Below are positions 1 to 64,000 of a stretch of 64,000 nt of DNA, piece by piece (the stretch's first letter is position 1; each line of letters opens with the position of its first letter). The notes under the pieces were generated by a model that saw nothing but the letters and a program-made list of their open reading frames with translations, was not told the DNA's origin and made no database searches. Source of the DNA: Acetobacter lambici. Its GTDB lineage: Bacteria; Pseudomonadota; Alphaproteobacteria; Acetobacterales; Acetobacteraceae. The DNA is taken from NCBI RefSeq assembly GCF_011516885.1, contig NZ_WOTD01000004.1, positions 62,001 through 126,000 of the forward strand, given 5' to 3'. Made by a program: the position numbers and the translations under genes.

Positions 1-1254
1 CGCCCCGACCTCATCAATCACGTCAATCGCCTTGTCTGGCAGCTTGCGGTCATGAATATAGCGCGCGGACAGTTCCACAGCCCCACGAATGGCCTCTTCC
101 GTGTAACGGACCTTATGGTGCTTTTCGTAGCTCCCCTTCAGCCCGCGCAGGATCTTGACCGCATCGTCAATGCTGGGTTCTGGCACATCAATCTTCTGGA
201 ACCGCCGGACAAGAGCACGATCTTTTTCAAAGTGCTGGCGGAATTCCTTGTAAGTGGTCGAACCAATGCAGCGCAACGTGCCAGCCGCCAGAGCGGGCTT
301 GAGCAGGTTGGACGCATCCATGGCTCCACCCGATGTGGCACCCGCACCAATAACGGTGTGGATCTCATCAATGAAGAGAATGGCGTGCGGGTCCTGATCC
401 AGCTCCGTTACCACGGCTTTGAGGCGCTCCTCAAAGTCACCCCGGTAACGGGTGCCAGCCAGCAACGCGCCCATGTCCAGCGAATAGATGGTGGATTTGA
501 GCAGCACTTCAGGCACGCTGCCTTCCACAATCCTGCGGGCAAGTCCTTCTGCAATGGCGGTTTTGCCAACGCCGGGGTCACCCACATAAAGCGGGTTGTT
601 TTTGGTCCGGCGGCACAGGATCTGGATCGTGCGTTCGATCTCGGTATCCCGCCCGATCAGCGGATCAACCTTACCGGCCAGAGCCTTGTCGTTCAGATTG
701 ACGCAGTAGGTGGACAGCGCGTCCTGACTTTTCTGGGCCTTGGCCTCAGCGCGTTCGGGCTCTTCCCCTTTTTCCGCACCTGTATTGCTGCCTGCAACCG
801 GGCGCCGGGTGGCGCGGTCGGGGGCTTTGGCAATCCCGTGGGAGAGAAAGTTCACCGCATCAAGCCGTGTCATGTCCTGAAGTTGCAGGAAGTACACGGC
901 GTGGCTTTCGCGCTCGGCAAAGAGGGCAACAAGCACGTTCGCACCTGTGACCTCATCCCGCCCGGTGGACTGCACATGAATGGCTGCCCGCTGGATGACG
1001 CGCTGGAATGCGGCAGTTGGTTTGGGTTCGGTCGGACGGTCAGACGCCAGACCTGCCAGATCCTTGTCGAGAAAGCCTGTCAGGTCTGTCCGCAGTCGGT
1101 CCAGATCAACCCCACAGGCACGGAACACCGTTACGGCATCCGCATCATCAACCAGGGCAAGAAGCAGATGCTCTAGCGTGGCATATTCATGATGCCGTTC
1201 TCCGGCCAGAATAAGCGCCCGATGCAGCGTCTGCTCAAGATTGCGTGACAACAT
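1..1254 (-). CDS. clpA: ATP-dependent Clp protease ATP-binding subunit ClpA (C-terminal part outside window)
   Basis: AAA+ unfoldase that feeds substrates to the ClpP peptidase in the cytoplasm. Only the first 418 codons are present; the gene runs off the left edge. The N-terminal Clp repeat domain (start [14 protein letters not shown], with [13 protein letters not shown]) binds the adaptor ClpS. The first AAA+ module follows, with Walker [10 protein letters not shown] near residue 225 and Walker [10 protein letters not shown] near residue 292. The ATG at 1254 has an AAAGGAG ribosome site 9 bases upstream. clpS lies upstream on the same strand, the usual order, so ClpS-guided N-degron degradation is expected. 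Confidence 0.97.
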
Positions 1255-1614
1255 GACGAGACGCTCCTTTCCCCGGACTTTCCGAACGTGGCGAAACTAC
1301 CAACGGACCACGATCGGATGCCCTGAAAACATATTTGGCTGCTTCGGCCAGAAATGCGAGTCATAACCACGCAAAAAACACGCGTTCACGCATTTTTCGT
1401 TCTTACGGCTTACAGGAATGCTGGTTTTTCGCGCTTTTTTGCCAAGTCCACCAAATCGTAAAAATACGTAGCAGGGACCAGCCAAACGGATTTTGCGGCC
1501 AAAAAGACGAATACGGCTCCGTAACAACGCACACCGGTTCGAGCGCGCAAGCACTCAAATACACAACCATAACCGGTGTCGGGTCTTGGAGCGGGGGTCT
1601 TTAAAAACCCGGTT
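1255..1614. other. Intergenic region between clpS and clpA
   Basis: 360 bases without a convincing gene; short frames on both strands have no family resemblance. It must hold the clpA 5' leader and probably its own promoter, since the gap is long for a clpS-clpA operon. A 9-base inverted repeat ACACCGGTT (1531-1539) and AACCGGTGT (1571-1579) is separated by 31 bases. I found no clear Rho-independent terminator behind clpS and could not fix a promoter with confidence. Confidence 0.5.
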
Positions 1615-1992
1615 TCAGTCTTTTTCTATGGTGCACTGCAAGGGGTGCTGGTTCTGGCGCGCAAGGTCCATGACCTGAGACACCTTGGTCTCCGCCACCT
1701 CGTATGTGAACACACCGCACACGCCCACACCTTTACGGTGGACGTTGAGCATGATGTCCGTCGCCTCATCCCGATTCTTCTGGAAAAAGCGTTCCAGAAC
1801 GTACACCACAAATTCCATGGGTGTGTAATCATCGTTCAGCATGAGCACTTTGTACATGGCGGGTTTGCGGGTTTTGGGCTTGGCCCGCACCACCACGCCA
1901 ATTTCCACATCATCCCGATCCGAATCCGTTCCCTCATCACGCCGCGACGGCCCGTTGCCTGTATGCAGAACAGGGAAATGAAACGAGGCCAT
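1615..1992 (-). CDS. clpS: ATP-dependent Clp protease adaptor ClpS
   Basis: Small adaptor that binds N-degron substrates and the ClpA N-domain and delivers them to ClpAP. The product is 125 residues from the chosen ATG. The family core is intact: [16 protein letters not shown], then [21 protein letters not shown], including the substrate pocket region and the ClpA-contacting helix. A longer frame opens at 2079, but its extra residues do not resemble ClpS, and the ATG at 1992 is preceded by a GGGAG. The acidic N-terminal tail is typical of the flexible ClpS extension. It lies upstream of clpA, 360 bases away. Confidence 0.95.
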
Positions 1993-2308
1993 AGCAACCA
2001 AACTCCCGAGGCAGGGTGAAAAACGTGAGGTGTTCCTTACCACCATATTGGCAAAGCCAAAGTACAATAAAAGTGGCAAGAGTGACAGAATAGCTGGTGC
2101 ACGCGGTCAAAATGGGCCCATGCGCCATATTTATGCCACACACTGGCACAACATGACGAAAGAGACCGGACACGGATTATTTGGATTCCATGCCTCCGGG
2201 TTCCAGTTTTTTGCCGCCACGCTCTTGCGATTCCTAACAGTAGGCGGAATAGTGCTCCATACGGCACAGGTGGGGGTAGCAGTGGCAGACAAACCGGCGT
2301 TACGGCAG
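1993..2308. other. Divergent promoter region clpS / D,D-carboxypeptidase
   Basis: About 316 bases between the divergent clpS and carboxypeptidase starts. It is locally AT-rich near 2040-2090, where promoters would be expected. The carboxypeptidase frame stays open back to 2030, but the translated extension has no signal-peptide character and looks non-coding. No operator could be named. Confidence 0.4.
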
Positions 2309-3442
2309 ATGGCGGAACACAACAGACTAACGTCTGGCAGCACAAAAAATCTGCGTTTGCGTAAATGGACCGCACGACTTGCCGGTGTAACGCTTGCCGC
2401 CTTTACAACCGCCAGCCATGCCCATGCCCAGTATGCCGGGCAGATCAGCTCTATTGTCATGGATGCCAATACCGGGACCGTTCTCTCCCAGACCGACCCG
2501 GACCTGCGCCGCTACCCAGCCAGCCTGACAAAACTGATGACCCTGTACATGACCTTCAACGCCCTGCGCGCTGGAGCTATATCACTCACCCAGTCCGTGC
2601 CGGTCTCCATTCACGCATCCACTATGGAACCCTCCAAACTCGGTCTGGTTCCCGGCTCCCGGCTGACGGTTGAGCAGGCGGTCCTTGCACTGGTCACCAA
2701 ATCCGCCAACGACGCCGCCTGCGCGCTGGGCGAGTTGATCGGCGGGGGGAGCGAGCCACAGTTTGCCGCGATGATGACCCAGCAGGCCCATGCCATTGGC
2801 ATGTCCAAGACCCTGTTCCGTAACGCCTCGGGCCTGCCGGACCCGGACCAGATGACCACAGCGCGGGATCTCGCTACCCTCGGCCGCCGCCTGATTGCTG
2901 ATTTTCCCGAATACTACCATTACTTCGCAACGCCTGCCTTCCGCTTCCATGGTCGCTACATTCCCAACCATAACCCCATGCTCAAGGTCTATGCCGGGGC
3001 AGATGGTATGAAGACGGGATACACGCAGGAAGCAGGGCGCAACCTTGTAACCTCGGCCCTGCGGGACAATGTGCGTCTGGTCGGCGTGGTTATGGGTGCG
3101 TCCAGCAACACCCAGCGTTCTCTGGTAATGGCCAACCAGCTCGACCACGGATTTGATGCCGAAGGTGTGGCCCCCGTGGCCCGCCCGCTTATTGTGGCAC
3201 AGGCAACCAGCAACCAGCGCCGTCGCAGCCACCGTGGCGCGCTGATCATGGCGGCAGCCAACCACCGGCACTCCCCGCTGGAAGTGGCGGAAGCCCCCGC
3301 CACACGCCACCGCCACGCAGCTATTACCAATGTCAGCCACGGCCACCATGCAACGGTTATTGGGGCCAAGGTTCACACCATTTCCACCCCGTCCATCCGC
3401 CGCAGCACGGTGCGGCATAATGCCGCACACAACCGCACCTGA
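2309..3442 (+). CDS. D-alanyl-D-alanine carboxypeptidase (PBP5/6 class, S11 family)
   Basis: Periplasmic serine peptidase that trims the terminal D-alanine from peptidoglycan pentapeptides. From the ATG at 2309 (377 residues) a signal sequence ends at an AHAQ-type cleavage site. All three penicillin-binding motifs are visible: SLTK (Ser72, Lys75), SAN (Ser132-Asn134) and KTG (235-237). The C-terminal 100 residues are unusually His- and Arg-rich and replace the membrane anchor of E. coli PBP5, so the protein may be soluble or wall-bound. The start is uncertain: an in-frame GTG at 2282 follows a G-rich stretch. Standalone gene, divergent from clpS. Confidence 0.92.
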   Translation: MAEHNRLTSGSTKNLRLRKWTARLAGVTLAAFTTASHAHAQYAGQISSIVMDANTGTVLSQTDPDLRRYPASLTKLMTLYMTFNALRAGAISLTQSVPVSIHASTMEPSKLGLVPGSRLTVEQAVLALVTKSANDAACALGELIGGGSEPQFAAMMTQQAHAIGMSKTLFRNASGLPDPDQMTTARDLATLGRRLIADFPEYYHYFATPAFRFHGRYIPNHNPMLKVYAGADGMKTGYTQEAGRNLVTSALRDNVRLVGVVMGASSNTQRSLVMANQLDHGFDAEGVAPVARPLIVAQATSNQRRRSHRGALIMAAANHRHSPLEVAEAPATRHRHAAITNVSHGHHATVIGAKVHTISTPSIRRSTVRHNAAHNRT

Positions 3443-3556
3443 ACATTTTCTGGCCATTTAGGCGGCTCGTTATAACCAAAGCGGGTTGCCTTTGTGGCCT
3501 GCACTCTTCATCTTGCTGCTTTCTCAAAAGCACCAACAACGATGAGGAAGTGCAGA

Positions 3557-4357
3557 ATGGCGGGCAGAGGCGGAATCGTTCTCCATACCGAAGAAGACTT
3601 CAAAAGCCTGCGTGCGGCGGGCCAACTGGCCGCCGCTACGCTGGACATGATTACGCCTTACGTCAAACCCGGCGTAACCACGGGCGAACTGGACCGCATT
3701 ATTCATGCCTACACGCTTGAGCACGGCGCCACACCCGGCCCGCTGAACTACCGTGGCTACCCCAAGTCATGCTGTATTTCGGTCAATCATGTTGTGTGCC
3801 ACGGCATTCCGGGCGACCGGCCCCTGATTGAGGGCGATATTGTCAATATTGACGTCACCCCCAAGCTGAACGGATGGTTTGGGGATACCAGCCGCATGTA
3901 CACCGTGGGCAAGGTGTCCATCAAAGCAGCCAAGCTGATCACCACCACCTATGAAAGCCTGATGCGCGGCATTGAAGTTGTACGCCCCGGTGCAACGCTG
4001 GGCGATATTGGATACGCCATTCAGAGCCACGCAGAAAAACACCGCTACTCCATTGTGGAGGATTTTTGTGGGCATGGCATCGGGCAGGTTTTTCATGCCG
4101 AACCGAACATTCTGCATTACGGTCGCCCCGGTGAGGGGATGAAGCTGAAGGCAGGCATGGTGTTTACCATTGAACCCATGCTCAATATTGGCAAACCTGA
4201 AGTGAAAATTCTTGAAGACGGCTGGACCGCTGTCACCCGCGACCGCTCCCTGTCCGCCCAGTTTGAGCATATGCTGGCAGTAACCCAGACGGGGTACGAA
4301 ATTTTCACCCGTTCCCCCGCAGGCTACGACTGCCCGCCCTACCCGACCAAAGGATAA
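3557..4357 (+). CDS. map: Methionine aminopeptidase, type I
   Basis: Removes the initiator methionine from nascent proteins. The metal ligands of the family are all present: Asp99 in NIDVTP, Asp110 in GDTSRMY, His173 in GHGIG, Glu206 in FTIEP and Glu237 in FEHMLAVT. The product is 266 residues, the normal size. The ATG at 3557 is preferred over upstream in-frame starts because GAGGAAG lies 8-14 bases before it. The gene ends 5 bases before ggt, so the two may be co-transcribed. Confidence 0.97.
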   Translation: MAGRGGIVLHTEEDFKSLRAAGQLAAATLDMITPYVKPGVTTGELDRIIHAYTLEHGATPGPLNYRGYPKSCCISVNHVVCHGIPGDRPLIEGDIVNIDVTPKLNGWFGDTSRMYTVGKVSIKAAKLITTTYESLMRGIEVVRPGATLGDIGYAIQSHAEKHRYSIVEDFCGHGIGQVFHAEPNILHYGRPGEGMKLKAGMVFTIEPMLNIGKPEVKILEDGWTAVTRDRSLSAQFEHMLAVTQTGYEIFTRSPAGYDCPPYPTKG

Positions 4358-4362
4358 ACTCC

Positions 4363-6162
4363 ATGCAGGCCGCCCCCGCCACGCTCTCCTCCCTTGTTGT
4401 GCGTCACGTGGTACTGGCGGCCTTTTGCCTAAGTGCAGGGGTCATGCCCCTGCCCGCACACGCAGCGCCCGTTGCCGACCCACTGGCCTATGGTGGCACG
4501 CCCTCTGCAACAGGGTCTGTTGTAGCCCCGGTTGCGGGGCAGCACGGCATGGCGGTTTCCGCCCAGAGGCTGGCGTCCGAAGTTGGCGCGCGCATTCTGG
4601 CCAAAGGCGGCAACGCGGCCGACGCGGCCGTGGCCATGGGGTATGCGCTGGCCGTTGTGTACCCTGCTGCGGGTAATCTGGGGGGCGGCGGATTTATGAT
4701 GCTCCGCCCACCGGGCAAGCCTTCGATCTTTTTCGATTTTAGGGAAAAAGCACCGTTGGCCGCAACGACGGACATGTTTTTGGACAGTAAGGGCAATGTC
4801 ATTCCCGACCTGTCCGTTCTGGGCTGGAAGTCCGTTGCCGTGCCCGGCACGGTTGCCGGGCTGGAGGCCGTGCACAAGCGCTGGGGCCACCTGCCACGCA
4901 AGGTGGTCATGGAACCCGCCATAACACTCGCGCGCAACGGATTTGTGCTGGAGGAAGGCGATGTACAACTCCTGAACACCTCGACCGCCGCCTTTGCCAA
5001 AGACCCTTACGCACGCAAAATTTTTCTGCGCGCCGATGGCTCCCCTCTCCAGCCCGGTGACAGGCTGGTGCAAAAAGAGCTGGCGCATTCGCTCGAACTG
5101 ATCGCACAAAACGGAGCAGATGCGTTTTACAAAGGACCGATTGCCGCCAGTATTCTGACCCAATCCAAAGCCCATGGCGGCATTTTGCAGGCCGAGGATT
5201 TTGCACGCTACCAACCCCGCGAACTTGCCCCCATAAGCTGCGCCTACCGTGGATTACTGGTGGAAACCGCACCACCTCCCAGTGCTGGCGGCATAGCCCT
5301 ATGCGAAATGCTGGAAATTCTGGCCGGGTATGACATGCACACCCTTGGCCTGCACTCCGCCCCCGCTCTCCAGCACGAAATAGAGGCCATGCGCCACGCC
5401 TATTCCGACCGGCGGGATCTTGGAGATCCGGCTTTTGTCCACAACCCGGTCAGCAGCCTGCTGGACCCCGCTTATATTGCCAGCGTACGCGCACACATCC
5501 CCTCCGACCGGGCCGTCCCTTCCGCCGATCTGCGCGCAGGCGTGGCCTCGCCCGAAAAACCGGAAACCACGCAGTTTTCGGTTATTGACCAAAGCGGCTT
5601 TGCCATTTCCACCACCTACACGCTCAACGGCTGGTTTGGCGCCAAGGTCATGGGCGGAAATACCGGGATTGTCATGAATGACGAGATGGATGATTTTTCC
5701 ATCAAACCCGGAGCGCTGAACATGTTTGGCATTCCCGGCAGCGTGGCCAATGCCATTGCACCGGGCAAAACGCCCCTCTCCTCCATGGCTCCCACCATTG
5801 TCTCACGCAATGACAAGCCGGTCATGGTTATTGGTAGCCCCGGTGGGTCGCGCATTCCCACCATTGTGCTCTCTATCATTCTGGGTGTGGTGGATTATGG
5901 GCTGAACATCCAGCAGGCCATAGACCTGCCCCGGCTCCACGAACAGTGGATGCCACAAAGCGTGGAGGTGGAGGCAAACGCCCTGACCCCACAGGTGCAG
6001 CAGACGCTGGAGCAGGAAGGATACAGCTTTGTCCTGCATGCTCCATGGGGCATTCCCGAAGGGATTCTGGTGGGCGGCCCCAGCCTGAACAGCCACGGAC
6101 CTGCACGCTTTTATGGCGGGTCCGACCACCGCCACCCCGGTGGTGCGGCCATAGGGGAATAA
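4363..6162 (+). CDS. ggt: Gamma-glutamyltransferase (glutathione hydrolase)
   Basis: Periplasmic N-terminal nucleophile enzyme that cleaves the gamma-glutamyl bond of glutathione and related compounds. An N-terminal signal sequence ends near PAHAAP. The autoprocessing site is ETTQFSV, with Thr402 expected to become the N-terminus of the small subunit, followed by TTYTLNGWFG and the GSPGGSRIP motif that lines the active site. Length (599) is typical of bacterial GGT. An AAAGGA ribosome site precedes the ATG, directly after map. The substrate in this organism (glutathione turnover or amino acid salvage) cannot be read from the sequence. Confidence 0.95.
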   Translation: MQAAPATLSSLVVRHVVLAAFCLSAGVMPLPAHAAPVADPLAYGGTPSATGSVVAPVAGQHGMAVSAQRLASEVGARILAKGGNAADAAVAMGYALAVVYPAAGNLGGGGFMMLRPPGKPSIFFDFREKAPLAATTDMFLDSKGNVIPDLSVLGWKSVAVPGTVAGLEAVHKRWGHLPRKVVMEPAITLARNGFVLEEGDVQLLNTSTAAFAKDPYARKIFLRADGSPLQPGDRLVQKELAHSLELIAQNGADAFYKGPIAASILTQSKAHGGILQAEDFARYQPRELAPISCAYRGLLVETAPPPSAGGIALCEMLEILAGYDMHTLGLHSAPALQHEIEAMRHAYSDRRDLGDPAFVHNPVSSLLDPAYIASVRAHIPSDRAVPSADLRAGVASPEKPETTQFSVIDQSGFAISTTYTLNGWFGAKVMGGNTGIVMNDEMDDFSIKPGALNMFGIPGSVANAIAPGKTPLSSMAPTIVSRNDKPVMVIGSPGGSRIPTIVLSIILGVVDYGLNIQQAIDLPRLHEQWMPQSVEVEANALTPQVQQTLEQEGYSFVLHAPWGIPEGILVGGPSLNSHGPARFYGGSDHRHPGGAAIGE

Positions 6163-6182
6163 CCCTCCCCCTGTAGCTACAC

Positions 6183-7232
6183 CTACAGGCGGTCCAGAGT
6201 ATGGGTGGCCCCTTGCGGGTCACGCACCTGCTGGTTGTTCACAATATAATCCGGCCCAAGGGGCACTTTGCCGTACCCGCCGGGAATATCCAGCACGTAA
6301 ATGGGCCAGGCCAGCCCCGTAACCCGTCCGCGCAGCCCCGCCAGCAGACGTTGCCCCTCCTCCACCGGCACATGAAAATGCGCCGTACCCGGAGCGGGGT
6401 CGAGCTGGTGCAGGTAGTACGGGCGCATACGGTTTTCCACCATGGTGCGGAACAGGGCCTCCAGCGCATCCTCGCTATCATTCACGCCGCGGAGCAGAAC
6501 AGACTGCCCAAGCAGGGGAATACCCCGCCGGGCAATGCTGCGCAGGCTGCTCCGCGCGGCTGGGGCCATTTCCCGCGCATGGTTTATGTGCACGGCCATC
6601 CACATGGCTTTTTCTGTTTCCAAAGCGTCCAGCAATGCGTCCGTCACACGTTCGGGGGCAGCTACTGGCACGCGCGTATGCACCCGGATGGTGGTCACAT
6701 GCGCCATAGCCGAGAGGGCCTGCACAATCTCCCCCAACCTCCGAGGCGAGAGCATAAGCGGGTCACCCCCGGTCAGAATCACCTCCCTGATCTGCTCATG
6801 CGTGCGCAGCCAGTCCAGTGCGCGGCTCAGTGCCTCTTCATCCAGCACACCGCCATCTGGCCCCACATGTTCACGCCGGAAGCAGAATCGGCAGTATAAC
6901 GGGCACACCAGCAGGGGTTTAAGCAACGCGCGGTCCGCGTAGCGGTGCACAATGCCGGGCACGGGGGAGAGTGCATCATCCCCGATCGGGTCAGACCGCT
7001 CTTCGGGGGCCACCACCAGTTCCTGCGTGGAGGGAACAACCTGCACCCCGATCGGGTCATCCGGGCTTTGCATCAAAGCAGCAAAGGCCGGGGGGATAGC
7101 TGTGGCGTACTGCCGGGCAATGGCGTGCAGGTCCGCCTTTTGCGCGGACGTGGCCATACCGGCGGCAATCAGTTCATCTGGGGTGCGCAGCGTTCGGCTG
7201 GTCGCAAAAGGGGGCTTGACCGGGGAAGACAT
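6183..7232 (-). CDS. epmB: EF-P (R)-beta-lysine pathway 2,3-aminomutase EpmB (KamA family)
   Basis: Radical SAM, PLP-dependent enzyme that converts L-alpha-lysine to (R)-beta-lysine for attachment to elongation factor P. The cluster motif CPLYCRFCFRR gives Cys110, Cys114 and Cys117. The PLP lysine is expected in the C-terminal GGYGKVPLGP. Length (349) fits EpmB and is shorter than clostridial lysine aminomutases. It is divergent from epmA with only 20 bases between start codons, which strongly supports EpmB over a catabolic lysine aminomutase. The efp gene itself is not in this window. Confidence 0.93.
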   Translation of the reverse strand: MSSPVKPPFATSRTLRTPDELIAAGMATSAQKADLHAIARQYATAIPPAFAALMQSPDDPIGVQVVPSTQELVVAPEERSDPIGDDALSPVPGIVHRYADRALLKPLLVCPLYCRFCFRREHVGPDGGVLDEEALSRALDWLRTHEQIREVILTGGDPLMLSPRRLGEIVQALSAMAHVTTIRVHTRVPVAAPERVTDALLDALETEKAMWMAVHINHAREMAPAARSSLRSIARRGIPLLGQSVLLRGVNDSEDALEALFRTMVENRMRPYYLHQLDPAPGTAHFHVPVEEGQRLLAGLRGRVTGLAWPIYVLDIPGGYGKVPLGPDYIVNNQQVRDPQGATHTLDRL

Positions 7233-7252
7233 GTACCGGCTCTACTCTGCCC

Positions 7253-8278
7253 ATGTCTGTGTCTGCAACATCTCATCTGCCCTCTGGTGGTCCGGACCCT
7301 GAGCGTATTCGTGACCGGCTGCCATTTTTAATCCGCCGCAACCTGACCATGCGCGGCGTTCGTGCTTTTCTGGAAGCCCGTGGCTGCGTGGAGGTGGAAA
7401 CCCCCTGTGCTGTGCCCACTCCGGGGGAGGAAGTGCATTTACTGCCCTTCCAGACCGAGCGGGAAACGCCCGATGGCCAGCGCCACACGCTGTTCCTGCA
7501 TACAAGCCCCGAATTTGCCATGAAGCGGATTGTGGCGGCCACCGGGCTGCCGCTGTTCCAGTTCGCCCGCGTCTGGCGCAATGGCGAGGCCAGCGGCACG
7601 CACGCCCCCGAATTTACCATGCTGGAATGGTACCGCCCCAACATGGCCCTGCCCGGCCTGATGGACGAGACCGAAGCCCTGCTCAAGGCCGTCCTGCCCC
7701 CAACAGTGCACCGCAACGCCTGCACACTGGACCTGAGCCAGCCCTTTGAACGGCTGAGCATGGAAGACGCCTTTCGCCGCCATGCGGGCGTGGACCTGCT
7801 GCCCACACAGGGCAACGCACAGGCACTGGCCAATGCCGCAGGCTGCTCCTTGCGTAATGGCGAACAGTGGGAAGACCTGTTTTTTCGTTTATTGCTGGAG
7901 CGAATCGAACCCGCCATTGGCCAGACACGCCCCACGTTTTTAACGCACTGGCCCGCAAGCCAGGCAGCACTAGCCCGTAAGGACCCCTCCGACCCGCGCG
8001 TAGCCCTGCGCTTTGAGCTGTACGCGGTAGGCATGGAACTGGCCAATGCGTTTGAAGAACTGACCGACCCGGTGGAACAACGCCAGCGTTTTGCGCAGGA
8101 CAGGGCCGAACGCCGCCAGCTTTACCCCACCCGCCCCACATGGCCCATGGACGAAAAACTGCTCCACGCCCTGCCTCATATGCCCCCCTGTTCGGGCATT
8201 GCGCTGGGCTTTGACCGGCTGGTCATGTTGGCCAGTGGCGCGCGCCATATACAGGATGTCTTGTGGATACAGGATTAG
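7253..8278 (+). CDS. epmA: EF-P lysine lysyltransferase EpmA (GenX/PoxA)
   Basis: Paralogue of the catalytic core of class II lysyl-tRNA synthetase that ligates beta-lysine onto EF-P, relieving ribosome stalling at polyproline. Class II motifs are visible: VEVETP (motif 1 region), FARVWRNGEASGTHAPEFTM (motif 2) and GIALGFDRLVML (motif 3). It lacks the N-terminal anticodon-binding OB domain, and its 341 residues match the EpmA size. The neighbouring epmB completes the pathway. The start at 7253 sits in the 20-base gap shared with epmB, so both promoters must overlap each other or the opposite coding region. Confidence 0.95.
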   Translation: MSVSATSHLPSGGPDPERIRDRLPFLIRRNLTMRGVRAFLEARGCVEVETPCAVPTPGEEVHLLPFQTERETPDGQRHTLFLHTSPEFAMKRIVAATGLPLFQFARVWRNGEASGTHAPEFTMLEWYRPNMALPGLMDETEALLKAVLPPTVHRNACTLDLSQPFERLSMEDAFRRHAGVDLLPTQGNAQALANAAGCSLRNGEQWEDLFFRLLLERIEPAIGQTRPTFLTHWPASQAALARKDPSDPRVALRFELYAVGMELANAFEELTDPVEQRQRFAQDRAERRQLYPTRPTWPMDEKLLHALPHMPPCSGIALGFDRLVMLASGARHIQDVLWIQD

Positions 8279-8373
8279 TCTGCAACATTTAGCCTTAACA
8301 GGTGTTTTTTGCTCATCTTCCATCAGTACGATGAATACCGCAGGCGTATTCCACCAAGGGGCAAGTCGGTGCC

Positions 8374-8790
8374 ATGACATACGCAAACAAACTTTTACTG
8401 GTCGGGCTTCTGGCCCTCGCCGCCTGCCAGGTTCCCAGCCCGCAGGAACGCCGCAAACTCGATTCCATGATCGGGCGGCCAACCGTGGACGTCATCCGGA
8501 CCTTTGGCGTGCCTACGCGCCAGTTCACCACAGGGGATCATACCTTTCTCGCCTACATCACGCAGGAGACCGACTACACCACCATGCCCATGGGCGGTGG
8601 CTGGGGGTATGGTCCGGGTTGGGGTGGCGGCTGGGGCGGCTACGGTGGCTGGGGTGGTTATGGCGGCGGCTGGGGCGGTGGTGGCTGGGGGGGCGGCATG
8701 AGCACCGCCTACACCTATAGCTGCCAGACCAATTTTGAGCTGGTGAACGGTGTTGTCATCAGTTGGACAATGCGTGGTGACGGCTGCTAG
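8374..8790 (+). CDS. Glycine/tryptophan-rich small lipoprotein
   Basis: 138-residue putative lipoprotein with a hydrophobic leader and lipobox LAAC (Cys18). The segment after the leader (QERRKLDSMIGRP, then IRTFGVPTRQF) recalls SmpA/BamE-like small outer-membrane lipoproteins, though the match is weak. Residues about 74-110 are a low-complexity stretch built from GGW, GWG and GYGG units. The C-terminal part keeps two cysteines (YSCQTNF and GDGC) that could form a disulfide. No function can be assigned. It is followed by another lipoprotein on the same strand. Confidence 0.8.
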   Translation: MTYANKLLLVGLLALAACQVPSPQERRKLDSMIGRPTVDVIRTFGVPTRQFTTGDHTFLAYITQETDYTTMPMGGGWGYGPGWGGGWGGYGGWGGYGGGWGGGGWGGGMSTAYTYSCQTNFELVNGVVISWTMRGDGC

Positions 8791-8842
8791 ACTACCCGCG
8801 CCATGCCGTGCCTCCTGACCTGTCTTTAGTTCCCTTTATGCC

Positions 8843-9640
8843 ATGACTGTTCAGGAGGTCTGCTTGCATTCCCATCCACCACGCCATGCACCATTACGGT
8901 GGCATGGGCTTGCAGCGCCCCGTGTACTCGCGCTGGCAGGCATGATTGTATTGGGGGGGTGCCAGCAAAGCTCTGCCCGGCAGGACACATACTTAACGCC
9001 CATTTCCACCTGCTCGTATATGATGCCAACAGTCTCTGGCACACGCACCTACACCCGCGGGCGTAGCGATGCGTCTGCCCCCGCGACCAACCAGAAAAAC
9101 CCGGTTGATAGTGCTGTGGCCTACAGCAACCCACAAACGCCAGCCTTCTGCGATCGCCCGCTGTCAGACACATTGCGGAGCTCCATAGAACTGGCTGACT
9201 ACACCCATCTGCTGGACAGCACGGGCCTGTTTGCCACCTTGCAGCAGGCTGGCCCCTTTACGGTTTTTGCCCTGCCCAACAATGCGCTGGAAACCTATAA
9301 TGCGCAAAATAATGACCGGTTACTCAACCCGGCCAACACCAGTTCTGTGCGCACAATGCTGGGCTATACGATTGTAACCGGCAAATGGCCCCACAAGGCT
9401 TTGCGCGCAGCAATGGATGCAGCCCCCGGCCACAGCCTGTCACTCCCAACCCTGAGTGGGCGGAACCTGACCATCTGGCTGGACCCACAAACCGATCAGA
9501 TCATGGTGGGCACACCACATGGGTCCAGCAGCCAGCTGTGGGTTATGGGTATTCCGCAGTCCAATGGTGTGCTGTATTTTACCCGTTCGCTGCTTCTGCC
9601 CCCCACGGCGCAGGCGGCTCCGCTCTCCCCCGCCCCTTAA
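8843..9640 (+). CDS. Fasciclin (FAS1) domain lipoprotein
   Basis: 265-residue secreted protein with a lipobox LGGC (Cys40) after a long N-region. One FAS1-type domain follows from about residue 110: LLDSTGLFATLQQAGPFTVF, ALPNNALE and then MLGYTIVTGKW, which are the FAS1 H1 and H2 conserved boxes. Such domains mediate adhesion or protein-protein contacts at the cell surface. The middle segment (residues 45-90) is Ser/Thr-rich and of low complexity. Substrate or partner unknown. It ends 55 bases before the convergent ThiE-like gene. Confidence 0.82.
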   Translation: MTVQEVCLHSHPPRHAPLRWHGLAAPRVLALAGMIVLGGCQQSSARQDTYLTPISTCSYMMPTVSGTRTYTRGRSDASAPATNQKNPVDSAVAYSNPQTPAFCDRPLSDTLRSSIELADYTHLLDSTGLFATLQQAGPFTVFALPNNALETYNAQNNDRLLNPANTSSVRTMLGYTIVTGKWPHKALRAAMDAAPGHSLSLPTLSGRNLTIWLDPQTDQIMVGTPHGSSSQLWVMGIPQSNGVLYFTRSLLLPPTAQAAPLSPAP

Positions 9641-9695
9641 AATCGGGTAGGGCTACGGTTCTGCCACTAAGGCACGGGTTTTTATGGGGTAGGGC

Positions 9696-10280
9696 CTAGA
9701 GCGCCCACTGGGCGGGGTCATCCCACCAACTGGTTGCGGGCATGACAAAATCCACATCACACCCAACCAGAGCGGTAGCCTGTTCGGGTGTTGCGGCAAA
9801 CGCTACGGCTGGCAGTTCCATCATCATGCACCACCACTGGGCCAGCGCCAGAACAGCCTGCGTCTCTTCCGCTCCGTCTGGGGCATCGGGGGCAAAACAG
9901 ACGTAATCCGCCCCTTCTTCCCCCGCGCGCATGGCATCGTCACGGCCACTGCCTACGGTCACACCCAGTTGCAGTTCATCCCCGATCTGGCGACGAACAT
10001 CCCGCACACTGGCTGCCACATAGGACCGGGACAGATGGACCCCATCACACCCGCTCTGTACGGCCAGTTCCGGTGCATCTTCGAGCATAAGGGCAATACC
10101 CTTATCCTGCACGAGCGGACGGATAACCCCGATCACGGCCATAGCAGCATCGGGAGCCACCCCACCGGCCAGACGCAGCAGCAAAGCGGCTGGCTGGTGG
10201 TGGGCCAGACGCTGCTCCAGCACGGGCAAAAATGCATCGGCGTGCAAAAGTGCAGGTGTTACAAGATAAAGTTCCGACAC
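9696..10280 (-). CDS. Thiamine phosphate synthase-like protein (TMP/TENI family)
   Basis: 194-residue TIM-barrel protein resembling ThiE: start LYLVTP, GCDGVHLSRS and LGVTVGSG correspond to conserved ThiE loops. In canonical ThiE the segment before the DGVHLGQ loop contains an Asn-Asp-Arg triad; here it reads LMLEDAPEL, so a residue binding the pyrimidine or Mg-pyrophosphate may be missing. It may be a paralogue with another role. It lies 38 bases behind fbaB on the same strand, away from other thiamine genes, which also argues for caution. Family assignment is good, thiamine function uncertain. Confidence 0.72.
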   Translation of the reverse strand: MSELYLVTPALLHADAFLPVLEQRLAHHQPAALLLRLAGGVAPDAAMAVIGVIRPLVQDKGIALMLEDAPELAVQSGCDGVHLSRSYVAASVRDVRRQIGDELQLGVTVGSGRDDAMRAGEEGADYVCFAPDAPDGAEETQAVLALAQWWCMMMELPAVAFAATPEQATALVGCDVDFVMPATSWWDDPAQWAL

Positions 10281-10318
10281 TGCGGCTATCCTTCCCGCAC
10301 AATGCGCGCCTGCATTGT

Positions 10319-11233
10319 TCAGTTCTTGAAGATGGTGATGATCTGGTCGAGCAGGGCCAGCGCTTCCGCCTTGGGACGCTGGAACACGTTACGACCGATA
10401 ATGGAGCCAAAGCCGCCACCGTCATGAATGCCCTGAATGGTGGCCAGCAGGTTGTCCGTACCGGTGTGTTCACCACCGGAGAAAATCACAATCCGGCGGC
10501 CAGCAAAGCTGGACTGCACAACATGGTTGATGCGCGCGGCAAGGGTTGCCACATCCACCTTGTTCTTTTCATACACAGGCTTGCAGGCGTCGAGAGCCAC
10601 AACATCGGTCGGGGGTTTGACCTTGATGATGTGCGCACCACACAGTGCTGCCATATGGGCGGCATAAGCGCAGACGTCCACCGCTGTTTCGGCCTTTTTG
10701 TCCAGCACCGGACCGCGCGGGTAGCTCCACGCAATAACGGCCAGACCAACGGACTTGGCTTCAGCCGCCAGTTCGCGCAGTTCTTCCATCTGGTCGAAGC
10801 AGTATTCGGAACCGGGGTAAATGGTAAAGCCAATGCCAGCACAGCCCAGACGCAGCGCATCCGCCACGGTGCCGGTCACGGCCTGATCTTTTTCCGTCGC
10901 AAGGCTGTTGGAGCTGTTGCACTTGAGAATAAGCGGAATTTCGCCTGCAAAGGTAGCAGCGCCACATTCCAGCATACCCAAGGGGGCGGCGTAACCGCTC
11001 AGCCCGGCTTCAATGGCGAGCTGGAAGTGGTAGTGCGGGTCGTAGGCGGCCGGGTTGGCAGCGAAAGAGCGGGCTGGACCATGCTCAAACCCCTGATCCA
11101 CCGGCAGAATGACCATTTTGCCGGTTCCACCGAGCTTACCTGCGTTGAGCAGACGGGCCAGATTGGTCTTTGTACCGGGGTTATCGCTCTCATACTGGTT
11201 GAGAATAGCCTTAACCTTCGGGGTCAGCGTCAT
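10319..11233 (-). CDS. fbaB: Class I fructose-bisphosphate aldolase (DhnA/FbaB type)
   Basis: Schiff-base aldolase for fructose 1,6-bisphosphate cleavage or synthesis, DhnA/FbaB family. 304 residues. Visible family features are the N-terminal VDQGFEHGP motif, the GIGFTIYPGS strand, WSYPRGP and the Schiff-base lysine region IIKVKPPT, followed by IFSGGEHTG near the C-terminus for phosphate binding. The ATG overlaps the stop codon of the upstream unknown gene (ATGA), so translation is probably coupled. Downstream lies the ThiE-like gene. Confidence 0.95.
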   Translation of the reverse strand: MTLTPKVKAILNQYESDNPGTKTNLARLLNAGKLGGTGKMVILPVDQGFEHGPARSFAANPAAYDPHYHFQLAIEAGLSGYAAPLGMLECGAATFAGEIPLILKCNSSNSLATEKDQAVTGTVADALRLGCAGIGFTIYPGSEYCFDQMEELRELAAEAKSVGLAVIAWSYPRGPVLDKKAETAVDVCAYAAHMAALCGAHIIKVKPPTDVVALDACKPVYEKNKVDVATLAARINHVVQSSFAGRRIVIFSGGEHTGTDNLLATIQGIHDGGGFGSIIGRNVFQRPKAEALALLDQIITIFKN

Positions 11234-11745
11234 GTGGAACAGTCCTTCTTTTGCCTTGTGTCCGGCACATTATTTTCCGGATGCTGGTGTTGGCAATAAC
11301 CGTGGGCGAAATACCCGACAAGAGACGATATGGCACTTAACGGCATGATAAGGTTAAATGATGGCGGGCGTTGTGACAGAAGTGTGGCGTTTTGCTGTGC
11401 GTACAAGGCCCGGACCGTCTCATATTGTGGGTTTTGCGGGCGCAGAATGGCAGCTTGCTGGCCACAACGCAACGCCATGAGCGCACCAGCAGGACTACTG
11501 TCACAATCGAGCACATGCACAAAGGCCCGGCTGGCCGATTCTGCCACGCTGTCCATTAAGGCATGCCACCAGCCAGTCCCCATGTACGCCACCGCGCCAC
11601 AGGGCGAAAGCAGGCCAACGCATCCGCCATACCCCGCCATGTCCGCCGCAGCCAAAGCCATGTGCGCGCCTGCATGGTCACACACGCACACATAGCGGAT
11701 ACACGCGGGAGAAGATGAGAAAAGTGGCCTGTTTTCCGTGAGCAT
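11230..11745 (-). CDS. Conserved-looking hypothetical protein upstream of fbaB
   Basis: 171-residue protein I do not recognise. It is rich in Ala, Cys and His, with a central segment (GCVGLLSPCGAVAYMG, then PAGALMALRCGQQA) that looks folded, not random. Its TGA overlaps the fbaB ATG by four bases, the typical sign of a genuine co-translated gene, and this is the main argument that it is real. No signal peptide or transmembrane helix is evident. The start at 11745 lacks a strong ribosome site. Confidence 0.65.
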   Translation of the reverse strand: MLTENRPLFSSSPACIRYVCVCDHAGAHMALAAADMAGYGGCVGLLSPCGAVAYMGTGWWHALMDSVAESASRAFVHVLDCDSSPAGALMALRCGQQAAILRPQNPQYETVRALYAQQNATLLSQRPPSFNLIMPLSAISSLVGYFAHGYCQHQHPENNVPDTRQKKDCST

Positions 11746-11800
11746 GCTTGACGCGATCGCTTTTGCGGGTGATTCCTTACCCCAAGAGAAGGGAAAAGGA

Positions 11801-12097
11801 ATGCAGGATCAAGACGTGGAGCCGCACGCACCCCAAGGCAACAGCTATGCCAGCATGCACACCCGCGCAAGACCTGCGGAAGAGTCCATCACCCGTCTGG
11901 ACCGTGCATTGCAACGCATTTCCTTTGCTCTTGATAAGCAGCAGCAGAAAAAACAGAACCGTCCGGAAACCAACCAGCAAGAACTGCTGGCCAACATAGA
12001 TGCACTGATCATGCGTGTGCGTGACGTGCTGGACCAGACGGCCCAAACCACACCCGGCCATGACCCGCACCCGCCCCGGCATGAGGAAGAGAACTGA
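11801..12097 (+). CDS. Small coiled-coil protein upstream of zapA
   Basis: 98-residue hydrophilic protein with a predicted coiled-coil core (EESITRLDRALQRISFAL, and later ELLANIDALIMRVRDVL). Its position just before zapA matches the DUF4164-type protein often found there in alphaproteobacteria, though the identity is inferred mainly from context. The ATG at 11801 has an AAAAGGA ribosome site; the frame opens earlier at 11738 without one. It ends 3 bases before zapA, so the two are surely co-transcribed and may both act at the division site. Confidence 0.78.
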   Translation: MQDQDVEPHAPQGNSYASMHTRARPAEESITRLDRALQRISFALDKQQQKKQNRPETNQQELLANIDALIMRVRDVLDQTAQTTPGHDPHPPRHEEEN

Positions 12098-12100
12098 CCC

Positions 12101-12469
12101 ATGGCGCTTGTATCGGTTCATATTAACGGCCACAGCTACACTGTTGGGTGCGAGAACGGGCAGGAACGCCACGTTCAGGCCATGGCGCATCAGGTGGAAC
12201 GCCGTGTGCAGCAGGTCCGCAATCTGGGTTTTAGCGGCGAGACGCGCCTGCTGGTGCTGGCCGCCCTTCTGATGGCGGACGAAATTCAGGACCTTTCCGG
12301 CAGCAAGGTGCCCGAGAGCACGGCCATGGCCGCACTGGAGGCCGAGCGCCTGCGGGCGGAACTGGCCCTGACCAACAATCGGCTGGCCGATCTGGCGGAC
12401 ACTGCGGAATCTCTTGCAGCGGAGATAGAGCGCGCCTACATAGAAGAGGCGGGGCTGCCCGACGCGTGA
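12101..12469 (+). CDS. zapA: Cell division protein ZapA
   Basis: FtsZ-ring-associated protein that crosslinks FtsZ filaments. The 122-residue product begins with the characteristic VSVHINGHSYTVGC segment, continues with the AMAHQVERRVQQVR helix and the LAALLMADEIQDL segment, and ends in a long coiled coil. It follows the small coiled-coil gene by 3 bases and precedes the 6S RNA, a strongly conserved order in proteobacteria. Confidence 0.93.
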   Translation: MALVSVHINGHSYTVGCENGQERHVQAMAHQVERRVQQVRNLGFSGETRLLVLAALLMADEIQDLSGSKVPESTAMAALEAERLRAELALTNNRLADLADTAESLAAEIERAYIEEAGLPDA

Positions 12470-12471
12470 GG

Positions 12472-12610
12472 CAAGTCATCCCCTGGGCCGATAAGCACTT
12501 CCTAGGGAGCTGGCTCTGTTGTGGCCCTGGTCACATTACCCGGTGCCCACCTGCACTAGCAGGTCCTGGAGGTTGAAAGACCCACGGTCCATGGTGGCTC
12601 CGCACATTCC
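12472..12610 (+). ncRNA. ssrS: 6S RNA (SsrS)
   Basis: The stretch after zapA contains CCCCTGGGCCGAT, very close to the CCCCTGAGCCGAT of E. coli 6S RNA, then a GGGAGCTGGCTC segment resembling the GTGGCGCTC side of its bubble, and a 3' half ending in GGTGGCTCCGC. Position between zapA and the formyltetrahydrofolate cyclo-ligase gene is the hallmark of 6S RNA, which binds RNA polymerase holoenzyme and represses transcription in stationary phase. The ends are approximate: the closing stem may begin inside zapA (GCGGGGC at 12449-12455 can pair with GCTCCGC at 12598-12604). Confidence 0.65.
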
Positions 12611-13175
12611 CCCCCCATGCAATGACCCACCTGATATTGCACTGCGCAAAAAAGCCCTGCGGGTCCAGTGCGCAGCGGCTTTGCGCGCACGTGACGTGGA
12701 GCGCGATCAGGGGATTATCCACCAGCTTGAACCGTTGCTGCGCGCGCATGCCGGCCCCATTGCCTGTGTGTGGCCCCTCCCGCACGAGGTGGACCTGCGC
12801 CCGCTCTGCCATACGCTGGCACACACGGGCATAACTGTGGTGCTCCCCCAGACACCCCCACGTGGCGCGCCACTGGTTTTTCGCCAATGGCACCCCGACT
12901 CCACCATGCTGGCAGGCCGCTTTGGCACGCACTACCCCGATGGCCCGATTATGGAACCCGCACTGGTGCTGGTCCCCCTGCTGGGGTTTGACCGCGCAGG
13001 GAACCGCCTTGGCTATGGGGGCGGGTATTATGACCGCACACTGGCCGCCCTGCCCCACGCGGCAAGGATAGGCTATGCTCCCTCCACACAGGAGGTGGCA
13101 CACCTCCCCTGCGGCCCCCATGACCAGCCCCTGAACTGCATTGTAACCGAAAAGGAGGTTATTCGTTTTGGCTAA
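12591..13175 (+). CDS. 5-formyltetrahydrofolate cyclo-ligase
   Basis: Converts 5-formyltetrahydrofolate to 5,10-methenyltetrahydrofolate with ATP. The 194-residue product shows IALRKKALRVQ at the start (substrate-binding helix), VWPLPHEVDL, then PLLGFDRAGNRLGYGGGYYD, the family signature that binds phosphate and metal. It is the usual partner of 6S RNA (ygfA in E. coli) and its start codon overlaps the 3' end of that RNA. An ATG at 12591 was chosen; there is no good ribosome site, and the family core only begins around residue 16. Confidence 0.9.
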   Translation: MVAPHIPPPCNDPPDIALRKKALRVQCAAALRARDVERDQGIIHQLEPLLRAHAGPIACVWPLPHEVDLRPLCHTLAHTGITVVLPQTPPRGAPLVFRQWHPDSTMLAGRFGTHYPDGPIMEPALVLVPLLGFDRAGNRLGYGGGYYDRTLAALPHAARIGYAPSTQEVAHLPCGPHDQPLNCIVTEKEVIRFG

Positions 13176-13208
13176 CCCACTCCCCCGCACAGCGCGAAGG
13201 ACCCGCGC

Positions 13209-14024
13209 GTGAGAATTCTGTTTTTGGGCGATATTGTCGGCCGCACCGGGCGCGATGGCGTTCTCTCGCACCTGAGCGCCCTGCGCGCGCAGCTTGGGCT
13301 GGACCTTGTGGTGGTCAATGCGGAAAACGCAAGCCACGGTTTTGGGCTTTCCCCCGCCATTGCCACCACCCTGCTGCAAAGCGGAGTGGACGTGATTACA
13401 CTGGGCAACCACGCCTGGGACCGCCGAGACCTGATCGGCCATATTGACGGTGAACCCCGCATTATCCGCCCGCTCAACTACCCCCCCGCAACACCGGGGC
13501 AGGGGAGTGTGGTTGTAGCTCTGGCCGACGGGCGCAAGGCGCTGGTGGTCAATGTAATGGGCCGGTTGTTCATGGACCCGCTGGACGACCCCTTCCGCTG
13601 CATGAACGAACTGCTGACCAAGCACCGCATGGGGGTTACGGTGCATGCCATTGTGGTAGATATTCATGCCGAAGCCACCAGCGAAAAATGGGCTTTTGGC
13701 CATATGCTCGACGGCAGGGTATCGCTTGTTGTGGGTACGCATACCCATACCCCCACCGCAGACCATCGCATTCTGGCCGCGGGCACGGCCTTCCAGACCG
13801 ATGCAGGCATGTGCGGGGACTATAACAGCGTAATCGGTATGACCAAGGAACCCGCTGTTGCCCGCTTTGTACGCAAAATGCCCGGCGAGCGGCTCCAGCC
13901 CTCCGAAGGAGAGGCCACGATCTGCGGCATTATGGTGGAAACGGATGATGCAACCGGCCTGGCCCGCCGTCTGGCCCCGTTACGGCAGGGTGGGCTGCTG
14001 GCCCAGACCATGCCGGATTTTTAA
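13209..14024 (+). CDS. YmdB-like metallophosphoesterase (TIGR00282 family)
   Basis: 271-residue calcineurin-like phosphoesterase; in Bacillus the family hydrolyses 2',3'-cyclic nucleotides and influences biofilm and sporulation decisions. Metal-ligand motifs are in order: FLGDIVGRTG, VVNAENASHGFG, LGNHAWD, VDIHAEATSEK and GTHTHTPTADH. It begins with GTG at 13209. It follows the cyclo-ligase gene by 33 bases and is probably in the same transcript. The role in this organism is unknown. Confidence 0.9.
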   Translation: MRILFLGDIVGRTGRDGVLSHLSALRAQLGLDLVVVNAENASHGFGLSPAIATTLLQSGVDVITLGNHAWDRRDLIGHIDGEPRIIRPLNYPPATPGQGSVVVALADGRKALVVNVMGRLFMDPLDDPFRCMNELLTKHRMGVTVHAIVVDIHAEATSEKWAFGHMLDGRVSLVVGTHTHTPTADHRILAAGTAFQTDAGMCGDYNSVIGMTKEPAVARFVRKMPGERLQPSEGEATICGIMVETDDATGLARRLAPLRQGGLLAQTMPDF

Positions 14025-14048
14025 CACCCCGGCACACGCGCCCATATG

Positions 14049-14078
14049 CCCCCGGTCGCATATCAATGCGACCGGGGG
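14049..14078. terminator. Hairpin between convergent genes
   Basis: A 13-base-pair inverted repeat: the arm from 14049 to 14061 (CCCCCGGTCGCAT) pairs perfectly with 14066 to 14078 around an ATCA loop. It lies between the convergent phosphoesterase and Nudix genes and may end transcription from both sides. Neither side has a proper T-run, so classical Rho-independent action is uncertain. Confidence 0.6.
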
Positions 14079-14088
14079 GGTAAAAAGC

Positions 14089-14490
14089 TTACTTCGCCAG
14101 CGCGTTAAATGCCTGCACGGCGACCTGCGTGGCCACGGTTAGCGGATGTGGCAGAGCGTCCAGCGCAAACCACCCCAGACCATCGTGCTTATGGGGTTCG
14201 CACAGATACGGCTCCCCCCGCACCGGCCCAACCGTGTAAACAGGGGCTACCCAATGCGTGCCCACGGCACGGTCGATCTGGTCCACTACGCATAACAGGG
14301 GACCGGCCTGTAGCTCCAGCCCGACCTCCTCACGCACTTCACGCATGGCGGCCTGTGCTGTGGTTTCAAACGGGTCCACCTTGCCACCGGGCAAGCCCCA
14401 GCACCCGGCTTCGGGCGCTTTGACACGACGGATCAGTAGCAGGCCCCCATCACGCAGGATAAAAGCGCCACACCCGACGGCTGGCTGCAT
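14089..14490 (-). CDS. Nudix hydrolase
   Basis: 133-residue pyrophosphohydrolase of the MutT/Nudix fold. The Nudix box is complete: GGKVDPFETTAQ followed by AAMREVREEVGLEL, matching GX5EX7REUXEEXGU. Substrate cannot be inferred; such proteins hydrolyse oxidised nucleotides, NADH, sugar nucleotides and similar. It is the third gene of the leftward pyrD-HAD-Nudix group, 3 bases behind the HAD gene. Confidence 0.9.
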   Translation of the reverse strand: MQPAVGCGAFILRDGGLLLIRRVKAPEAGCWGLPGGKVDPFETTAQAAMREVREEVGLELQAGPLLCVVDQIDRAVGTHWVAPVYTVGPVRGEPYLCEPHKHDGLGWFALDALPHPLTVATQVAVQAFNALAK

Positions 14491-14493
14491 GGA

Positions 14494-15369
14494 CTACCAC
14501 ACCAACCGGTGCACGGCTGCCGTTGGGCGCAAGCCAGCCGCACTGGCCTCGGCCGTAGCCAATGCCATGTCGTTCCCGATCATTTCCTGATGGATGCCAC
14601 CCAAAATCCACAGACTGTCCACGCCAACAGCGGCAGCACCTTTAATGTCGGTCCCCAAGGCATCCCCAATCGCCAGAATGCGCGAACGGGGAACATCCAG
14701 CATATCGAACACCGGCTGGTACACGCCGGGGTATGGCTTGCCGATCCAGCATACATCCCCCCCCTGTTCGGCATAGAATGCGGCCAGAGCACCCGCGCAG
14801 ATCTGCCGGTTCCCTCCCTTGACCACAACCCGGTCAGGGTTGGCGCAGATCATGGGCAGATTACGGGCAAGGCAGGCGCGCAGTTCGGGCAGATATGGCT
14901 CCAGCGATGCCACGCCACGCTCCAGATCCGGCCCTGTGTTCATAACAAAATCGGCCTGCCCCACATCCGCCACGCGCTGGATGTTCAGTCCTTCGTAAAG
15001 GCCAAGGTCATGCACACCACCAATATGCAGCACCTTGCTCCCAAGGCGGGCAAACAATGGGTCTGTCCTGTCCTTCATCTGGCGGTGGGTTTCCTGCCCA
15101 CTGGTCATCACCCCATGGTACAGGCTGCGGTCTACGCCAAACCCTTCCAGTTGCGTGGCAATAACTGCGGCAGGACGGGGCGCGTTGGAGAGCATGACAA
15201 CGCGCTTGCCTGCCTTATGCAACGCGCGCAGGCACTCTATGGCACCGGGGTACGGATTGACCCCATCATGCACGGTGCCCCACAGGTCTATGATATATCC
15301 GTCATACTGGCTGGCCAGCGCTTCCAGCCCGGCAATCTGCGGGACTGTCCAGTTTTTTACGTCGCTCAC
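14494..15369 (-). CDS. HAD-superfamily class IIA hydrolase (TIGR01459-like)
   Basis: 291-residue phosphatase-like protein. Motif I appears as IIDLWGTVHDG, where the second aspartate of the usual DxDG is replaced by a Trp-Gly pattern typical of this subfamily; motif II is VMLSNAPRP; the C-terminal AIGDALGTDIKGAAAVG provides the metal-binding acid pair. This alphaproteobacterial family has no proven substrate. Its ATG overlaps the pyrD stop codon by four bases, so the two are translationally coupled. Confidence 0.88.
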   Translation of the reverse strand: MSDVKNWTVPQIAGLEALASQYDGYIIDLWGTVHDGVNPYPGAIECLRALHKAGKRVVMLSNAPRPAAVIATQLEGFGVDRSLYHGVMTSGQETHRQMKDRTDPLFARLGSKVLHIGGVHDLGLYEGLNIQRVADVGQADFVMNTGPDLERGVASLEPYLPELRACLARNLPMICANPDRVVVKGGNRQICAGALAAFYAEQGGDVCWIGKPYPGVYQPVFDMLDVPRSRILAIGDALGTDIKGAAAVGVDSLWILGGIHQEMIGNDMALATAEASAAGLRPTAAVHRLVW

Positions 15370-16439
15370 AGGTCCACCACACGCACATCATCCAGCGTTT
15401 CTATGCCTTCAACCCGCATGATCTGGAGCATCTCCCGCTTAAGACGGCCGATCAGGGCCGGTCCTTCATACGCAAACGCGGTGTAGACCTGCACCAGATC
15501 GGCTCCAAGGCGGATACGGTCCAGAATATCCCGCCCGTGTTCGATCCCCCCGCAGGAGACGAGCGCCAGACGGCCTGCGGCAATGCTGGCAACAATACGC
15601 AGCATCTCGGTCGAGCGGGTGGCCAGCGGACGGCCGGAAAGACCACCGGACTCGCCCTTATACGGGCTGCGCAGGCTGTCGGGGCGGGCCAGTGTGGTGT
15701 TGTTAATGATCAACCCCTGCGCGCCACCCTGTATGGCGGCTTCCACAATAGGGGCGATTGCGTCGTTTTCCAGATCGGGAGCCAGCTTGACCAGCAGCGG
15801 GGGGCGTTCTGCGTGGCGGGCGGCAATGGCGTCCAGAATGCCCTTGAGCTTTGCGGCATCCTGCAACCCGCGCAGACCCGGTGTGTTGGGGGAGGACACG
15901 TTGAGCACAATGTAGTTCACATACGGCTTAACCCGCGCCACAAGGGCGGGATAATCGCGCTCGGGGTCCGCACCGGTTTTGTTAATGCCGATATTGGCCC
16001 CCACGGGCACACCCGCACCACCGGCACGGCCAGATGGCAATGGCCGGGTCAGGCGCGCAAGACGCACGGCAAACCGGTCGATCCCCTGATTATTGAACCC
16101 CATGCGGTTGATGACCGCCCGGTCCTCCTCCAGCCGGAACAGGCGCGGCCTGGGGTTGCCGGGCTGCGGACGGGGGGTCACGGTTCCCGCCTCGACAAAC
16201 CCGAAGCCCAGCCGGGCAAGTGGTCGCAGCACGCGGGCGTTTTTATCAAACCCCGCGGCAATACCAATAGGGTTGGAAAACCGCATACCCAGCGCGCGCG
16301 TGGCAAGGGCCGGGTCATCCTCGGGGCGTTTGAAGGGAACGGAAATGCCCAGCGTAAGGGCATCTATGGCAAGCTCATGCGCTTTTTCGGGGTCAAGCTT
16401 GCGCACAAGCGGCAGGGAGAGGGATGCTAGCACTGACAT
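15366..16439 (-). CDS. pyrD: Dihydroorotate dehydrogenase (quinone), class 2
   Basis: Membrane-associated FMN enzyme that oxidises dihydroorotate to orotate with ubiquinone in pyrimidine synthesis. 357 residues with the class 2 N-terminal helix region (VRKLDPEKAHELAI), FSNPIGIAAGFDKNA, NRMGFNNQG, GANIGINKT, YIVLNVSSPNTPGLR with the catalytic Ser, VKLAPDL and LVSCGGIEHGRD. It heads the pyrD-HAD-Nudix operon. Confidence 0.96.
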   Translation of the reverse strand: MSVLASLSLPLVRKLDPEKAHELAIDALTLGISVPFKRPEDDPALATRALGMRFSNPIGIAAGFDKNARVLRPLARLGFGFVEAGTVTPRPQPGNPRPRLFRLEEDRAVINRMGFNNQGIDRFAVRLARLTRPLPSGRAGGAGVPVGANIGINKTGADPERDYPALVARVKPYVNYIVLNVSSPNTPGLRGLQDAAKLKGILDAIAARHAERPPLLVKLAPDLENDAIAPIVEAAIQGGAQGLIINNTTLARPDSLRSPYKGESGGLSGRPLATRSTEMLRIVASIAAGRLALVSCGGIEHGRDILDRIRLGADLVQVYTAFAYEGPALIGRLKREMLQIMRVEGIETLDDVRVVDL

Positions 16440-16530
16440 ACCTTTTGTACTGCCCCAAGCCGCCCCCTAAGGAAAGAGAAAAAACCAGCCCGGTGAGCAC
16501 ACGATTATTCCCCAAAGTTTTACTTGCAAT

Positions 16531-16545
16531 TAAGAGTGATTCTCA
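16531..16545. promoter_or_regulatory. Putative Fur box
   Basis: TAAGAGTGATTCTCA at 16531-16545 matches the 7-1-7 Fur consensus TGATAATnATTATCA in most positions, and its reverse complement TGAGAATCACTCTTA is close to well-known bacterial Fur sites. It lies in the AT-rich divergent region between pyrD and the unknown gene at 16604, about 60 bases before that gene. Confidence 0.55.
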
Positions 16546-16603
16546 TTTAATGATCCTCCATGAGCGATAGCAAGGGAGGGAGGCACCGCCTCCGGATCAC
16601 GTC

Positions 16604-17203
16604 ATGCATCATACACCCGTCTACCTTACCGATCTGGCCGCCAGCGAACGGCTGACCCTGTGGACCATCCGCCGCCTTGCTGGTGCGCCACCACCATGCG
16701 GTGCAGTGCCCGGTGCATCGGGTAGCCTGTTCCTGCCCTGCTTCCGGCAGGAGTTCATGGCCGTCTCCCAGGCTTTTCAGGACGCGCTGACAGATATGGC
16801 AGCGCACGAAATGCCCGCTCTGGATATTTGCGCTGGCAGCACGCTGGCCGTGACCGAAACGGAATATAATCTGCTACTAGCAACCGAAGCCGCACAAAAC
16901 GAGCGGGAAACGGACATGCAGGCACTCCTGAGCCCCCTGCTCCCCTTTGCGCGCCTGCGCCAGCGTATGGTGGCGGCCCTGACCACACTGGGCGCATGCC
17001 TTGCCGGGGCGGGCTACTGGCTCTCCCACCATGCGGCACGCCCCTTGCAGCAGCCTGTGGCCATGCCGGGCATGAGTCGCGCTGCGTACCCGGCAACCGC
17101 CGCCCTTTCGGTCGCGCGCTGGCATGATCTGGATATGAGCGTTGCCCATTCGTGGCGTCAGGCATCCCGCCGCAGCACTTTTGCGCCTTACAATCTGGGC
17201 TGA
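16604..17203 (+). CDS. Hypothetical protein behind a putative Fur box
   Basis: 199-residue protein I do not recognise. Residues 1-60 contain LTLWTIRRLAGAPPPC and CFRQEFMAVSQAF; residues about 125-143 (MVAALTTLGACLAGAGYWL) are one possible transmembrane helix; the C-terminal part is Arg- and Ser-rich. The nearest Shine-Dalgarno-like sequence, AAGGGAGG at 16572-16579, is too far from the ATG, but a small hairpin (GAGGC-acc-GCCTC, 16580-16592) lies between them and could shorten the distance. An in-frame TAG at 16568 limits upstream extension. The Fur box suggests an iron-responsive role (inference). Confidence 0.7.
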   Translation: MHHTPVYLTDLAASERLTLWTIRRLAGAPPPCGAVPGASGSLFLPCFRQEFMAVSQAFQDALTDMAAHEMPALDICAGSTLAVTETEYNLLLATEAAQNERETDMQALLSPLLPFARLRQRMVAALTTLGACLAGAGYWLSHHAARPLQQPVAMPGMSRAAYPATAALSVARWHDLDMSVAHSWRQASRRSTFAPYNLG

Positions 17204-17336
17204 ACGGCACTGACAGACCCAGACTCTGGCTCTGCCCCGCACACCTGCTCAACTGGCCAGTCTGCTCCATAAGCCCCAGCCCTTGGGGGGCGCGAGGATG
17301 GCGGATCAGCCATACATATTTGAAGCAATTGTAACC

Positions 17337-17351
17337 GTTCTTGTTATGTTC
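17337..17351 (+). promoter_or_regulatory. LexA (SOS) box of dinB
   Basis: GTTCTTGTTATGTTC at 17337-17351 is an exact GTTC-N7-GTTC, the direct-repeat LexA site known for alphaproteobacteria. It ends 35 bases before the dinB start codon, a suitable place for repression. It indicates that this polymerase is DNA-damage inducible. Confidence 0.8.
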
Positions 17352-17386
17352 CATTGTGGCGCAATCCATGCCATAATGGTTGGGCC

Positions 17387-18466
17387 ATGCCTACGCCCAT
17401 ACGCCGCATTATCCATATCGACATGGACGCATTTTATGCCTCCGTTGAACAACGCGACAACCCGGCCCTTAAAGGGCGACCGGTTGCCGTGGGTCATTGC
17501 CAGGAGCGTGGCGTTGTTGCCGCCGCCAGCTACGAAGCCCGAAAATTTGGCGTGCGTTCAGCCATGCCCTCCCTTATTGCGCGGCGCAAATGCCCCGAAC
17601 TGGTTTTTGTTCCCCCCCGGTTTGATGCTTACCGGGCTGTATCGGCCCAGATTCATGCCATTTTTGCCCGCTACACACCACTTATACAGCCCCTCTCCCT
17701 CGACGAGGCCTATCTGGACATCACCCACCCTCTACTCCGCCGCGCTTCGGCTACAGCTATTGCGGAAGAAATCCGGGCCAGTATTTTTGAGCAAACCGGG
17801 CTGACCGCTTCTGCCGGGGTGTCCTACAATAAATTTCTGGCCAAGCTGGCGTCTGATCATCGCAAACCCAATGGATTGTTTGTTATTCCGCCGGGGATGG
17901 GGCAGGCCTTTGTGGCCCCTTTGCCAGTGGGCACATTCCACGGTATTGGCCCAGCCACCGCCCGACGCATGAATGGTCTGGGCATTCATACCGGGGCAGA
18001 CCTGCGTGCCTGCGCGCTGGATATTCTCAAACACCATTTTGGCAAGGCCGCCACGTTCTACCATGGGATTGCCCGTGGGGTGGATGACCGGCCGGTCGAA
18101 GCCAACCGTCCACGAAAATCTTTAGGTAAAGAAACAACTTTTCTACAAGACCTGCATGCAGAATCCGAGCTTGCACAAGCTATGGATACACTTGTGGCGC
18201 AGGTCTGGGCTGGTTGTGTGAAGCGCGAACTGAGCGGGCGCACGGTTACGCTCAAGCTTCGCCATGCGGACTTTACGCAACTCACACGCAGCCAGTCCTT
18301 CCCCCACCCCATCAAAAACGAGGCCACCCTGCGCGAAGCCGGGAGCAGGCTGCTGGCCCCCCTGCTCCCCCTTACAAAGCCCGTACGGCTTTTGGGGGTA
18401 TCGCTTACCGGGCTGGTTCTGCCGGGTCAGCCTGCGGCGGATCGCCAGCTTTCTCTGCTGCCGTAA
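17387..18466 (+). CDS. dinB: DNA polymerase IV (Y family)
   Basis: Error-prone translesion polymerase. 359 residues from the ATG at 17387. The catalytic motifs are present: HIDMDAFYASVEQ (Asp12) and LSLDEAYLDIT (acidic pair near residue 106); then SAGVSYNKFLAKLASD, the helix-hairpin-helix FHGIGPATARRM and the little-finger domain with RKSLGKETTF. The frame opens slightly upstream (17354), but the Y-family N-terminus begins right after the chosen ATG. The end, QLSLLP, resembles a beta-clamp binding motif (QLxLF-like). A LexA box precedes it. Confidence 0.96.
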   Translation: MPTPIRRIIHIDMDAFYASVEQRDNPALKGRPVAVGHCQERGVVAAASYEARKFGVRSAMPSLIARRKCPELVFVPPRFDAYRAVSAQIHAIFARYTPLIQPLSLDEAYLDITHPLLRRASATAIAEEIRASIFEQTGLTASAGVSYNKFLAKLASDHRKPNGLFVIPPGMGQAFVAPLPVGTFHGIGPATARRMNGLGIHTGADLRACALDILKHHFGKAATFYHGIARGVDDRPVEANRPRKSLGKETTFLQDLHAESELAQAMDTLVAQVWAGCVKRELSGRTVTLKLRHADFTQLTRSQSFPHPIKNEATLREAGSRLLAPLLPLTKPVRLLGVSLTGLVLPGQPAADRQLSLLP

Positions 18467-18898
18467 GGACGAATCGCAGCACAATCCACCGCCAGACACA
18501 AATACGGACAATACAATTTCAAAACCGTTTTGATATCACAATGACGATACAGTAAATATTTTACAAACATCTAAAAATATATGAAAAATTGCATATTATG
18601 TAAATTAATATGGGAAAAACCATACTATCATTACATACAGATACACTTATTTTGATCACGCACACATCTTTACACCCGCGACAATTCGGGGCAACCGATA
18701 CGGTTCCAATATAAAAGACTGAACTCCTTTAAGGTTTGGCTGAATGACCGTGCCCCCCTCCTCGCCCCCAAAGACCGTTGCCACTGGCACTGCCACAAGA
18801 GCACACAACCACCATGGGCTGGGCCAACAACTCAGGCATATGCCTTTTCCACACCAGAATACGGGCACAGACACACCTCACCCAACGAGGGTAGTCTG
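18467..18898. other. AT-rich intergenic region upstream of an outer-membrane transporter gene
   Basis: 432 bases with no believable gene. The part from about 18520 to 18670 is strikingly AT-rich for this genome (runs such as AAATATTTTACAAAC and ATATGAAAAATTGC), while 18740-18890 returns to mixed composition. It probably contains the promoter of the gene at 18899. No hairpin terminator behind dinB was found by eye. Confidence 0.5.
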
Positions 18899-19951
18899 AT
18901 GCGAAAGATGAAATTCCTTTTGGCCCGTCCCCGTCAGTCTGGTAGCACACATAATTGCTTCCATGCGCTCCTTGGCCTGCCTTTACTGGCCGTTATGACC
19001 GCCACCGCTCAGGCTGCGGATACAAATAACAATACAACCATTGAAGAGCAGAGCATACAGGAAGAAAAACCCCAGTGGTACACTGGATCCCTTGTCTCCC
19101 CCTCCGGGGCCATGACAAAAAAAGGCATGATCGCGTGGGAACCTTACATGACCTACAGCCAGCCAGTGGGGCAGTTCAACAGCAACGGAAGCAGCCAACC
19201 GCTACACCCGAGGCAGAAGGCTGTTAGCAACTTTACGTTGTATAAATACTCAATTACGGATTCCGTCAGTATTCAGCTGACTCCTGTCATCAGCTACCGT
19301 TGGAAAAAGGGAGACAACACCAGCAGCGATCTAAAATTTGGTGATCTGCCCGTAGACCTGATGTGGCGTTATGTCGATGCAGATCCCAAACGTTACATTC
19401 CTGCCCTGAGTATTTTTGCAGGTATGGCCATGCCCACCGGGGACTATAACAGGCTGGGCCGTGCGCAGGACGGCGTGGGGGCTGGCGCTTATACATTCCG
19501 CCTGGCCCTGACCGAGCAATCCACCTACACCCTACCCGGCCAGCATGAACTGCGGTTACGTGTATGGAGCACCTTCCGCCGCGCGGTCACCACTGCACAT
19601 CTGCACGACGTAACAAGCTATGGCACATCATCTGGTTTTAAAGGCCGGGCACAACCGGGCATGTATGGAGAGAGTGGTTTTTCCCTTGAGTTTGGCATTA
19701 ACCAGAAGTGGGTTTTGGCACTCGATCTGGCGCGGGACTGGGCCAACGGCGCACACCTGCGCGGTACAACCGCGACAGGCAAAAAAGTGAACAGTCTGTC
19801 CGAAGCCTCCGGCGACTGGCAGATTGCCCCAGCGATTGAATATAACTGGTCACCCCGCTTTGGAGTTATTGCGGGCGTTTCCACTTACTTTGCTGGCCAT
19901 AACACTGGTTTTGATATATCGCCCCAAGTTGCGTTCAATAGTGTTTTCTAA
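18899..19951 (+). CDS. Outer-membrane transporter of the phenol-degradation MetA-like (PF13557) family
   Basis: 350-residue exported beta-barrel. It has a long positively charged signal sequence ending in AQAADT, then alternating aromatic beta-strand segments (for example ITDSVSIQLTPVISYRW, FAGMAMPTGDYNRLG, WVLALDLARDW), and it ends with aromatic Phe (FNSVF), the usual outer-membrane insertion signal. Members sit near aromatic or hydrocarbon degradation genes, but no such genes are nearby, so the cargo is unknown. GAGGG lies 9 bases before the ATG. The AT-rich upstream DNA hints at acquisition or special regulation. Confidence 0.8.
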   Translation: MRKMKFLLARPRQSGSTHNCFHALLGLPLLAVMTATAQAADTNNNTTIEEQSIQEEKPQWYTGSLVSPSGAMTKKGMIAWEPYMTYSQPVGQFNSNGSSQPLHPRQKAVSNFTLYKYSITDSVSIQLTPVISYRWKKGDNTSSDLKFGDLPVDLMWRYVDADPKRYIPALSIFAGMAMPTGDYNRLGRAQDGVGAGAYTFRLALTEQSTYTLPGQHELRLRVWSTFRRAVTTAHLHDVTSYGTSSGFKGRAQPGMYGESGFSLEFGINQKWVLALDLARDWANGAHLRGTTATGKKVNSLSEASGDWQIAPAIEYNWSPRFGVIAGVSTYFAGHNTGFDISPQVAFNSVF

Positions 19952-20060
19952 TGCCGTGGCGAATAGAAAACAGGGTGATCACAACTTATTTTTTATAAAA
20001 ACCTTTGAATTTTTAAACCTGTTGTATGTCCACCAGCCCAGAATAATCCACAAACCAAAA

Positions 20061-20084
20061 CGGCGGAAAGAAAACTTTCCGCCG
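20061..20084 (-). terminator. Rho-independent-type terminator behind the M16 peptidase gene
   Basis: Perfect 10-base-pair stem CGGCGGAAAG / CTTTCCGCCG around a 4-base AAAA loop. Read on the minus strand it is followed by TTTTGGTTTG, so it would end the leftward transcript of the M16 peptidase. It could also serve the convergent transporter gene. Confidence 0.75.
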
Positions 20085-20115
20085 CCCATAAAAACTGGCT
20101 GTTATTTTATGGTTT

Positions 20116-22857
20116 TTACAAAGCTGGAGCAGGGCCTTTAACAATAGAGGCCAGATCATCCGGCCGGATCCACTGGCGGAACGCTGCCTGCACATCCGCC
20201 CCCGTGGCATTGTAATAGGCCTGAGCGCCACGGTCAGCATTATCCAGTGGCAGGCCGAGTTCTGTCAGATGCAGGTACTGGGCTGCGATCCTGTCCAGAC
20301 TGGCACGGGCCAGCGGAATACTGCGCAAAAGAGATGCCTTGGCCAGAGCCAGCTCATCGTCCGATGGTGGTGCGGACTGCATGGCTTTGATATCACGCAC
20401 AGCAGCGGCCTGTGCCTTGCCCACCTTATCGGGGTCTGCACCATAGTTGACCGTGTACATGCCACGGGTGCGGCCCCACTCAAACGCACTTCCCACTGTG
20501 TAAACGTACCCGGTTTTAACACGCAGATCACGGTACAGACGGGAGGAGAACAGACCACCACCCAGCACTTCGTTCCCTAACTGGAGCATAAAGTGGTCGG
20601 GCTGGGCTGCGGTCAGGCCCAATGTTTCGGCCAGCACGACCTCATCCTGCACACTGCTTTTGTCTGGCACCAGCGCGTGGGACGCCTTGCTCAGTGGCAC
20701 GGCAGGCAGGTCAATATCGGGGGCTGCTCCCTCGGCTTTCCAGCCACCAAATGCCTGTTCCAGAACTGCCTGTGCCTGTTCCGGGGTTACGTCGCCGGTC
20801 ACAACAATGGTTGTTCTGTCTGGCCGCCAGACTTTTTTGTAATAAGCCTGCACATCATCATGCGTCACACTCATGATGGATTGCGGCGTGGCCTCACGCA
20901 ACGTGGGGTCCTTGGGGGGGAGGACAGCCGTTTTTATAGCCCGGCTGAACAGATGTTCGGGCGAGAGCAGTTCACCTGCCTGTGCCTGCGCAGCCTGCTG
21001 GCGCACAACCTGAAAATCTTTATCTCCAATGGCAGGATGCAGTTCGTTATCCGCCAGAAGGGCCACACCTTTTACAAAATCTGGTGTGAGAACCTGCAAG
21101 GAGAACGAACTCCCCGCACTCTCCCATGCAGGAATGTCGTCCAGAGCCTTCTGGAAGGCCAGACGGTCATACTGCGTGGTGCCGTAAGAGAACAGTGCTT
21201 CGGTCACATCATTCACCCCATCCTGCCCGGCGGGCTGCTGGAGAGAGGGGGTCTGCCGGACCTGACCATTGACCTGAATGGTGTGGCTAACATGGGAGGG
21301 CCAGACAATCAGCTTGATCCCGTTGGACAGGGTGCTGACATATGGCTGAGGGGTAGGCTCGGGCTTGTCCAGTTTGAGCAGTGCTTTTTCGGCCCATTCA
21401 GGCAGTTTGACTGGCTTGTCGGGGGAAGAAGCAAAGGATTCCGCTCCCCCGAACCCCTTGCCCGATACGGCATTGCCTGAGCTTTCCGGCGTAAGCACCG
21501 CAGATACAGCATGGGCGGGGTTCAGCAGAATTGCCGCCAGTTTGTTAACAGCCTCGGGCGTTACAGCCTGATAGGCGGCGACCAGATCACCCGGTGCATC
21601 CAACCCCTGAAAAGCAAGTGCCGTGGACCAGGTGGACGCCAGACCACTTACTGAGTTAGCGGCAAACTGCATTTGTGCAATTTCGCGCCGTTTGGCCGCT
21701 TCCACCAGATCAGCCGGAACACCATTCTTGCGAATATTCTCCAGCACCGCACGCATATCCGCCATAGCCTTTGCGGAATCCCCCCCCTTGGGGAAAGCGG
21801 CCAGAGCAAGCCCAAACCCGGCTTCCTTTTTGGGTGCGTATTCAAACCCTGCGAACAGCGCCTTACCCTGCGGCACAAGGTCGTACAATGCGCCACGCTG
21901 GCTGGCCAGCACGTCAGACAGAACATCCGCCGTAGCGTAATCAGCGGCGGATGAACCGGGCATGGGGAAGGCAAGCGTTGCAAACCCTACGGGGTAGTCC
22001 GTTGCGAGCGTAAGCGTTTTGGCTGGTGGAGGAACTGGGGAAACCTTATGCCGCACTGGCAATGTTTTACGTGGAACACCGCCAAATGCATCTTCCACCA
22101 GTTCCAGGGTGGTTACCGGGTTTACATCACCCACAATGACCAGAATGGCATTGTTGGGCGCGTACCATTTTTCGTAAAATGCCCGCAGATCGGCGGCTTT
22201 TGTTTTGTCAAACGATGGCCGCGTACCCAGTGCATCGTGCTCATAGGGCGTGCCTGCGAACAAAATGGCCTGCAACTGTTCAAGATAACGGTAAGCAGGA
22301 CTGGACAGATCGCGCGAGACTTCCTGCTCAATTGCACCGCGCTCCTTGCTCCAGTCCGCCTCAGACAGGGTCAACCCGCTCATGCGCAGGGCTTCGATCT
22401 TGAGCAGAACTGGCAGGTCGCGCGCCTGTGCAGTGTAAAAATACTGGGTTACATCCTCGGTCGTGTCAGCATTATAGCTCCCGCCAAGACGGGTGCCCAC
22501 TGCGGCCAACTGGTCCTTGTCCAACCCCTGACTGCCACGGAACATCATGTGTTCAAGCGCATGTGCCGTGCCGGGAAAACCCTTTGGCACTTCAGCCGAA
22601 CCAACCAGATAGTTAATTTCCGTTGTGACCACCGGTGCAAGCTTGTTGGGCACGATCACAACCCGCAAACCATTGGGTAGGGTTGCGCGCACCACCTGAG
22701 CACTGCTGAGCGAAGGTGGTACAAAGGCAGATGGCATGGAAGGAGCCGCCGCCTGTGCAAACGCGCCAACAGGCGAGAGCGCACTGCCGCACAGAGCCAG
22801 CCCCGCAACCAGAGCGACACCCCGCACACGAGAGATGGTCATTTTACGAAAAATCAT
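20116..22857 (-). CDS. M16 family zinc metallopeptidase (two tandem M16 modules)
   Basis: 913-residue secreted peptidase of the pitrilysin/insulinase family. A signal sequence ends near AFAQAA. The inverted zinc motif HxxEH is present as HALEHMMF (His99, Glu102, His103), with the second-half glutamate region ERGAIEQEV about 75 residues later. The C-terminal half repeats the fold without the zinc motif, as is usual, and carries the SSRLYRDLRVKTGYVYTVGS segment that completes the active-site chamber. It is the last gene of a possible uvrB-oxygenase-peptidase transcript and is followed by a hairpin terminator. Confidence 0.95.
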   Translation of the reverse strand: MIFRKMTISRVRGVALVAGLALCGSALSPVGAFAQAAAPSMPSAFVPPSLSSAQVVRATLPNGLRVVIVPNKLAPVVTTEINYLVGSAEVPKGFPGTAHALEHMMFRGSQGLDKDQLAAVGTRLGGSYNADTTEDVTQYFYTAQARDLPVLLKIEALRMSGLTLSEADWSKERGAIEQEVSRDLSSPAYRYLEQLQAILFAGTPYEHDALGTRPSFDKTKAADLRAFYEKWYAPNNAILVIVGDVNPVTTLELVEDAFGGVPRKTLPVRHKVSPVPPPAKTLTLATDYPVGFATLAFPMPGSSAADYATADVLSDVLASQRGALYDLVPQGKALFAGFEYAPKKEAGFGLALAAFPKGGDSAKAMADMRAVLENIRKNGVPADLVEAAKRREIAQMQFAANSVSGLASTWSTALAFQGLDAPGDLVAAYQAVTPEAVNKLAAILLNPAHAVSAVLTPESSGNAVSGKGFGGAESFASSPDKPVKLPEWAEKALLKLDKPEPTPQPYVSTLSNGIKLIVWPSHVSHTIQVNGQVRQTPSLQQPAGQDGVNDVTEALFSYGTTQYDRLAFQKALDDIPAWESAGSSFSLQVLTPDFVKGVALLADNELHPAIGDKDFQVVRQQAAQAQAGELLSPEHLFSRAIKTAVLPPKDPTLREATPQSIMSVTHDDVQAYYKKVWRPDRTTIVVTGDVTPEQAQAVLEQAFGGWKAEGAAPDIDLPAVPLSKASHALVPDKSSVQDEVVLAETLGLTAAQPDHFMLQLGNEVLGGGLFSSRLYRDLRVKTGYVYTVGSAFEWGRTRGMYTVNYGADPDKVGKAQAAAVRDIKAMQSAPPSDDELALAKASLLRSIPLARASLDRIAAQYLHLTELGLPLDNADRGAQAYYNATGADVQAAFRQWIRPDDLASIVKGPAPAL

Positions 22858-22898
22858 GAAAAATCCTGTGTCCTGTGGAAAACAGCAAGGAAAAACAC

Positions 22899-23558
22899 CT
22901 AGTAGCCCATAGCGGGCAAAGGCAGCTTTTTAGCCAGCGCAGACAGCTTGTGCCGCCGCAGTTCGGAGCGGGCTTTGGCGTCCTCGGTCATGTAATTGAG
23001 CTGGATGGTATAGCGCGACCCCACAAACTGCTTATGCCCGTGCCAAGTGGTTGGCCCATTGGGAAAAACAAGTAGCGTACCATCCACTGGCTGTACTTCC
23101 TTTGCGTAGTCCTCAATATCATGCGGGCCACGCAGCAGGCGCAGGCAACCCTCCTGCTTTTCCCAGCCCGGCCCTGCGGGATTGAGGTAGAGCAGAATGG
23201 TCACGCGTTTGGCCACTGAGTCTGTATGGATGCGGCCATCCTTCTCCCGCGTGCGGCCACGGATGGTCAGCATGGAGGGAGCGTTTTCCAGATCAAGGCC
23301 CAGCTTCCGGGCGATAATCCCCCGCAGTTCCGGCCCTTCCATCTCCCGCACCAATGCCTGCACAAGGGAGGAGAGCTTAAGCGATTGCGGAGGAAACGAC
23401 CCACCCGAACTGATAGCGGGAAGGCTTGCGAACACGCGGGGCAGATCATCCTTACGAATAAAATGCGGCACCATAATATGCGTAAATGGCTCCGCGCACA
23501 CGGGAGCCTGCGTTAAAGCCGCGTAATCGGGCTGAATGGTGGAGTCTGAGGTGGTCAT
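22899..23558 (-). CDS. 2-oxoglutarate-Fe(II) dioxygenase family protein
   Basis: 219-residue cupin-fold oxygenase resembling prolyl-4-hydroxylase-like proteins. The iron facial triad is visible: HTD (His111, Asp113) and the distal histidine in TTWHGHKQFVGSRY (His173 or His175), with Arg182 placed to bind the 2-oxoglutarate carboxylate. The rest (LTIRGRTREKDGRIH, VTILLYLNP, LLVFPNG) fits the family. Substrate unknown; possible targets are a protein side chain or a small metabolite. It lies 41 bases before the peptidase gene on the same strand. Confidence 0.85.
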   Translation of the reverse strand: MTTSDSTIQPDYAALTQAPVCAEPFTHIMVPHFIRKDDLPRVFASLPAISSGGSFPPQSLKLSSLVQALVREMEGPELRGIIARKLGLDLENAPSMLTIRGRTREKDGRIHTDSVAKRVTILLYLNPAGPGWEKQEGCLRLLRGPHDIEDYAKEVQPVDGTLLVFPNGPTTWHGHKQFVGSRYTIQLNYMTEDAKARSELRRHKLSALAKKLPLPAMGY

Positions 23559-23636
23559 ACCCTGTTGTCCGCAAAAGTGAACCTGTTAACCGCCGAAACG
23601 GTAGAAGGGTTACGCGGCATAAACAAGACCCCGCCG

Positions 23637-25901
23637 TTACGAGCGCCTTTTACTGCGGCCCTTACCGGGTTTTGGCTCATACCCACCACCGCCCGGCCCC
23701 AAAGGACGCGGCACCTGCTGCCCCTTGCCCGCACCCCTGCGCCCCGCGCCCTGCCCGGTTTTGGGCGAGGGTGGCGGTGCATCCAACCCGAGTTGCAAGG
23801 CTTCGAGCCTTTTAATTTCATCACGCAGGCGGCCTGCTGTTTCAAACTCCAGTTCGGCTGCGGCATCACGCATCCGCTTTTCCAGCCCAGCTATGGTGGT
23901 GCGCAGGTCCTGCCCAACAAATTCGGCCACCCCGGTATCCTCATCCGGGGCGACGGTCACGTAATCCTGCTCGAACACGGAGCCGACAATATCGCCAATA
24001 TGCTTGCGCACACTCTGGGGGGTAATGCCGTGCGCCTCGTTCCATGCCATCTGCTTTTCCCTGCGGCGGGCAGTCTCTTCCACCGCGTAGGTCAGGGAGT
24101 CGGTCATTTTATCCGCATACAGCAGCACGCGCCCATCCACGTTACGCGCGGCGCGGCCTATGGTCTGAATGAGCGATGTGCGTGAACGCAAAAAGCCTTC
24201 CTTATCCGCGTCCAGAATGGCCACTAACGAACACTCGGGAATATCCAGCCCCTCACGCAGCAGGTTAATGCCGATCAGCACGTCAAAGGCCCCTATGCGC
24301 AGGTCACGAATAATTTCGATCCGCTCCAGCGTATCCACATCCGAATGCAGGTAGCGCACCCGAATACCCGCTTCGTTCATGTAATCGGTCAGGTCTTCGG
24401 CCATGCGCTTGGTCAGGGTGGTCACCAGCACGCGGCTACCCTTGGCTATGGTCTCGCGGCATTCAGCCAGCAGGTCGTCCACCTGATGTTCCACGGGGCG
24501 GATAACGGTTACAGGGTCTATCAGACCCGTGGGGCGAATAACCTGTTCGGCAAATACGCCACCCGTGCGCTCCATTTCCCACGGGCCGGGGGTCGCGCTC
24601 ACAAATATGGTCTGTGGGCGAAACTTGTCCCACTCCGCAAAATTGAGCGGCCGGTTATCCAGACAGGAAGGAAGCCGGAACCCAAAGTCCGACAAAATGG
24701 ATTTACGTGCAAAGTCTCCGCGCTCCATGCCACCAATCTGGGGCACGGTTACGTGGCTTTCATCCACAATCAGCAAGGCATCTTCGGGCAGGTATTCAAA
24801 CAGGGTTGGTGGCGGATCTCCCGGTTTACGACCGGAGAGGTAGCGTGAGTAATTCTCAATTCCCTTGCACACACCTGTTGTTTCCAACATTTCCAAGTCG
24901 AAGGTGGTGCGCTGGTCCAGCCTCTCGGCCTCCAGCAGCTTGCCGTCTTTGGTAAACTGGTCCAGCCGTGTACGCAGTTCATGTTTTATACCCTTTATGG
25001 CCTGATTGAGTGTAGGCCGGGGCGTTACGTAATGGCTGTTGGCGTAAACGGTAACTTCCTGCAAATCAGCCGTTTTATCACCAGTGAGCGGATCAAACTC
25101 GATAATACCGTCCACCTCATCGCCAAAGAGGGAGACACGCCACGCCCGGTCTTCATTCTGCACGGGAAAGATATCCACACTCTCCCCCCGCACACGGAAC
25201 GCGCCACGCGCAAAAGCCGCGTCGTTGCGGCGGTATTGCAGTTCCACCAGACTTTTGATCAGCTTGTCGCGGTCGATCTCCCCCCCCAGCTCCAGCTTGA
25301 CCACCATGCGGGAGTAGGTCTCCACCGAGCCAATACCGTAAATGCAGGAGACCGAGGCAACAATAATCACATCATTCCGCTCAAGCAGCGCCTGTGTGGC
25401 TGCATGGCGCATACGATCGATCTGTTCGTTAATCTGGCTATCTTTTTCAATATACGTGTCCGAGCGCGGCACATAGGCTTCGGGCTGGTAATAATCGTAA
25501 TAGCTAACAAAATACTCCACGGCATTGTTGGGGAAAAACTGCTTCATCTCCCCATAAAGCTGCGCGGCCAGTGTTTTGTTGGGAGCCAGAATAAGGGTTG
25601 GCTTCTGGGTGGCTTCAATCACCTTGGCCATGCTGAACGTCTTGCCCGAGCCGGTTACGCCGAGCAGCACCTGATCGCGCTCCTGCCCATCCACCCCGGC
25701 CACAAGCTCCTTGATCGCCTGCGGCTGATCACCTGCGGGATCATATTCGGAGACAACCTCCATCCTGCGCAGGCGCGGACGGACTGACTGTTGCTCCGGC
25801 ACAAAGGTCACGGGCGGCAGGCTGGCTGCCCGTTCGCTCAGAGAAGGCCGTTTTTTGCCACGCGACGGCGGCGGCGCGGCGGAAGAAGATGAAGCACCCA
25901 T
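23637..25901 (-). CDS. uvrB: Excinuclease ABC subunit UvrB
   Basis: DNA helicase-like subunit of nucleotide excision repair. 754 residues. Walker [13 protein letters not shown] near residue 80, the damage-probing beta-hairpin region [22 protein letters not shown], the helicase motifs [13 protein letters not shown] and QTIGRAARN, and a C-terminal UVR domain that contacts UvrC ([20 protein letters not shown]). It has Ser/Pro-rich N-terminal and basic Gly-rich C-terminal extensions beyond the core. No GTTC-N7-GTTC box was seen in the upstream 160 bases. Confidence 0.97.
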
Positions 25902-26067
25902 GCCTACAAGATGGTCAACTCTGCCCCCCTATGCAAGGGAGCAACTGTTGCAAACACGCGCAATGGCGGGGCACGTCCTGCAAAGTGGACACGGAAGGGC
26001 ATAATCACCATGCCCCACCGTCCACCACAAAGCCCCCGCCAGGCAGGGAGAGCAGGTCAGACCCGGT

Positions 26068-27051
26068 TTACGAGCGCGCAGGAGGCGCCATAAACTCGGG
26101 CCCCACGGGGTCGGTAATGGTCTTGTCCAAAATGGCGTCAATAGCAGCCATGTCGTCCTTGCTCAGTGTCCAGCCAAAGGCGTCCTGCACACCTGTGATC
26201 TGCTCGGGCTTTCTGGCACCCCACAGGGCAATGGTTGGCCCCCGGTCCAGCACCCAGCGGATAGCGAGGGCAAGCAGGCTTTTGCCATGCTGTTCCGCAA
26301 TGGTTTTAAGTCCTTCCACCGCGTTCAGATACTGGCTGAAACGAGGCTGCTGGAACTTGGGGTCCACCTTACGCAGGTCATCGCCCGTAAACACATGCTC
26401 CGCCGTCATTTTACCTGACAGAAGACCACGGCACAGCGGACCATAGGCCAGAACAACCAGTTTGTTGGTGACAGCATAAGGCAGAATATCTTTTTCAATC
26501 TCACGCTCAAACAGATTGTAAGGTGGCTGAATGGCCGCAACCGGCGCGAACTTGCGAAACTCATCCATCTGCTCGGGCGAAAAATTACTCAGCCCAAGAG
26601 CGCGGACCTTGCCACTCTGAACACTTTTTTCCAGCGCGCGTGCGGTTTCCTCAAATGGAGTTTTAGGGTCAGGCCAATGCACCTGATAAAGATCAATATG
26701 GTCCGTGCGCAAACGCTTGAGCGATGCGTCCAGCTCCTCCTCGATCCGTGCTTTCCGGCTATCACGGAACACCTGACCATCCTGCCAGTTCAGCCCCACC
26801 TTGGTTGCCAGCACAACCCGGTCGCGCCGTCCTTCCAGCGCCTTACCCAGAATTTCCTCCGAATGACCAAATCCATAGACTGGAGCTGTATCAATCAGAT
26901 TTATGCCAACATCGAGTGCTTTATCTATTGTTTTTGCAGCGTTATCATCATCAGGCCCACCCCACATGGACCCACCCATGGCCCATGTGCCCAAGGCAAT
27001 ACGCGAGGCCGGTTTGGGAATGCCCTCAATCGTTATAAATTCCGCCGTCAC
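26068..27051 (-). CDS. Aldo/keto reductase
   Basis: 327-residue NADPH-dependent oxidoreductase with the (beta/alpha)8 fold. The catalytic tetrad areas are present: NLIDTAPVYGFG (Asp and Tyr), VLATKVGL (Lys) and YQVHWPD (His). The C-terminal LWGARKPEQI segment is the cofactor-binding loop. Substrate unknown; the sequence resembles the YdhF/IolS-like group. Translation starts at GTG 27051 with GGGAG upstream. It stands alone, between uvrB and a divergent Nudix gene. Confidence 0.93.
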   Translation of the reverse strand: MTAEFITIEGIPKPASRIALGTWAMGGSMWGGPDDDNAAKTIDKALDVGINLIDTAPVYGFGHSEEILGKALEGRRDRVVLATKVGLNWQDGQVFRDSRKARIEEELDASLKRLRTDHIDLYQVHWPDPKTPFEETARALEKSVQSGKVRALGLSNFSPEQMDEFRKFAPVAAIQPPYNLFEREIEKDILPYAVTNKLVVLAYGPLCRGLLSGKMTAEHVFTGDDLRKVDPKFQQPRFSQYLNAVEGLKTIAEQHGKSLLALAIRWVLDRGPTIALWGARKPEQITGVQDAFGWTLSKDDMAAIDAILDKTITDPVGPEFMAPPARS

Positions 27052-27204
27052 GTTATACTCTCCCAGACTATGTTTTTCTCCAACAGGCCAGTTACGGCGC
27101 TATTGCCACACTCTACCCATTAAACACCGCATCTGGATAGAGATGCAGTATTTTACTGCAAAGATGGGTTGACCTGTATGCACGGCACCCTACACTGCAC
27201 GACC

Positions 27205-27651
27205 ATGAACGCTCACACCCCTTCTGTGTTTCCTCGTGCTGGTGTGCTGGCTATTGTGCGCCGTGATTGTAATTTTCTGCTAGTCCGCCGTGCCAACGCA
27301 CCCGATGCGGGTTTATGGGGTTTTCCCGGCGGCAAGGTAGAAGGGGGAGAAGCCTTTTTCCGCGCTGCCGAACGTGAACTTATGGAAGAAACATCCTTAC
27401 AGGCACAAGCAACATCTCTTGTAGACGTGTTTGACAGCATACATTACACACCCGACGGCACGCTGGCTTTTCATTACCTTATTCTGGCCGTACTCTGCAC
27501 CGAACCCCAACCCGCCCTGACCGTTCCCGTTGCCGGGGATGACGCGCGGGAGGTCCGGTGGTTCAGTTATGAGGAAATCAGCCAGCTTGGCACAAAAGCC
27601 AGCGCACGCCTGTATACGATTGCGCAAAGCATTATGCAGGCACAAAAGTAG
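27205..27651 (+). CDS. Nudix hydrolase (ADP-ribose pyrophosphatase-like)
   Basis: 148-residue Nudix protein. The box reads GGKVEGGEAFFRAAERELMEET, then SL, so the usual Gly after the two glutamates is replaced by Thr-Ser. Flanking segments LLVRRANAPDAGLWGFPGG and HYLILAVLCTEP resemble ADP-ribose or NADH pyrophosphatases, but substrate assignment is not possible. The frame opens earlier at 27169; the ATG at 27205 was chosen because the folded region starts right after it. Confidence 0.88.
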   Translation: MNAHTPSVFPRAGVLAIVRRDCNFLLVRRANAPDAGLWGFPGGKVEGGEAFFRAAERELMEETSLQAQATSLVDVFDSIHYTPDGTLAFHYLILAVLCTEPQPALTVPVAGDDAREVRWFSYEEISQLGTKASARLYTIAQSIMQAQK

Positions 27652-27802
27652 ATCTGAAAAAGCATTTCAGCACAGTCTGTTTTTTATTCGCCTTACGAGC
27701 GCCTGAAAACCAGAAAGCCCTGAAACTAAATTTTTAAAACTATAGACTATAGGTTTTGCGCGCCGGTTTTGGTGCCCCTGCGCGCCCCAGCCCAAATATC
27801 CA

Positions 27803-28309
27803 TCAGAACCGACGGATTTTTTTACTCCGCACCATACCCACGCACAACGTAACAAACACAACACAGGCAAATACCCCCCCCATAACCGCCATGGAAACAG
27901 GCAGGCCGGGGATCAGATACGTTGGCGCATCACACGGTTTGGACGGCATAAGTGGCATGGAGGCCCAGCGTTCCGCCAGCGTGCGCCCCACAACATGGGC
28001 GGCATGGCAGGCGGGGAACGGGCTTGGCCACCACTTCCACTCCACACCTACATGGCATATTGCAAGACCCTCCGCCACAAGCAGGACAGGCGCGCACAGC
28101 CACAAAACACCCCGCCCCACCCGGGCAGGCAGAACAGGCACCATAACTCCCAGCACAATAAGCACACGCCACGGCCAGCGCTCCCACAGGCATAGCTCGC
28201 ACGGCATGATTCCAAGTTTGTGCTGCGTCCACCACGCAACGCCAAGGGCTGCAACACCAGCCAGAATCATAAAAAAAGCAACCGTGCTCAGCCGCATGGG
28301 TTTTTTCAT
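27803..28309 (-). CDS. dsbB: Disulfide bond formation protein DsbB
   Basis: Inner-membrane protein that reoxidises periplasmic DsbA and passes electrons to quinone. 168 residues with four hydrophobic helices. The first redox pair is CELC (Cys37, Cys40), the second is Cys101 and Cys126 in the periplasmic loop (PSKPCDAPTYLIPGLPVSMA region). The ATG overlaps the otsA stop codon by four bases, so it is read from the trehalose operon, an unusual partner. Confidence 0.92.
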   Translation of the reverse strand: MKKPMRLSTVAFFMILAGVAALGVAWWTQHKLGIMPCELCLWERWPWRVLIVLGVMVPVLPARVGRGVLWLCAPVLLVAEGLAICHVGVEWKWWPSPFPACHAAHVVGRTLAERWASMPLMPSKPCDAPTYLIPGLPVSMAVMGGVFACVVFVTLCVGMVRSKKIRRF

Positions 28310-29649
28310 GCTGTTCTCACCTCAGACAACGCCGCGATAAACGACCGCGCCCAGCTTGCGGCGGTAACCCGCCACACTTCCGAGCGCAACCGCTCCCAGC
28401 GTACGCGCCGCTCGGAACCGGACATGCTTAACGCCTTGTGCAGGGCGGTTGCAATTTCGTCCGAGTCATGAGGATTGACCAGCAGTGCATCCTCCATGTC
28501 CGCCGCTGCACCGGCAAAGCGGGACAGAACAAGCATGCCCGGATTATCGGGCCGCTGGGCCGCCACATATTCCTTGGCAACAAGGTTCATCCCATCACGC
28601 AGGGGGGTCACAAGGGCTGCACTTGAGATCTGGAAAAAAGCTGCCAGAAGTTCACGCGGGAGCGGGTGGGTCAGGTAACGCACGGGGGTCCAGTCGAACT
28701 CACCATACGTGCCGTTAATGTGCCCTACAATCTGGTCCAGTTCGGCACGCAGGCTCTGGTATTCGGGCACACTCCCGCGTGAGACTGGCGTGATCTGGAG
28801 GTACGCAACCTTGCCCCTGTATTCAGGGTAGCGTTTGAGGAACGTATCGTACCCACGCAACCGTTCTGGCAGACCTTTGGAATAATCCATACGGTCCACG
28901 CCAATAATCAGTGGCATGCCGCGCAGGTCCTGCTGCAGGCGCTGCACCTGTGGCAGGGTCTGACCCGCACGCGCACAGCTTGCAAAACTGTCCGGGTCAA
29001 TTCCTATGGGAAAAACGCGCGCTCTGGCGGGAATACCCAGAACCGAGAAAGCCTCGTTCATGTTCCGGGCATCGTCTTCGGTCTGCACGCCAATCACATC
29101 ATAGGCACGCAGGGCACGCAGCAGGGCCGAGGCTTCAGGCAGGGAGCGCATCAGGCTCCATGGTGGAAAGGGGATATGCAGAAAAAAGCCAATCCGGGCT
29201 TTGACTTTTAAATCCCGCAGGGCTTTCCCCATAGGGAACAGGTGGTAATCATGCACCCACACCATGTCATCCTGCTCAAGCAGGGGGGCCAGTCTGGTGG
29301 CGAACAGAGTGTTGACGCTGGCATAAATCTGCTGATCATGCCGACTATAATTCATCAGCCCGGCACGGTAATGACACAGCGGCCACAGGATGCCGTTGGA
29401 ATAGCCCTGATAAAACCCGTTATATTCCTTCTGGGTCAGCCCTATGGTCGCGTAGGTCACATTGCCAAGTGTATCCACACCAAGCGGCCTGTCCGCGCCA
29501 TCTCCGCCTATCTGGTGACCAGACCAGCCAAACCACAAACAGGGATGATCCTGAATAGCGGCCCGGAGTGCTACAGCCAGACCGCCAGCGGGTTGTTTGC
29601 GGTCACGTACTGCTGGTACCCTGTTGGAAACAATGACCAGCCTTTGCAT
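28306..29649 (-). CDS. otsA: Trehalose-6-phosphate synthase (UDP-forming)
   Basis: GT20 glycosyltransferase joining UDP-glucose and glucose-6-phosphate. 447 residues, with the N-terminal VVSNRVP and GGLAVAL, WFGWSG, the MVWVHDYHLFPMG segment, FFLHIPFP, GVDRMDYSKGLPERL, and the C-terminal PLRDGMNLVAKEYVAAQ, all diagnostic. It starts 3 bases after otsB. Trehalose would protect against osmotic and acid or ethanol stress. Confidence 0.97.
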   Translation of the reverse strand: MQRLVIVSNRVPAVRDRKQPAGGLAVALRAAIQDHPCLWFGWSGHQIGGDGADRPLGVDTLGNVTYATIGLTQKEYNGFYQGYSNGILWPLCHYRAGLMNYSRHDQQIYASVNTLFATRLAPLLEQDDMVWVHDYHLFPMGKALRDLKVKARIGFFLHIPFPPWSLMRSLPEASALLRALRAYDVIGVQTEDDARNMNEAFSVLGIPARARVFPIGIDPDSFASCARAGQTLPQVQRLQQDLRGMPLIIGVDRMDYSKGLPERLRGYDTFLKRYPEYRGKVAYLQITPVSRGSVPEYQSLRAELDQIVGHINGTYGEFDWTPVRYLTHPLPRELLAAFFQISSAALVTPLRDGMNLVAKEYVAAQRPDNPGMLVLSRFAGAAADMEDALLVNPHDSDEIATALHKALSMSGSERRVRWERLRSEVWRVTAASWARSFIAALSEVRTA

Positions 29650-29652
29650 GCC

Positions 29653-30396
29653 TCACCCCCTACCTGCAACAAGGGATGCCAGCCAGGCCCTGAACACCGC
29701 CGGTGTGGGAAAATCCGCAGGAATACGGAAAAAATCTCCCCCCATACGGTGAACAGCAGCCATGCCGTCCTCATCCGTTACGTCATCCCCCACAAAAACG
29801 GGTTTACGCCCGGCAAAGGGGGCGGTTTCCATCAGCACAGATACAGCATACCCTTTATCCACCCCGGTCGGGCGGATTTCCCACGCCATTTTGGCGGGCT
29901 GGAGCATGAATGCACCATCGGATTCCCTAACCCAGCGTTCCGCCGTCTGGCGCAGGACTTCCGCTTTTTCGGGGGCAGCACGGTAGTGCAGCACAAAGCC
30001 GCCCTGCTTGTGCTCAAGCCGCGTGCCCGGCAGGGTCGCTAGCAGATCGGACGCCTGCACCAGCCAGCGCTGTGGCATGGTAGGCAGCACAGCCCGCTCC
30101 ACAGGGCCACCGGGGCGGTGGCGGATGGCCACGCCATGTTCGCCGGCAACGGCAAAGGGAACATCCCCTAAAAACTGATCAATCTGCTCGATCGGCCGAC
30201 CCGAAATAATTGCCAGCGCATCCCCACAGGCATTGCGCAGGTGGGTCAAGGTTTCCAGCAGATCGGGGGGGACCACCACGGACTCGGGGGTTGGGGCTAT
30301 GTCCACCAGTGTGCCATCAAAATCCAGCAAAAACGCTGTCTGGCTCAGGGGTGGAATTTTAAAACGGTTGTCCTGCGCAAAGGAGGAACCAAACAC
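29653..30396 (-). CDS. otsB: Trehalose-6-phosphate phosphatase
   Basis: HAD phosphatase releasing trehalose from trehalose-6-phosphate. 247 residues with motif I LLDFDGTLVDI (Asp25, Asp27), IISGRPIEQID (motif II), KMAWEIRPTGVDKGYAV (substrate and Lys motif) and VGDDVTDEDGM (motif IV). It uses a GTG start with an AGAGGTG site. First gene of otsB-otsA-dsbB. Confidence 0.95.
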   Translation of the reverse strand: MFGSSFAQDNRFKIPPLSQTAFLLDFDGTLVDIAPTPESVVVPPDLLETLTHLRNACGDALAIISGRPIEQIDQFLGDVPFAVAGEHGVAIRHRPGGPVERAVLPTMPQRWLVQASDLLATLPGTRLEHKQGGFVLHYRAAPEKAEVLRQTAERWVRESDGAFMLQPAKMAWEIRPTGVDKGYAVSVLMETAPFAGRKPVFVGDDVTDEDGMAAVHRMGGDFFRIPADFPTPAVFRAWLASLVAGRG

Positions 30397-30492
30397 AATG
30401 CACCTCTTTTATTATCTGTCTGCGGCGCCGGGCAAAACCCACATGCCCCTATGGCGCAACAGTAATGATCAGGAATTCTTCAAATCGGGGTC

Positions 30493-31134
30493 TTAATACG
30501 TCCCATCACTCTCCGGCTGGAACGGATTGGCGTTATCCGGCGCAGCAGGGCGGGCGGGGGCCACAGGGGCGGCAATCCCGGGCTGGCCGGGTTGGGCTGG
30601 AGCACCTGCTGGCATGCCCGTACCATCCTCAACCGGAGCGGCTTCTGGCAATGGTGGGGGGGTGACGGGTTTGGGCAGGGCTGGCAGGAACGGGGCCATA
30701 TCATCCCCTCCGCACTTGACCATGCGCACATCGTAAACCGAACTTTCCAGCACCCCAAGGCCCGGCTCGGCCGCCAGCATCCAGCCTTTAAAAGTTGCCC
30801 CGCCGGGGTGGGTGTCCTGTATTTCCAACCATGCGGCGGCATCGGGCGCGCGGGTTGGAGGGCGCTGGAGGCAGCGGCGGGCCAGAATGTCCAGATTTTT
30901 ATAATGTGTCGGCTCGCCCCCTACTGGCACGGACAACACCTCCACATGGGCGTCCAGTCGGTCCAGAACACGCACAACGGCTGTGCCCTTACCCTGCCAT
31001 GTGCCTGAGGGGTAAACAGCAGGGGGGGGCAGCGGAGTGCCCGCAGCCCATACCGCACCGCCACCAGAACCGGCAAAAGCCAGCAGACCCGTTACCAGCA
31101 GGCGGGAGCACCGCCCCCAGACCAGCATTTTCAT
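30493..31134 (-). CDS. DUF2155 domain protein, exported
   Basis: 213-residue protein with an N-terminal signal sequence (LLVTGLLAFAGSGGGAVWAA), then the DUF2155 core: AVVRVLDRLDAHVEVLSVPVG, YKNLDILARRCLQRPP and FKGWMLAAEPGLGVLESSVYDVRMVKC. The C-terminal 60 residues are Pro/Ala-rich linker. In alphaproteobacteria this family commonly sits beside NDUFA12 and mlaD genes, as here; its function is unknown, presumably in the periplasm. The ATG overlaps the upstream small gene by four bases. Confidence 0.85.
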   Translation of the reverse strand: MKMLVWGRCSRLLVTGLLAFAGSGGGAVWAAGTPLPPPAVYPSGTWQGKGTAVVRVLDRLDAHVEVLSVPVGGEPTHYKNLDILARRCLQRPPTRAPDAAAWLEIQDTHPGGATFKGWMLAAEPGLGVLESSVYDVRMVKCGGDDMAPFLPALPKPVTPPPLPEAAPVEDGTGMPAGAPAQPGQPGIAAPVAPARPAAPDNANPFQPESDGTY

Positions 31135-31346
31135 GCTCCGGCCACCTTGGGGGACGAAAGGGATGCCACAAGGTCTGCCAGACGTTCACGCATAACCTGT
31201 TCACTTACCCCCATCAGCACTGCATCCTCAAACGCGTCTGCCAGAACCTGCTGCACTTCCTGCCAGTTTTCTTCCAGCATGCGCAGTTTTTCCTGACATG
31301 TAACGGGCTGCCCGTCTTCTTGCGGCCATATGCGCAACGCCGTCAT
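31131..31346 (-). CDS. Small acidic hypothetical protein
   Basis: 71 residues from the ATG at 31346, predominantly helical and acidic (EKLRMLEENWQEVQQVLADA). No recognised family. An in-frame ATG at 31364 exists, but 31346 has GAGG eight bases upstream. The stop codon overlaps the DUF2155 start by four bases, and mlaD ends about 50 bases before it, so it belongs to the NDUFA12-mlaD-DUF2155 group. Confidence 0.75.
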   Translation of the reverse strand: MTALRIWPQEDGQPVTCQEKLRMLEENWQEVQQVLADAFEDAVLMGVSEQVMRERLADLVASLSSPKVAGA

Positions 31347-31396
31347 TCTGTCCGCCTCAATCATAGTCGTCTTGCTAAACTGCTTTTATGTCTGTT

Positions 31397-31933
31397 TCAG
31401 GGCAGGCTTGCGCCGCTGCCCCCACTCTGGCCCTCTGCTGCCCCCTTGTTGGCGCGGGTAAGCGTATCGGTCACAGAGAAAATAAACTTGCTCAGGAGTT
31501 GTTCCAGACTGATCGACCCCTGGGTCTGGCTGATGGTAGCCCCTGCCTGCAGGGTCTTGTCATCCCCACCGGGGGAGAGGGCGATATATTTGCCGCCAAG
31601 CAGGCTGTCGCTGGTAATAATGGCCGCTGTATCCGCCGAGAGGTGGATATCCGGGCGCACGGTAAAGACAACATGCGCCTTGAAGGTCTGCGGGTTTACG
31701 CTCTCGCTCTGCACGGTGCCGATTGTTACCCCGGCCAGCCGCACGTCCGAGCCAACACTCAACCCGTCCACCTGCGAGAAATCAGCCCCCAGCCGATACC
31801 CGACCGTATCTGTCTTGCGGCCTTCGCCGACCACTGCTGCGGCCAGCATACCCGCCAGAGCCACCAGCACGGCTGTGCCAGTCAGAAGCTCCGCCAGACT
31901 GCGCCGTGATTTTTCCGCCATTGCCGATGCCAT
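31397..31933 (-). CDS. mlaD: Mla lipid-transport MCE protein MlaD
   Basis: Periplasmic MCE protein that forms a hexameric ring on the inner-membrane MlaFEB transporter and carries phospholipids. 178 residues: N-terminal transmembrane helix (LLTGTAVLVALAGMLAAAVV), one MCE domain (YRLGADFSQVDGLSVGSDVR, LAGVTIGTV, then SDSLLGGKYIALSPG) and a short helical tail. No mlaE or mlaF is adjacent; mlaA and mlaC are at 47.5-49.0 kb. Confidence 0.93.
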   Translation of the reverse strand: MASAMAEKSRRSLAELLTGTAVLVALAGMLAAAVVGEGRKTDTVGYRLGADFSQVDGLSVGSDVRLAGVTIGTVQSESVNPQTFKAHVVFTVRPDIHLSADTAAIITSDSLLGGKYIALSPGGDDKTLQAGATISQTQGSISLEQLLSKFIFSVTDTLTRANKGAAEGQSGGSGASLP

Positions 31934-31989
31934 AAACTACGTACACTCCCTGATGAGACAGACCACTCTAACAGGGAATGAACCGCAAA

Positions 31990-32370
31990 TCACGCCTCGG
32001 GAGCACCCTCGGGCGTCCATGCTTCATAATCGCCGGTTGCGGGCGGGTGCTGGCCGGTTGCGTAAAGGCTACCCTGCGGGTGGTAGGCCTGTGCGGTTCC
32101 GGTCATGTTGGGCTGGTGGGGCAGTTGCCAGGGTTTGCGCTCCTCCGCCGCAATGGGGGCATCAAGCGTATGGTGCAGCCACCCCCACCATTCGGGCGGC
32201 ACGGCGGAGGCATCTTCCCCTTTAAGGTAGATGACCCAGCGTTCGGGGCGCTCCATGCCACCACCCTTGCGGGCCGGGCCGGTTGATTCATAATAACAGC
32301 GGCCATCGGCATCCTTGCCAAACAGCCGACCCTTCCGGCGCGTATGCAGCCATGTTCCGAAATTTGCCAT
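31990..32370 (-). CDS. NADH:ubiquinone oxidoreductase 17.2 kDa subunit (NDUFA12 family)
   Basis: 126-residue accessory protein of complex I, found in mitochondria and alphaproteobacteria. Conserved features include FGTWLHTRRKGRLFGKDADG, YYES, RPERWVIYLKGEDASAVPPEW and WWGWLHHTLDAPI. The ATG at 32370 was chosen: the upstream extension to 32457 is not NDUFA12-like. It lies 56 bases before mlaD, a typical alphaproteobacterial neighbour. Confidence 0.92.
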   Translation of the reverse strand: MANFGTWLHTRRKGRLFGKDADGRCYYESTGPARKGGGMERPERWVIYLKGEDASAVPPEWWGWLHHTLDAPIAAEERKPWQLPHQPNMTGTAQAYHPQGSLYATGQHPPATGDYEAWTPEGAPEA

Positions 32371-32556
32371 GGGAGGATGATAGGACTCCGCATGACCTGT
32401 GGTCCATGTTTTATCGCAAACCACCCGATCAACCGCGCGCGAGCAGGGGGTTGGCAAAAGTTATCCCCCATATCCTCATTTTGCAGGGTGATAACCCGGC
32501 CCCGAACGTGTTTTGTCGGGTTACGCCGCCAGTGCGCGCAGCGGTAACATGGGGCC

Positions 32557-34095
32557 ATGACAACAGCCAGACGCCATTGGAACGGTGTGCTGATGAGCAC
32601 ACTGGAAGCCGCAGCAGACCCGGACGCACCGCTCCGCTCCGTTACCCTGCCCGCAGAGTGGGATGTGGACGCCGCGTCCGCACTTGCACAGCTTATGCCG
32701 GGCGACGGCCCGATCGACCTGCCCACGCTTGCGTCGCGGTGGATCACGGCCCTTGCACCGGACGAGGCCTCGGCCAGATCACTGGTCTGGCTGCTGCTGA
32801 CGCGTCAGGCGGCTCCGGTGGAGGCCGTGTGGCACTGCACATTCGACCGCCCGGCGGGGTTTGTGGTCAATCTGGCCGCCTTTGTCTCCCCCGGGGAAGG
32901 GTTTGCCGCGCGGACCTTTGTTGCGGCCCTCAAGCTCATCTGCTCGGTACTGCGCCAGACGGCCCTGAACAAAGCGGACCAGCGTAATGGTGATCTGCTA
33001 CTACCTGACCTGTTTGTGCCCACCCCCTCCGCCGGAACAGACGCCCCCCCCATGCAGGCCCTCACAGCGGGAGACATCCTGCTGACCAACATGGATGCCT
33101 GTCTGGCAGGAGTCGGGCTTGATTATGATAGCGAGGATGGCCGCGCCGCCGCCTGCGCCATTACGGCACTGGCCACACTGACCGCCCACGCGGGACGTGG
33201 ACCGGAGTCCCTGCCCCTGCCCCCCGTCCGGACCGTACTGCCCGGACTGGGCGAGACCCTGCGCGCGGTCTGGAATGAAGCCGCAGTGGAAACCGATGCG
33301 CCCGTAGCCCCGATTGAGACAGGATTTTCCACCCCCAACCCCATAGATGGGTTGCTTGGCGTGGAAGCCTGCGGGCTGGCTCCCGTGTTTTCCATGCTCC
33401 GCCCAGATGGCAGGCTGGCCAGCAGCACGCGCCAACGGCTGGACGTGCGCGGCTTTACGGTGGAAACCGCACTGGCCGCAGCCCTTGCGGGCGAGACTGT
33501 GCTGCCCCAGCCCGGCCCCAAGGCGCATCTGGCCATGTACCGCGCGCTAACCGGCTTTGCAGACCGCATGCCCGCCCGCCCCGAAACACTGCCCACCCCC
33601 GTAAAGCTCAGGCTGGAGCGGGGCATGCGGCGGATTCTACCCGCACGACATGGTGGTTTTACACAAAAAACCACCATTGGCGGCCACCGCCTGTTCATGC
33701 GTACGGGGGAATACGAGGATGGCACGCTGGGTGAGCTGTCCCTCACCCCCACGCGGGAAAGTCCGATGGTGCGCGGGCTGATGGAAAGCTTTGGCGACGC
33801 CATAAGCATTGGCCTGCAATATGGCGCGCCACTGGAAGCCTACGTGGAAAATTTTGCCTATTCCTGCTTTGGCCCCGCAGGCACGGTGGAGGGCGACCCG
33901 GTTGCCTCCTATGCCACTTCCATGCTGGACTATGCGTTCAGGGCCCTGTCCGACACCTATCTGGACAGACGCCTACCCGACGGCCCCCACCAGGACAGTG
34001 CGTCCGAGCCGGACCCGCTCCTCCCGCTGGACCTGCCCGAGGGGGACGATACACAGCCCACACGCCCACGGCGCAACCTGCGTCTGGTCTGCTAG
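32557..34095 (+). CDS. Degenerate class II ribonucleotide reductase-like protein (NrdJ C-terminal / TSCPD type)
   Basis: 512-residue protein resembling the C-terminal half of alphaproteobacterial adenosylcobalamin-dependent ribonucleotide reductase. Residues 367-395 (GFTQKTTIGGHRLFMRTG, then EYEDGTLGEL) and 415-465 (AISIGLQYGAPLEAYVENF, then SMLDYAFRAL) match NrdJ segments nearly word for word. Residues about 178-212 (MDACLAGVGLDYDSEDGRAA) match the NrdJ LGLGYANLG/YDSDEGRAL area. The NrdJ CNLASLN motif is FVVNLAAFV here, so the conserved cysteine is gone, and the upstream barrel and ATP cone are missing. Catalysis is therefore unlikely; a regulatory or binding role is inferred. Confidence 0.8.
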   Translation: MTTARRHWNGVLMSTLEAAADPDAPLRSVTLPAEWDVDAASALAQLMPGDGPIDLPTLASRWITALAPDEASARSLVWLLLTRQAAPVEAVWHCTFDRPAGFVVNLAAFVSPGEGFAARTFVAALKLICSVLRQTALNKADQRNGDLLLPDLFVPTPSAGTDAPPMQALTAGDILLTNMDACLAGVGLDYDSEDGRAAACAITALATLTAHAGRGPESLPLPPVRTVLPGLGETLRAVWNEAAVETDAPVAPIETGFSTPNPIDGLLGVEACGLAPVFSMLRPDGRLASSTRQRLDVRGFTVETALAAALAGETVLPQPGPKAHLAMYRALTGFADRMPARPETLPTPVKLRLERGMRRILPARHGGFTQKTTIGGHRLFMRTGEYEDGTLGELSLTPTRESPMVRGLMESFGDAISIGLQYGAPLEAYVENFAYSCFGPAGTVEGDPVASYATSMLDYAFRALSDTYLDRRLPDGPHQDSASEPDPLLPLDLPEGDDTQPTRPRRNLRLVC

Positions 34096-34130
34096 GCCCC
34101 GGTTTTTTACAAGGAACGGAACAAAACGCC

Positions 34131-34592
34131 ATGAGCACTCCCCAATCCCGTCTGGCCGAACTGGGTATTGACCTGCCCACACCCGCAGCCCCCGTGGCCA
34201 ATTATGTGGCCTGCGTACAAACAGGCTCGCTCCTTGTGGTGTCTGGTCAGTTGCCCCTGCATAATGGCAAGCTGTTCGCCACCGGCAAGCTGGGAGATGC
34301 GGTGAGTGTGGAAACAGCGGTGGAAGCCGCGCGTTACAGCATGATCAACGTCATTGCCCAGGTCAAAGCCGCCGTGGGTGACCTCTCCCGCGTTAAACGC
34401 GTTGTGCGTCTGGGCGGCTTTATTGCCTGCACACCGGACTTTACGGCCCATGCCTCTGTCATGAACGGGGCATCCGATCTGGCGGTTGCCGTGTTCGGGG
34501 ATGCAGGACGTCACGCACGCTCCACCGTTGGTGTGCCCTCCCTGCCGCTGGATGCACCGGTGGAAGTGGAAGGCCTGTTCGAGATCGCCTGA
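34131..34592 (+). CDS. RidA/YjgF family protein (enamine/imine deaminase-like)
   Basis: 153-residue trimeric-barrel protein of the YjgF/YER057c/UK114 family, longer than classical RidA (about 128 residues). It shows VVSGQLPLHNGKL, the AARYSMINVIAQVKAAVG helix, VVRLGGFIACTPDF and ARSTVGVPSLPLDAPVEVEGLFEIA. The RidA catalytic arginine region is represented by ARSTVGVPSLP. Role: probable removal of reactive enamines, though the long subfamily is less studied. It starts 35 bases behind the NrdJ-like gene, with an AAGGA site. Confidence 0.9.
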   Translation: MSTPQSRLAELGIDLPTPAAPVANYVACVQTGSLLVVSGQLPLHNGKLFATGKLGDAVSVETAVEAARYSMINVIAQVKAAVGDLSRVKRVVRLGGFIACTPDFTAHASVMNGASDLAVAVFGDAGRHARSTVGVPSLPLDAPVEVEGLFEIA

Positions 34593-34610
34593 CCAAGCGG
34601 AAAAAACCTT

Positions 34611-35771
34611 ATGGCTGACTGGTCCGTTACCCTGCACAACAGCATTCACGACATTCCCGCAAGGGAGTGGGCGCAGTGTGCGGGGCCGGACAACCCTTTT
34701 ATCAGCCATGAGTTTTTAACCGCACTGGAAGACAGCGGCTCCACGGGGCCTACAAGCGGGTGGGTGCCACGGCATGTCTGCCTGCACGCCCCTGATGGAC
34801 AACTGGCCGCTGTCTGCCCCGCCTACCTTAAAGGCCATTCGTGGGGCGAGTACGTGTTTGATCAGGGTTGGGCCCGCGCGTTTGAGGCCGCAGGTGGCCG
34901 CTACTACCCCAAGCTCCAGATTGCGGTTCCGTTTACCCCCGCCCCCGGCCCCAGACTGCTCCTCCACCCCAATGCCCCGCCTGAGACCGCCTCCGTTATG
35001 GCGGACGCCCTGCGCCAGATCTGCGCGGATACGGGCCTGTCCTCCGCCCATGTGACCTTCTGCACCGAAGCGGAAAGCACCGTGCTACACCAGCGTGGCT
35101 GGCTGCCCCGCCTTGGCCTGCAATACCACTGGCACAATAACGGCTACACAACATTTGACGATTTTTTAGCCACACTCTCCGCCCGCAAGCGCAAAAGCAT
35201 CAAACGCGAACGGCGAGACGCCAATGCCGCGGGCCTGACGTTTGAAACGCGGCAGGGAGCCAGCATAACGCAGGCAGACTGGCAGGCTTTTTACCAGTTT
35301 TACCGCAACACGATCGACCGCAAATGGGGGAGCGCCTACCTGAGCGAGGACTTTTTTCCGCTCATGGCGCAGCGTCTGGGTGATCGGGTGGTGCTTATGC
35401 TGGCGCGTAACGGCGCAACCCCTGTGGCCGCGGCCCTGAACCTGATGGGCACAAATACGCTCTATGGCCGCAACTGGGGGTGCGAAGGCAACTGGCCCTT
35501 CCTGCATTTTGAACTCTGCTATTACCGGGCCATTGATTTTGCCATCGCCCACGGCCTGCAACGTGTGGAGGCCGGGGCACAGGGGGAGCACAAAATCCAG
35601 CGTGGCTATGTGCCTACCCTCACCCACTCCGCTCACTGGCTGCAAAACCCCGCACTGCGCGATGCGGTGGATCGGTTTTTGCAAGCCGAGCGCCCCGCCA
35701 TACAGGCCGAGGCCCAAGCCCTGAACGCCCTAACCCCCTACCGGCAGGACCACCCGCCCCAAAACCCGTAA
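34611..35771 (+). CDS. FemAB-like N-acyltransferase (COG3146, DUF482)
   Basis: 386-residue GNAT-fold protein of the peptidogalycan-biosynthesis/COG3146 group. Features: FISHEFLTALEDSGS, YDEF-like segments including YVFDQGWARAFEA, the basic RKRKSIKRERRDANAAG stretch, DRKWGSAYLSEDFF and FCYYRAIDFAIAHGLQ-like C-terminal block (FELCYYRAIDFAIAHG) with AQGEHKIQRGY. Substrate unknown; the family is common in proteobacteria. It starts 18 bases behind the RidA gene and is probably co-transcribed. Confidence 0.88.
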   Translation: MADWSVTLHNSIHDIPAREWAQCAGPDNPFISHEFLTALEDSGSTGPTSGWVPRHVCLHAPDGQLAAVCPAYLKGHSWGEYVFDQGWARAFEAAGGRYYPKLQIAVPFTPAPGPRLLLHPNAPPETASVMADALRQICADTGLSSAHVTFCTEAESTVLHQRGWLPRLGLQYHWHNNGYTTFDDFLATLSARKRKSIKRERRDANAAGLTFETRQGASITQADWQAFYQFYRNTIDRKWGSAYLSEDFFPLMAQRLGDRVVLMLARNGATPVAAALNLMGTNTLYGRNWGCEGNWPFLHFELCYYRAIDFAIAHGLQRVEAGAQGEHKIQRGYVPTLTHSAHWLQNPALRDAVDRFLQAERPAIQAEAQALNALTPYRQDHPPQNP

Positions 35772-35897
35772 CGCCACACCCCACGACCCACCCCCACAAA
35801 AAGGGCAAAGGGGGCTGCAAACATTGTCGGCACGCGTTTTTTTGCGTATGCCCGCCTGATCTTTTTTCCACCTGCTGATGCGACCGGACTGGCACTG

Positions 35898-36806
35898 ATG
35901 AGCACATCCTCCTCCCTCCCCCCCGAACATCAGGCCAGCCTGATTGATGGCAAGGCTTTTGCCGCAACCGTGCGCCAGCAGATCCGTGAGGATGTTCTGG
36001 CCTTCCATGACCAGCATGGCGTAACGCCCGGACTGGCCGTTATTCTGGTCGGTAACGACCCGGCGAGCGAGGTCTACGTTAAAAACAAGGCCATTCAGAC
36101 CCACCATGCAGGCATGCGCTCCTTCATGCACATGCTACCGGAAACCACGTCTGAAACCGAGCTGCTCACCCTGATCGGGCGGCTGAACAACGACCCCGAA
36201 ATTCATGGCATTCTGGTTCAGCTCCCCCTGCCCAAAGGGCTGGATGCACGGCGCATTACCAACGCCATTGTGCCCGAAAAGGATGTGGATGGTCTGGGTG
36301 AGGTCAACGCTGGCCGTCTGGCCGTGGACCTGCCCGGCATTGTGCCCTGCACGCCCCTTGGCTGCCTGATGCTCCTGCGCGACCAGCTTGGCGACATGAA
36401 GGGCCAGCATGCCGTGGTCATTGGCGCGTCCAACCTTGTGGGCAAACCCATGGCGCTTTTGCTGCTGGCAGAAGGCTGCACGGTCACCATTGCCCATATC
36501 CACACGCGGGATACGGCAGCCCTTGCGCGCGAGGCCGATATTCTGGTCGTGGCCACCGGCTGCCGCGAACTGGTCAGGGGCGGCTGGATCAAACCCGGTG
36601 CCACGGTTATTGACGTGGGCATTACCCGCACCCAGACTGCAAGTGGTAAAAGCCGCCTTGTAGGTGACGTGGCGTTTGATGAGGCCGTAAAGGTAGCCGG
36701 TCGTATTACCCCCGTACCGGGTGGTGTTGGCCCCATGACCATTGCCTGCCTGCTCAAGAACACACTCACCGCGGCACAGATGCAGATCGAGGGAAAAACC
36801 GAATGA
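35898..36806 (+). CDS. folD: Methylenetetrahydrofolate dehydrogenase / methenyltetrahydrofolate cyclohydrolase
   Basis: Bifunctional folate enzyme interconverting methylene-, methenyl- and 10-formyltetrahydrofolate with NADP. 302 residues. The catalytic region is [19 protein letters not shown] (Tyr and Lys of the family), [21 protein letters not shown], and the nucleotide-binding [15 protein letters not shown] and [14 protein letters not shown] motifs. The stop overlaps the next gene's ATG by four bases, and that gene also acts on methylenetetrahydrofolate. Confidence 0.97.
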
Positions 36807-37552
36807 GCCTGAACCGCCTGTGCGTTGAACTGATCCCCCGCTCCGCCGAAGCGCTGACGCAGGACCTGGAAACCGTTAAAACCGTTTTCCCCGTGGCGGA
36901 TACGCTCAACGTGCCTGACCTCATGCGCTTCCCCCTACGGAGCTGGGAGGCAGCGGCCCTGCTGCACCCGAGCTTTCCGCGCGTTATTCCGCATATCCGC
37001 GCCATAGACATAGCACCCCACGCCCCCCTGCCCGGCGCCGAGCAGGAGGGTCTGGAGGAAATTCTGGTCGTACACGGGGACCCTCCGGCCGACCTGTCCA
37101 TGCGCACGTACCCCAACAGCACGGAAAGCATTATCCGCCGCTACCGCAAGGAAGCGCCGCACCTTAAGGTCTATGCCGCGTTCGACCCCTACCGCCGCGC
37201 CCCGTGGAAGGAACTGGAGGACATCGCCCGCAAGAAGGAAGCCGGAGCCTGCGGCTTTTTCACCCAGCCCGTGTTTGACTACAAACTGTTCGACCTGTGC
37301 CGCGAGTGGTTGCAAGGCGAGGATGTGTTCTGGGGGCTGTCCCCCGTTATTGGTCCACGCTCACGCTCCTACTGGGAGACCACAAACCACATTGTGTTTC
37401 CCAAGGATTTTTCCACAACACTCGAATCCAACATCGCCTTTGCCCAGACTGTCCTGCGCGAACTGAACCGGGACAAGGGCTCGGCCTATCTTATGCCCGT
37501 GCGCGTTAAACTGGAGCACTACCTGCCCGCCCTGCTTGAAGCGGTGTCCTGA
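36803..37552 (+). CDS. Methylenetetrahydrofolate reductase-like protein (MetF family)
   Basis: 249-residue (beta/alpha)8 flavoprotein-like protein, shorter than MetF (about 296). It begins [13 protein letters not shown] and includes [39 protein letters not shown] (the LRGD-like loop), [16 protein letters not shown] and [14 protein letters not shown]. Overlap with folD suggests coupled use of the same folate substrate. It may be a real reductase of the short type or a related folate-binding protein; no other metF was seen in the window. Confidence 0.82.
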
Positions 37553-37624
37553 ACAGGCACACCCCCGCAGGAGGACCTTAACCTCCGTATTGCCGGGTGT
37601 GCCGCTTTTACCAACGGGGTCGGC

Positions 37625-39769
37625 ATGGCGTTTTACCTTCTCTCCTTCCATGGCGCTCTGGTCGGCTTTACCGGCCAGCGCCTGCACCCACTCTGCCCCA
37701 CGGCGGGCACAAGCCGCGCCACCACCCCCATTGTGCTGGACGCGCAACACAACACGCTCGCCCCCGGTGGGGCCTTTGTGCAGGCCCAACCCATAAGCTC
37801 CATTGCCAAGCGCCCCCTTGTGGCACTCAGGGCGGGCAATGCTTATCTTTCCAGCAGAAGCTCCACACAGTTTGACGCCGTTCCCCTGTGCGCCACATGG
37901 GAGCATTTTCTGCTCCTCCCCCCCGAACTGGCCGACCTGCTGCGCACACTGCTGCGGGGGGCATGGCATGATGGCCGCACCTTTGTAGGCCAGCCCACCT
38001 GCACGGGCCACGAACTGCGCCTTGGCCCGCACACATGGCCTGTGGAGCAGCTACAGGCAGAGTTCCGGGCTGATACGCTCACCCTATGGACCAGTGCCGC
38101 CCCCCAGAAGGTCACACTAAGCGCGAGCCCCTCCCGCGTACTGGAAAACCTGCTCGAAAACGTGACCGAACTGCTTGAAGTTGGTGCATTCCGCCGTGCG
38201 CTCAGCCCATGGGCCACGGTGGATGATGTGCGCGAACAAGTCCTCAAGCTGAGCATCACCCCTTCGGCCATTGCCCCATGCATTGTGCTGGCACAGCTCT
38301 GCTGCCAGTGCGGGCAGGGGGAACTGGGCATGCAGTTTGCAGTGTATGCCCAGTCTTTTGCCCAGATGGCCGACCTGGTGTGGCTACAGGCTCTTATAGC
38401 CCTGCGCCTGCATGACCACGCGCGCGCAGCCGACCTGCTGGCCGTGGCCCTGCGCGAGCGCTATCCCAAACAGGATTTTTCAGCCACGCTGCCAGCACTC
38501 CTAGCCCGCCTGCCGCAGGGGGAGGACGCACTGCTGCTCGTACCCGACATGCTGTACGAACTCGACCTGCCCGGCTTTGATGAACGGTTTGACACCCTGC
38601 TGGTGCCCATGCGGCTGGCCGCCAAAAATGGTCCGGACATCCGCCAGATATACGCCATGCTGTTCGAGAACGCCTACCAGCGGCTCAACACCGCCACGGA
38701 CCTGCGCCTGCTGGAAACCGAAGCCCGCCTGAACGGCCTGAGCTGGTGGACCGAAACCGCCATGGGCCACACAAGCTGGCTGGCGGGGCTTATGGCCGAG
38801 GCCGATGCCCACTACGCCATTGCCCGCCGTCTTGCCTTGCAGGCAGGGGCCATGCCCTCGCCCGATAATGCCGGGATTTTCTCGTGGCTGGGGGCGCAGG
38901 AATGCAGCCAGCTTGCCAGCCGCGCCATACCGGACCGCACGGGTGTTTCACGCTGGGAATGGCGGTTCAGTCCGGCGGGAACGCCCCCCGCTCTCTGTCT
39001 GGTTTTTGCGTGTGACAGTGCGAACTTTCACCTCCTGCCCGGCCTTATCCTTTCCCTGCTGCAAGCCTACCGGCAGGACCGCTCCAGCGGACCGGTGCAG
39101 CTTTGCATTGGCGTTGCCAACCCCAACACCGAGCAACTGGCCTTTTTACGCACCATTGCCGACTGGCTGGAACAATACGCCGCCAGCCTGCGCCTGAGCT
39201 TTGGCCATGGCGCCACCGCCGAACGGGATACAGCATTAGAGCCCGCGTTACGTTACCTGATCCTGCCAGACATTGTAGCCCGGTTCCGTTGCCCGGTGCT
39301 TACGGGGGATTGCGCGGGGTATTTTCCCGCCAATACAGCCACGTTGCTCCGCACGCTCAAAAATACCGCCACTTACGGGTTTGATCTGGCACTGTTCAAC
39401 CATGATGGCCGCCAGAGCCACGGTACGCCTTGGGGCATTGGCACGGACACAGCCTATTTTGGCGAGCCTGAACGCCTGCCCGCCATTGCCGCTTTTATGA
39501 ATGATTACCTGAACACCGTTTATACGCCCAAAAGCACGGTCCATACCGCCATGGACCGCTGCGCGCTGGCACAGATGCTACGCCACTTCATTCTACCCCA
39601 CTGGAGCAGCCTGTCTGTCCGGTTCATGAACGAGGGAGCGGCCGTGCTGGTCATGCCTGCGGGAAGTATTGCAGCAGGTGCTGTGCTGGTCTCGCAGGCG
39701 GATGTGCTGCACGACCTGGCAGTCCATACGCCCCGCCGCCCCACAAAACCAACTCCGCCAACAGCCTGA
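37625..39769 (+). CDS. Large hypothetical protein, possible glycosyltransferase-like C-terminal domain
   Basis: 714-residue protein not assigned to any family. The middle (about 190-420) is Ala/Leu-rich and helical, like TPR-type repeats (SFAQMADLVWLQALIALRLHD). The C-terminal third (from about 450) recalls GT-A glycosyltransferase folds: ALCLVFACDSANFHLLPGL, RYLILPDIVARFRCPVLTGD followed by CAGYF, where DxD would be expected, and WGIGTDTAYFGEPERL. No signal peptide or membrane helix. It lies 72 bases behind the MetF-like gene. It could modify a surface glycan or be an inactive relative. Confidence 0.7.
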   Translation: MAFYLLSFHGALVGFTGQRLHPLCPTAGTSRATTPIVLDAQHNTLAPGGAFVQAQPISSIAKRPLVALRAGNAYLSSRSSTQFDAVPLCATWEHFLLLPPELADLLRTLLRGAWHDGRTFVGQPTCTGHELRLGPHTWPVEQLQAEFRADTLTLWTSAAPQKVTLSASPSRVLENLLENVTELLEVGAFRRALSPWATVDDVREQVLKLSITPSAIAPCIVLAQLCCQCGQGELGMQFAVYAQSFAQMADLVWLQALIALRLHDHARAADLLAVALRERYPKQDFSATLPALLARLPQGEDALLLVPDMLYELDLPGFDERFDTLLVPMRLAAKNGPDIRQIYAMLFENAYQRLNTATDLRLLETEARLNGLSWWTETAMGHTSWLAGLMAEADAHYAIARRLALQAGAMPSPDNAGIFSWLGAQECSQLASRAIPDRTGVSRWEWRFSPAGTPPALCLVFACDSANFHLLPGLILSLLQAYRQDRSSGPVQLCIGVANPNTEQLAFLRTIADWLEQYAASLRLSFGHGATAERDTALEPALRYLILPDIVARFRCPVLTGDCAGYFPANTATLLRTLKNTATYGFDLALFNHDGRQSHGTPWGIGTDTAYFGEPERLPAIAAFMNDYLNTVYTPKSTVHTAMDRCALAQMLRHFILPHWSSLSVRFMNEGAAVLVMPAGSIAAGAVLVSQADVLHDLAVHTPRRPTKPTPPTA

Positions 39770-39805
39770 CCGGCCAGCCCGCACAGGCTGGCCGTGTGCA
39801 GCAGG

Positions 39806-40300
39806 CTAGTGCTGGTTACTGCCGTAAAGAGCGGTCAGGCTGGCGGCCCCCAGCTTGTGGTGGTTCACCATAAACCCAACCAGTGCCGGACTGGCATCGG
39901 GCGTTATGTCGAGCATGGGCACGTCCAGCGCATACACCGTAAACACGTAGCGGTGCACATGCCCCGCAGGGGGTGCCGCTCCGCCATAGCCGGGTGCGCC
40001 AAAATCGGTGCGGACCTGCACGGCCCCTTCTGGCAGACCGGCTTTGCCCGAGCCCGCCCCTTGGGGCAGGGACGTTGTGGTGGGGGGTATGTTCACCACA
40101 ACCCAGTGCCACCAGCCAGAGCCGGTCGGGGCATCGGGGTCATAGACCGTCACCACAAAACTCTTTGTCCCCTGTGGCGCACCGTGCCACTGGAGCGGGG
40201 GAGAAAGATTCTGCCCGCTCTGGCCCATACCATTATAAACCTGAGCCTGTGGCAGCACATCCCCATTGGCAAAGGCAGGGCTTGTCAGAACAAACGCCAT
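39806..40300 (-). CDS. PEBP (YbhB/YbcL) family Raf kinase inhibitor-like protein
   Basis: 164-residue phosphatidylethanolamine-binding-protein fold. The signature DPDAPTGSGWWHWVVVNIP is present, with GQNLSPPLQWHGAP and GPAPPAGHVHRY-like C-terminal block (GAAPPAGHVHRYVFTVYAL). In bacteria these are soluble proteins of uncertain role. The N-terminus (LTSPAFANG) is not a signal peptide in length. It follows the 70-residue gene by 14 bases. Confidence 0.92.
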   Translation of the reverse strand: MAFVLTSPAFANGDVLPQAQVYNGMGQSGQNLSPPLQWHGAPQGTKSFVVTVYDPDAPTGSGWWHWVVVNIPPTTTSLPQGAGSGKAGLPEGAVQVRTDFGAPGYGGAAPPAGHVHRYVFTVYALDVPMLDITPDASPALVGFMVNHHKLGAASLTALYGSNQH

Positions 40301-40314
40301 GGCGGACGCTCCCC

Positions 40315-40527
40315 TTACCAGTTCTTGCTGATCAGCCAGAACTCTTCGGATGTCAGGGTCACACGTTCGCCGGATTCGGCGGCGGCACTGGCCAGCGCTT
40401 CAATCCGTTCAATCATGATCACCTTGCGCACATGGGTTTCGGATGTTTCCGCACTGGTTTTGAGAACACCGAGCGAAACACCAGAAGCCTTGGCCACACG
40501 GGCCGCATCAAGCAGAGCATAGGACAT
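40315..40527 (-). CDS. Small 70-residue hypothetical protein
   Basis: Start ATG at 40527 with AAGGAG ten bases upstream. The protein is 70 residues, Ala- and Ser-rich, with a helix-turn-helix-like spacing in ARVAKASGVSLGVLKTS, but no firm family. The frame stays open much farther (to 41049), but that part lies antisense to queA and lacks a start signal. It precedes the PEBP gene by 14 bases on the same strand, which supports it being real. Confidence 0.7.
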   Translation of the reverse strand: MSYALLDAARVAKASGVSLGVLKTSAETSETHVRKVIMIERIEALASAAAESGERVTLTSEEFWLISKNW

Positions 40528-40693
40528 ACCGGGACGTCTCCTTACGTAAACTGTGGGCCAAAGCGGAACTGGCTGTGGCTTCTCCACCCCGAATCTGGCC
40601 TTCCATGGCCATATGCGCAAGCCCCGTAGCGTGGAGGCAGACCTCCCTTTCCCTCTGGCATTGCGCTGCCCTATTGCGTAAACCCGGCACACC

Positions 40694-41755
40694 ATGAGCA
40701 ACCGCACCGAAGATTTTGACTTCCACCTCCCCGAGGCCCTGATCGCGCAGGAGCCCGCCCGCCCGCGTGAATCCGCACGCCTGCTGGATGCCACAATGCC
40801 GCACACGCTAGTGGACCGCCATGTACGCGACCTGCCAGCCCTGCTACGCGCGGGGGACCTGCTGGTGGCCAACAACACGGCGGTTATTCGCGCACAGCTC
40901 CATGCCCTGCGCGGGGAGGCCAGAATTGGCATAACGCTCGACCAGATCCGCCCCGATGACACATGGCACGTACTGGTGCGCAACGCCCGCCGCCTGAAGG
41001 TGGGGGACACACTCACTTTCCCCCACTCGGACCAGACTGCCCAGGTCATGGCGCTGGAACCCGGTGGGGGGGCAACCCTGCGCTTTTCATGCGAGGGGGA
41101 TGCGTTTGACGCGTTCTTGCAAACAGCGGGCGCTCTGGCCCTTCCGCCCTACATCCACCGCCCCAATGGCCCCACGGCGCAGGACAGCAAGGACTACGCC
41201 ACCATTTTTGAGCGCTACAAAGGGGCTGTGGCCGCCCCAACCGCCGGGCTGCACTTTACGCCAGACCTGCTGGCCGCGGTAGATGCCACGGGGGCCGAGC
41301 GATGCACCTTAACGCTGCATGTAGGGGCCGGTACGTTCCTGCCCGTCCGCGCGGATGATATTGCGCACCACCACATGCATTCCGAACACGGGGTGATCAC
41401 CCCCGAAACTGCTGCGCGCATTAACGCCACGCGGGCGGCGGGGGGGCGCATTATCGCCATTGGCACCACCACCCTGCGCCTTTTGGAAAGTGCGGCGGAC
41501 GAGTACGGCACTGTGCACCCGTTTGCGGGTGAGACCGCTATTTTCATCCGTCCCGGTTACCGCTTTCGGGCGGTGGATATGCTCATGACCAACTTCCATC
41601 TGCCACGCTCAACCCTGTTCATGCTGGTCTGCGCCTTTGCCGGGCAGGAGCGGGCAAAAGCGGTCTATGCCCATGCACTGCACACCGGCTACCGTTTTTA
41701 TTCCTATGGCGATGCCTGCCTGCTCACATGTGCAAACAGCGTTCATGCCGGTTAA
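40694..41755 (+). CDS. queA: S-adenosylmethionine:tRNA ribosyltransferase-isomerase
   Basis: Transfers and rearranges the ribosyl group of SAM onto 7-aminomethyl-7-deazaguanine in tRNA, giving epoxyqueuosine. 353 residues, with DFHLPEALIAQEPARPRES at the start, LLVANNTAVIRAQL, YATIFERYKGAVAAPTAGLHF, LHVGAGTFLPVR and MLMTNFHLPRSTLFMLVCAF, all family signatures. First of the queA-tgt-queG operon. Confidence 0.97.
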   Translation: MSNRTEDFDFHLPEALIAQEPARPRESARLLDATMPHTLVDRHVRDLPALLRAGDLLVANNTAVIRAQLHALRGEARIGITLDQIRPDDTWHVLVRNARRLKVGDTLTFPHSDQTAQVMALEPGGGATLRFSCEGDAFDAFLQTAGALALPPYIHRPNGPTAQDSKDYATIFERYKGAVAAPTAGLHFTPDLLAAVDATGAERCTLTLHVGAGTFLPVRADDIAHHHMHSEHGVITPETAARINATRAAGGRIIAIGTTTLRLLESAADEYGTVHPFAGETAIFIRPGYRFRAVDMLMTNFHLPRSTLFMLVCAFAGQERAKAVYAHALHTGYRFYSYGDACLLTCANSVHAG

Positions 41756-41797
41756 AGACTCCCGCCCTCCACAGCCCCACCCCACAAGGACCAATCG

Positions 41798-42958
41798 ATG
41801 AGCCGTTTCCACTGGACCTGTGACAGTACTGATGGTGCCGCCCGCGCGGGCATGCTGCACACAGCCCACGGCCCCGTGGCCACGCCTACCTTCATGCCCG
41901 TGGGCACGGTTGGCACGGTCAAGGCCATGACCATGGACGCCGTGCGCTCCACAGGGGCGGGCATTGTGCTGGGCAACACCTACCACCTTATGCTGCGCCC
42001 CGGCGCCGCACGGGTGCGCGCACTGGGGGGGCTACACCGCTTTATGGACTGGTCCGGCCCGATTTTGACCGATTCGGGGGGCTTTCAGGTCATGTCCCTC
42101 GGGGCATTACGACGGCTGGATCAGGACGGAGTGACCTTCCGCTCCCATATTGATGGGTCGGAGCATCGGCTAACGCCCGAAAGCTCAACTGGCATCCAGC
42201 ATGATCTGGATGCCACCATAACCATGTGTTTTGATGAGTGCCCCGCCCTACCCGCCCCACCCGAGGCCATTGCCGCCTCCATGCGCCTGTCCATGCGCTG
42301 GGCCGCCCGCTCGCGCGAGGCTTATGTGCTGCGTGCGGGTTATGGCCAGTTTGGTATTGTGCAGGGGGGCACGGAAACCGACCTGCGCGCCGAAAGTGTG
42401 AAGGCGCTGACCGATATAGGGTTTGAAGGCTATGCCATTGGCGGTCTGGCGGTGGGCGAGGGGCAGGAGCTCATGTTCGCAACGCTGGACACCACAACCC
42501 CGATCATGCCGGCTGACAAGCCACGCTACCTTATGGGGGTTGGCACACCGGACGACCTGCTCGGCAGCGTGCAGCGCGGAGTGGATATGTTTGACTGTGT
42601 CATGCCCACGCGCGCGGGCCGCACGGCACGGGCTTACACCGAGCGGGGCACGCTCAACCTGCGCAATGCCCGCCACGCCACGGACGCCCGGCCCATTTCC
42701 CCCCATTGTGACTGTCTGGCCTGCACACGCTACAGCCGCGCGTATCTGCACCACCTGTTCCGCGCGAACGAAATTCTGGGGCCCATGCTGCTCACATGGC
42801 ATAATATCGCCTACTATCAGCGCCTCATGCGCCAGATCCGTCAGGCCATTATGGACAAAAATCTGGACACCACGGCCGCACGCATGCGCGCCGACTGGAC
42901 CGCACAGGACTGGACGGAAGATGAAATGCCACAGCCCCACATTCCCCCCATTCCCTAA
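41798..42958 (+). CDS. tgt: tRNA-guanine transglycosylase
   Basis: Exchanges guanine-34 for preQ1 in tRNAs with GUN anticodons. 386 residues with [29 protein letters not shown] (catalytic aspartate region), [30 protein letters not shown], and the zinc site [17 protein letters not shown]. An AAGGA ribosome site precedes the ATG, 42 bases after queA. Confidence 0.97.
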
Positions 42959-43003
42959 CGCCCCCACAGACCTGACCACCCCTTGCGGGCCAGCCCTTCA
43001 CGC

Positions 43004-44116
43004 ATGACAAAGGCCATAGATCCCTCCGCCCCACCCCCGGTTGGTGCGTCACACGCCAACAGCCGCCTTGGTGCGCGCATACGTGCAAAAGCGCTGGAAC
43101 TGGGGTTTGACGCCATTGGCTTTTGCCCGGCCACACTGGGGCCGGAGGCCCGTGCGCGTTTGCAGGATTTTCTGGCAAACGGATACCACGGTCAAATGGA
43201 CTGGCTGGCCGAACGTACGGAACAGCGCAGCCAGCCAACAGCGTTGTGGCCCGAGGCCCGCACGGTGATTGCCCTTGGCCTGTCCTACGCACCGCCGGAC
43301 GATGCTCTGGCAACCCTGCAAAAACCCGACTGCGGCAATATTTCCGTCTACGCCCGCCACAGGGACTACCATGATGTGGTCAAGGGCATGCTCAAGCATC
43401 TGGCCCAGTTTGTGGTGCGTGAGGGCAGACTGGCCACTGTGGGGGCACCCGAGGTCAAAGTGTTTGTGGATACAGCCCCCGTGGCCGAAAAACCTCTTGC
43501 CCACAAAGCCGGGCTGGGGTGGGTTGGCAAACACACCAACCTTGTCTCCCGCCAGCATGGGAGCTGGTTGTTTCTGGGAGAAATCTACACAACGCTTGAC
43601 CTGCCCTCCTCCGCCCCCTCCGGCGGTGGATGCGGCAGTTGCACCCGCTGCCTGAACGCCTGCCCCACGCAGGCTTTTCCCACGCCCTACCAGATGGATG
43701 CGCGGCGCTGTATTTCCTACCTGACCATCGAACATGCAGGCCCCATACCACTGGCCCTGCGCCCCCTGATGGGCACCCATATTTATGGCTGTGATGACTG
43801 TCTGGCCGTCTGCCCGTGGAACAGGTTTGCCCACGCGGCACGCCACATCAAACTCCAACCCCGCGCAGACCTGATCGCCCCTGATCTGGCCACCCTGAGC
43901 CAGCTTGATGATCCGGCGTTCAGAACCCTGTTTTCAGGCTCCCCCATCAAACGGATCGGGCGGGACCGTTTTATCCGCAATGTGCTGGTCGCCATTGGCA
44001 ATTCCGGCAGGCCGCACCTGCTGCCCCATGCCCACGCCCTGACAACCGACCCAGACCCGGTTGTGCGTGACGCCGCATACTGGGCAATTGCCCAGCTTGA
44101 AAGCCGCCAGACATGA
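43004..44116 (+). CDS. queG: Epoxyqueuosine reductase
   Basis: Cobalamin-dependent iron-sulphur enzyme that reduces epoxyqueuosine to queuosine, the last step. 370 residues from the ATG at 43004 (a TTG at 42983 is in frame but not needed). Two [4Fe-4S] motifs are visible: [16 protein letters not shown] and [35 protein letters not shown] marks the catalytic core; HEAT-type repeats end the protein. It overlaps the next gene by four bases. Confidence 0.96.
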
Positions 44117-44361
44117 GCCGCCATTTACGCAAACGCAGCCTGATACTGGCCGGGCATGATACGAGTGTTGCACTTGAACCCGCCTTCTGGGCCGTTCTGG
44201 AGGACATGATTACCCACCAGAACGTAACGCTGGTCCAACTGGTTACGCAGGTAGACGCAACCCGTGCACCCGATCAGTCCCTGGCATCCGCCCTACGGGT
44301 TACGGCTCTGCAATGGCTCCAGCGGCAGGCGGGAACAGACCCGCTCAAACCCCGTCTTTAA
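44113..44361 (+). CDS. Ribbon-helix-helix domain protein (RHH_4 type)
   Basis: 82 residues, beginning with a basic [20 protein letters not shown] segment that matches the RHH_4 family often annotated as arylsulfate sulfotransferase-like ribbon-helix-helix. The fold suggests DNA binding as a dimer. Its ATG overlaps the queG stop codon, so it is translationally coupled to the queuosine genes. Target unknown. Confidence 0.88.
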
Positions 44362-44415
44362 CAAACCCAAGCTGTGCGTAATGGGCATGACCTGACCCAG
44401 CGGCCCTGACCTTTA

Positions 44416-45288
44416 TTACCCGGCCAGATACCCCTCGACCGTGCTTATGCACGGACCACCCACCTGCACCGCTCCATCGGGGGCAACCTGCACACTAACC
44501 CGGCCCGCACGACCAACACAGCCCCCCTGAGTTGCGCTGTAATGGACCAGACCGGGGGGCAACAGGCCATGCACATGCCGGAACACGGCAACACTGCCAT
44601 TGCCGCTGCCACATACGGGATCTTCCGTCACCCCCTGCGAGTTGGCAAAGGAGCGGACTTCTATGTCCTCCCGCCCCGCGCCATGGGCTGCAAACACGCT
44701 TATGCCCGTGGCCCCTAGGCAGTTTTCAAACACCAGAGAACGCCCTGAATCGGGCCGTAGAGCCAGCAACTGCTCCGCTGTGGCCACACGGGCCACAATC
44801 CAGACCGGCCCAACATCAATACGCAGCGGGCGTGCCACACGGTCCATCTGCACCCCCAGAATAGCCTCCAACTCCGTTATGTCAGCCTCATCCAGCACCG
44901 TCTGGCTCGCAGGTGGCAACGCGAAGGATAGCGTGCGCCCAACCCCGCTGCCCGCCACCTTGAACGCCACAAGGCCTACGCCACATTCCTGCACTAACTG
45001 GCCATTACGCGGAGTGGCCCGCCCGGCCTCCAGCACCGCATGGGCGCTGCCAAGGGTGGGGTGCCCTGCAAAGGGCAGTTCACTCCGGGGGGTAAAAATA
45101 CGTAGCCTGTAGTCCGCCACCGCATTTTGGGACGGGAGCACAAAGGTTGTTTCTGACAGGTTGGTCCAACTCGCGATCGCCTGCATGGCAGGGGTATCCA
45201 GCCCCTGTGCATCCAGCACCACGGCAACCGGGTTGCCTGCAAAAGGTGTTTTTGTAAAAACATCCACAACCTTGTAAGCACGCTTCAT
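44416..45288 (-). CDS. PhzF family epimerase/isomerase-like protein
   Basis: 290-residue protein of the phenazine-biosynthesis PhzF fold related to diaminopimelate epimerase. Features: VVDVFTKTPFAGNPVAVVLDA, the catalytic Glu of LSETTFVLPS, LRIFTPRSELPFAGHPTLGSA, VRSFANSQGVTEDPVCGSGNG and VGRAGRVSVQV. Substrate unknown in non-phenazine producers. It converges with the queuosine operon. Confidence 0.92.
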   Translation of the reverse strand: MKRAYKVVDVFTKTPFAGNPVAVVLDAQGLDTPAMQAIASWTNLSETTFVLPSQNAVADYRLRIFTPRSELPFAGHPTLGSAHAVLEAGRATPRNGQLVQECGVGLVAFKVAGSGVGRTLSFALPPASQTVLDEADITELEAILGVQMDRVARPLRIDVGPVWIVARVATAEQLLALRPDSGRSLVFENCLGATGISVFAAHGAGREDIEVRSFANSQGVTEDPVCGSGNGSVAVFRHVHGLLPPGLVHYSATQGGCVGRAGRVSVQVAPDGAVQVGGPCISTVEGYLAG

Positions 45289-45402
45289 AAAACTTCTCGC
45301 ATAAACGGTGCAAAATAGAAAAAATTGAGCAAGCGTTGCGGGCTCAGGCTGCGTTTATGGGGCAATGACATCCCGCGCTGACCTGCCCCAAGCCCGCCAG
45401 AC

Positions 45403-46329
45403 TTATGCCTGTGTGGGCCTTATGGCGGACAACAGACCCAGAATAAGCCGGTTAAGGGGCACATCAAGCCCATGCCGCTCCGCAGCCCGCACAATGGCCC
45501 CGGTTATGGCGTCATATTCCAAAGGCCTGCCTGCCTGCCGATCCTGCAACATGGATGTTGTGCTGTCGGGCGGCACATTCTGAAGCCATACGAGTGTGTC
45601 CTCCACATGCCGTGCGGTCAGGGCCGCTCCCTCCGCCTGACCAACACGCGCCACTTCGGTCATGACCTGCCGCGCATTGGCCACAAAATCCGGCTCGCGC
45701 AGGACCCCCGTATGCCGCCCGCACAAGGTGGTCAGCGGGTTGGCGGCACTGTTAGCCAGCAGCTTGGTCCATACCACGGTAGCCATATCCTCCGCCGTGG
45801 TTACGCGCAGCCCCCCCGCCTGCAAAGCCACACTCAGGTCATGGACCTGCCTGTTGGCGGGCAGGCACAGATCAGTCGGGCCGATTCTGCGCAGGACGGA
45901 ACACCCCGGAGCGGGCCGTTCGGCATTAAAATAAACAACTACGGGCAGCCCCACTGCCAGCGGTGCGTAGGCGGCAATGCGCTCGCATTGCTCCAGACCA
46001 TTCTGGGCTACCAGAATACGGGCATCCGGCCGGTTGAAGGCCGCAATCCAGTCCGCCACATCGGCTGTCTGGTACGCCTTGACCGCTACAATGGCCACCG
46101 TGCAGCCCACCAGTTCCGCCGGAGTACGGGCATGCTGGACCGGATATTCAACCCCCAGCCCCCCCTCGCTCACCCGCAGGTGTGCAAACGGGTTACGCGC
46201 ACCACAGACCTGCACCCGCCACCCCGCACGGGCAAAGGCCATAGCCACAACAAGCCCCACCGCACCGGCCCCGATCAGGGCAACCCCCGGCTGCGCGGGA
46301 GCATGGTGGGGAGATGTCTGTGTTCGCAT
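45403..46329 (-). CDS. 2-dehydropantoate 2-reductase family protein
   Basis: 308-residue NADPH-dependent reductase fold. Rossmann motif VALIGAGAVGLVVAMAFARAG near residue 18, TVAIVAVKAYQT, VAQNGLEQ, and the C-terminal helical domain with TKLLANSAANPLTTLCG and TTSMLQDRQAGRPLEYDAITG, including the PanE catalytic Lys and Asn areas. It may be PanE (pantothenate and CoA synthesis) or a paralogue; no other pan genes are nearby. Confidence 0.9.
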   Translation of the reverse strand: MRTQTSPHHAPAQPGVALIGAGAVGLVVAMAFARAGWRVQVCGARNPFAHLRVSEGGLGVEYPVQHARTPAELVGCTVAIVAVKAYQTADVADWIAAFNRPDARILVAQNGLEQCERIAAYAPLAVGLPVVVYFNAERPAPGCSVLRRIGPTDLCLPANRQVHDLSVALQAGGLRVTTAEDMATVVWTKLLANSAANPLTTLCGRHTGVLREPDFVANARQVMTEVARVGQAEGAALTARHVEDTLVWLQNVPPDSTTSMLQDRQAGRPLEYDAITGAIVRAAERHGLDVPLNRLILGLLSAIRPTQA

Positions 46330-46445
46330 GCTTCATCCTTCAGGTGCTGTTTGCGCCGAATGCGATACTGGCACATTGCTGCCCAGCCATTGCAGCCCCC
46401 CTGCTCAGGCTAGGGTTCCGCGCCAGAACATGATAAAAGAACACC

Positions 46446-47273
46446 ATGGCGATATGGGGCAAAATATTTGGTGGTGTTACTGGCTTTGCCGTTGGCGGGC
46501 CACTGGGCGCGGCTTTGGGCACAGCTTTGGGCCATGCTGCGGATAGCGGCACATTACTGCACCCCCCTGCCGTTGGCTGGAGCGACCGATGGGCCGCCCG
46601 CGCCCGCCCGGACCCCAACGGTGCCGCGGCTTTTGTAGCCGCCAAGCTGGCCGCCACCTTGGGCAAGAAGGAACAGCTCTACGGGCTGACATGCGTTATC
46701 CTGTGCGCCAAGCTGGCCAAATGCGACGCCCCTGTAAACCGGCGGGAGATCAACGCCTTTAAAACCCGCTTCCGAGTGCCAGACGAGAACATGCGCGACA
46801 TTGGCCGCCTGTTTGACATGGCGCGCCAGAGAACAGACGACTACGAAGCCTTTGCCCGTGAACTCGGGCAGGCGTACGGCAAGGACAAGCCCCCTCTTGA
46901 AGACCTGATGGGGACCCTGTTTGCCATTGCCCGCGCCGATCTGGCGGCCGATGAACCCCTTGCCCCCGAGGAGCTGCGCTTTCTCAAACGCGTGCATGCT
47001 CTTTTCGGGCTGGGGCGTGGGGCGTGGGAGCGCGCCGAGCAGGGCCGTGCGCGCGCCGCCATGGGCGAAGATGACGCCTATACCGTTATGGAAGTCAGCG
47101 CCTCCCTCTCTAACGAGGAACTGCGCGCGCACTGGAAAAAACTCGTCCGGCAGTACCACCCCGATGTTATGGCCGCACGCAACGCCAGCCCCGAAGAGGT
47201 GCAGATTGCCTCGGTCCGCATTTCCAAAATCAATGCTGCGTGGGATATCATCAAACGCGAACGGGGGCTGTAA
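46446..47273 (+). CDS. DjlA-like protein with TerB and J domains
   Basis: 275-residue co-chaperone-like protein. It has a Gly/Ala-rich N-terminal segment (GKIFGGVTGFAVGGPLGAAL), a central TerB-like helical region with CAKLAKCDAPVNRREINAF, and a C-terminal J domain: DAYTVMEVSASLSNEELRAH, KLVRQYHPDV (HPD motif) and SKINAAWDIIKRERG. Such proteins stimulate DnaK. The N-terminal segment may associate with the membrane. Divergent from the ketopantoate reductase-like gene. Confidence 0.9.
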   Translation: MAIWGKIFGGVTGFAVGGPLGAALGTALGHAADSGTLLHPPAVGWSDRWAARARPDPNGAAAFVAAKLAATLGKKEQLYGLTCVILCAKLAKCDAPVNRREINAFKTRFRVPDENMRDIGRLFDMARQRTDDYEAFARELGQAYGKDKPPLEDLMGTLFAIARADLAADEPLAPEELRFLKRVHALFGLGRGAWERAEQGRARAAMGEDDAYTVMEVSASLSNEELRAHWKKLVRQYHPDVMAARNASPEEVQIASVRISKINAAWDIIKRERGL

Positions 47274-47514
47274 CGCCGGATTCCCTGCTACCATCACATC
47301 CTGAGCAGGATGTGCGACTTTCTGGCAACAGCGATTGCAAAAATCTGTTCTTCCCGGCAAAAAGACAACATGCAAAGGGCTATTTTTGTCCCCTGCCCTC
47401 TACGCAGAGAAGCCCTGCCATTGCACCCTGCGTTTCTCATGGTAGAGAAGGCAGCAATAAACAGGTCTGCCCGGCAGGCCATGCGGACGTCACAAGGCAA
47501 AGGTAAAGGTGGCA

Positions 47515-48363
47515 ATGATTTCAGGACGGAACGGCTCACGGCTCCGCCCTCGCGCACGGGATCAGCATGATCAGGCGCGGGAAGGTTCCTCGGTACATCG
47601 CCGTTTCCGTCTGGGAACACTCTGCCTTGGTCTTGTGCTGCTCGGCACGGCCGGGTGCAGCTCCATAAAAGCCCCCGTTCCCACGGACCCGGACGCTCTG
47701 GCCGAATACAAGGCTGCAAACGACCCGTATGAGCCGTTGAACCGCAAAGTGTTCAACCTGACCATGAAGTTCGATACATGGGCCCTGCGCCCGGTTGCTA
47801 AGGCCTATGTGTGGGCCGTGCCCCGCCCTGTGCGGAACTCGCTGGGCAACATGATCACGACCATGAACGAACCCTCCGTCTTCTTTAACGACGTTGGGGC
47901 AGGCAAACCCCGCCGCGCGGGGGACTCGTTCGTGCGGTGGTGCATTAACATGACCGTGGGTGTTGGCGGGCTGATTGATGTGGCCAAAATGGCCGGCTTC
48001 CCCCACCATGACAACGATGCGGGCCTGACCATGGCCAACTGGGGTATTTCCTCCGGTCCCTACCTGTTCCTGCCCATGGGGCCGTCCTCCTTCCGTGACG
48101 GCATTGGTTATGGCATTGATCAGGGGCTTTCCCCGTGGGATTACGTGCCGCGTGGTTATGGGCTTGTCAGCTTTAACTGGGCCTATAACATGATGGGCGT
48201 TGTGCATGGCCGCTCGGAACATCTGGAAGATCTGGATGCCCTGCAGCGTGATGCACTGGACCCATACGCCACCATTCGCAGCGCTTACCAGCAGCAGCGC
48301 AAGGCACAGGCCGAGGCCATTAAAAATGACCGCCGCGCCACCGTGCCAGACTGGTATCAATAA
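47515..48363 (+). CDS. mlaA: Outer-membrane lipid asymmetry lipoprotein MlaA (VacJ)
   Basis: Outer-membrane lipoprotein that removes phospholipids from the outer leaflet and hands them to MlaC. 282 residues from the ATG at 47515 (a GTG at 47509 is possible), lipobox GTAGC (Cys48). Family segments: NDPYEPLNRKVFNLTMKFDT, VPRPVRNSLGNMITTMNEPSV, WCINMTVGVGGLIDVAKMAG, LFLPMGPSSFRDGIGYG and DALQRDALDPYATIRSAYQQ. It is 25 bases before mlaC. Confidence 0.95.
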   Translation: MISGRNGSRLRPRARDQHDQAREGSSVHRRFRLGTLCLGLVLLGTAGCSSIKAPVPTDPDALAEYKAANDPYEPLNRKVFNLTMKFDTWALRPVAKAYVWAVPRPVRNSLGNMITTMNEPSVFFNDVGAGKPRRAGDSFVRWCINMTVGVGGLIDVAKMAGFPHHDNDAGLTMANWGISSGPYLFLPMGPSSFRDGIGYGIDQGLSPWDYVPRGYGLVSFNWAYNMMGVVHGRSEHLEDLDALQRDALDPYATIRSAYQQQRKAQAEAIKNDRRATVPDWYQ

Positions 48364-48388
48364 CTAACAACAAGAAGGTAGCGCAGAC

Positions 48389-49012
48389 ATGAAACTCCTT
48401 TCTGGTCGCCGTATTGTTCTTGCCACTCTGGCCCTGACATGCGCCAGCGGACTGTTTGCCCTGCCTGCCCGTGCAGCGGATAACGCCAAACAGTTTATTC
48501 AGAACTTTGGCACTCAGCTTGTTGCCATTGTGAACAGCCCTGTCCCGCTGTCTGAAAAGAAGACCAAGGTTCTTCCGCTCGTGCAGAAAAACGTGGATAT
48601 TGATGGTATTGGCCGTTACTGCCTTGGCCGTTACTGGAAAATTGCCACCCCCGAAGAGCGGCAGCATTATCTGGCGCTGTTCCATGAGGTGCTGGTAAAC
48701 GCCATTACCGACAAGCTGGGCGAGTACCGTGGTGTCAGCTTTACCATTGGTGATGTGAGCAAATCCGGCGGTGAAGATTCCGTAAACGCAATCCTTATGC
48801 GCCCACAGCAGCCGCCTGCATCCATGCAGTGGGTTGTCAGCTACGACAGCGGACAGCCTCAGGTTGTGGACGTGGTAGGGGAAGGTGCCAGCCTGCGGCT
48901 GACACAGCGTAACGACTACTCATCCTTTATTGCGCGCAATGGCGGGAGTGTGGCGACACTGCTTTCCGCCCTGCAAAAGCAGCTGGACCGCCACAATCAG
49001 GCCAGCAACTAA
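48389..49012 (+). CDS. mlaC: Periplasmic phospholipid carrier MlaC
   Basis: 207-residue periplasmic carrier with a signal sequence (ALTCASGLFALPARAADN). The MlaC core is present: AKQFIQNFGTQLVAIV, VDIDGIGRYCLGRYW, TPEERQHYLALFHEVLVNA, and the C-terminal QWVVSYDSGQPQVVDVVGEG, LRLTQRNDYSSFI. It shuttles lipids between MlaA and the inner-membrane MlaD complex. A hairpin terminator follows. Confidence 0.94.
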   Translation: MKLLSGRRIVLATLALTCASGLFALPARAADNAKQFIQNFGTQLVAIVNSPVPLSEKKTKVLPLVQKNVDIDGIGRYCLGRYWKIATPEERQHYLALFHEVLVNAITDKLGEYRGVSFTIGDVSKSGGEDSVNAILMRPQQPPASMQWVVSYDSGQPQVVDVVGEGASLRLTQRNDYSSFIARNGGSVATLLSALQKQLDRHNQASN

Positions 49013-49054
49013 GCGGACAAAACAGTCTGGCGGCATAACCCCCGCGATCTGGAG

Positions 49055-49083
49055 AAAAGGCACCTGAACGGGTGCCTTTTTTT
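49055..49083 (+). terminator. Rho-independent terminator of mlaA-mlaC
   Basis: Stem AAAAGGCACC / GGTGCCTTTT around a 6-base loop, then a T-run to 49083. It lies 42 bases behind mlaC and overlaps the last codons of the convergent GNAT gene. Confidence 0.9.
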
Positions 49084-49579
49084 ATGCACGCTTGCTTTCG
49101 TACACCATCATTGTCTGGCCATTTCTGGCGAATGTCTCGCACACATGCATACCTATGCCGCCCAGAATGGTACGGGACGCCACGTTGCTCTCCGCCGCGA
49201 CGGCAATAACCCGGTGCAAACCGGCATCATGCGCAAAGTTCAGGGCCGCATTGGCGGCCTCGCGCGCAATACCCCGCCCCCTTGCACTTGCAAACAGAGC
49301 AAAGCGTAGCCCGAACCCCCGCCCATCTGGTCGGTCATGGATTCCGGTCATGCCAACAAACTGGCCATTTTCATGAATGGTAAAAATACCAACGCGGTGA
49401 CAGGCCCAGAATGCAATGTCATCCGCCATCTCGCGCTCAGCCTGCTGGCGGGTGCAAACACCCCCCAGCATCTGGCCAAAAGCACCGCCATCGGCCTTCA
49501 GGCGCACCATATCTTCCATATCCCGCCATGTGACGGGCTTAAGAAGCAGGCGAGGTGTTCTGACCGAGCGTAAGTCCAC
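49082..49579 (-). CDS. GNAT N-acetyltransferase (RimJ/RimL type)
   Basis: 165-residue acetyltransferase. The family begins VRTPRLLLKPVTWRDMEDMVRL, has VGMTGIHDRPDGRGFGLRFA and the acetyl-CoA site ASARGRGIAREAANAALNFA, then VAAESNVASRTILGGIGM. GTG start at 49579 with no closer ATG. Substrate unknown; RimJ/L members acetylate ribosomal proteins or small molecules. It lies behind ettA on the same strand. Confidence 0.9.
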   Translation of the reverse strand: MDLRSVRTPRLLLKPVTWRDMEDMVRLKADGGAFGQMLGGVCTRQQAEREMADDIAFWACHRVGIFTIHENGQFVGMTGIHDRPDGRGFGLRFALFASARGRGIAREAANAALNFAHDAGLHRVIAVAAESNVASRTILGGIGMHVCETFARNGQTMMVYESKRA

Positions 49580-49637
49580 CGCTCAGCCTCCATAACAAAG
49601 GAAGGCCCCCTTACGGAGCCTTCGCACGGGCATGCCC

Positions 49638-51317
49638 TTAACGGGCAAGCGGTTTGTAATGAATGCGCCCCGGTTCCGTGGCGTCCGGGCCAAAGCGGCG
49701 GCGCTTGTCTTCTTCATAAGCCTGGAAGTTACCTTCAAACCACTCAACGTGGGAGTCACCCTCAAACGCCAGGATATGTGTCGCCAGACGGTCAAGGAAC
49801 CAGCGGTCATGGGAAATGACCACAGCACAGCCCGCAAACTCGGCCAGTGCATCTTCAAGTGCGCGCAGGGTATCCACGTCCAGATCGTTGGTTGGTTCGT
49901 CAAGCAGGATGACGTTGCTTTCCTGCCGGAGCATCTTGGCCAGATGCACACGGTTACGTTCACCACCGGAGAGCACACCAACCTTTTTCTGCTGGTCGGA
50001 GCCTTTGAAGTTGAACGCCCCCACATAGGCGCGAGAGGGAACCGCCCGCTTGCCCAGATAGATAACATCCGTTCCGCCGGAAATTTCTTCCCACACGGTT
50101 TTATCGGGTGAAAGGTCGTCACGCGACTGGTCAACATAGCCGAGCTTGACCGTCTCCCCGATCTTCAGTTCGCCCGAATCCGGCTTGTCCTGCCCGATGA
50201 TCATTTTGAACAAGGTAGACTTACCCGCGCCATTCGGCCCGATAACCCCCACAATGCCGCCCGGTGGCAGCTTGAAGTTCAAATTATCAATCAGCAGGCG
50301 GTCACCAAAGCCTTTGCTCAAATTGTCTGCCTCGATCACCGTGCCACCAAGGCGGGGGCCGGGGGGAATGACAATGTCGGCCACACCGCCCACACGTTCG
50401 GCACTGGCGGCAAGCATTTCCTCGTATTTGGCAATACGGGCCTTGCTTTTGCTCTGGCGGGCCTTGGGGCTGGCGTTAATCCACTCCTGCTCGGCGGCAA
50501 GGGCACGCTGGCGGGAGCTTTCTTCCTTTTCTTCCTGCGACAGGCGCTTGCGCTTCTGTTCCAGCCAGGAAGAATAGTTCCCTTCGAACGGAATGCCGCG
50601 GCCACGCTCGATTTCCAAAATCCAGTTGGTCACGTTGTCCAGGAAGTAACGGTCATGAGTAATGACCATTACCGTGCCGTCGTAGTCACGCAGGGTTTTT
50701 TCCAGCCATGCCACGCTTTCGGCGTCCAGATGGTTGGTGGGTTCATCGAGCAGCAGCAGGTCGGGTTTTTCCAGCAGCAGGCGGCACAGGGCCACACGGC
50801 GGCACTCACCCCCGGAGAGTTTTTCCACCGAGCTGTCCGCAGGGGGGCAGCGCAGGGCGTCAAGGGCGATCTCCAGCTTGCGGTCCAGCTCCCAGCCATC
50901 GCCTGCGTCAATTTTTTCCTGCAATTCGGCCTGTTCGGCCAGCAGGGCATTCATTTCGTCGTCTTCCATGGGTTCTGCGAACCGGGCGGAAATCTCGTTA
51001 AAACGATCGACCGCTTTTTTCAGGTCACCAAAACCCAGAGCAACGTTTTCACCCACGGTCAGCTTGGGGTCCAACTGGGGTTCCTGCTCCAGATAGCCAA
51101 CACGGGCACCCTCGGCCGCCCATGCCTCACCACCATATTCCTTGTCGATCCCGGCCATGATCTTGAGCAGGGTGGACTTACCCGCACCGTTAACACCCAG
51201 AATACCGATCTTGGCACCGGGAACGAAGGACAGGGTGATCCCCTTGAACACTTCGCGCCCACCGGGATAGGATTTTGTCAGATCCTTCATCACATAGACG
51301 TATTGATAGGATGCCAT
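49638..51317 (-). CDS. ettA: Energy-dependent translational throttle protein EttA (ABC-F)
   Basis: Soluble ABC-F ATPase that binds the ribosomal E site and gates translation when ATP is low. 559 residues with two ABC modules: [34 protein letters not shown] and [16 protein letters not shown] in the first, [29 protein letters not shown] and [18 protein letters not shown] in the second. The arm and linker region ([15 protein letters not shown] and the basic [11 protein letters not shown]) is present. GGAG lies 8 bases before the ATG. Confidence 0.97.
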
Positions 51318-51393
51318 GATGATGAACTCCCGTTATGCGAAATAAACTGAAAAAATTAAGCGGCCACAGGCTGCGCTGCTGGCTGGAACAGCC

Positions 51394-51467
51394 TGCGCCC
51401 GGCAGGACTTGAACCCGCAACCAAGCCGTTATGAGCGGCCCGCTCTAACCAATTGAGCTACGGGCGC
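51394..51467 (-). tRNA. tRNA with CAU anticodon (Ile2 or elongator Met)
   Basis: On the minus strand a complete cloverleaf is visible: acceptor arm GCGCCCG / CGGGCGC, D arm GCTC-AATTGGTTA-GAGC, anticodon loop CTCATAA giving CAU, and T arm GCGGG-TTCAAGT-CCTGC. Discriminator is A; CCA is not encoded. CAU can be read by elongator methionine tRNA or by the lysidine-modified isoleucine tRNA; the sequence alone does not settle which. It is not the initiator, as the acceptor ends pair fully. Confidence 0.9.
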
Positions 51468-51624
51468 GCAGGCGAGTATCTGATTACGCAACCAGAGCCA
51501 TTTGGCAAGGGTCTGGGGGAGGAAAATCCATATATCACCCGTTTAAAATCCGGCTCTTGGCAAGCCGCAGACGGGCGGATAGGGTCTGCAACATTCCCAT
51601 TATTTATCGGTTGGAGCAGTGTTC

Positions 51625-52152
51625 ATGGACGTTTCCAAACTTTCCCCCGGCAAGGATGTGCCGTTCGACATTAATGTCGTGATTGAAATCCCGCAGGGTT
51701 CCTCTGTCAAATACGAAATTGACAAGGAAAGTGGCGCCCTGTTCGTTGACCGTTTTCTGTTCACGCCCATGGCCTACCCAACGGCGTACGGCTTTATCCC
51801 CAACACGCTGGCAGCCGATGGCGACCCCACGGATGCACTGGTCCTGACCCCCACCAACGTGGTGCCGGGTAGCGTTATTCGGGCCCGCCCCATTGGCGTG
51901 CTGAAGATGGAAGACGAATCCGGGCAGGACGAAAAGATCATCTGCGTCCCGCACGACAAGGTGCACCCCGAGTTCTCCAAGGTCGAAACCATTGCTGACC
52001 TGCCCGAAATTACGGTCAAGGCCATTGAACACTTCTTTACCCGCTACAAGGACCTTGAAAAAGGCAAGTGGGTTAAAGTGACCGGCTGGGGCACGAAGGA
52101 AGAGGCAGGCGACTTCATTCTCAAAGCTCTGGAAGCTGCCAAAGCTAAATAA
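51625..52152 (+). CDS. ppa: Inorganic pyrophosphatase
   Basis: Hydrolyses pyrophosphate, pulling biosynthetic reactions forward. 175 residues from the ATG at 51625, the same size as E. coli Ppa. Metal and phosphate ligands are in VIEIPQGSSVKYEID, YGFIPNTLAADGDPTDALVL, and EDESGQDEKIICVPHDKVHP. A GTG at 51619 is in frame, but GGAG sits at a better distance for 51625. Confidence 0.96.
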   Translation: MDVSKLSPGKDVPFDINVVIEIPQGSSVKYEIDKESGALFVDRFLFTPMAYPTAYGFIPNTLAADGDPTDALVLTPTNVVPGSVIRARPIGVLKMEDESGQDEKIICVPHDKVHPEFSKVETIADLPEITVKAIEHFFTRYKDLEKGKWVKVTGWGTKEEAGDFILKALEAAKAK

Positions 52153-52172
52153 CGCCCACACACGCGCTATTT

Positions 52173-52203
52173 GCGGCAGGCACGCCAACCCCTTGCCTGC
52201 CGC
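52173..52203 (+). terminator. Hairpin behind ppa
   Basis: Perfect 10-base-pair inverted repeat GCGGCAGGCA / TGCCTGCCGC with an 11-base loop, 20 bases after the ppa stop codon. There is no T-run, so it may be a weak or factor-assisted terminator. Confidence 0.5.
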
Positions 52204-52323
52204 ACACCATGATCACACCACGAGTGTGAGATATATTCCGTGCATTGCGGATTATCAGCCTGCCAGTTTTACGCCATGCTCTGAACAGCACCCAAGACCC
52301 CTCCTCTTGTTAAGGTGATGTTC

Positions 52324-53148
52324 ATGCCCGCCACTGGCCCTGCTGCTTCAACACCCCAAAAACAGCCAACCCTGTTCATCCCCCATGGGGGTGGTCCCTG
52401 CTTTTTTATGGACTGGCCACAGACATGGGACCGCATGGCCGCTTTTTTACGCGGCCTGTCTGGCACACTCCCCCAAAAGCCGGATGCCATTGTGGTGGTC
52501 TCGGGCCATTGGGAGGAGCAGGTCGCCACGGTCATGTCCGCCCCCAAGCCGGGGCTGATCTACGATTATTACGGCTTTCCACCCCACACCTACACGCTGC
52601 AATACCCGGCACCCGGCAGCCCTGCTCTGGCCGAGCGCATACGTGCGCTACTTGAACTGGCGGGCCTTGCCAGTGCCGAAGATAGCGGGCGGGGGTTTGA
52701 CCACGGTGTGTTTATTCCATTCATGCTGGCCTTTGCTCAGGCCGACATTCCCATTGTGGAACTGTCTTTGCTCAAAACGCTGGACCCGGCCGAGCATCTG
52801 GCCCTTGGTGCGGCCCTGGCCCCGTTGCGCAACAGCAATGTGCTGATTGTGGGCACAGGCCTGAGCTACCATAACCTGATCCACTTTATGAACGGATCAC
52901 CCGTAACCGACCAGCCTGCAAAAGAATTTGATGTCTGGCTGACCCATGCCGTCTGTGCCCCACCACCACAGCGCAACCAGCACCTGACACACTGGACGCA
53001 AGCACCGGGCGCACGCCTGTGCCACCCACGCGAGGAGCATCTGCTCCCGCTCATGGTGGCAGCCGGAGCCGCCGGGCAGGATTACGGCCAGCAGATTTAC
53101 AGCGATACGGTGCTGGGCAAGGCATTATCGGGCTATCGTTTTGGTTGA
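52324..53148 (+). CDS. Class III extradiol ring-cleavage dioxygenase (LigB/4,5-DOPA dioxygenase family)
   Basis: 274-residue protein of the DODA/YgiD type. Metal-ligand histidines are in LFIPHGGGPCFF, VVVSGHWEEQVA and FDHGVFIPFM; a further histidine in LSYHNLIHF is catalytic in the family. Such enzymes open catechol-type rings. The real substrate is unknown. The ATG at 52324 gives an AAGG site at normal spacing; earlier in-frame starts are too close to it. Confidence 0.9.
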   Translation: MPATGPAASTPQKQPTLFIPHGGGPCFFMDWPQTWDRMAAFLRGLSGTLPQKPDAIVVVSGHWEEQVATVMSAPKPGLIYDYYGFPPHTYTLQYPAPGSPALAERIRALLELAGLASAEDSGRGFDHGVFIPFMLAFAQADIPIVELSLLKTLDPAEHLALGAALAPLRNSNVLIVGTGLSYHNLIHFMNGSPVTDQPAKEFDVWLTHAVCAPPPQRNQHLTHWTQAPGARLCHPREEHLLPLMVAAGAAGQDYGQQIYSDTVLGKALSGYRFG

Positions 53149-53305
53149 TGGCGGTCTGTGCTGGCAATTCCGCACTGCTACGCGATACCGCTCCGGCAAA
53201 AATGCGGCTCTTTGCATTTTTTTATGAAATGCCTGTTGCCAAAGAAAAAAACATCGTTATAAAGCCCCACATACCGACGCACACAACTGTTGAGCGTTGG
53301 AAAAT

Positions 53306-53382
<77 letters not shown>

Positions 53383-53510
53383 CTTTCCTTTACAATTTTA
53401 TCGTATCAGAAAGTGGTGTCGAGCGCCTTCCTGCGCGCCGCCCAAAGGCGACTAACCGGCCGCCAGAACGACCGGTTCCCACACCCTTCCTCTTCAAATA
53501 TCCTGCCGCA

Positions 53511-54038
53511 TTACTGCTGCAAGGCATCTGCACCCTGCAAGGTAACCGCAACAGCATGCACGGTTGCCGCAATACGCGCAGCCGTCTGCACCGCAGCCGC
53601 ACCCAGCGCGTCACGCACGATTTTTTCGTGGCTGGTCACGCACAGGTCACACCCATTGATAATGGACACGGCCAGACACCACAGTTCAAAATCGGCTTTA
53701 TCCACGCCGGGGTTGCCAATAACGCTCATGCGGAGCTGTGCTGGCATTTTAGCGTATTCGCCGCCCGCCATATGCACAAAGCGATAGTAAATATTGTTCA
53801 TGCCCATAATGGCATTGGCGGACTGCGCGGCAGCCAGCGCCTGTTCGGACAGAACATCGCGGAACTGGGCAACAATCTCACGCGTCACATCATCATTCCG
53901 GGCGGCAAGAGCGGACGCAACAAAAGTACCGCCAAGCTGCTGGGGGGTCAGGGCGATATCGCTTGCCAAAGAGCCCAGATTCAGGCGCAGATCCTTGGCG
54001 TAATCGGGAATACGGTCTTTGAGTGCATCGATAGACAT
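53511..54038 (-). CDS. ahpD: Alkyl hydroperoxide reductase AhpD (carboxymuconolactone decarboxylase family)
   Basis: 175-residue thiol reductase that recycles AhpC. The active-site motif is CDLC with His137 ([12 protein letters not shown], Cys130 and Cys133). It begins with [20 protein letters not shown]. It lies about 200 bases behind ahpC on the same strand, so AhpD probably replaces AhpF as AhpC reductant. Confidence 0.94.
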
Positions 54039-54237
54039 GACTTTTTCCGTCGTGAATTATTTTGGGAAAATTATGCCAGACCAATACAGCGGGGCTGGAG
54101 CATATTACGCGCAGCCTCAGGCTGACCGGTCAGGCAGACAGCCCTGATAGAATCATGCGGTGGGTTACGGCAGGCCACACGCAGTGGCTGCCGCACCACC
54201 CCCGGCCCGCAAACGCGGACCGGAAAGTGCGTCAGGC

Positions 54238-54780
54238 TCAGACTTTGATAAAGTCTTCACCCTTTTTCCAGTTACACGGGCACAGCTCATCGCTCTGCAG
54301 ACCGTCCAGAATACGCAGGATTTCCTGCGGGTTACGACCAACGGACAGGTCGTTGACGGACACATGACGGATCACACCGTGGGGGTCGATCACAAAGGTC
54401 GCACGCAGGGCAACGCCCGCGTCCTTTGCCATAACGCCCGTACCTTCGGTCAGCTCGCGCTTGATGTCTGCCAGCATCGGGATCGGCAGATCCTTCAGGT
54501 CAGCGTGGTGCAGACGCCAGTTCAGATGCACGAACTCGCTATCAATGGACACGCCGTAAACGACTGCGTCACGATCTGCGAAGTCTTTGGCCATCTTGCC
54601 AAAAGCCACGATTTCGGTCGGGCAGACGAAGGTGAAGTCCTTCGGCCAGAAGAACACGATTTTCCACTTACCGGCATCGGATTTGTCGGAAATCTGAACG
54701 AATTCGCCCTTCAGGCCTTCCGGCCCACCCGGAACGGCGGTCAGATCAAAGCTGGGAAACTTATCGCCAACGGTCAGCAT
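54238..54780 (-). CDS. ahpC: Alkyl hydroperoxide reductase AhpC (peroxiredoxin)
   Basis: 2-Cys peroxiredoxin for hydrogen peroxide and organic peroxides. 180 residues from the ATG at 54780; the extension to 54867 is not peroxiredoxin-like. Peroxidatic Cys53 is in FTFVCPTEIVAF; the C-terminal resolving region has Cys167 and Cys169 (DELCPCNWKKG), as in the AhpC-AhpD type. It is divergent from oxyR. Confidence 0.96.
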   Translation of the reverse strand: MLTVGDKFPSFDLTAVPGGPEGLKGEFVQISDKSDAGKWKIVFFWPKDFTFVCPTEIVAFGKMAKDFADRDAVVYGVSIDSEFVHLNWRLHHADLKDLPIPMLADIKRELTEGTGVMAKDAGVALRATFVIDPHGVIRHVSVNDLSVGRNPQEILRILDGLQSDELCPCNWKKGEDFIKV

Positions 54781-54875
54781 ATGTTTGCTCCTTGTTTCTG
54801 GCACTGTGCCTGACCCGGCTTCAGGCCGGATCAGACGGTGCAAGTATGTATGACCCGCCTTTTTCATTTAATCCA

Positions 54876-54912
54876 ATGAATATTTTATATAAGAACAATT
54901 GAACGTATCGAT
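54876..54912. promoter_or_regulatory. Candidate OxyR operator (ahpC-oxyR)
   Basis: ATTGAACGTATCGAT at 54898-54912 fits the half-site pattern ATnGnTnnnAnCnAT in eight of nine fixed positions. A second, weaker copy (ATGAATATTTTATAT, 54876-54890, six of nine) begins exactly 22 bases before it, the spacing expected for a tetramer. It lies between the divergent ahpC and oxyR starts. Confidence 0.45.
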
Positions 54913-54946
54913 TAACCATTCTCTGGTTTTCAGGTAGGACTTGGCC

Positions 54947-55876
54947 ATGCTTCCCCTCCCCTCCGCCCAGCAGCTCCGCTACCTGATCGCTCTTTCCGAA
55001 TTACGCCATTTTGGCCGGGCAGCGGCGGCCTGTGCTGTCACCCAGTCCACCCTGTCCGCAGGGATCATGACACTGGAGCGCCAGTTAGATACGCCCCTGC
55101 TGGACCGCACCGTGGGCAAAAAAGTGGTTTTTACCCCTTTGGGGCATGAGATCGCCCTGAAATCCCGGCAGGCACTCGCGGCACTGGAGGCCGTGCCCCA
55201 ACTGGCGGCCGCAGCCCGCACCCCACTGACCGGCCCCTTGCGACTCGGGGTTATTCCGACCATTGGTCCCTTCCTTATCCCCCGCACGGTGCAGATCCTG
55301 CGCGAGCATTTTCCGCGCCTGCTTTTATCCCTGACGGAAGACACCACCGAACATCTGCTGGAAAAACTCTCCCTTGGCCAACTGGACATGCTGGTGCTGG
55401 CCATGCCCTGCCTTTGTGATGGCACGGAGACCCACCCCCTGTGGCAGGACCCCTTTTACGTGATCATGCCCACGGACCACCCCTTTAGCGCGCTGGAAAG
55501 CGTACCTGTGGAGCGGTTGTCCGAATACAATATGATCATGATGGAAGACGGGCACTGCCTGCGCGAGCAGACACTGGCCATCTGCCGCCAGAGCCCCAGC
55601 CGCAATGGCTCGGAAGGAGAAAGCGAACCCACCTTTACCGCCATGTCGCTCCACAGCATGGCGGAAATGGTGGAACTGGGGCTGGGAATCGCCATTATGC
55701 CCGCACTGGCCATTAACGGGGGCATTCTTAAAAACCGCAAAATAACCGCCCGCCCACTGGCCGATGGTGCCACATGGCGCACCATTGGTCTGGCATGGCG
55801 GCCCCGCTCCCCCCGTGCTGCGGATTTTTCCACTCTGGCCAGCACACTGCTCACACTTGCCCTCGACCCTGCGTAA
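54947..55876 (+). CDS. oxyR: Hydrogen peroxide-sensing regulator OxyR (LysR family)
   Basis: 309-residue LysR regulator. N-terminal helix-turn-helix (LRYLIALSELRHFGRAAAAC, TQSTLSAGIMTLE), then an effector domain. The redox cysteines are visible as Cys204 and Cys213 in GHCLREQTLAIC, spaced nine apart as Cys199 and Cys208 of E. coli OxyR. The in-frame TTG at 54941 was rejected in favour of the ATG. It is divergent from ahpC, its expected target. Confidence 0.94.
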   Translation: MLPLPSAQQLRYLIALSELRHFGRAAAACAVTQSTLSAGIMTLERQLDTPLLDRTVGKKVVFTPLGHEIALKSRQALAALEAVPQLAAAARTPLTGPLRLGVIPTIGPFLIPRTVQILREHFPRLLLSLTEDTTEHLLEKLSLGQLDMLVLAMPCLCDGTETHPLWQDPFYVIMPTDHPFSALESVPVERLSEYNMIMMEDGHCLREQTLAICRQSPSRNGSEGESEPTFTAMSLHSMAEMVELGLGIAIMPALAINGGILKNRKITARPLADGATWRTIGLAWRPRSPRAADFSTLASTLLTLALDPA

Positions 55877-56042
55877 AAGGTCAAATCAGGGGGAACCAAC
55901 GCCACAGAACGCACTTTAAAGCGCAAAATCAGCAAGAAAAACGCGCTATAAATGCGGAGAATATTGACTCAGCCGCACGAGGCCGGTATGTGCCGAGCCA
56001 ACTTATTCATGCATTGAGCAGCATCGGCGGAGAATACGGGCC

Positions 56043-56168
56043 ATGAAAATCAGAAATAGCCTGAAGTCAGCCAAGGTGCGCGACAAAGACTGCCGTGTGG
56101 TCCGTCGTCGTGGCCGGGTTTACGTCATCAACAAGAAGAACCCCCGCATGAAGGCCCGTCAGGGCTAA
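56043..56168 (+). CDS. rpmJ: 50S ribosomal protein L36
   Basis: 41-residue basic ribosomal protein ([20 protein letters not shown], then [21 protein letters not shown]). It carries only one cysteine, so it is the zinc-free type of L36 usual in alphaproteobacteria. GGAGAA lies upstream of the ATG. A terminator follows at 56221. Confidence 0.95.
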
Positions 56169-56171
56169 TTC

Positions 56172-56945
56172 ATGGTGGGTCTGGCCCTCACGGGCAAGCT
56201 TATCATGACAATCATGTACAAAGCCCGTTCCCTCGGATACCGAAGGAACGGGTTTTTGTTTTGTGGCCTGTCTGTTGCACTCACCATAACGGCTGTACCC
56301 GCCACATGGGCACAGACGGCCCCCAAAGCTTCCCCCGCGCCCTCAGCCGCACCATCTCCGCCACCAGCAGACCATACTGGCACTGGCACTGGCACTGGCA
56401 CTGGCACTGGCACTGGCACTGGCACTGGCACTGGCACTGGCACTGGCACTGGCACTGGCACTACGGCGGGGCAGATCGCCCTGCTGGTCAAGCTGCTGGC
56501 TCAAGCGCCAACCCCAGAAGCCGCCCATGCTTTGCAAGACAAGCTGGAAGCTCTGCGGGCATCGCACCTTTCGCCCACCACGCAGTTACTGGTCCGCCGG
56601 GCAGAAAAAGACCTGACATCCGAAAAACCGGATGATGCGGTGGACGATATGGGGGATGCCCTTGCCCTACAGCCCGATCAGGCCATCCTGTGGCGCACAC
56701 GCGCCCAGATGCGTCTTGTTGCTGGCAACCTCAAGGGCGCTGTGGCAGATCTAGGCGAAGCCCTGATGCGCGACGGGGATGACGCACAAAGCTGGAGTCT
56801 GCTAGCAAGTGTGGAAGAGCACCTGAACGACGGTCAGGCGGCACTCAAGGCCTGGCAGAAAGCCATGGCACTCAACCCGATGCTGGACAGGACCCACAAA
56901 CGCTCCGAGTCCCTGCGACTCAAGGCTTTTGGCCAGCCAACCTGA
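56172..56945 (+). CDS. Exported TPR protein with a Thr-Gly repeat
   Basis: 257-residue protein. The hydrophobic core of a signal sequence (GFLFCGLSVALTITAVPATW) is followed by a Pro/Ala/Ser linker, 14 Thr-Gly dipeptides from the 6-bp repeat at 56376, and a helical C-terminal domain with two or three TPR-like units (PDDAVDDMGDALALQPDQAI, then LWRTRAQMRLVAGN). The start is uncertain: ATG 56172 has AGGG upstream and lies 3 bases behind rpmJ; ATGs at 56205 and 56214 give shorter leaders. The coding frame runs through the rpmJ terminator. Function unknown. Confidence 0.8.
   Translation: MVGLALTGKLIMTIMYKARSLGYRRNGFLFCGLSVALTITAVPATWAQTAPKASPAPSAAPSPPPADHTGTGTGTGTGTGTGTGTGTGTGTGTGTGTTAGQIALLVKLLAQAPTPEAAHALQDKLEALRASHLSPTTQLLVRRAEKDLTSEKPDDAVDDMGDALALQPDQAILWRTRAQMRLVAGNLKGAVADLGEALMRDGDDAQSWSLLASVEEHLNDGQAALKAWQKAMALNPMLDRTHKRSESLRLKAFGQPT
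56221..56257 (+). terminator. Rho-independent terminator of rpmJ
   Basis: Long stem: the arm 56221-56236 (AAGCCCGTTCCCTCGG) pairs with 56240-56255 through 15 pairs and one C-A mismatch, with a 3-base loop, followed by TTTTTG. It lies 53 bases behind rpmJ, but also inside the coding frame of the TPR protein. Confidence 0.85.
56376..56462 (+). repeat. Hexanucleotide tandem repeat (ACTGGC) x 14.5
   Basis: Fourteen and a half perfect copies of ACTGGC (87 bases) inside the TPR protein gene, coding for Thr-Gly repeats. Unit length is a multiple of three, so slippage changes repeat number without breaking the frame. Confidence 0.97.
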
Positions 56946-56951
56946 CCGGGT

Positions 56952-57851
56952 TCAGACCTGCTTGTTCTCAATCAGGCTTTTGCGGATCTCACGCCCACGT
57001 TCAATTTTGTTCACAATATAGTCCGCATCCCCCCAGCGGATGGCGCGGGCCATGGCCTGTGCGTCTTCCATAAAGCGCCCCAGCATTTCCAGCAGGGCCT
57101 CACGGTTGGCCAGAAAAATATCGCGCCACATAACGGGATCAGATGCGGCAATCCGCGTAAAATCACGAAAACCCGAAGCCGCCAGATCCAGCACCTCGGA
57201 GCGTGTTTCCTCCGCCAGATCGTCTGCCGTGCCGCAGATGGTAAAGGCGAGCAGGTGTGGCAGATGGCTGACAATGGCGCACACGCGGTCATGGTGTGCG
57301 GGGGTCATCTCCCGCAGGCGTGCGCCACAGCGTGTCCATAACGCGCGGATCTGTTGCAGGGCTTCCGGTGTTGTCGCCTCCAGCGGGGTCAACAGGCACC
57401 AGCGGTTTTCAAACAGGTCCACCAACCCCGCATCCGGGCCGGAAAACTCCGTACCCGCCATGGGGTGCGCTGGCACATAAGGCACATCCGCGCGCAGGCT
57501 GGGAATAATGGCTTCGGTAACCGAAACCTTGGTGGAGCCTACATCGGTCAGCACCGCACCCGGCTTCATGGCAGGGATAACCTGAGCGGCAACAGGCCCC
57601 ATGGCACCCACCGGCACACACAGCATAACGCAGTCCGCCTGTGCGGCTGCGGCGGTCAGGTCGGTTGTTGCCTCGTCCGCAAAGCCCAGTTCCATAACCC
57701 GCGCGCATACATCCGCACTATTATCTACGGCAATAAGCCTGCGGGCCAGATTACCATGCGCCCTTGCGCGGCGGAGTACGGAAGAACCGATCAGGCCCGG
57801 CCCCACAACAACAAGCGTGTCGAATACGACCGGAAGATGCTCCTCAGCCAC
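56952..57851 (-). CDS. tyrA: Prephenate/arogenate dehydrogenase (TyrA family)
   Basis: 299-residue NAD(P)-dependent dehydrogenase of tyrosine synthesis. Rossmann motif LVVVGPGLIGSSVLRRARA near residue 13, CVMLCVPVGAMG, DVGSTKVSVTEA, VPAHPMAGTEFSGPDAG and the helical dimer domain with ISHLPHLLAFTI and SGFRDFTRIAASDPVMW, where HxxH-like His and Arg residues bind substrate. GTG start at 57851, 3 bases after the hpnL stop codon, so it is co-translated with hpnL. Confidence 0.94.
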   Translation of the reverse strand: MAEEHLPVVFDTLVVVGPGLIGSSVLRRARAHGNLARRLIAVDNSADVCARVMELGFADEATTDLTAAAAQADCVMLCVPVGAMGPVAAQVIPAMKPGAVLTDVGSTKVSVTEAIIPSLRADVPYVPAHPMAGTEFSGPDAGLVDLFENRWCLLTPLEATTPEALQQIRALWTRCGARLREMTPAHHDRVCAIVSHLPHLLAFTICGTADDLAEETRSEVLDLAASGFRDFTRIAASDPVMWRDIFLANREALLEMLGRFMEDAQAMARAIRWGDADYIVNKIERGREIRKSLIENKQV

Positions 57852-57854
57852 CGC

Positions 57855-58925
57855 TCAGCTATCCTTCACCGTGTTGGAAGAGGAAGAATACCCCATGGCC
57901 TCGCCCTTGTTCTGGGCAGGCTGGGCGGGGGTATTACGGCGCAGGCCGCGCATTTCCATAAACTGCCAGAGCAGTAGAACGGGAATACCGATCGTAATTT
58001 CCCGCCCACGGCGGAGCAGGGAAATACCAAGGGACAGGGACGGATCTATACCAAACGCATGACCCAGAGCCATGTAAGCCCCTTCCTGCACACCCAGACT
58101 ACCAGGAACCAGAAACCCGACAGACATGATGGCGCAGGTCACGCCCTCCACCGCCACGGCACCGGGGAAGGTCAGCTGCGCGCCCAGAAAACGCGCCGTC
58201 AGCCACAGCATACCAGCACTGCCCAGCCAGCCAAGCAGATGGTAGCTGGCCGAACGGCAGATATGCCACGGGCGGCTCCATGCCGCCTCCATCCGTTCCT
58301 GCAGGTTATCGGCACCTGCCAGAATGCTGTCCCGCCATTGTGATGCCAAGCTGCGGGTAAACATGCCCCCGAACTTGCGGAACAGGTTACCACCATGCGT
58401 CTGGGTCCAGATAAAGCCCGCAGTTCCCGCGATCAGGAATACGGTGCCGCCCACGACCGGCACCACAAACGGGCTGGAACGCTGGTGCGCCACAAGGCAG
58501 GCCACGGCCAGCAGCACAAACGCCACCTGCCCCATGACTTCGGTTGTAATATCCACAAGGTTGGCGCAGGCGGCCTCGGGCAGTTCCACCTCCCTGTCCG
58601 ATGCACGGTGCACGCCGTGGCCCGAACAGGTGGCGCGAATGCCAATAACAATACCCCCAACCTGCGAAAACGGCAGGCAGGTCGCGGCCGCGTCGCGCAC
58701 CATGCGGGCAAGCAGCAGGCGCACATACCCAATTTCAGGAAAAGCGGCATGCCATGCCATACCCAGCAGGCCATCCACGGCTAGCTGGCAGCATACCATA
58801 AGCAGAAAGCCGCCCAGACCAATACGCATAACGGCGCGCAAAACGGAATCGAAACCGCTCCACGCCATTGCTGCCGTAACGACCACGAGCCCAAGAAAAG
58901 TGAGAAAAACCGTAAGCTTCTTCAA
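57855..58925 (-). CDS. hpnL: HpnL family membrane protein (hopanoid-associated)
   Basis: 356-residue integral membrane protein with about six to eight hydrophobic helices, resembling the lysylphosphatidylglycerol flippase fold of the HpnL family (TIGR03476), associated with hopanoid gene clusters. Characteristic stretches include LPFSQVGGIVIGIRA, ANLVDITTEVMGQVAFVL and FLVPGSLGVQEGAYM. Translation starts at TTG. It is divergent from hpnA by 215 bases and coupled to tyrA downstream. Its proposed role is hopanoid trafficking (inference). Confidence 0.88.
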   Translation of the reverse strand: MKKLTVFLTFLGLVVVTAAMAWSGFDSVLRAVMRIGLGGFLLMVCCQLAVDGLLGMAWHAAFPEIGYVRLLLARMVRDAAATCLPFSQVGGIVIGIRATCSGHGVHRASDREVELPEAACANLVDITTEVMGQVAFVLLAVACLVAHQRSSPFVVPVVGGTVFLIAGTAGFIWTQTHGGNLFRKFGGMFTRSLASQWRDSILAGADNLQERMEAAWSRPWHICRSASYHLLGWLGSAGMLWLTARFLGAQLTFPGAVAVEGVTCAIMSVGFLVPGSLGVQEGAYMALGHAFGIDPSLSLGISLLRRGREITIGIPVLLLWQFMEMRGLRRNTPAQPAQNKGEAMGYSSSSNTVKDS

Positions 58926-59140
58926 GGCCTCAGCTCTGTCCGCCTGTTACGCTCGCGGCTCCGTCACGCCCTTGGGCACGCCCGAAGCCCAACCGGGCGC
59001 ATGTGTGAATGTTCCGCCCCCTTACACTACCACGGGGTCTGGCGCCACCTCGGGTGTCAGGATAAAGAAACAGACCAGCCGTTCGGGATTAACGCCCAAC
59101 ACCTGTTTTCTTTCAGCCCTCTACCGGGAGCGCATCCTTC

Positions 59141-60136
59141 ATGACTGCTCATACGCTCGTAACCGGCGCAACTGGTTTTGTCGGTTCCGCCGTGGCTCGC
59201 ACACTGCTGGAACGTGGCCATTCCCTGCGCCTGATGGTGCGAGAAGGAAGCGACCGTAGCAATATTGCCGACATTCCAGCCGAACTGGTGGAAGGTGATC
59301 TGTCCCAGCCGGACACATTTGCGCGCGCGGTCCAGGGCTGCCGGTATGTTTTTCATGTTGCTGCCGACTACCGCCTGTGGGTGCCCGACCCTGCCCCCAT
59401 GATGACCGCCAACGTGGAGGGCACACGTCTGCTGATGCTGGCCGCACAAAAGGCGGGCGTGGAGCGGATTGTCTACTGTTCCTCCGTGGCGGCCCTTGGC
59501 CTGATTGGCGATGGCACCATTGCGGATGAGAACACGCCGGTGGAGGAACATGCCGTTATTGGCATTTACAAACGCTCCAAATACCGCGCCGAGCAGGAAG
59601 TACTGCGCCTTGTGCGTGAGCAGAATCTGCCAGCCGTTATTGTTAACCCCTCCACCCCCGTTGGCCCGCGCGACATTAAACCCACCCCCACGGGCCAGAT
59701 GATTCTGGACTGCGCGGCAGGCCGCATGCCCGCCTATGTGGATACGGGCGTGAACATTGTGCATGTGGATGACGTGGCCGAAGGCCATGCACTGGCTCTT
59801 GAGCGAGGCAGAATCGGCGAAAAATACATTCTGGGCGGCGAGAACTATCTGTTGCGCGACCTGTTCGCCATGGTGTCCGAAATTGCGCATGTGCCCCCGC
59901 CAAAGATCAGCCTGCCGCAGGAGGTCATCTGGCCGGTAGCCATTGTGTCCGAGTGGCTGTCCCGTGCTTTTGGCTTTTCGCCCCGCGTCACGCGGGAGAT
60001 GCTCGCCATGTCTCGCAAGAAAATGTTTTTCTCCTCCGCCAAAGCCATGCGCGAGCTGGGCTATACACCGCGCCCGGCCCGCATGGCGGTGGAAGACGCC
60101 ATTACGTGGTTCCGTAACAACGGCATGCTCAAATAA
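59141..60136 (+). CDS. hpnA: Hopanoid-associated sugar epimerase HpnA
   Basis: 331-residue extended short-chain dehydrogenase. N-terminal TLVTGATGFVGSAVARTLLER binds NAD(P). It has VFHVAADYRLWVPDP, the Ser of YCSSVAALG and the catalytic Tyr/Lys of YKRSKYRAEQEV. The ribosome site is GGGAGCG. First gene of the rightward hpnABCDE group; probable role in making hopanoid side-chain sugar or ribosylhopane intermediates. Confidence 0.94.
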   Translation: MTAHTLVTGATGFVGSAVARTLLERGHSLRLMVREGSDRSNIADIPAELVEGDLSQPDTFARAVQGCRYVFHVAADYRLWVPDPAPMMTANVEGTRLLMLAAQKAGVERIVYCSSVAALGLIGDGTIADENTPVEEHAVIGIYKRSKYRAEQEVLRLVREQNLPAVIVNPSTPVGPRDIKPTPTGQMILDCAAGRMPAYVDTGVNIVHVDDVAEGHALALERGRIGEKYILGGENYLLRDLFAMVSEIAHVPPPKISLPQEVIWPVAIVSEWLSRAFGFSPRVTREMLAMSRKKMFFSSAKAMRELGYTPRPARMAVEDAITWFRNNGMLK

Positions 60137-60150
60137 GGAAGAGGTCCGTC

Positions 60151-61365
60151 ATGGTTCTGGCTCTCGCTCTTCTCTGCGCCATAATCTGGGTCGGCCTTAT
60201 TTTCTGCCACGGGCATTTCTGGCAGGCTGGCCCCATCCTCCAGCCTGCCAGCATGGCGGACGCACCAGCCGACATTGCCCCCGGCGTAACCGTAGTTGTA
60301 CCGGCACGGGACGAGGCGGAGTCCATTGAAGTCGCTTTGGGGTCACTGCTGCAACAGGACTACCCCGGCGCGCTCTCGGTCATTCTGGTCAATGATCGCA
60401 GCACGGATGGCACAGGCGCACTGGCCAGAACCCTGCCTGACCCCCACAACCGGCTGAGTGTGCTGGACGGCGCCAACCCCGAACCGGGCTGGAGCGGCAA
60501 GCTGTGGGCCGTGGCTCAGGGTGTGCACGAGGCGGAGCGGCAGAACCCCCATGGCAGCGGCTACCTGTTCCTGACTGATGCCGACATTATTCACGCACCA
60601 GCCCATATTTCCACGCTGGTTGCCAAGGCACAGGCTGACCGGCTGCACATGGTTTCCGAAATGGTGGAACTCCAGTGCGAAACACTGGCCGAACGGGCAC
60701 TGGTGCCCGCCTTTGTGTTCTTTTTCACGCTGCTTTACCCCTTTGCTAAGGTGAACAACCCCAAGGACAAAACCGCAGGTGCCGCGGGCGGCTCCATCCT
60801 GCTCCGGCGCGACATGCTCCGCCAGATCGGGGGCATTCAGGCCCTTAAAGGTGCCCTGATTGATGACTGCACCCTGGCTTCATGCGTCAAACAGGCCGGC
60901 GGGCGGCTCTTCCTTGGTCATTCCTGCCTTGCGCGTTCCATTCGCCCCTACCCGTCCGCTGCCGATATCTGGCGTATGATCGCGCGCACGGCTTACGTGC
61001 AGCTCAATTTTTCGCCGCTTCTGCTTGTTCTGACCGTTACGGCCATGCTGGTGGTCTGGATTGCTCCCATAGCTCTGGCCCTGTTTGCCCACGGAGCCGC
61101 GCAGTGGATCGGAGGCGGGGTGTGGCTTGCCTCTACCCTGTCCTTTTTGCCGACCCTCCGGCGCTTCAGGCTTTCCCCCCTCTGGGCACTGGGGCTGCCA
61201 CTGATTTCAGCTTTTTACACTGCGGCTACCATAGGCTCCGCCGTTAACCACCACCGTGGACGCGGCGTGGTCTGGAAGAACCGGGCCTATACCGAGGCCA
61301 TTCCCAATAATGGGCGCGTAAGCAGCGCCGAGGCGGGGCAGAAAATACAGGCCCCCGGTCGGTAG
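60151..61365 (+). CDS. hpnB: Hopanoid glycosyltransferase HpnB
   Basis: 404-residue family 2 glycosyltransferase. An N-terminal helix precedes the catalytic domain with VVVPARDEAESIEVALGSLL, VNDRSTDGTGAL, LTDADI (DxD) and the QxxRW-like region; four C-terminal hydrophobic segments follow. The gene starts 14 bases behind hpnA with GGAAGAGG. Confidence 0.94.
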   Translation: MVLALALLCAIIWVGLIFCHGHFWQAGPILQPASMADAPADIAPGVTVVVPARDEAESIEVALGSLLQQDYPGALSVILVNDRSTDGTGALARTLPDPHNRLSVLDGANPEPGWSGKLWAVAQGVHEAERQNPHGSGYLFLTDADIIHAPAHISTLVAKAQADRLHMVSEMVELQCETLAERALVPAFVFFFTLLYPFAKVNNPKDKTAGAAGGSILLRRDMLRQIGGIQALKGALIDDCTLASCVKQAGGRLFLGHSCLARSIRPYPSAADIWRMIARTAYVQLNFSPLLLVLTVTAMLVVWIAPIALALFAHGAAQWIGGGVWLASTLSFLPTLRRFRLSPLWALGLPLISAFYTAATIGSAVNHHRGRGVVWKNRAYTEAIPNNGRVSSAEAGQKIQAPGR

Positions 61366-61471
61366 GGTTTTTTGCTGCGACCGGCTTCCGGCATTAAGGG
61401 TAGGCATGGCAGGCGGCCTCATGTAAACACCAAGCTGCCTTTGGGGTCCCATTTTTTGAACACGGCACAGC

Positions 61472-62332
61472 ATGACTGACGATACACGCATCTGGGGAAA
61501 AACTGACGTTTCATCCGGCAAGGGTGCGTCTGATGAGAACTTTCCCGTAGGCTCCTTCCTGCTCAGCCGCAAACTGCGCCCGCATGTGCATGCCTACTAT
61601 GATTATGCGCGTGTTATTGACGATATTGCAGACTGCGAGACCCTCTCCCCCGAAGACAAAATAACCCGGCTCAACGCCATGGAGGACGTGCTCCATGGCC
61701 AGCGCAGCGCCATTAACCGCGCCGATGCGCTCAGTGCCGCCCGGCTGCGGGCCTCGCTCATACAGACCAATGTGCCGTTTGAGACCGCAACAGACCTGCT
61801 GATCGCTTTTCGTGATGATTCGCGCGGTCATGAATACCGCACATGGGACGACTTGCTGCACTACTGCAAATACTCCGCCAACCCGGTCGGCCGTTACCTG
61901 ATCTGCCTGCATGGGGAAGACCCCGCCGCCTTTGGCCCGTCAGATGCGCTATGCACCTCTTTGCAGATTCTGAACCACCTGCAGGACTGCGCCAAAGACC
62001 TGGAACGGCTTGAACGCTGCTACATGCCCTCCGAGTTGATGCAACAGGCAGGCACCTCTGCACAGGACCTGCTGGCTGGGCGGACCAGCCCTGCCATGCG
62101 CCGTGTTTTTAACACCCTGCTCGACGGGGTGGATGCCCTTAACCTACAGGCCAGCGCCCTACCGGCCCATATTCGGGACCAGCGTTTCCGTATGGAATGC
62201 GCGGCTATTGTAGAACTTGCCCACCGCCTGACCCAGCGTCTGCGCCGCGAAGACCCGCTTGCAGGGCGGGTGGCCCTGCGCCGGACGGACGTCATGCATG
62301 CAGCCATTGCGGCCCTGCGGGCATGGGCATGA
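61472..62332 (+). CDS. hpnC: Squalene synthase-like HpnC
   Basis: 286-residue phytoene/squalene synthase-family protein that acts with HpnD and HpnE in making squalene: HpnC converts presqualene diphosphate to hydroxysqualene. Aspartate-rich motif YDYARVIDDIADCE, then the second motif region LNHLQDCAKDLERLERCYMP. It lies 106 bases behind hpnB. Confidence 0.94.
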   Translation: MTDDTRIWGKTDVSSGKGASDENFPVGSFLLSRKLRPHVHAYYDYARVIDDIADCETLSPEDKITRLNAMEDVLHGQRSAINRADALSAARLRASLIQTNVPFETATDLLIAFRDDSRGHEYRTWDDLLHYCKYSANPVGRYLICLHGEDPAAFGPSDALCTSLQILNHLQDCAKDLERLERCYMPSELMQQAGTSAQDLLAGRTSPAMRRVFNTLLDGVDALNLQASALPAHIRDQRFRMECAAIVELAHRLTQRLRREDPLAGRVALRRTDVMHAAIAALRAWA

Positions 62333-62407
62333 CCTTCCCGAACGGTGAAAGTTCTGTAAAAAGAGACCCGTTCTCTTCAATCGTGATGAATAACAGGTGA
62401 AAAGCGC

Positions 62408-63307
62408 GTGACAGCCGTAAACATCCAGATGCACGACAAACCGACCCCGCTCGGATGCGATCCGGCTGATCTTGCCTGGGTGGAAAGCACCGTCAAACAG
62501 GCCGGAACCTCCTTTGCCGCTGGCATGCGTATTCTTCCCCCCATGCGGCGTTATGGCATGTACGCCATATATGCCTTCTGCCGTGTGGTGGACGATATTG
62601 CGGATGGCAACGCCCCGCTGGCCGAACGCACCAAAGGGCTGGAAGACTGGCACACCCGTATTGCCGAACTGTACGCAGAACGGGCTTTTCCCCCAACAGA
62701 ACCGCTGGACCGCGTTCTGCTGGCCGCCATCAACTTCTTCTCCCTTCAGCAGGTCGATTTTGACGCCGTGATTGATGGCATGCTGATGGACACCCAGACC
62801 GCCATTGTCGCCCCGGACGAAAAAACACTGGACCAGTATTGCGACCGCGTGGCCTCCGCCGTGGGCCGCCTGTCCGTTCGTATTTTTGGCGACAGTTCAG
62901 CCAATGGTGACCGTGTAGCCTACCATCTGGGCCGGGCGCTCCAGATCACCAATATCCTGCGCGACATTCCCGAAGATGCGGTCCGGGGGCGGCTGTACCT
63001 GCCCGCCGATCTGCTTGAACGCTTTGATGTGCCCAAGGACCCGGTTCAGGCCCTGTACGCCCCCGGGCTGGAACAGGTTGCCCGCGTTATGGCCGCGCGT
63101 GCGCAGGACCACTTCCGCACTGCATTTGCAACCATGAAAATCTGCCAACCCCGCTCCATGCTGCCAGCACGGATTATGGGTGCTAGCTACGAGTCCATTC
63201 TCAAGGCTCTGTGCAAACGTGGCTGGGGAGCCGCCGTGCTGCGCGCACGCCCCCATACTTCCCTTCTTGGCAAAGCCCGGTGGTTTGCCCTTTCCTATAC
63301 GTCCTAA
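62408..63307 (+). CDS. hpnD: Presqualene diphosphate synthase HpnD
   Basis: 299-residue prenyl synthase that condenses two farnesyl diphosphates to presqualene diphosphate. First aspartate-rich motif FCRVVDDIADGN, second motif QITNILRDIPEDAVRGRLYLP. GTG start at 62408 with an AGGTGA site. Confidence 0.95.
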   Translation: MTAVNIQMHDKPTPLGCDPADLAWVESTVKQAGTSFAAGMRILPPMRRYGMYAIYAFCRVVDDIADGNAPLAERTKGLEDWHTRIAELYAERAFPPTEPLDRVLLAAINFFSLQQVDFDAVIDGMLMDTQTAIVAPDEKTLDQYCDRVASAVGRLSVRIFGDSSANGDRVAYHLGRALQITNILRDIPEDAVRGRLYLPADLLERFDVPKDPVQALYAPGLEQVARVMAARAQDHFRTAFATMKICQPRSMLPARIMGASYESILKALCKRGWGAAVLRARPHTSLLGKARWFALSYTS

Positions 63308-63325
63308 GAAACGGCAAAACGCGGT

Positions 63326-64000
63326 ATGGCTGGTATTCTGCATATTATTGGCGGCGGCATGGCTGGCCTTGCCGCGGCAGTGGACGTGGCGGGTACTGGC
63401 ACCCGCGTAATCGTGCATGAAGCCGGGCGGACATGTGGCGGGCGTGCCCGCTCCTACCATGACCGGCACCTTGACTGCCGCATAGATAATGGCAACCACC
63501 TGCTCCTGTCCGCTAACAGCACGGTTTTTCGCTACCTTGGCATAACGGGAGCACTGGATACGCTGAGCGGGCCGGGCGAACCGATTTTTCCGTTTGTGGA
63601 TCTGGCCGAAGATGCCCGCTGGACGCTCGACCTGTCGCGCGGACGGTTGCCTTTATGGGTTTTTCAGCCACACCGCCGCGTGCCGGATATGCGCCTGCCC
63701 GAATTGCAGAGCCTGTACCGCCTGATCCGCGCGGACGAGCAGACAACCGTGGCCGACTGCCTGCTACCCGGTGCCTTTACCCGCAGGCTGCTTGAACCTT
63801 TTTCTATTTCCGCCCTGAACACTCTGAGCGATACAGGCAGTGCGGCACTGCTTGGCGCTGTGGTGCGGGAATCCCTCTCGCTCGGCGGGCATGCCTGTGT
63901 GCCGTGGTTTGCGCGTGATGGTCTTTCCGAGTCCCTCGTGGACCCCGCAGTGGCCTATCTGGGCACCATGAACGCCGAGGTCCGCACACAAACACGCATT
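63326..64000 (+). CDS. hpnE: Hydroxysqualene dehydroxylase HpnE (C-terminal part outside window)
   Basis: FAD-dependent desaturase-like enzyme that reduces hydroxysqualene to squalene. The first 225 codons are present. FAD site HIIGGGMAGLAAAVDVA, then VHEAGRTCGGRARSY and NGNHLLLSANSTVFRYL. It starts 18 bases behind hpnD and runs off the right edge. Confidence 0.93.
   Translation, partial: MAGILHIIGGGMAGLAAAVDVAGTGTRVIVHEAGRTCGGRARSYHDRHLDCRIDNGNHLLLSANSTVFRYLGITGALDTLSGPGEPIFPFVDLAEDARWTLDLSRGRLPLWVFQPHRRVPDMRLPELQSLYRLIRADEQTTVADCLLPGAFTRRLLEPFSISALNTLSDTGSAALLGAVVRESLSLGGHACVPWFARDGLSESLVDPAVAYLGTMNAEVRTQTRI

Follow-up and report, generated by a model that had tools for sequence, protein, structure and literature searches.

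The best described relatives of the gene reported here are the B12-dependent class II ribonucleotide reductases (RNRs) of Alphaproteobacteria, the NrdJ proteins (PRK07562/NF005736; R. sphaeroides structures 7b9q and 7b9p). In Pseudomonas aeruginosa the class II enzyme is split, and in the descriptions given by PMC4520616 and PMC5704485 the separate polypeptide NrdJb has redox cysteines and works with the catalytic NrdJa; section 2.4 of PMC9669993 covers its domain content, including a C-terminal TSCPD/IscU-like domain. The same section calls the C-terminal domain of class II RNRs IscU-like and states that its role had not been reported up to then (2022). A further precedent is UL45 of human cytomegalovirus, in the account of PMC5469499 a non-catalytic homologue of the RNR alpha subunit which is kept for another function and acts on host signalling.

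The gene reported here lies in a window of 64,000 nucleotides from Acetobacter lambici (contig NZ_WOTD01000004.1) and resembles alphaproteobacterial NrdJ in its locus, its colinear sequence, the predicted fold of the retained part and its TSCPD domain, as well as, outside the acetic-acid-bacteria clade of the Acetobacteraceae, in a double NrdR box upstream. However, the encoded protein has less than half the length of NrdJ, lacks the first half-barrel, the finger loop, the N-x-C-x-E motif and the zinc ribbon, and carries a conserved tail of the type PLLPLDLP ... RRRxLRLV which NrdJ does not have. Like NrdJb it is a separate polypeptide with a C-terminal TSCPD domain, but the zinc ribbon is missing, parts of the barrel are attached, and an NrdJ partner scoring over the curated cut-off is absent from 148 of 150 family genomes. 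UL45, in turn, is viral and, going by PMC5469499, no reduced bacterial NrdJ. NrdJb and cytomegalovirus R1 are thus the closest precedents, and neither is the same thing. Among the matches listed, the literature on class II RNRs, NrdR and RNR pseudoenzymes contained no description of such a protein, nor did the main text of a G. oxydans screen (PMC12041372) contain any of the terms searched for it. Taken as a whole, the explanation that we favour, with a probability of about 0.6, is that nrdJ was reduced in place and that its product, no longer catalytic, was kept as a scaffold which takes part in dNTP supply or in replication.

The initial annotation, made from the letters of the sequence, had derived the gene from NrdJ, and the profile searches bear this out. 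TSCPD is the sole domain found by Pfam, with 30.5 bits against a cut-off of 22.8 (residues 370-466), and residues 356-472 match positions 967-1083 of NF005736, the NCBIfam equivalog for B12-dependent RNRs, with 141 bits against a cut-off of 1737; the full-length family score is therefore not reached. TIGR02504 gave no match at the locus, PF02867 (the ten-stranded barrel) no Pfam match listed up to E 1, and a search of PDB sequences with phmmer none up to E 1. In a profile-profile alignment with hhalign, a 21-row alignment of the short family matched 18 full NrdJs with a probability of 100% (E 5.5e-44). The closest named relative of the 512-aa protein is that of Acetobacter lovaniensis, with 97% identity.

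Table 1. Features of the reduced nrdJ locus (positions in the window; residues of the reduced protein unless NrdJ is named).
Feature	Position	Strand	Basis or remark
DUF2155 gene, synteny marker	30493..31134	-	Pfam PF09923
MlaD gene, synteny marker	31397..31933	-	Pfam PF02470
NDUFA12 gene, divergent neighbour, synteny marker	31990..32457	-	Pfam PF05071; the ORF as listed may begin ahead of the true start
Conserved upstream element AAAGTTATCCCCCATATCCTC	32457..32477	+	Invariant in 7/7 aligned Acetobacter upstreams
Reduced NrdJ gene, 512 aa	32557..34095	+	Intact 512-codon ORF; NF005736 and TSCPD matches; dN/dS
N-terminal segment kept from NrdJ (residues 7-47; colinear with NrdJ 14-59)	32575..32697	+	hhalign score 26.3; reached by 0/200 column shuffles
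Second half-barrel remnant, residues 104-312, colinear with NrdJ about 494-740	32866..33492	+	hhalign and structure superposition
TSCPD domain, residues 370-466, aligned to NrdJ about 963-1100	33664..33954	+	Pfam PF12637; model pLDDT 89.6
Tail motif DPLLPLDLP, residues 486-494, in predicted disordered tail	34012..34038	+	Conservation; pLDDT
C-terminal motif LRLVC	34078..34092	+	Pattern [LFV][RK][LV][VIL] close to the C-terminus
RidA/YjgF family gene, 35 bases 3' of the reduced NrdJ stop codon	34131..34592	+	Pfam PF14588
FemAB-like/GNAT gene, downstream	34611..35771	+	Pfam PF04339

All retained segments are colinear with full NrdJ. Residues 88-350 align to it with an hhalign E of 8.8e-13, and two weaker segments join residues 71-94 to NrdJ 132-155 (score equalled by 9 of 200 shuffles) and residues 320-337 to NrdJ 862-879 (equalled by 2 of 200). 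The protein has no counterpart of NrdJ about 158-489, where the first half-barrel and the finger loop lie, nor of most of 740-960, and the zinc ribbon at the end of NrdJ is gone as well. The absence of the first half of the barrel, already noted in the initial annotation, is thus borne out, and the active-site motif N-x-C-x-E is missing as well: it occurs in none of 105 unique reduced ORFs, a set that counts pieces at contig edges too, compared with NPC[SG]E in 18/18 full NrdJs. Likewise, the double CxxC of the zinc ribbon ends all 18 full NrdJs and none of the 105 reduced ORFs. The cysteine motif CNLASLN of NrdJ had been read as FVVNLAAFV in the reduced protein; here the register was shifted, since it is SLNLMTF of NrdJ that lies opposite VVNLAAFV, but the conclusion that the cysteine was lost stands, because no cysteine faces that of ACNLASLN. 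The ATP cone is absent as described, but this is no loss, as Pfam (E <= 0.01) did not find one in the two full NrdJs scanned (L204 and L198) either. The TSCPD alignment holds no invariant cysteine. Judged by its sequence, the reduced protein would be catalytically dead.

A structure model built from 32 alignment rows (mean pLDDT 80.8) provides the comparison with class II RNRs that had been suggested. Its best VIA-align match was R. sphaeroides NrdJ (7b9q_A; Z 25.0, 315 residues at 2.7 Å, model residues 8-345), followed by T. maritima NrdJ (Z 21.1) and then class I alpha subunits, and the same R. sphaeroides protein was the top Foldseek match (E 2.8e-6). Modelled alone (pLDDT 89.6), the TSCPD domain had no Foldseek match at E <= 0.001; its best VIA match was IscU 1q48, which at Z 5.0 and an rmsd of 6.3 is weak. 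This similarity would be too faint to count by itself, but is in line with the published IscU-like reading of the class II C-terminus.

Is the gene a paralogue of NrdJ, as the initial annotation had it? Full-length NrdJ (~1,200 aa) adjoins a divergent NDUFA12 gene at 16 of 20 alphaproteobacterial loci, hand-picked outside the family among the matches listed from a search of 385 genomes; at 14 of the 20, MlaD and DUF2155 genes are also present, and NDUFA12 is missing at four. Family loci with the reduced gene (18 in 17 genomes) show the same neighbours, NDUFA12 at 15 and MlaD with DUF2155 at all 18. The whole arrangement, including the RidA and FemAB-like genes, surrounds an NrdJ frame of 1,232-1,296 codons at four loci (L193, L199, L202, L204). 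Beside 16 named reduced genes (L148-L162, L164) NDUFA12 was not detected, and MlaD and DUF2155 remain there; the synteny counts of the named set come from contigs of very unequal length. A full NrdJ at the NDUFA12 locus combined with a reduced form elsewhere did not occur among the 40 and 80 loci compared. The reduced gene therefore sits at the ancestral NrdJ locus, which makes it an orthologue and not a paralogue; with the same neighbours and colinear sequence, it is by these marks the positional orthologue of alphaproteobacterial nrdJ. That it represents the ancestral nrdJ, shrunk in place in the Acetobacteraceae to a non-catalytic protein, is very likely. As identical neighbours stand beside full NrdJ, they are uninformative on any new role of the reduced gene.

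A true paralogue, with nrdJ duplicated and one copy then reduced, would find some backing in G053 and G130, two family genomes which carry both the reduced and a full form. However, it is the reduced gene that occupies the ancestral locus; the additional, full NrdJ which these genomes carry lies elsewhere and, in a tree of the TSCPD domain, is nested among the full NrdJs of other families, which fits a later acquisition. Furthermore, the genome of the window has no NF005736-type NrdJ, and a full one occurs in only 2 of 150 family genomes. Duplication is hence rejected on synteny and appears very improbable. The tree (FastTree, 129 columns) separated 24 reduced from 40 full forms; only this unrooted split, taken without support values, is used here. 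The full NrdJs of G053 and G130 (L097, L099) share with that of Acidisoma (L198) the lack of NDUFA12 neighbours and the nested position among NrdJs of other families, and all three may possibly reflect re-acquisition of a class II RNR.

The window protein was matched in 136 of 150 Acetobacteraceae genomes. Among the 14 others, G133 (with a wider profile) and G097 hold contig-edge pieces, G045 and G125 hold diverged forms, and seven are assemblies of 72-85% completeness; in the near-complete G062, G137 and G066 the gene was found neither at the locus nor in profile searches and must therefore be dispensable in some lineages. The forms of G045 and G125 keep the barrel remnant and have lost both the TSCPD domain and the tail motifs, so that neither is needed everywhere. 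Listed with INTERMEDIATES and variants is the form of G038, an 801-codon frame (780 aa from the first ATG; its Pfam scan used a 774-aa piece starting five codons later) which covers NrdJ 108-157, 490-913 and 963-1085. It still has the second half-barrel but neither the catalytic half nor the zinc ribbon. By its composition, this form is a probable intermediate between full and reduced NrdJ. In searches of 385 alphaproteobacterial genomes, drawn evenly from the class, the N-terminal part of the protein found full-length matches only in Acetobacteraceae, among the matches listed; those in other Alphaproteobacteria covered mostly residues 110-279 and lay inside frames mostly of NrdJ size. Two records of the short form stand under wider names, one as Proteobacteria (L174) and one, a contig-edge piece, as Rhodospirillales (L177).

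Against six Acetobacter relatives, dN/dS of the reduced gene was 0.028-0.157 (six pairs, two methods), the check on selection which the initial annotation had proposed and whose result agrees with its view that the gene is no decaying pseudogene. Slow decay, with the frame intact by chance, might be suspected from the three near-complete genomes without the gene and from broken or split frames in the small genomes G126 and G136, but it is at odds with the low dN/dS, with an intact frame in 31 diverse aligned relatives and with the conserved tail motifs, and is the least probable of the alternatives considered, to the point that we reject it. The broken or split frames are L111 and L112 in G136, which stand towards the two ends of a single contig and may be due to an assembly overlap, and L113 in G126. 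Since the gene was kept though its catalytic parts are gone, it probably has a second job, which supports the initial annotation in its claim that this remnant of NrdJ was retained for something other than RNR catalysis.

The region upstream of the reduced gene gives a first indication of what this job might be. As a plain consensus word for the NrdR box failed, matching nothing in L001 and in the window only at the level of chance, a two-box model was trained on the regions upstream of 21 nrdA genes from the family; in this set, L266 and L267 (other NrdA types, with the cut point probably wrong) had no good pair, and L252, L253, L257, L258, L259 and L262 had one strong box with the other under 5 bits. 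With this model, 39 of 42 family loci showed a double NrdR box upstream of the reduced gene at p <= 0.05, 37 of them at <= 0.01 (300 dinucleotide shuffles each; the loci represent 39 genomes, with the pairs L068/L101, L070/L110 and L081/L109). The pairs were spaced by 32 bp at 37 loci, and at 31 the second box lay 32-43 bp before the start. Outside the acetic-acid-bacteria clade, which we sorted ourselves by nearness to named genera, 38 of 39 loci (36 genomes) had the pair, L115 being the single failure; inside it one of three had it (L105, and not L103 or L104). All of 10 named loci outside the clade also carried a pair, in a set that overlaps the 42 in that several loci look identical or belong to the same species, as did 15 of 17 full NrdJs of other Alphaproteobacteria. 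Control upstreams of five neighbouring genes (60 shuffles each, starts estimated by tblastn) had a double box in 9 of 197 cases, the worst being dsbB with 4/35.

Within the acetic-acid-bacteria clade, the pair was found at only 3 of 30 loci at p <= 0.05 (L143, 0.007; L144, 0.013; L146, 0.003), with L145 at 0.053, and in the window it reached p 0.083 at a start-to-start spacing of 30-32 bp and 0.189 with wider spacings. The pair thus looks mostly lost or eroded in this clade, where present control by NrdR is putative. The NrdR protein itself is encoded in 142 of 150 family genomes, that of the window included. What PMC12051234 gives on the binding sites is that NrdR binds boxes with spacers of 14-17 bp, and the spacing of the predicted boxes lies within that range. 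A predicted double NrdR box, the site of the RNR repressor, would tie the gene to dNTP supply, and as the gene keeps such operators outside the clade, it may be a regulator in a wider sense than that of the initial annotation. In Acetobacter, the conserved upstream element of Table 1 lies at about the same place as the NrdR boxes of relatives outside the clade. Across the acetic-acid-bacteria clade this element, which differs from the NrdR boxes, is represented by the word TTATCC in 48 of 49 unique upstreams, at a distance of 86-98 bases from the start, and by the exact TTATCCCCCATATCC in 34 of the 49, counting only sequences with distinct last 150 bases.

Which RNR could such a protein serve? 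The initial annotation had suggested a partner of full NrdJ, an idea that fails because full NrdJ over the curated cut-off occurs in just the two genomes G053 and G130 out of 150, some of which are incomplete. The genome of the window (completeness given as 100%) has none of the NF005736 type; it encodes a class I NrdA of 668 aa with PF00317 and PF02867, in which Pfam found no ATP cone at E <= 0.01. Apart from this NrdA, another contig of the same genome holds a gene for an 803-aa class II RNR-like protein (L002, G000:C36; RNR-II_ins_dom, phrog_367 of PHROGs), perhaps of viral or mobile origin. In G045, one NrdA match (L265, G045:C1:3123139-3125007) reads through one TGA.

A partner or modulator of the active RNR, which would bind NrdA (or NrdJ) and tune its activity or oligomerisation, accords with the NrdR-type operators common to nrdA and the reduced gene in relatives within the family, with the RNR-alpha-like predicted fold and with the ATP cone that Pfam failed to find in the class I NrdA of the window genome. 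The distribution argues against it. The reduced form is retained in G053 and G130, in which a NrdA query finds only their full NrdJ and no close NrdA, as well as in G013 and G143, where NrdA was matched at no more than 31-40% identity; conversely, it is absent from G062, G137 and G066, which have the common NrdA. An obligate partner of NrdA is thereby disfavoured. In addition, the NrdJ region with the effector loops, which from RNR structures we take to lie in the deleted half, is gone. On balance, a modulator of this kind seems unlikely.

In the tail, LP[LFM] occurs in 95 of 98 unique sequences, 89 of these as P[LM]LP[LFM], and a terminal [LFV][RK][LV][VIL] in 95 of 98, the two motifs being separated by a linker of variable length; in the model, residues 480-512 have a pLDDT under 50. 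Motifs of the LP[LF] type, such as AQIALPF, serve in binding to the replication clamp, and clamp motifs carry a glutamine. AQIALPF itself stands close to the N-terminus of a DnaA/Hda-like protein of the same genome, whose score does not reach the Hda cut-off. As DPLLPL in the tail lacks this glutamine, binding to the beta-clamp is kept as an idea only.

More broadly, the leftover scaffold may have been recruited to a role unrelated to dNTPs, for instance as a replication-clamp adaptor, in the assembly of complex I or, by way of the IscU-like domain, in the handling of metal or Fe-S. Such a role would agree with retention of the gene under different RNR types, with the erosion of NrdR sites in the acetic-acid-bacteria clade, where another element holds a fixed position, and with the resemblance of the tail to AQIALPF. 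Against it stand the missing glutamine of clamp motifs, a TSCPD alignment without invariant cysteine, the loss of this domain in G045 and G125, and the NrdR operator kept at 38 of 39 loci outside the clade; the neighbours, being the same beside full NrdJ, speak for no new role. We regard a role of this kind as rather improbable.

For the in-place reduction of nrdJ to a retained scaffold we envisage the following course. With dNTPs made by another RNR, which in most of the genomes examined is the class I NrdAB, the catalytic half would have been lost, while a second role of the protein, in dNTP supply or replication, persisted. The reduced protein would be produced at times of dNTP shortage, or would have been so ancestrally, and act as a scaffold that binds proteins. 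Its remaining RNR core and its flexible tail, with the docking motifs P[LM]LP[LF] and terminal [LF][RK][LV]V, would hold a partner, for which the active RNR alpha subunit and a replication protein are candidates. The parts of this model carry unequal weight. That the protein serves dNTP supply or replication has a little under even odds, any specific partner is doubtful, and the scaffold with its conserved docking tail is a guess.

Although it is speculative and somewhat doubtful, we may go one step further and suppose that alphaproteobacterial NrdJ itself does more than catalysis and has a further function in dNTP supply or replication, which is masked while the protein is an active enzyme. 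The Acetobacteraceae would have stripped off the catalytic half and kept that function, together with a new docking tail and, outside the acetic-acid-bacteria clade, the NrdR operator; the result would be an RNR pseudoenzyme under NrdR control which serves whichever RNR the cell uses. To our knowledge, RNR pseudoenzymes are known only from viruses. Here, the gene of a cellular RNR appears to have been pared down where it stands, across a bacterial family in which an intermediate and, in many genera, ancestral-type operators are still present. The interest of the reduced NrdJ lies in that a natural protein devoid of catalysis, with much else kept, makes other roles of NrdJ directly testable in tractable acetic acid bacteria.

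Finally, a word which we take to be a DnaA box, TTATCCACA, was observed upstream of the reduced gene and counted in the same manner as TTATCC. It was not seen in 17 upstreams of full NrdJ and in 197 control upstreams, occurs in 3 of 49 acetic-acid-bacteria upstreams, and outside that clade is present in 9 of 43 unique upstreams in forward and in one in reverse orientation; at L170 and L175 it touches NrdR box 1.
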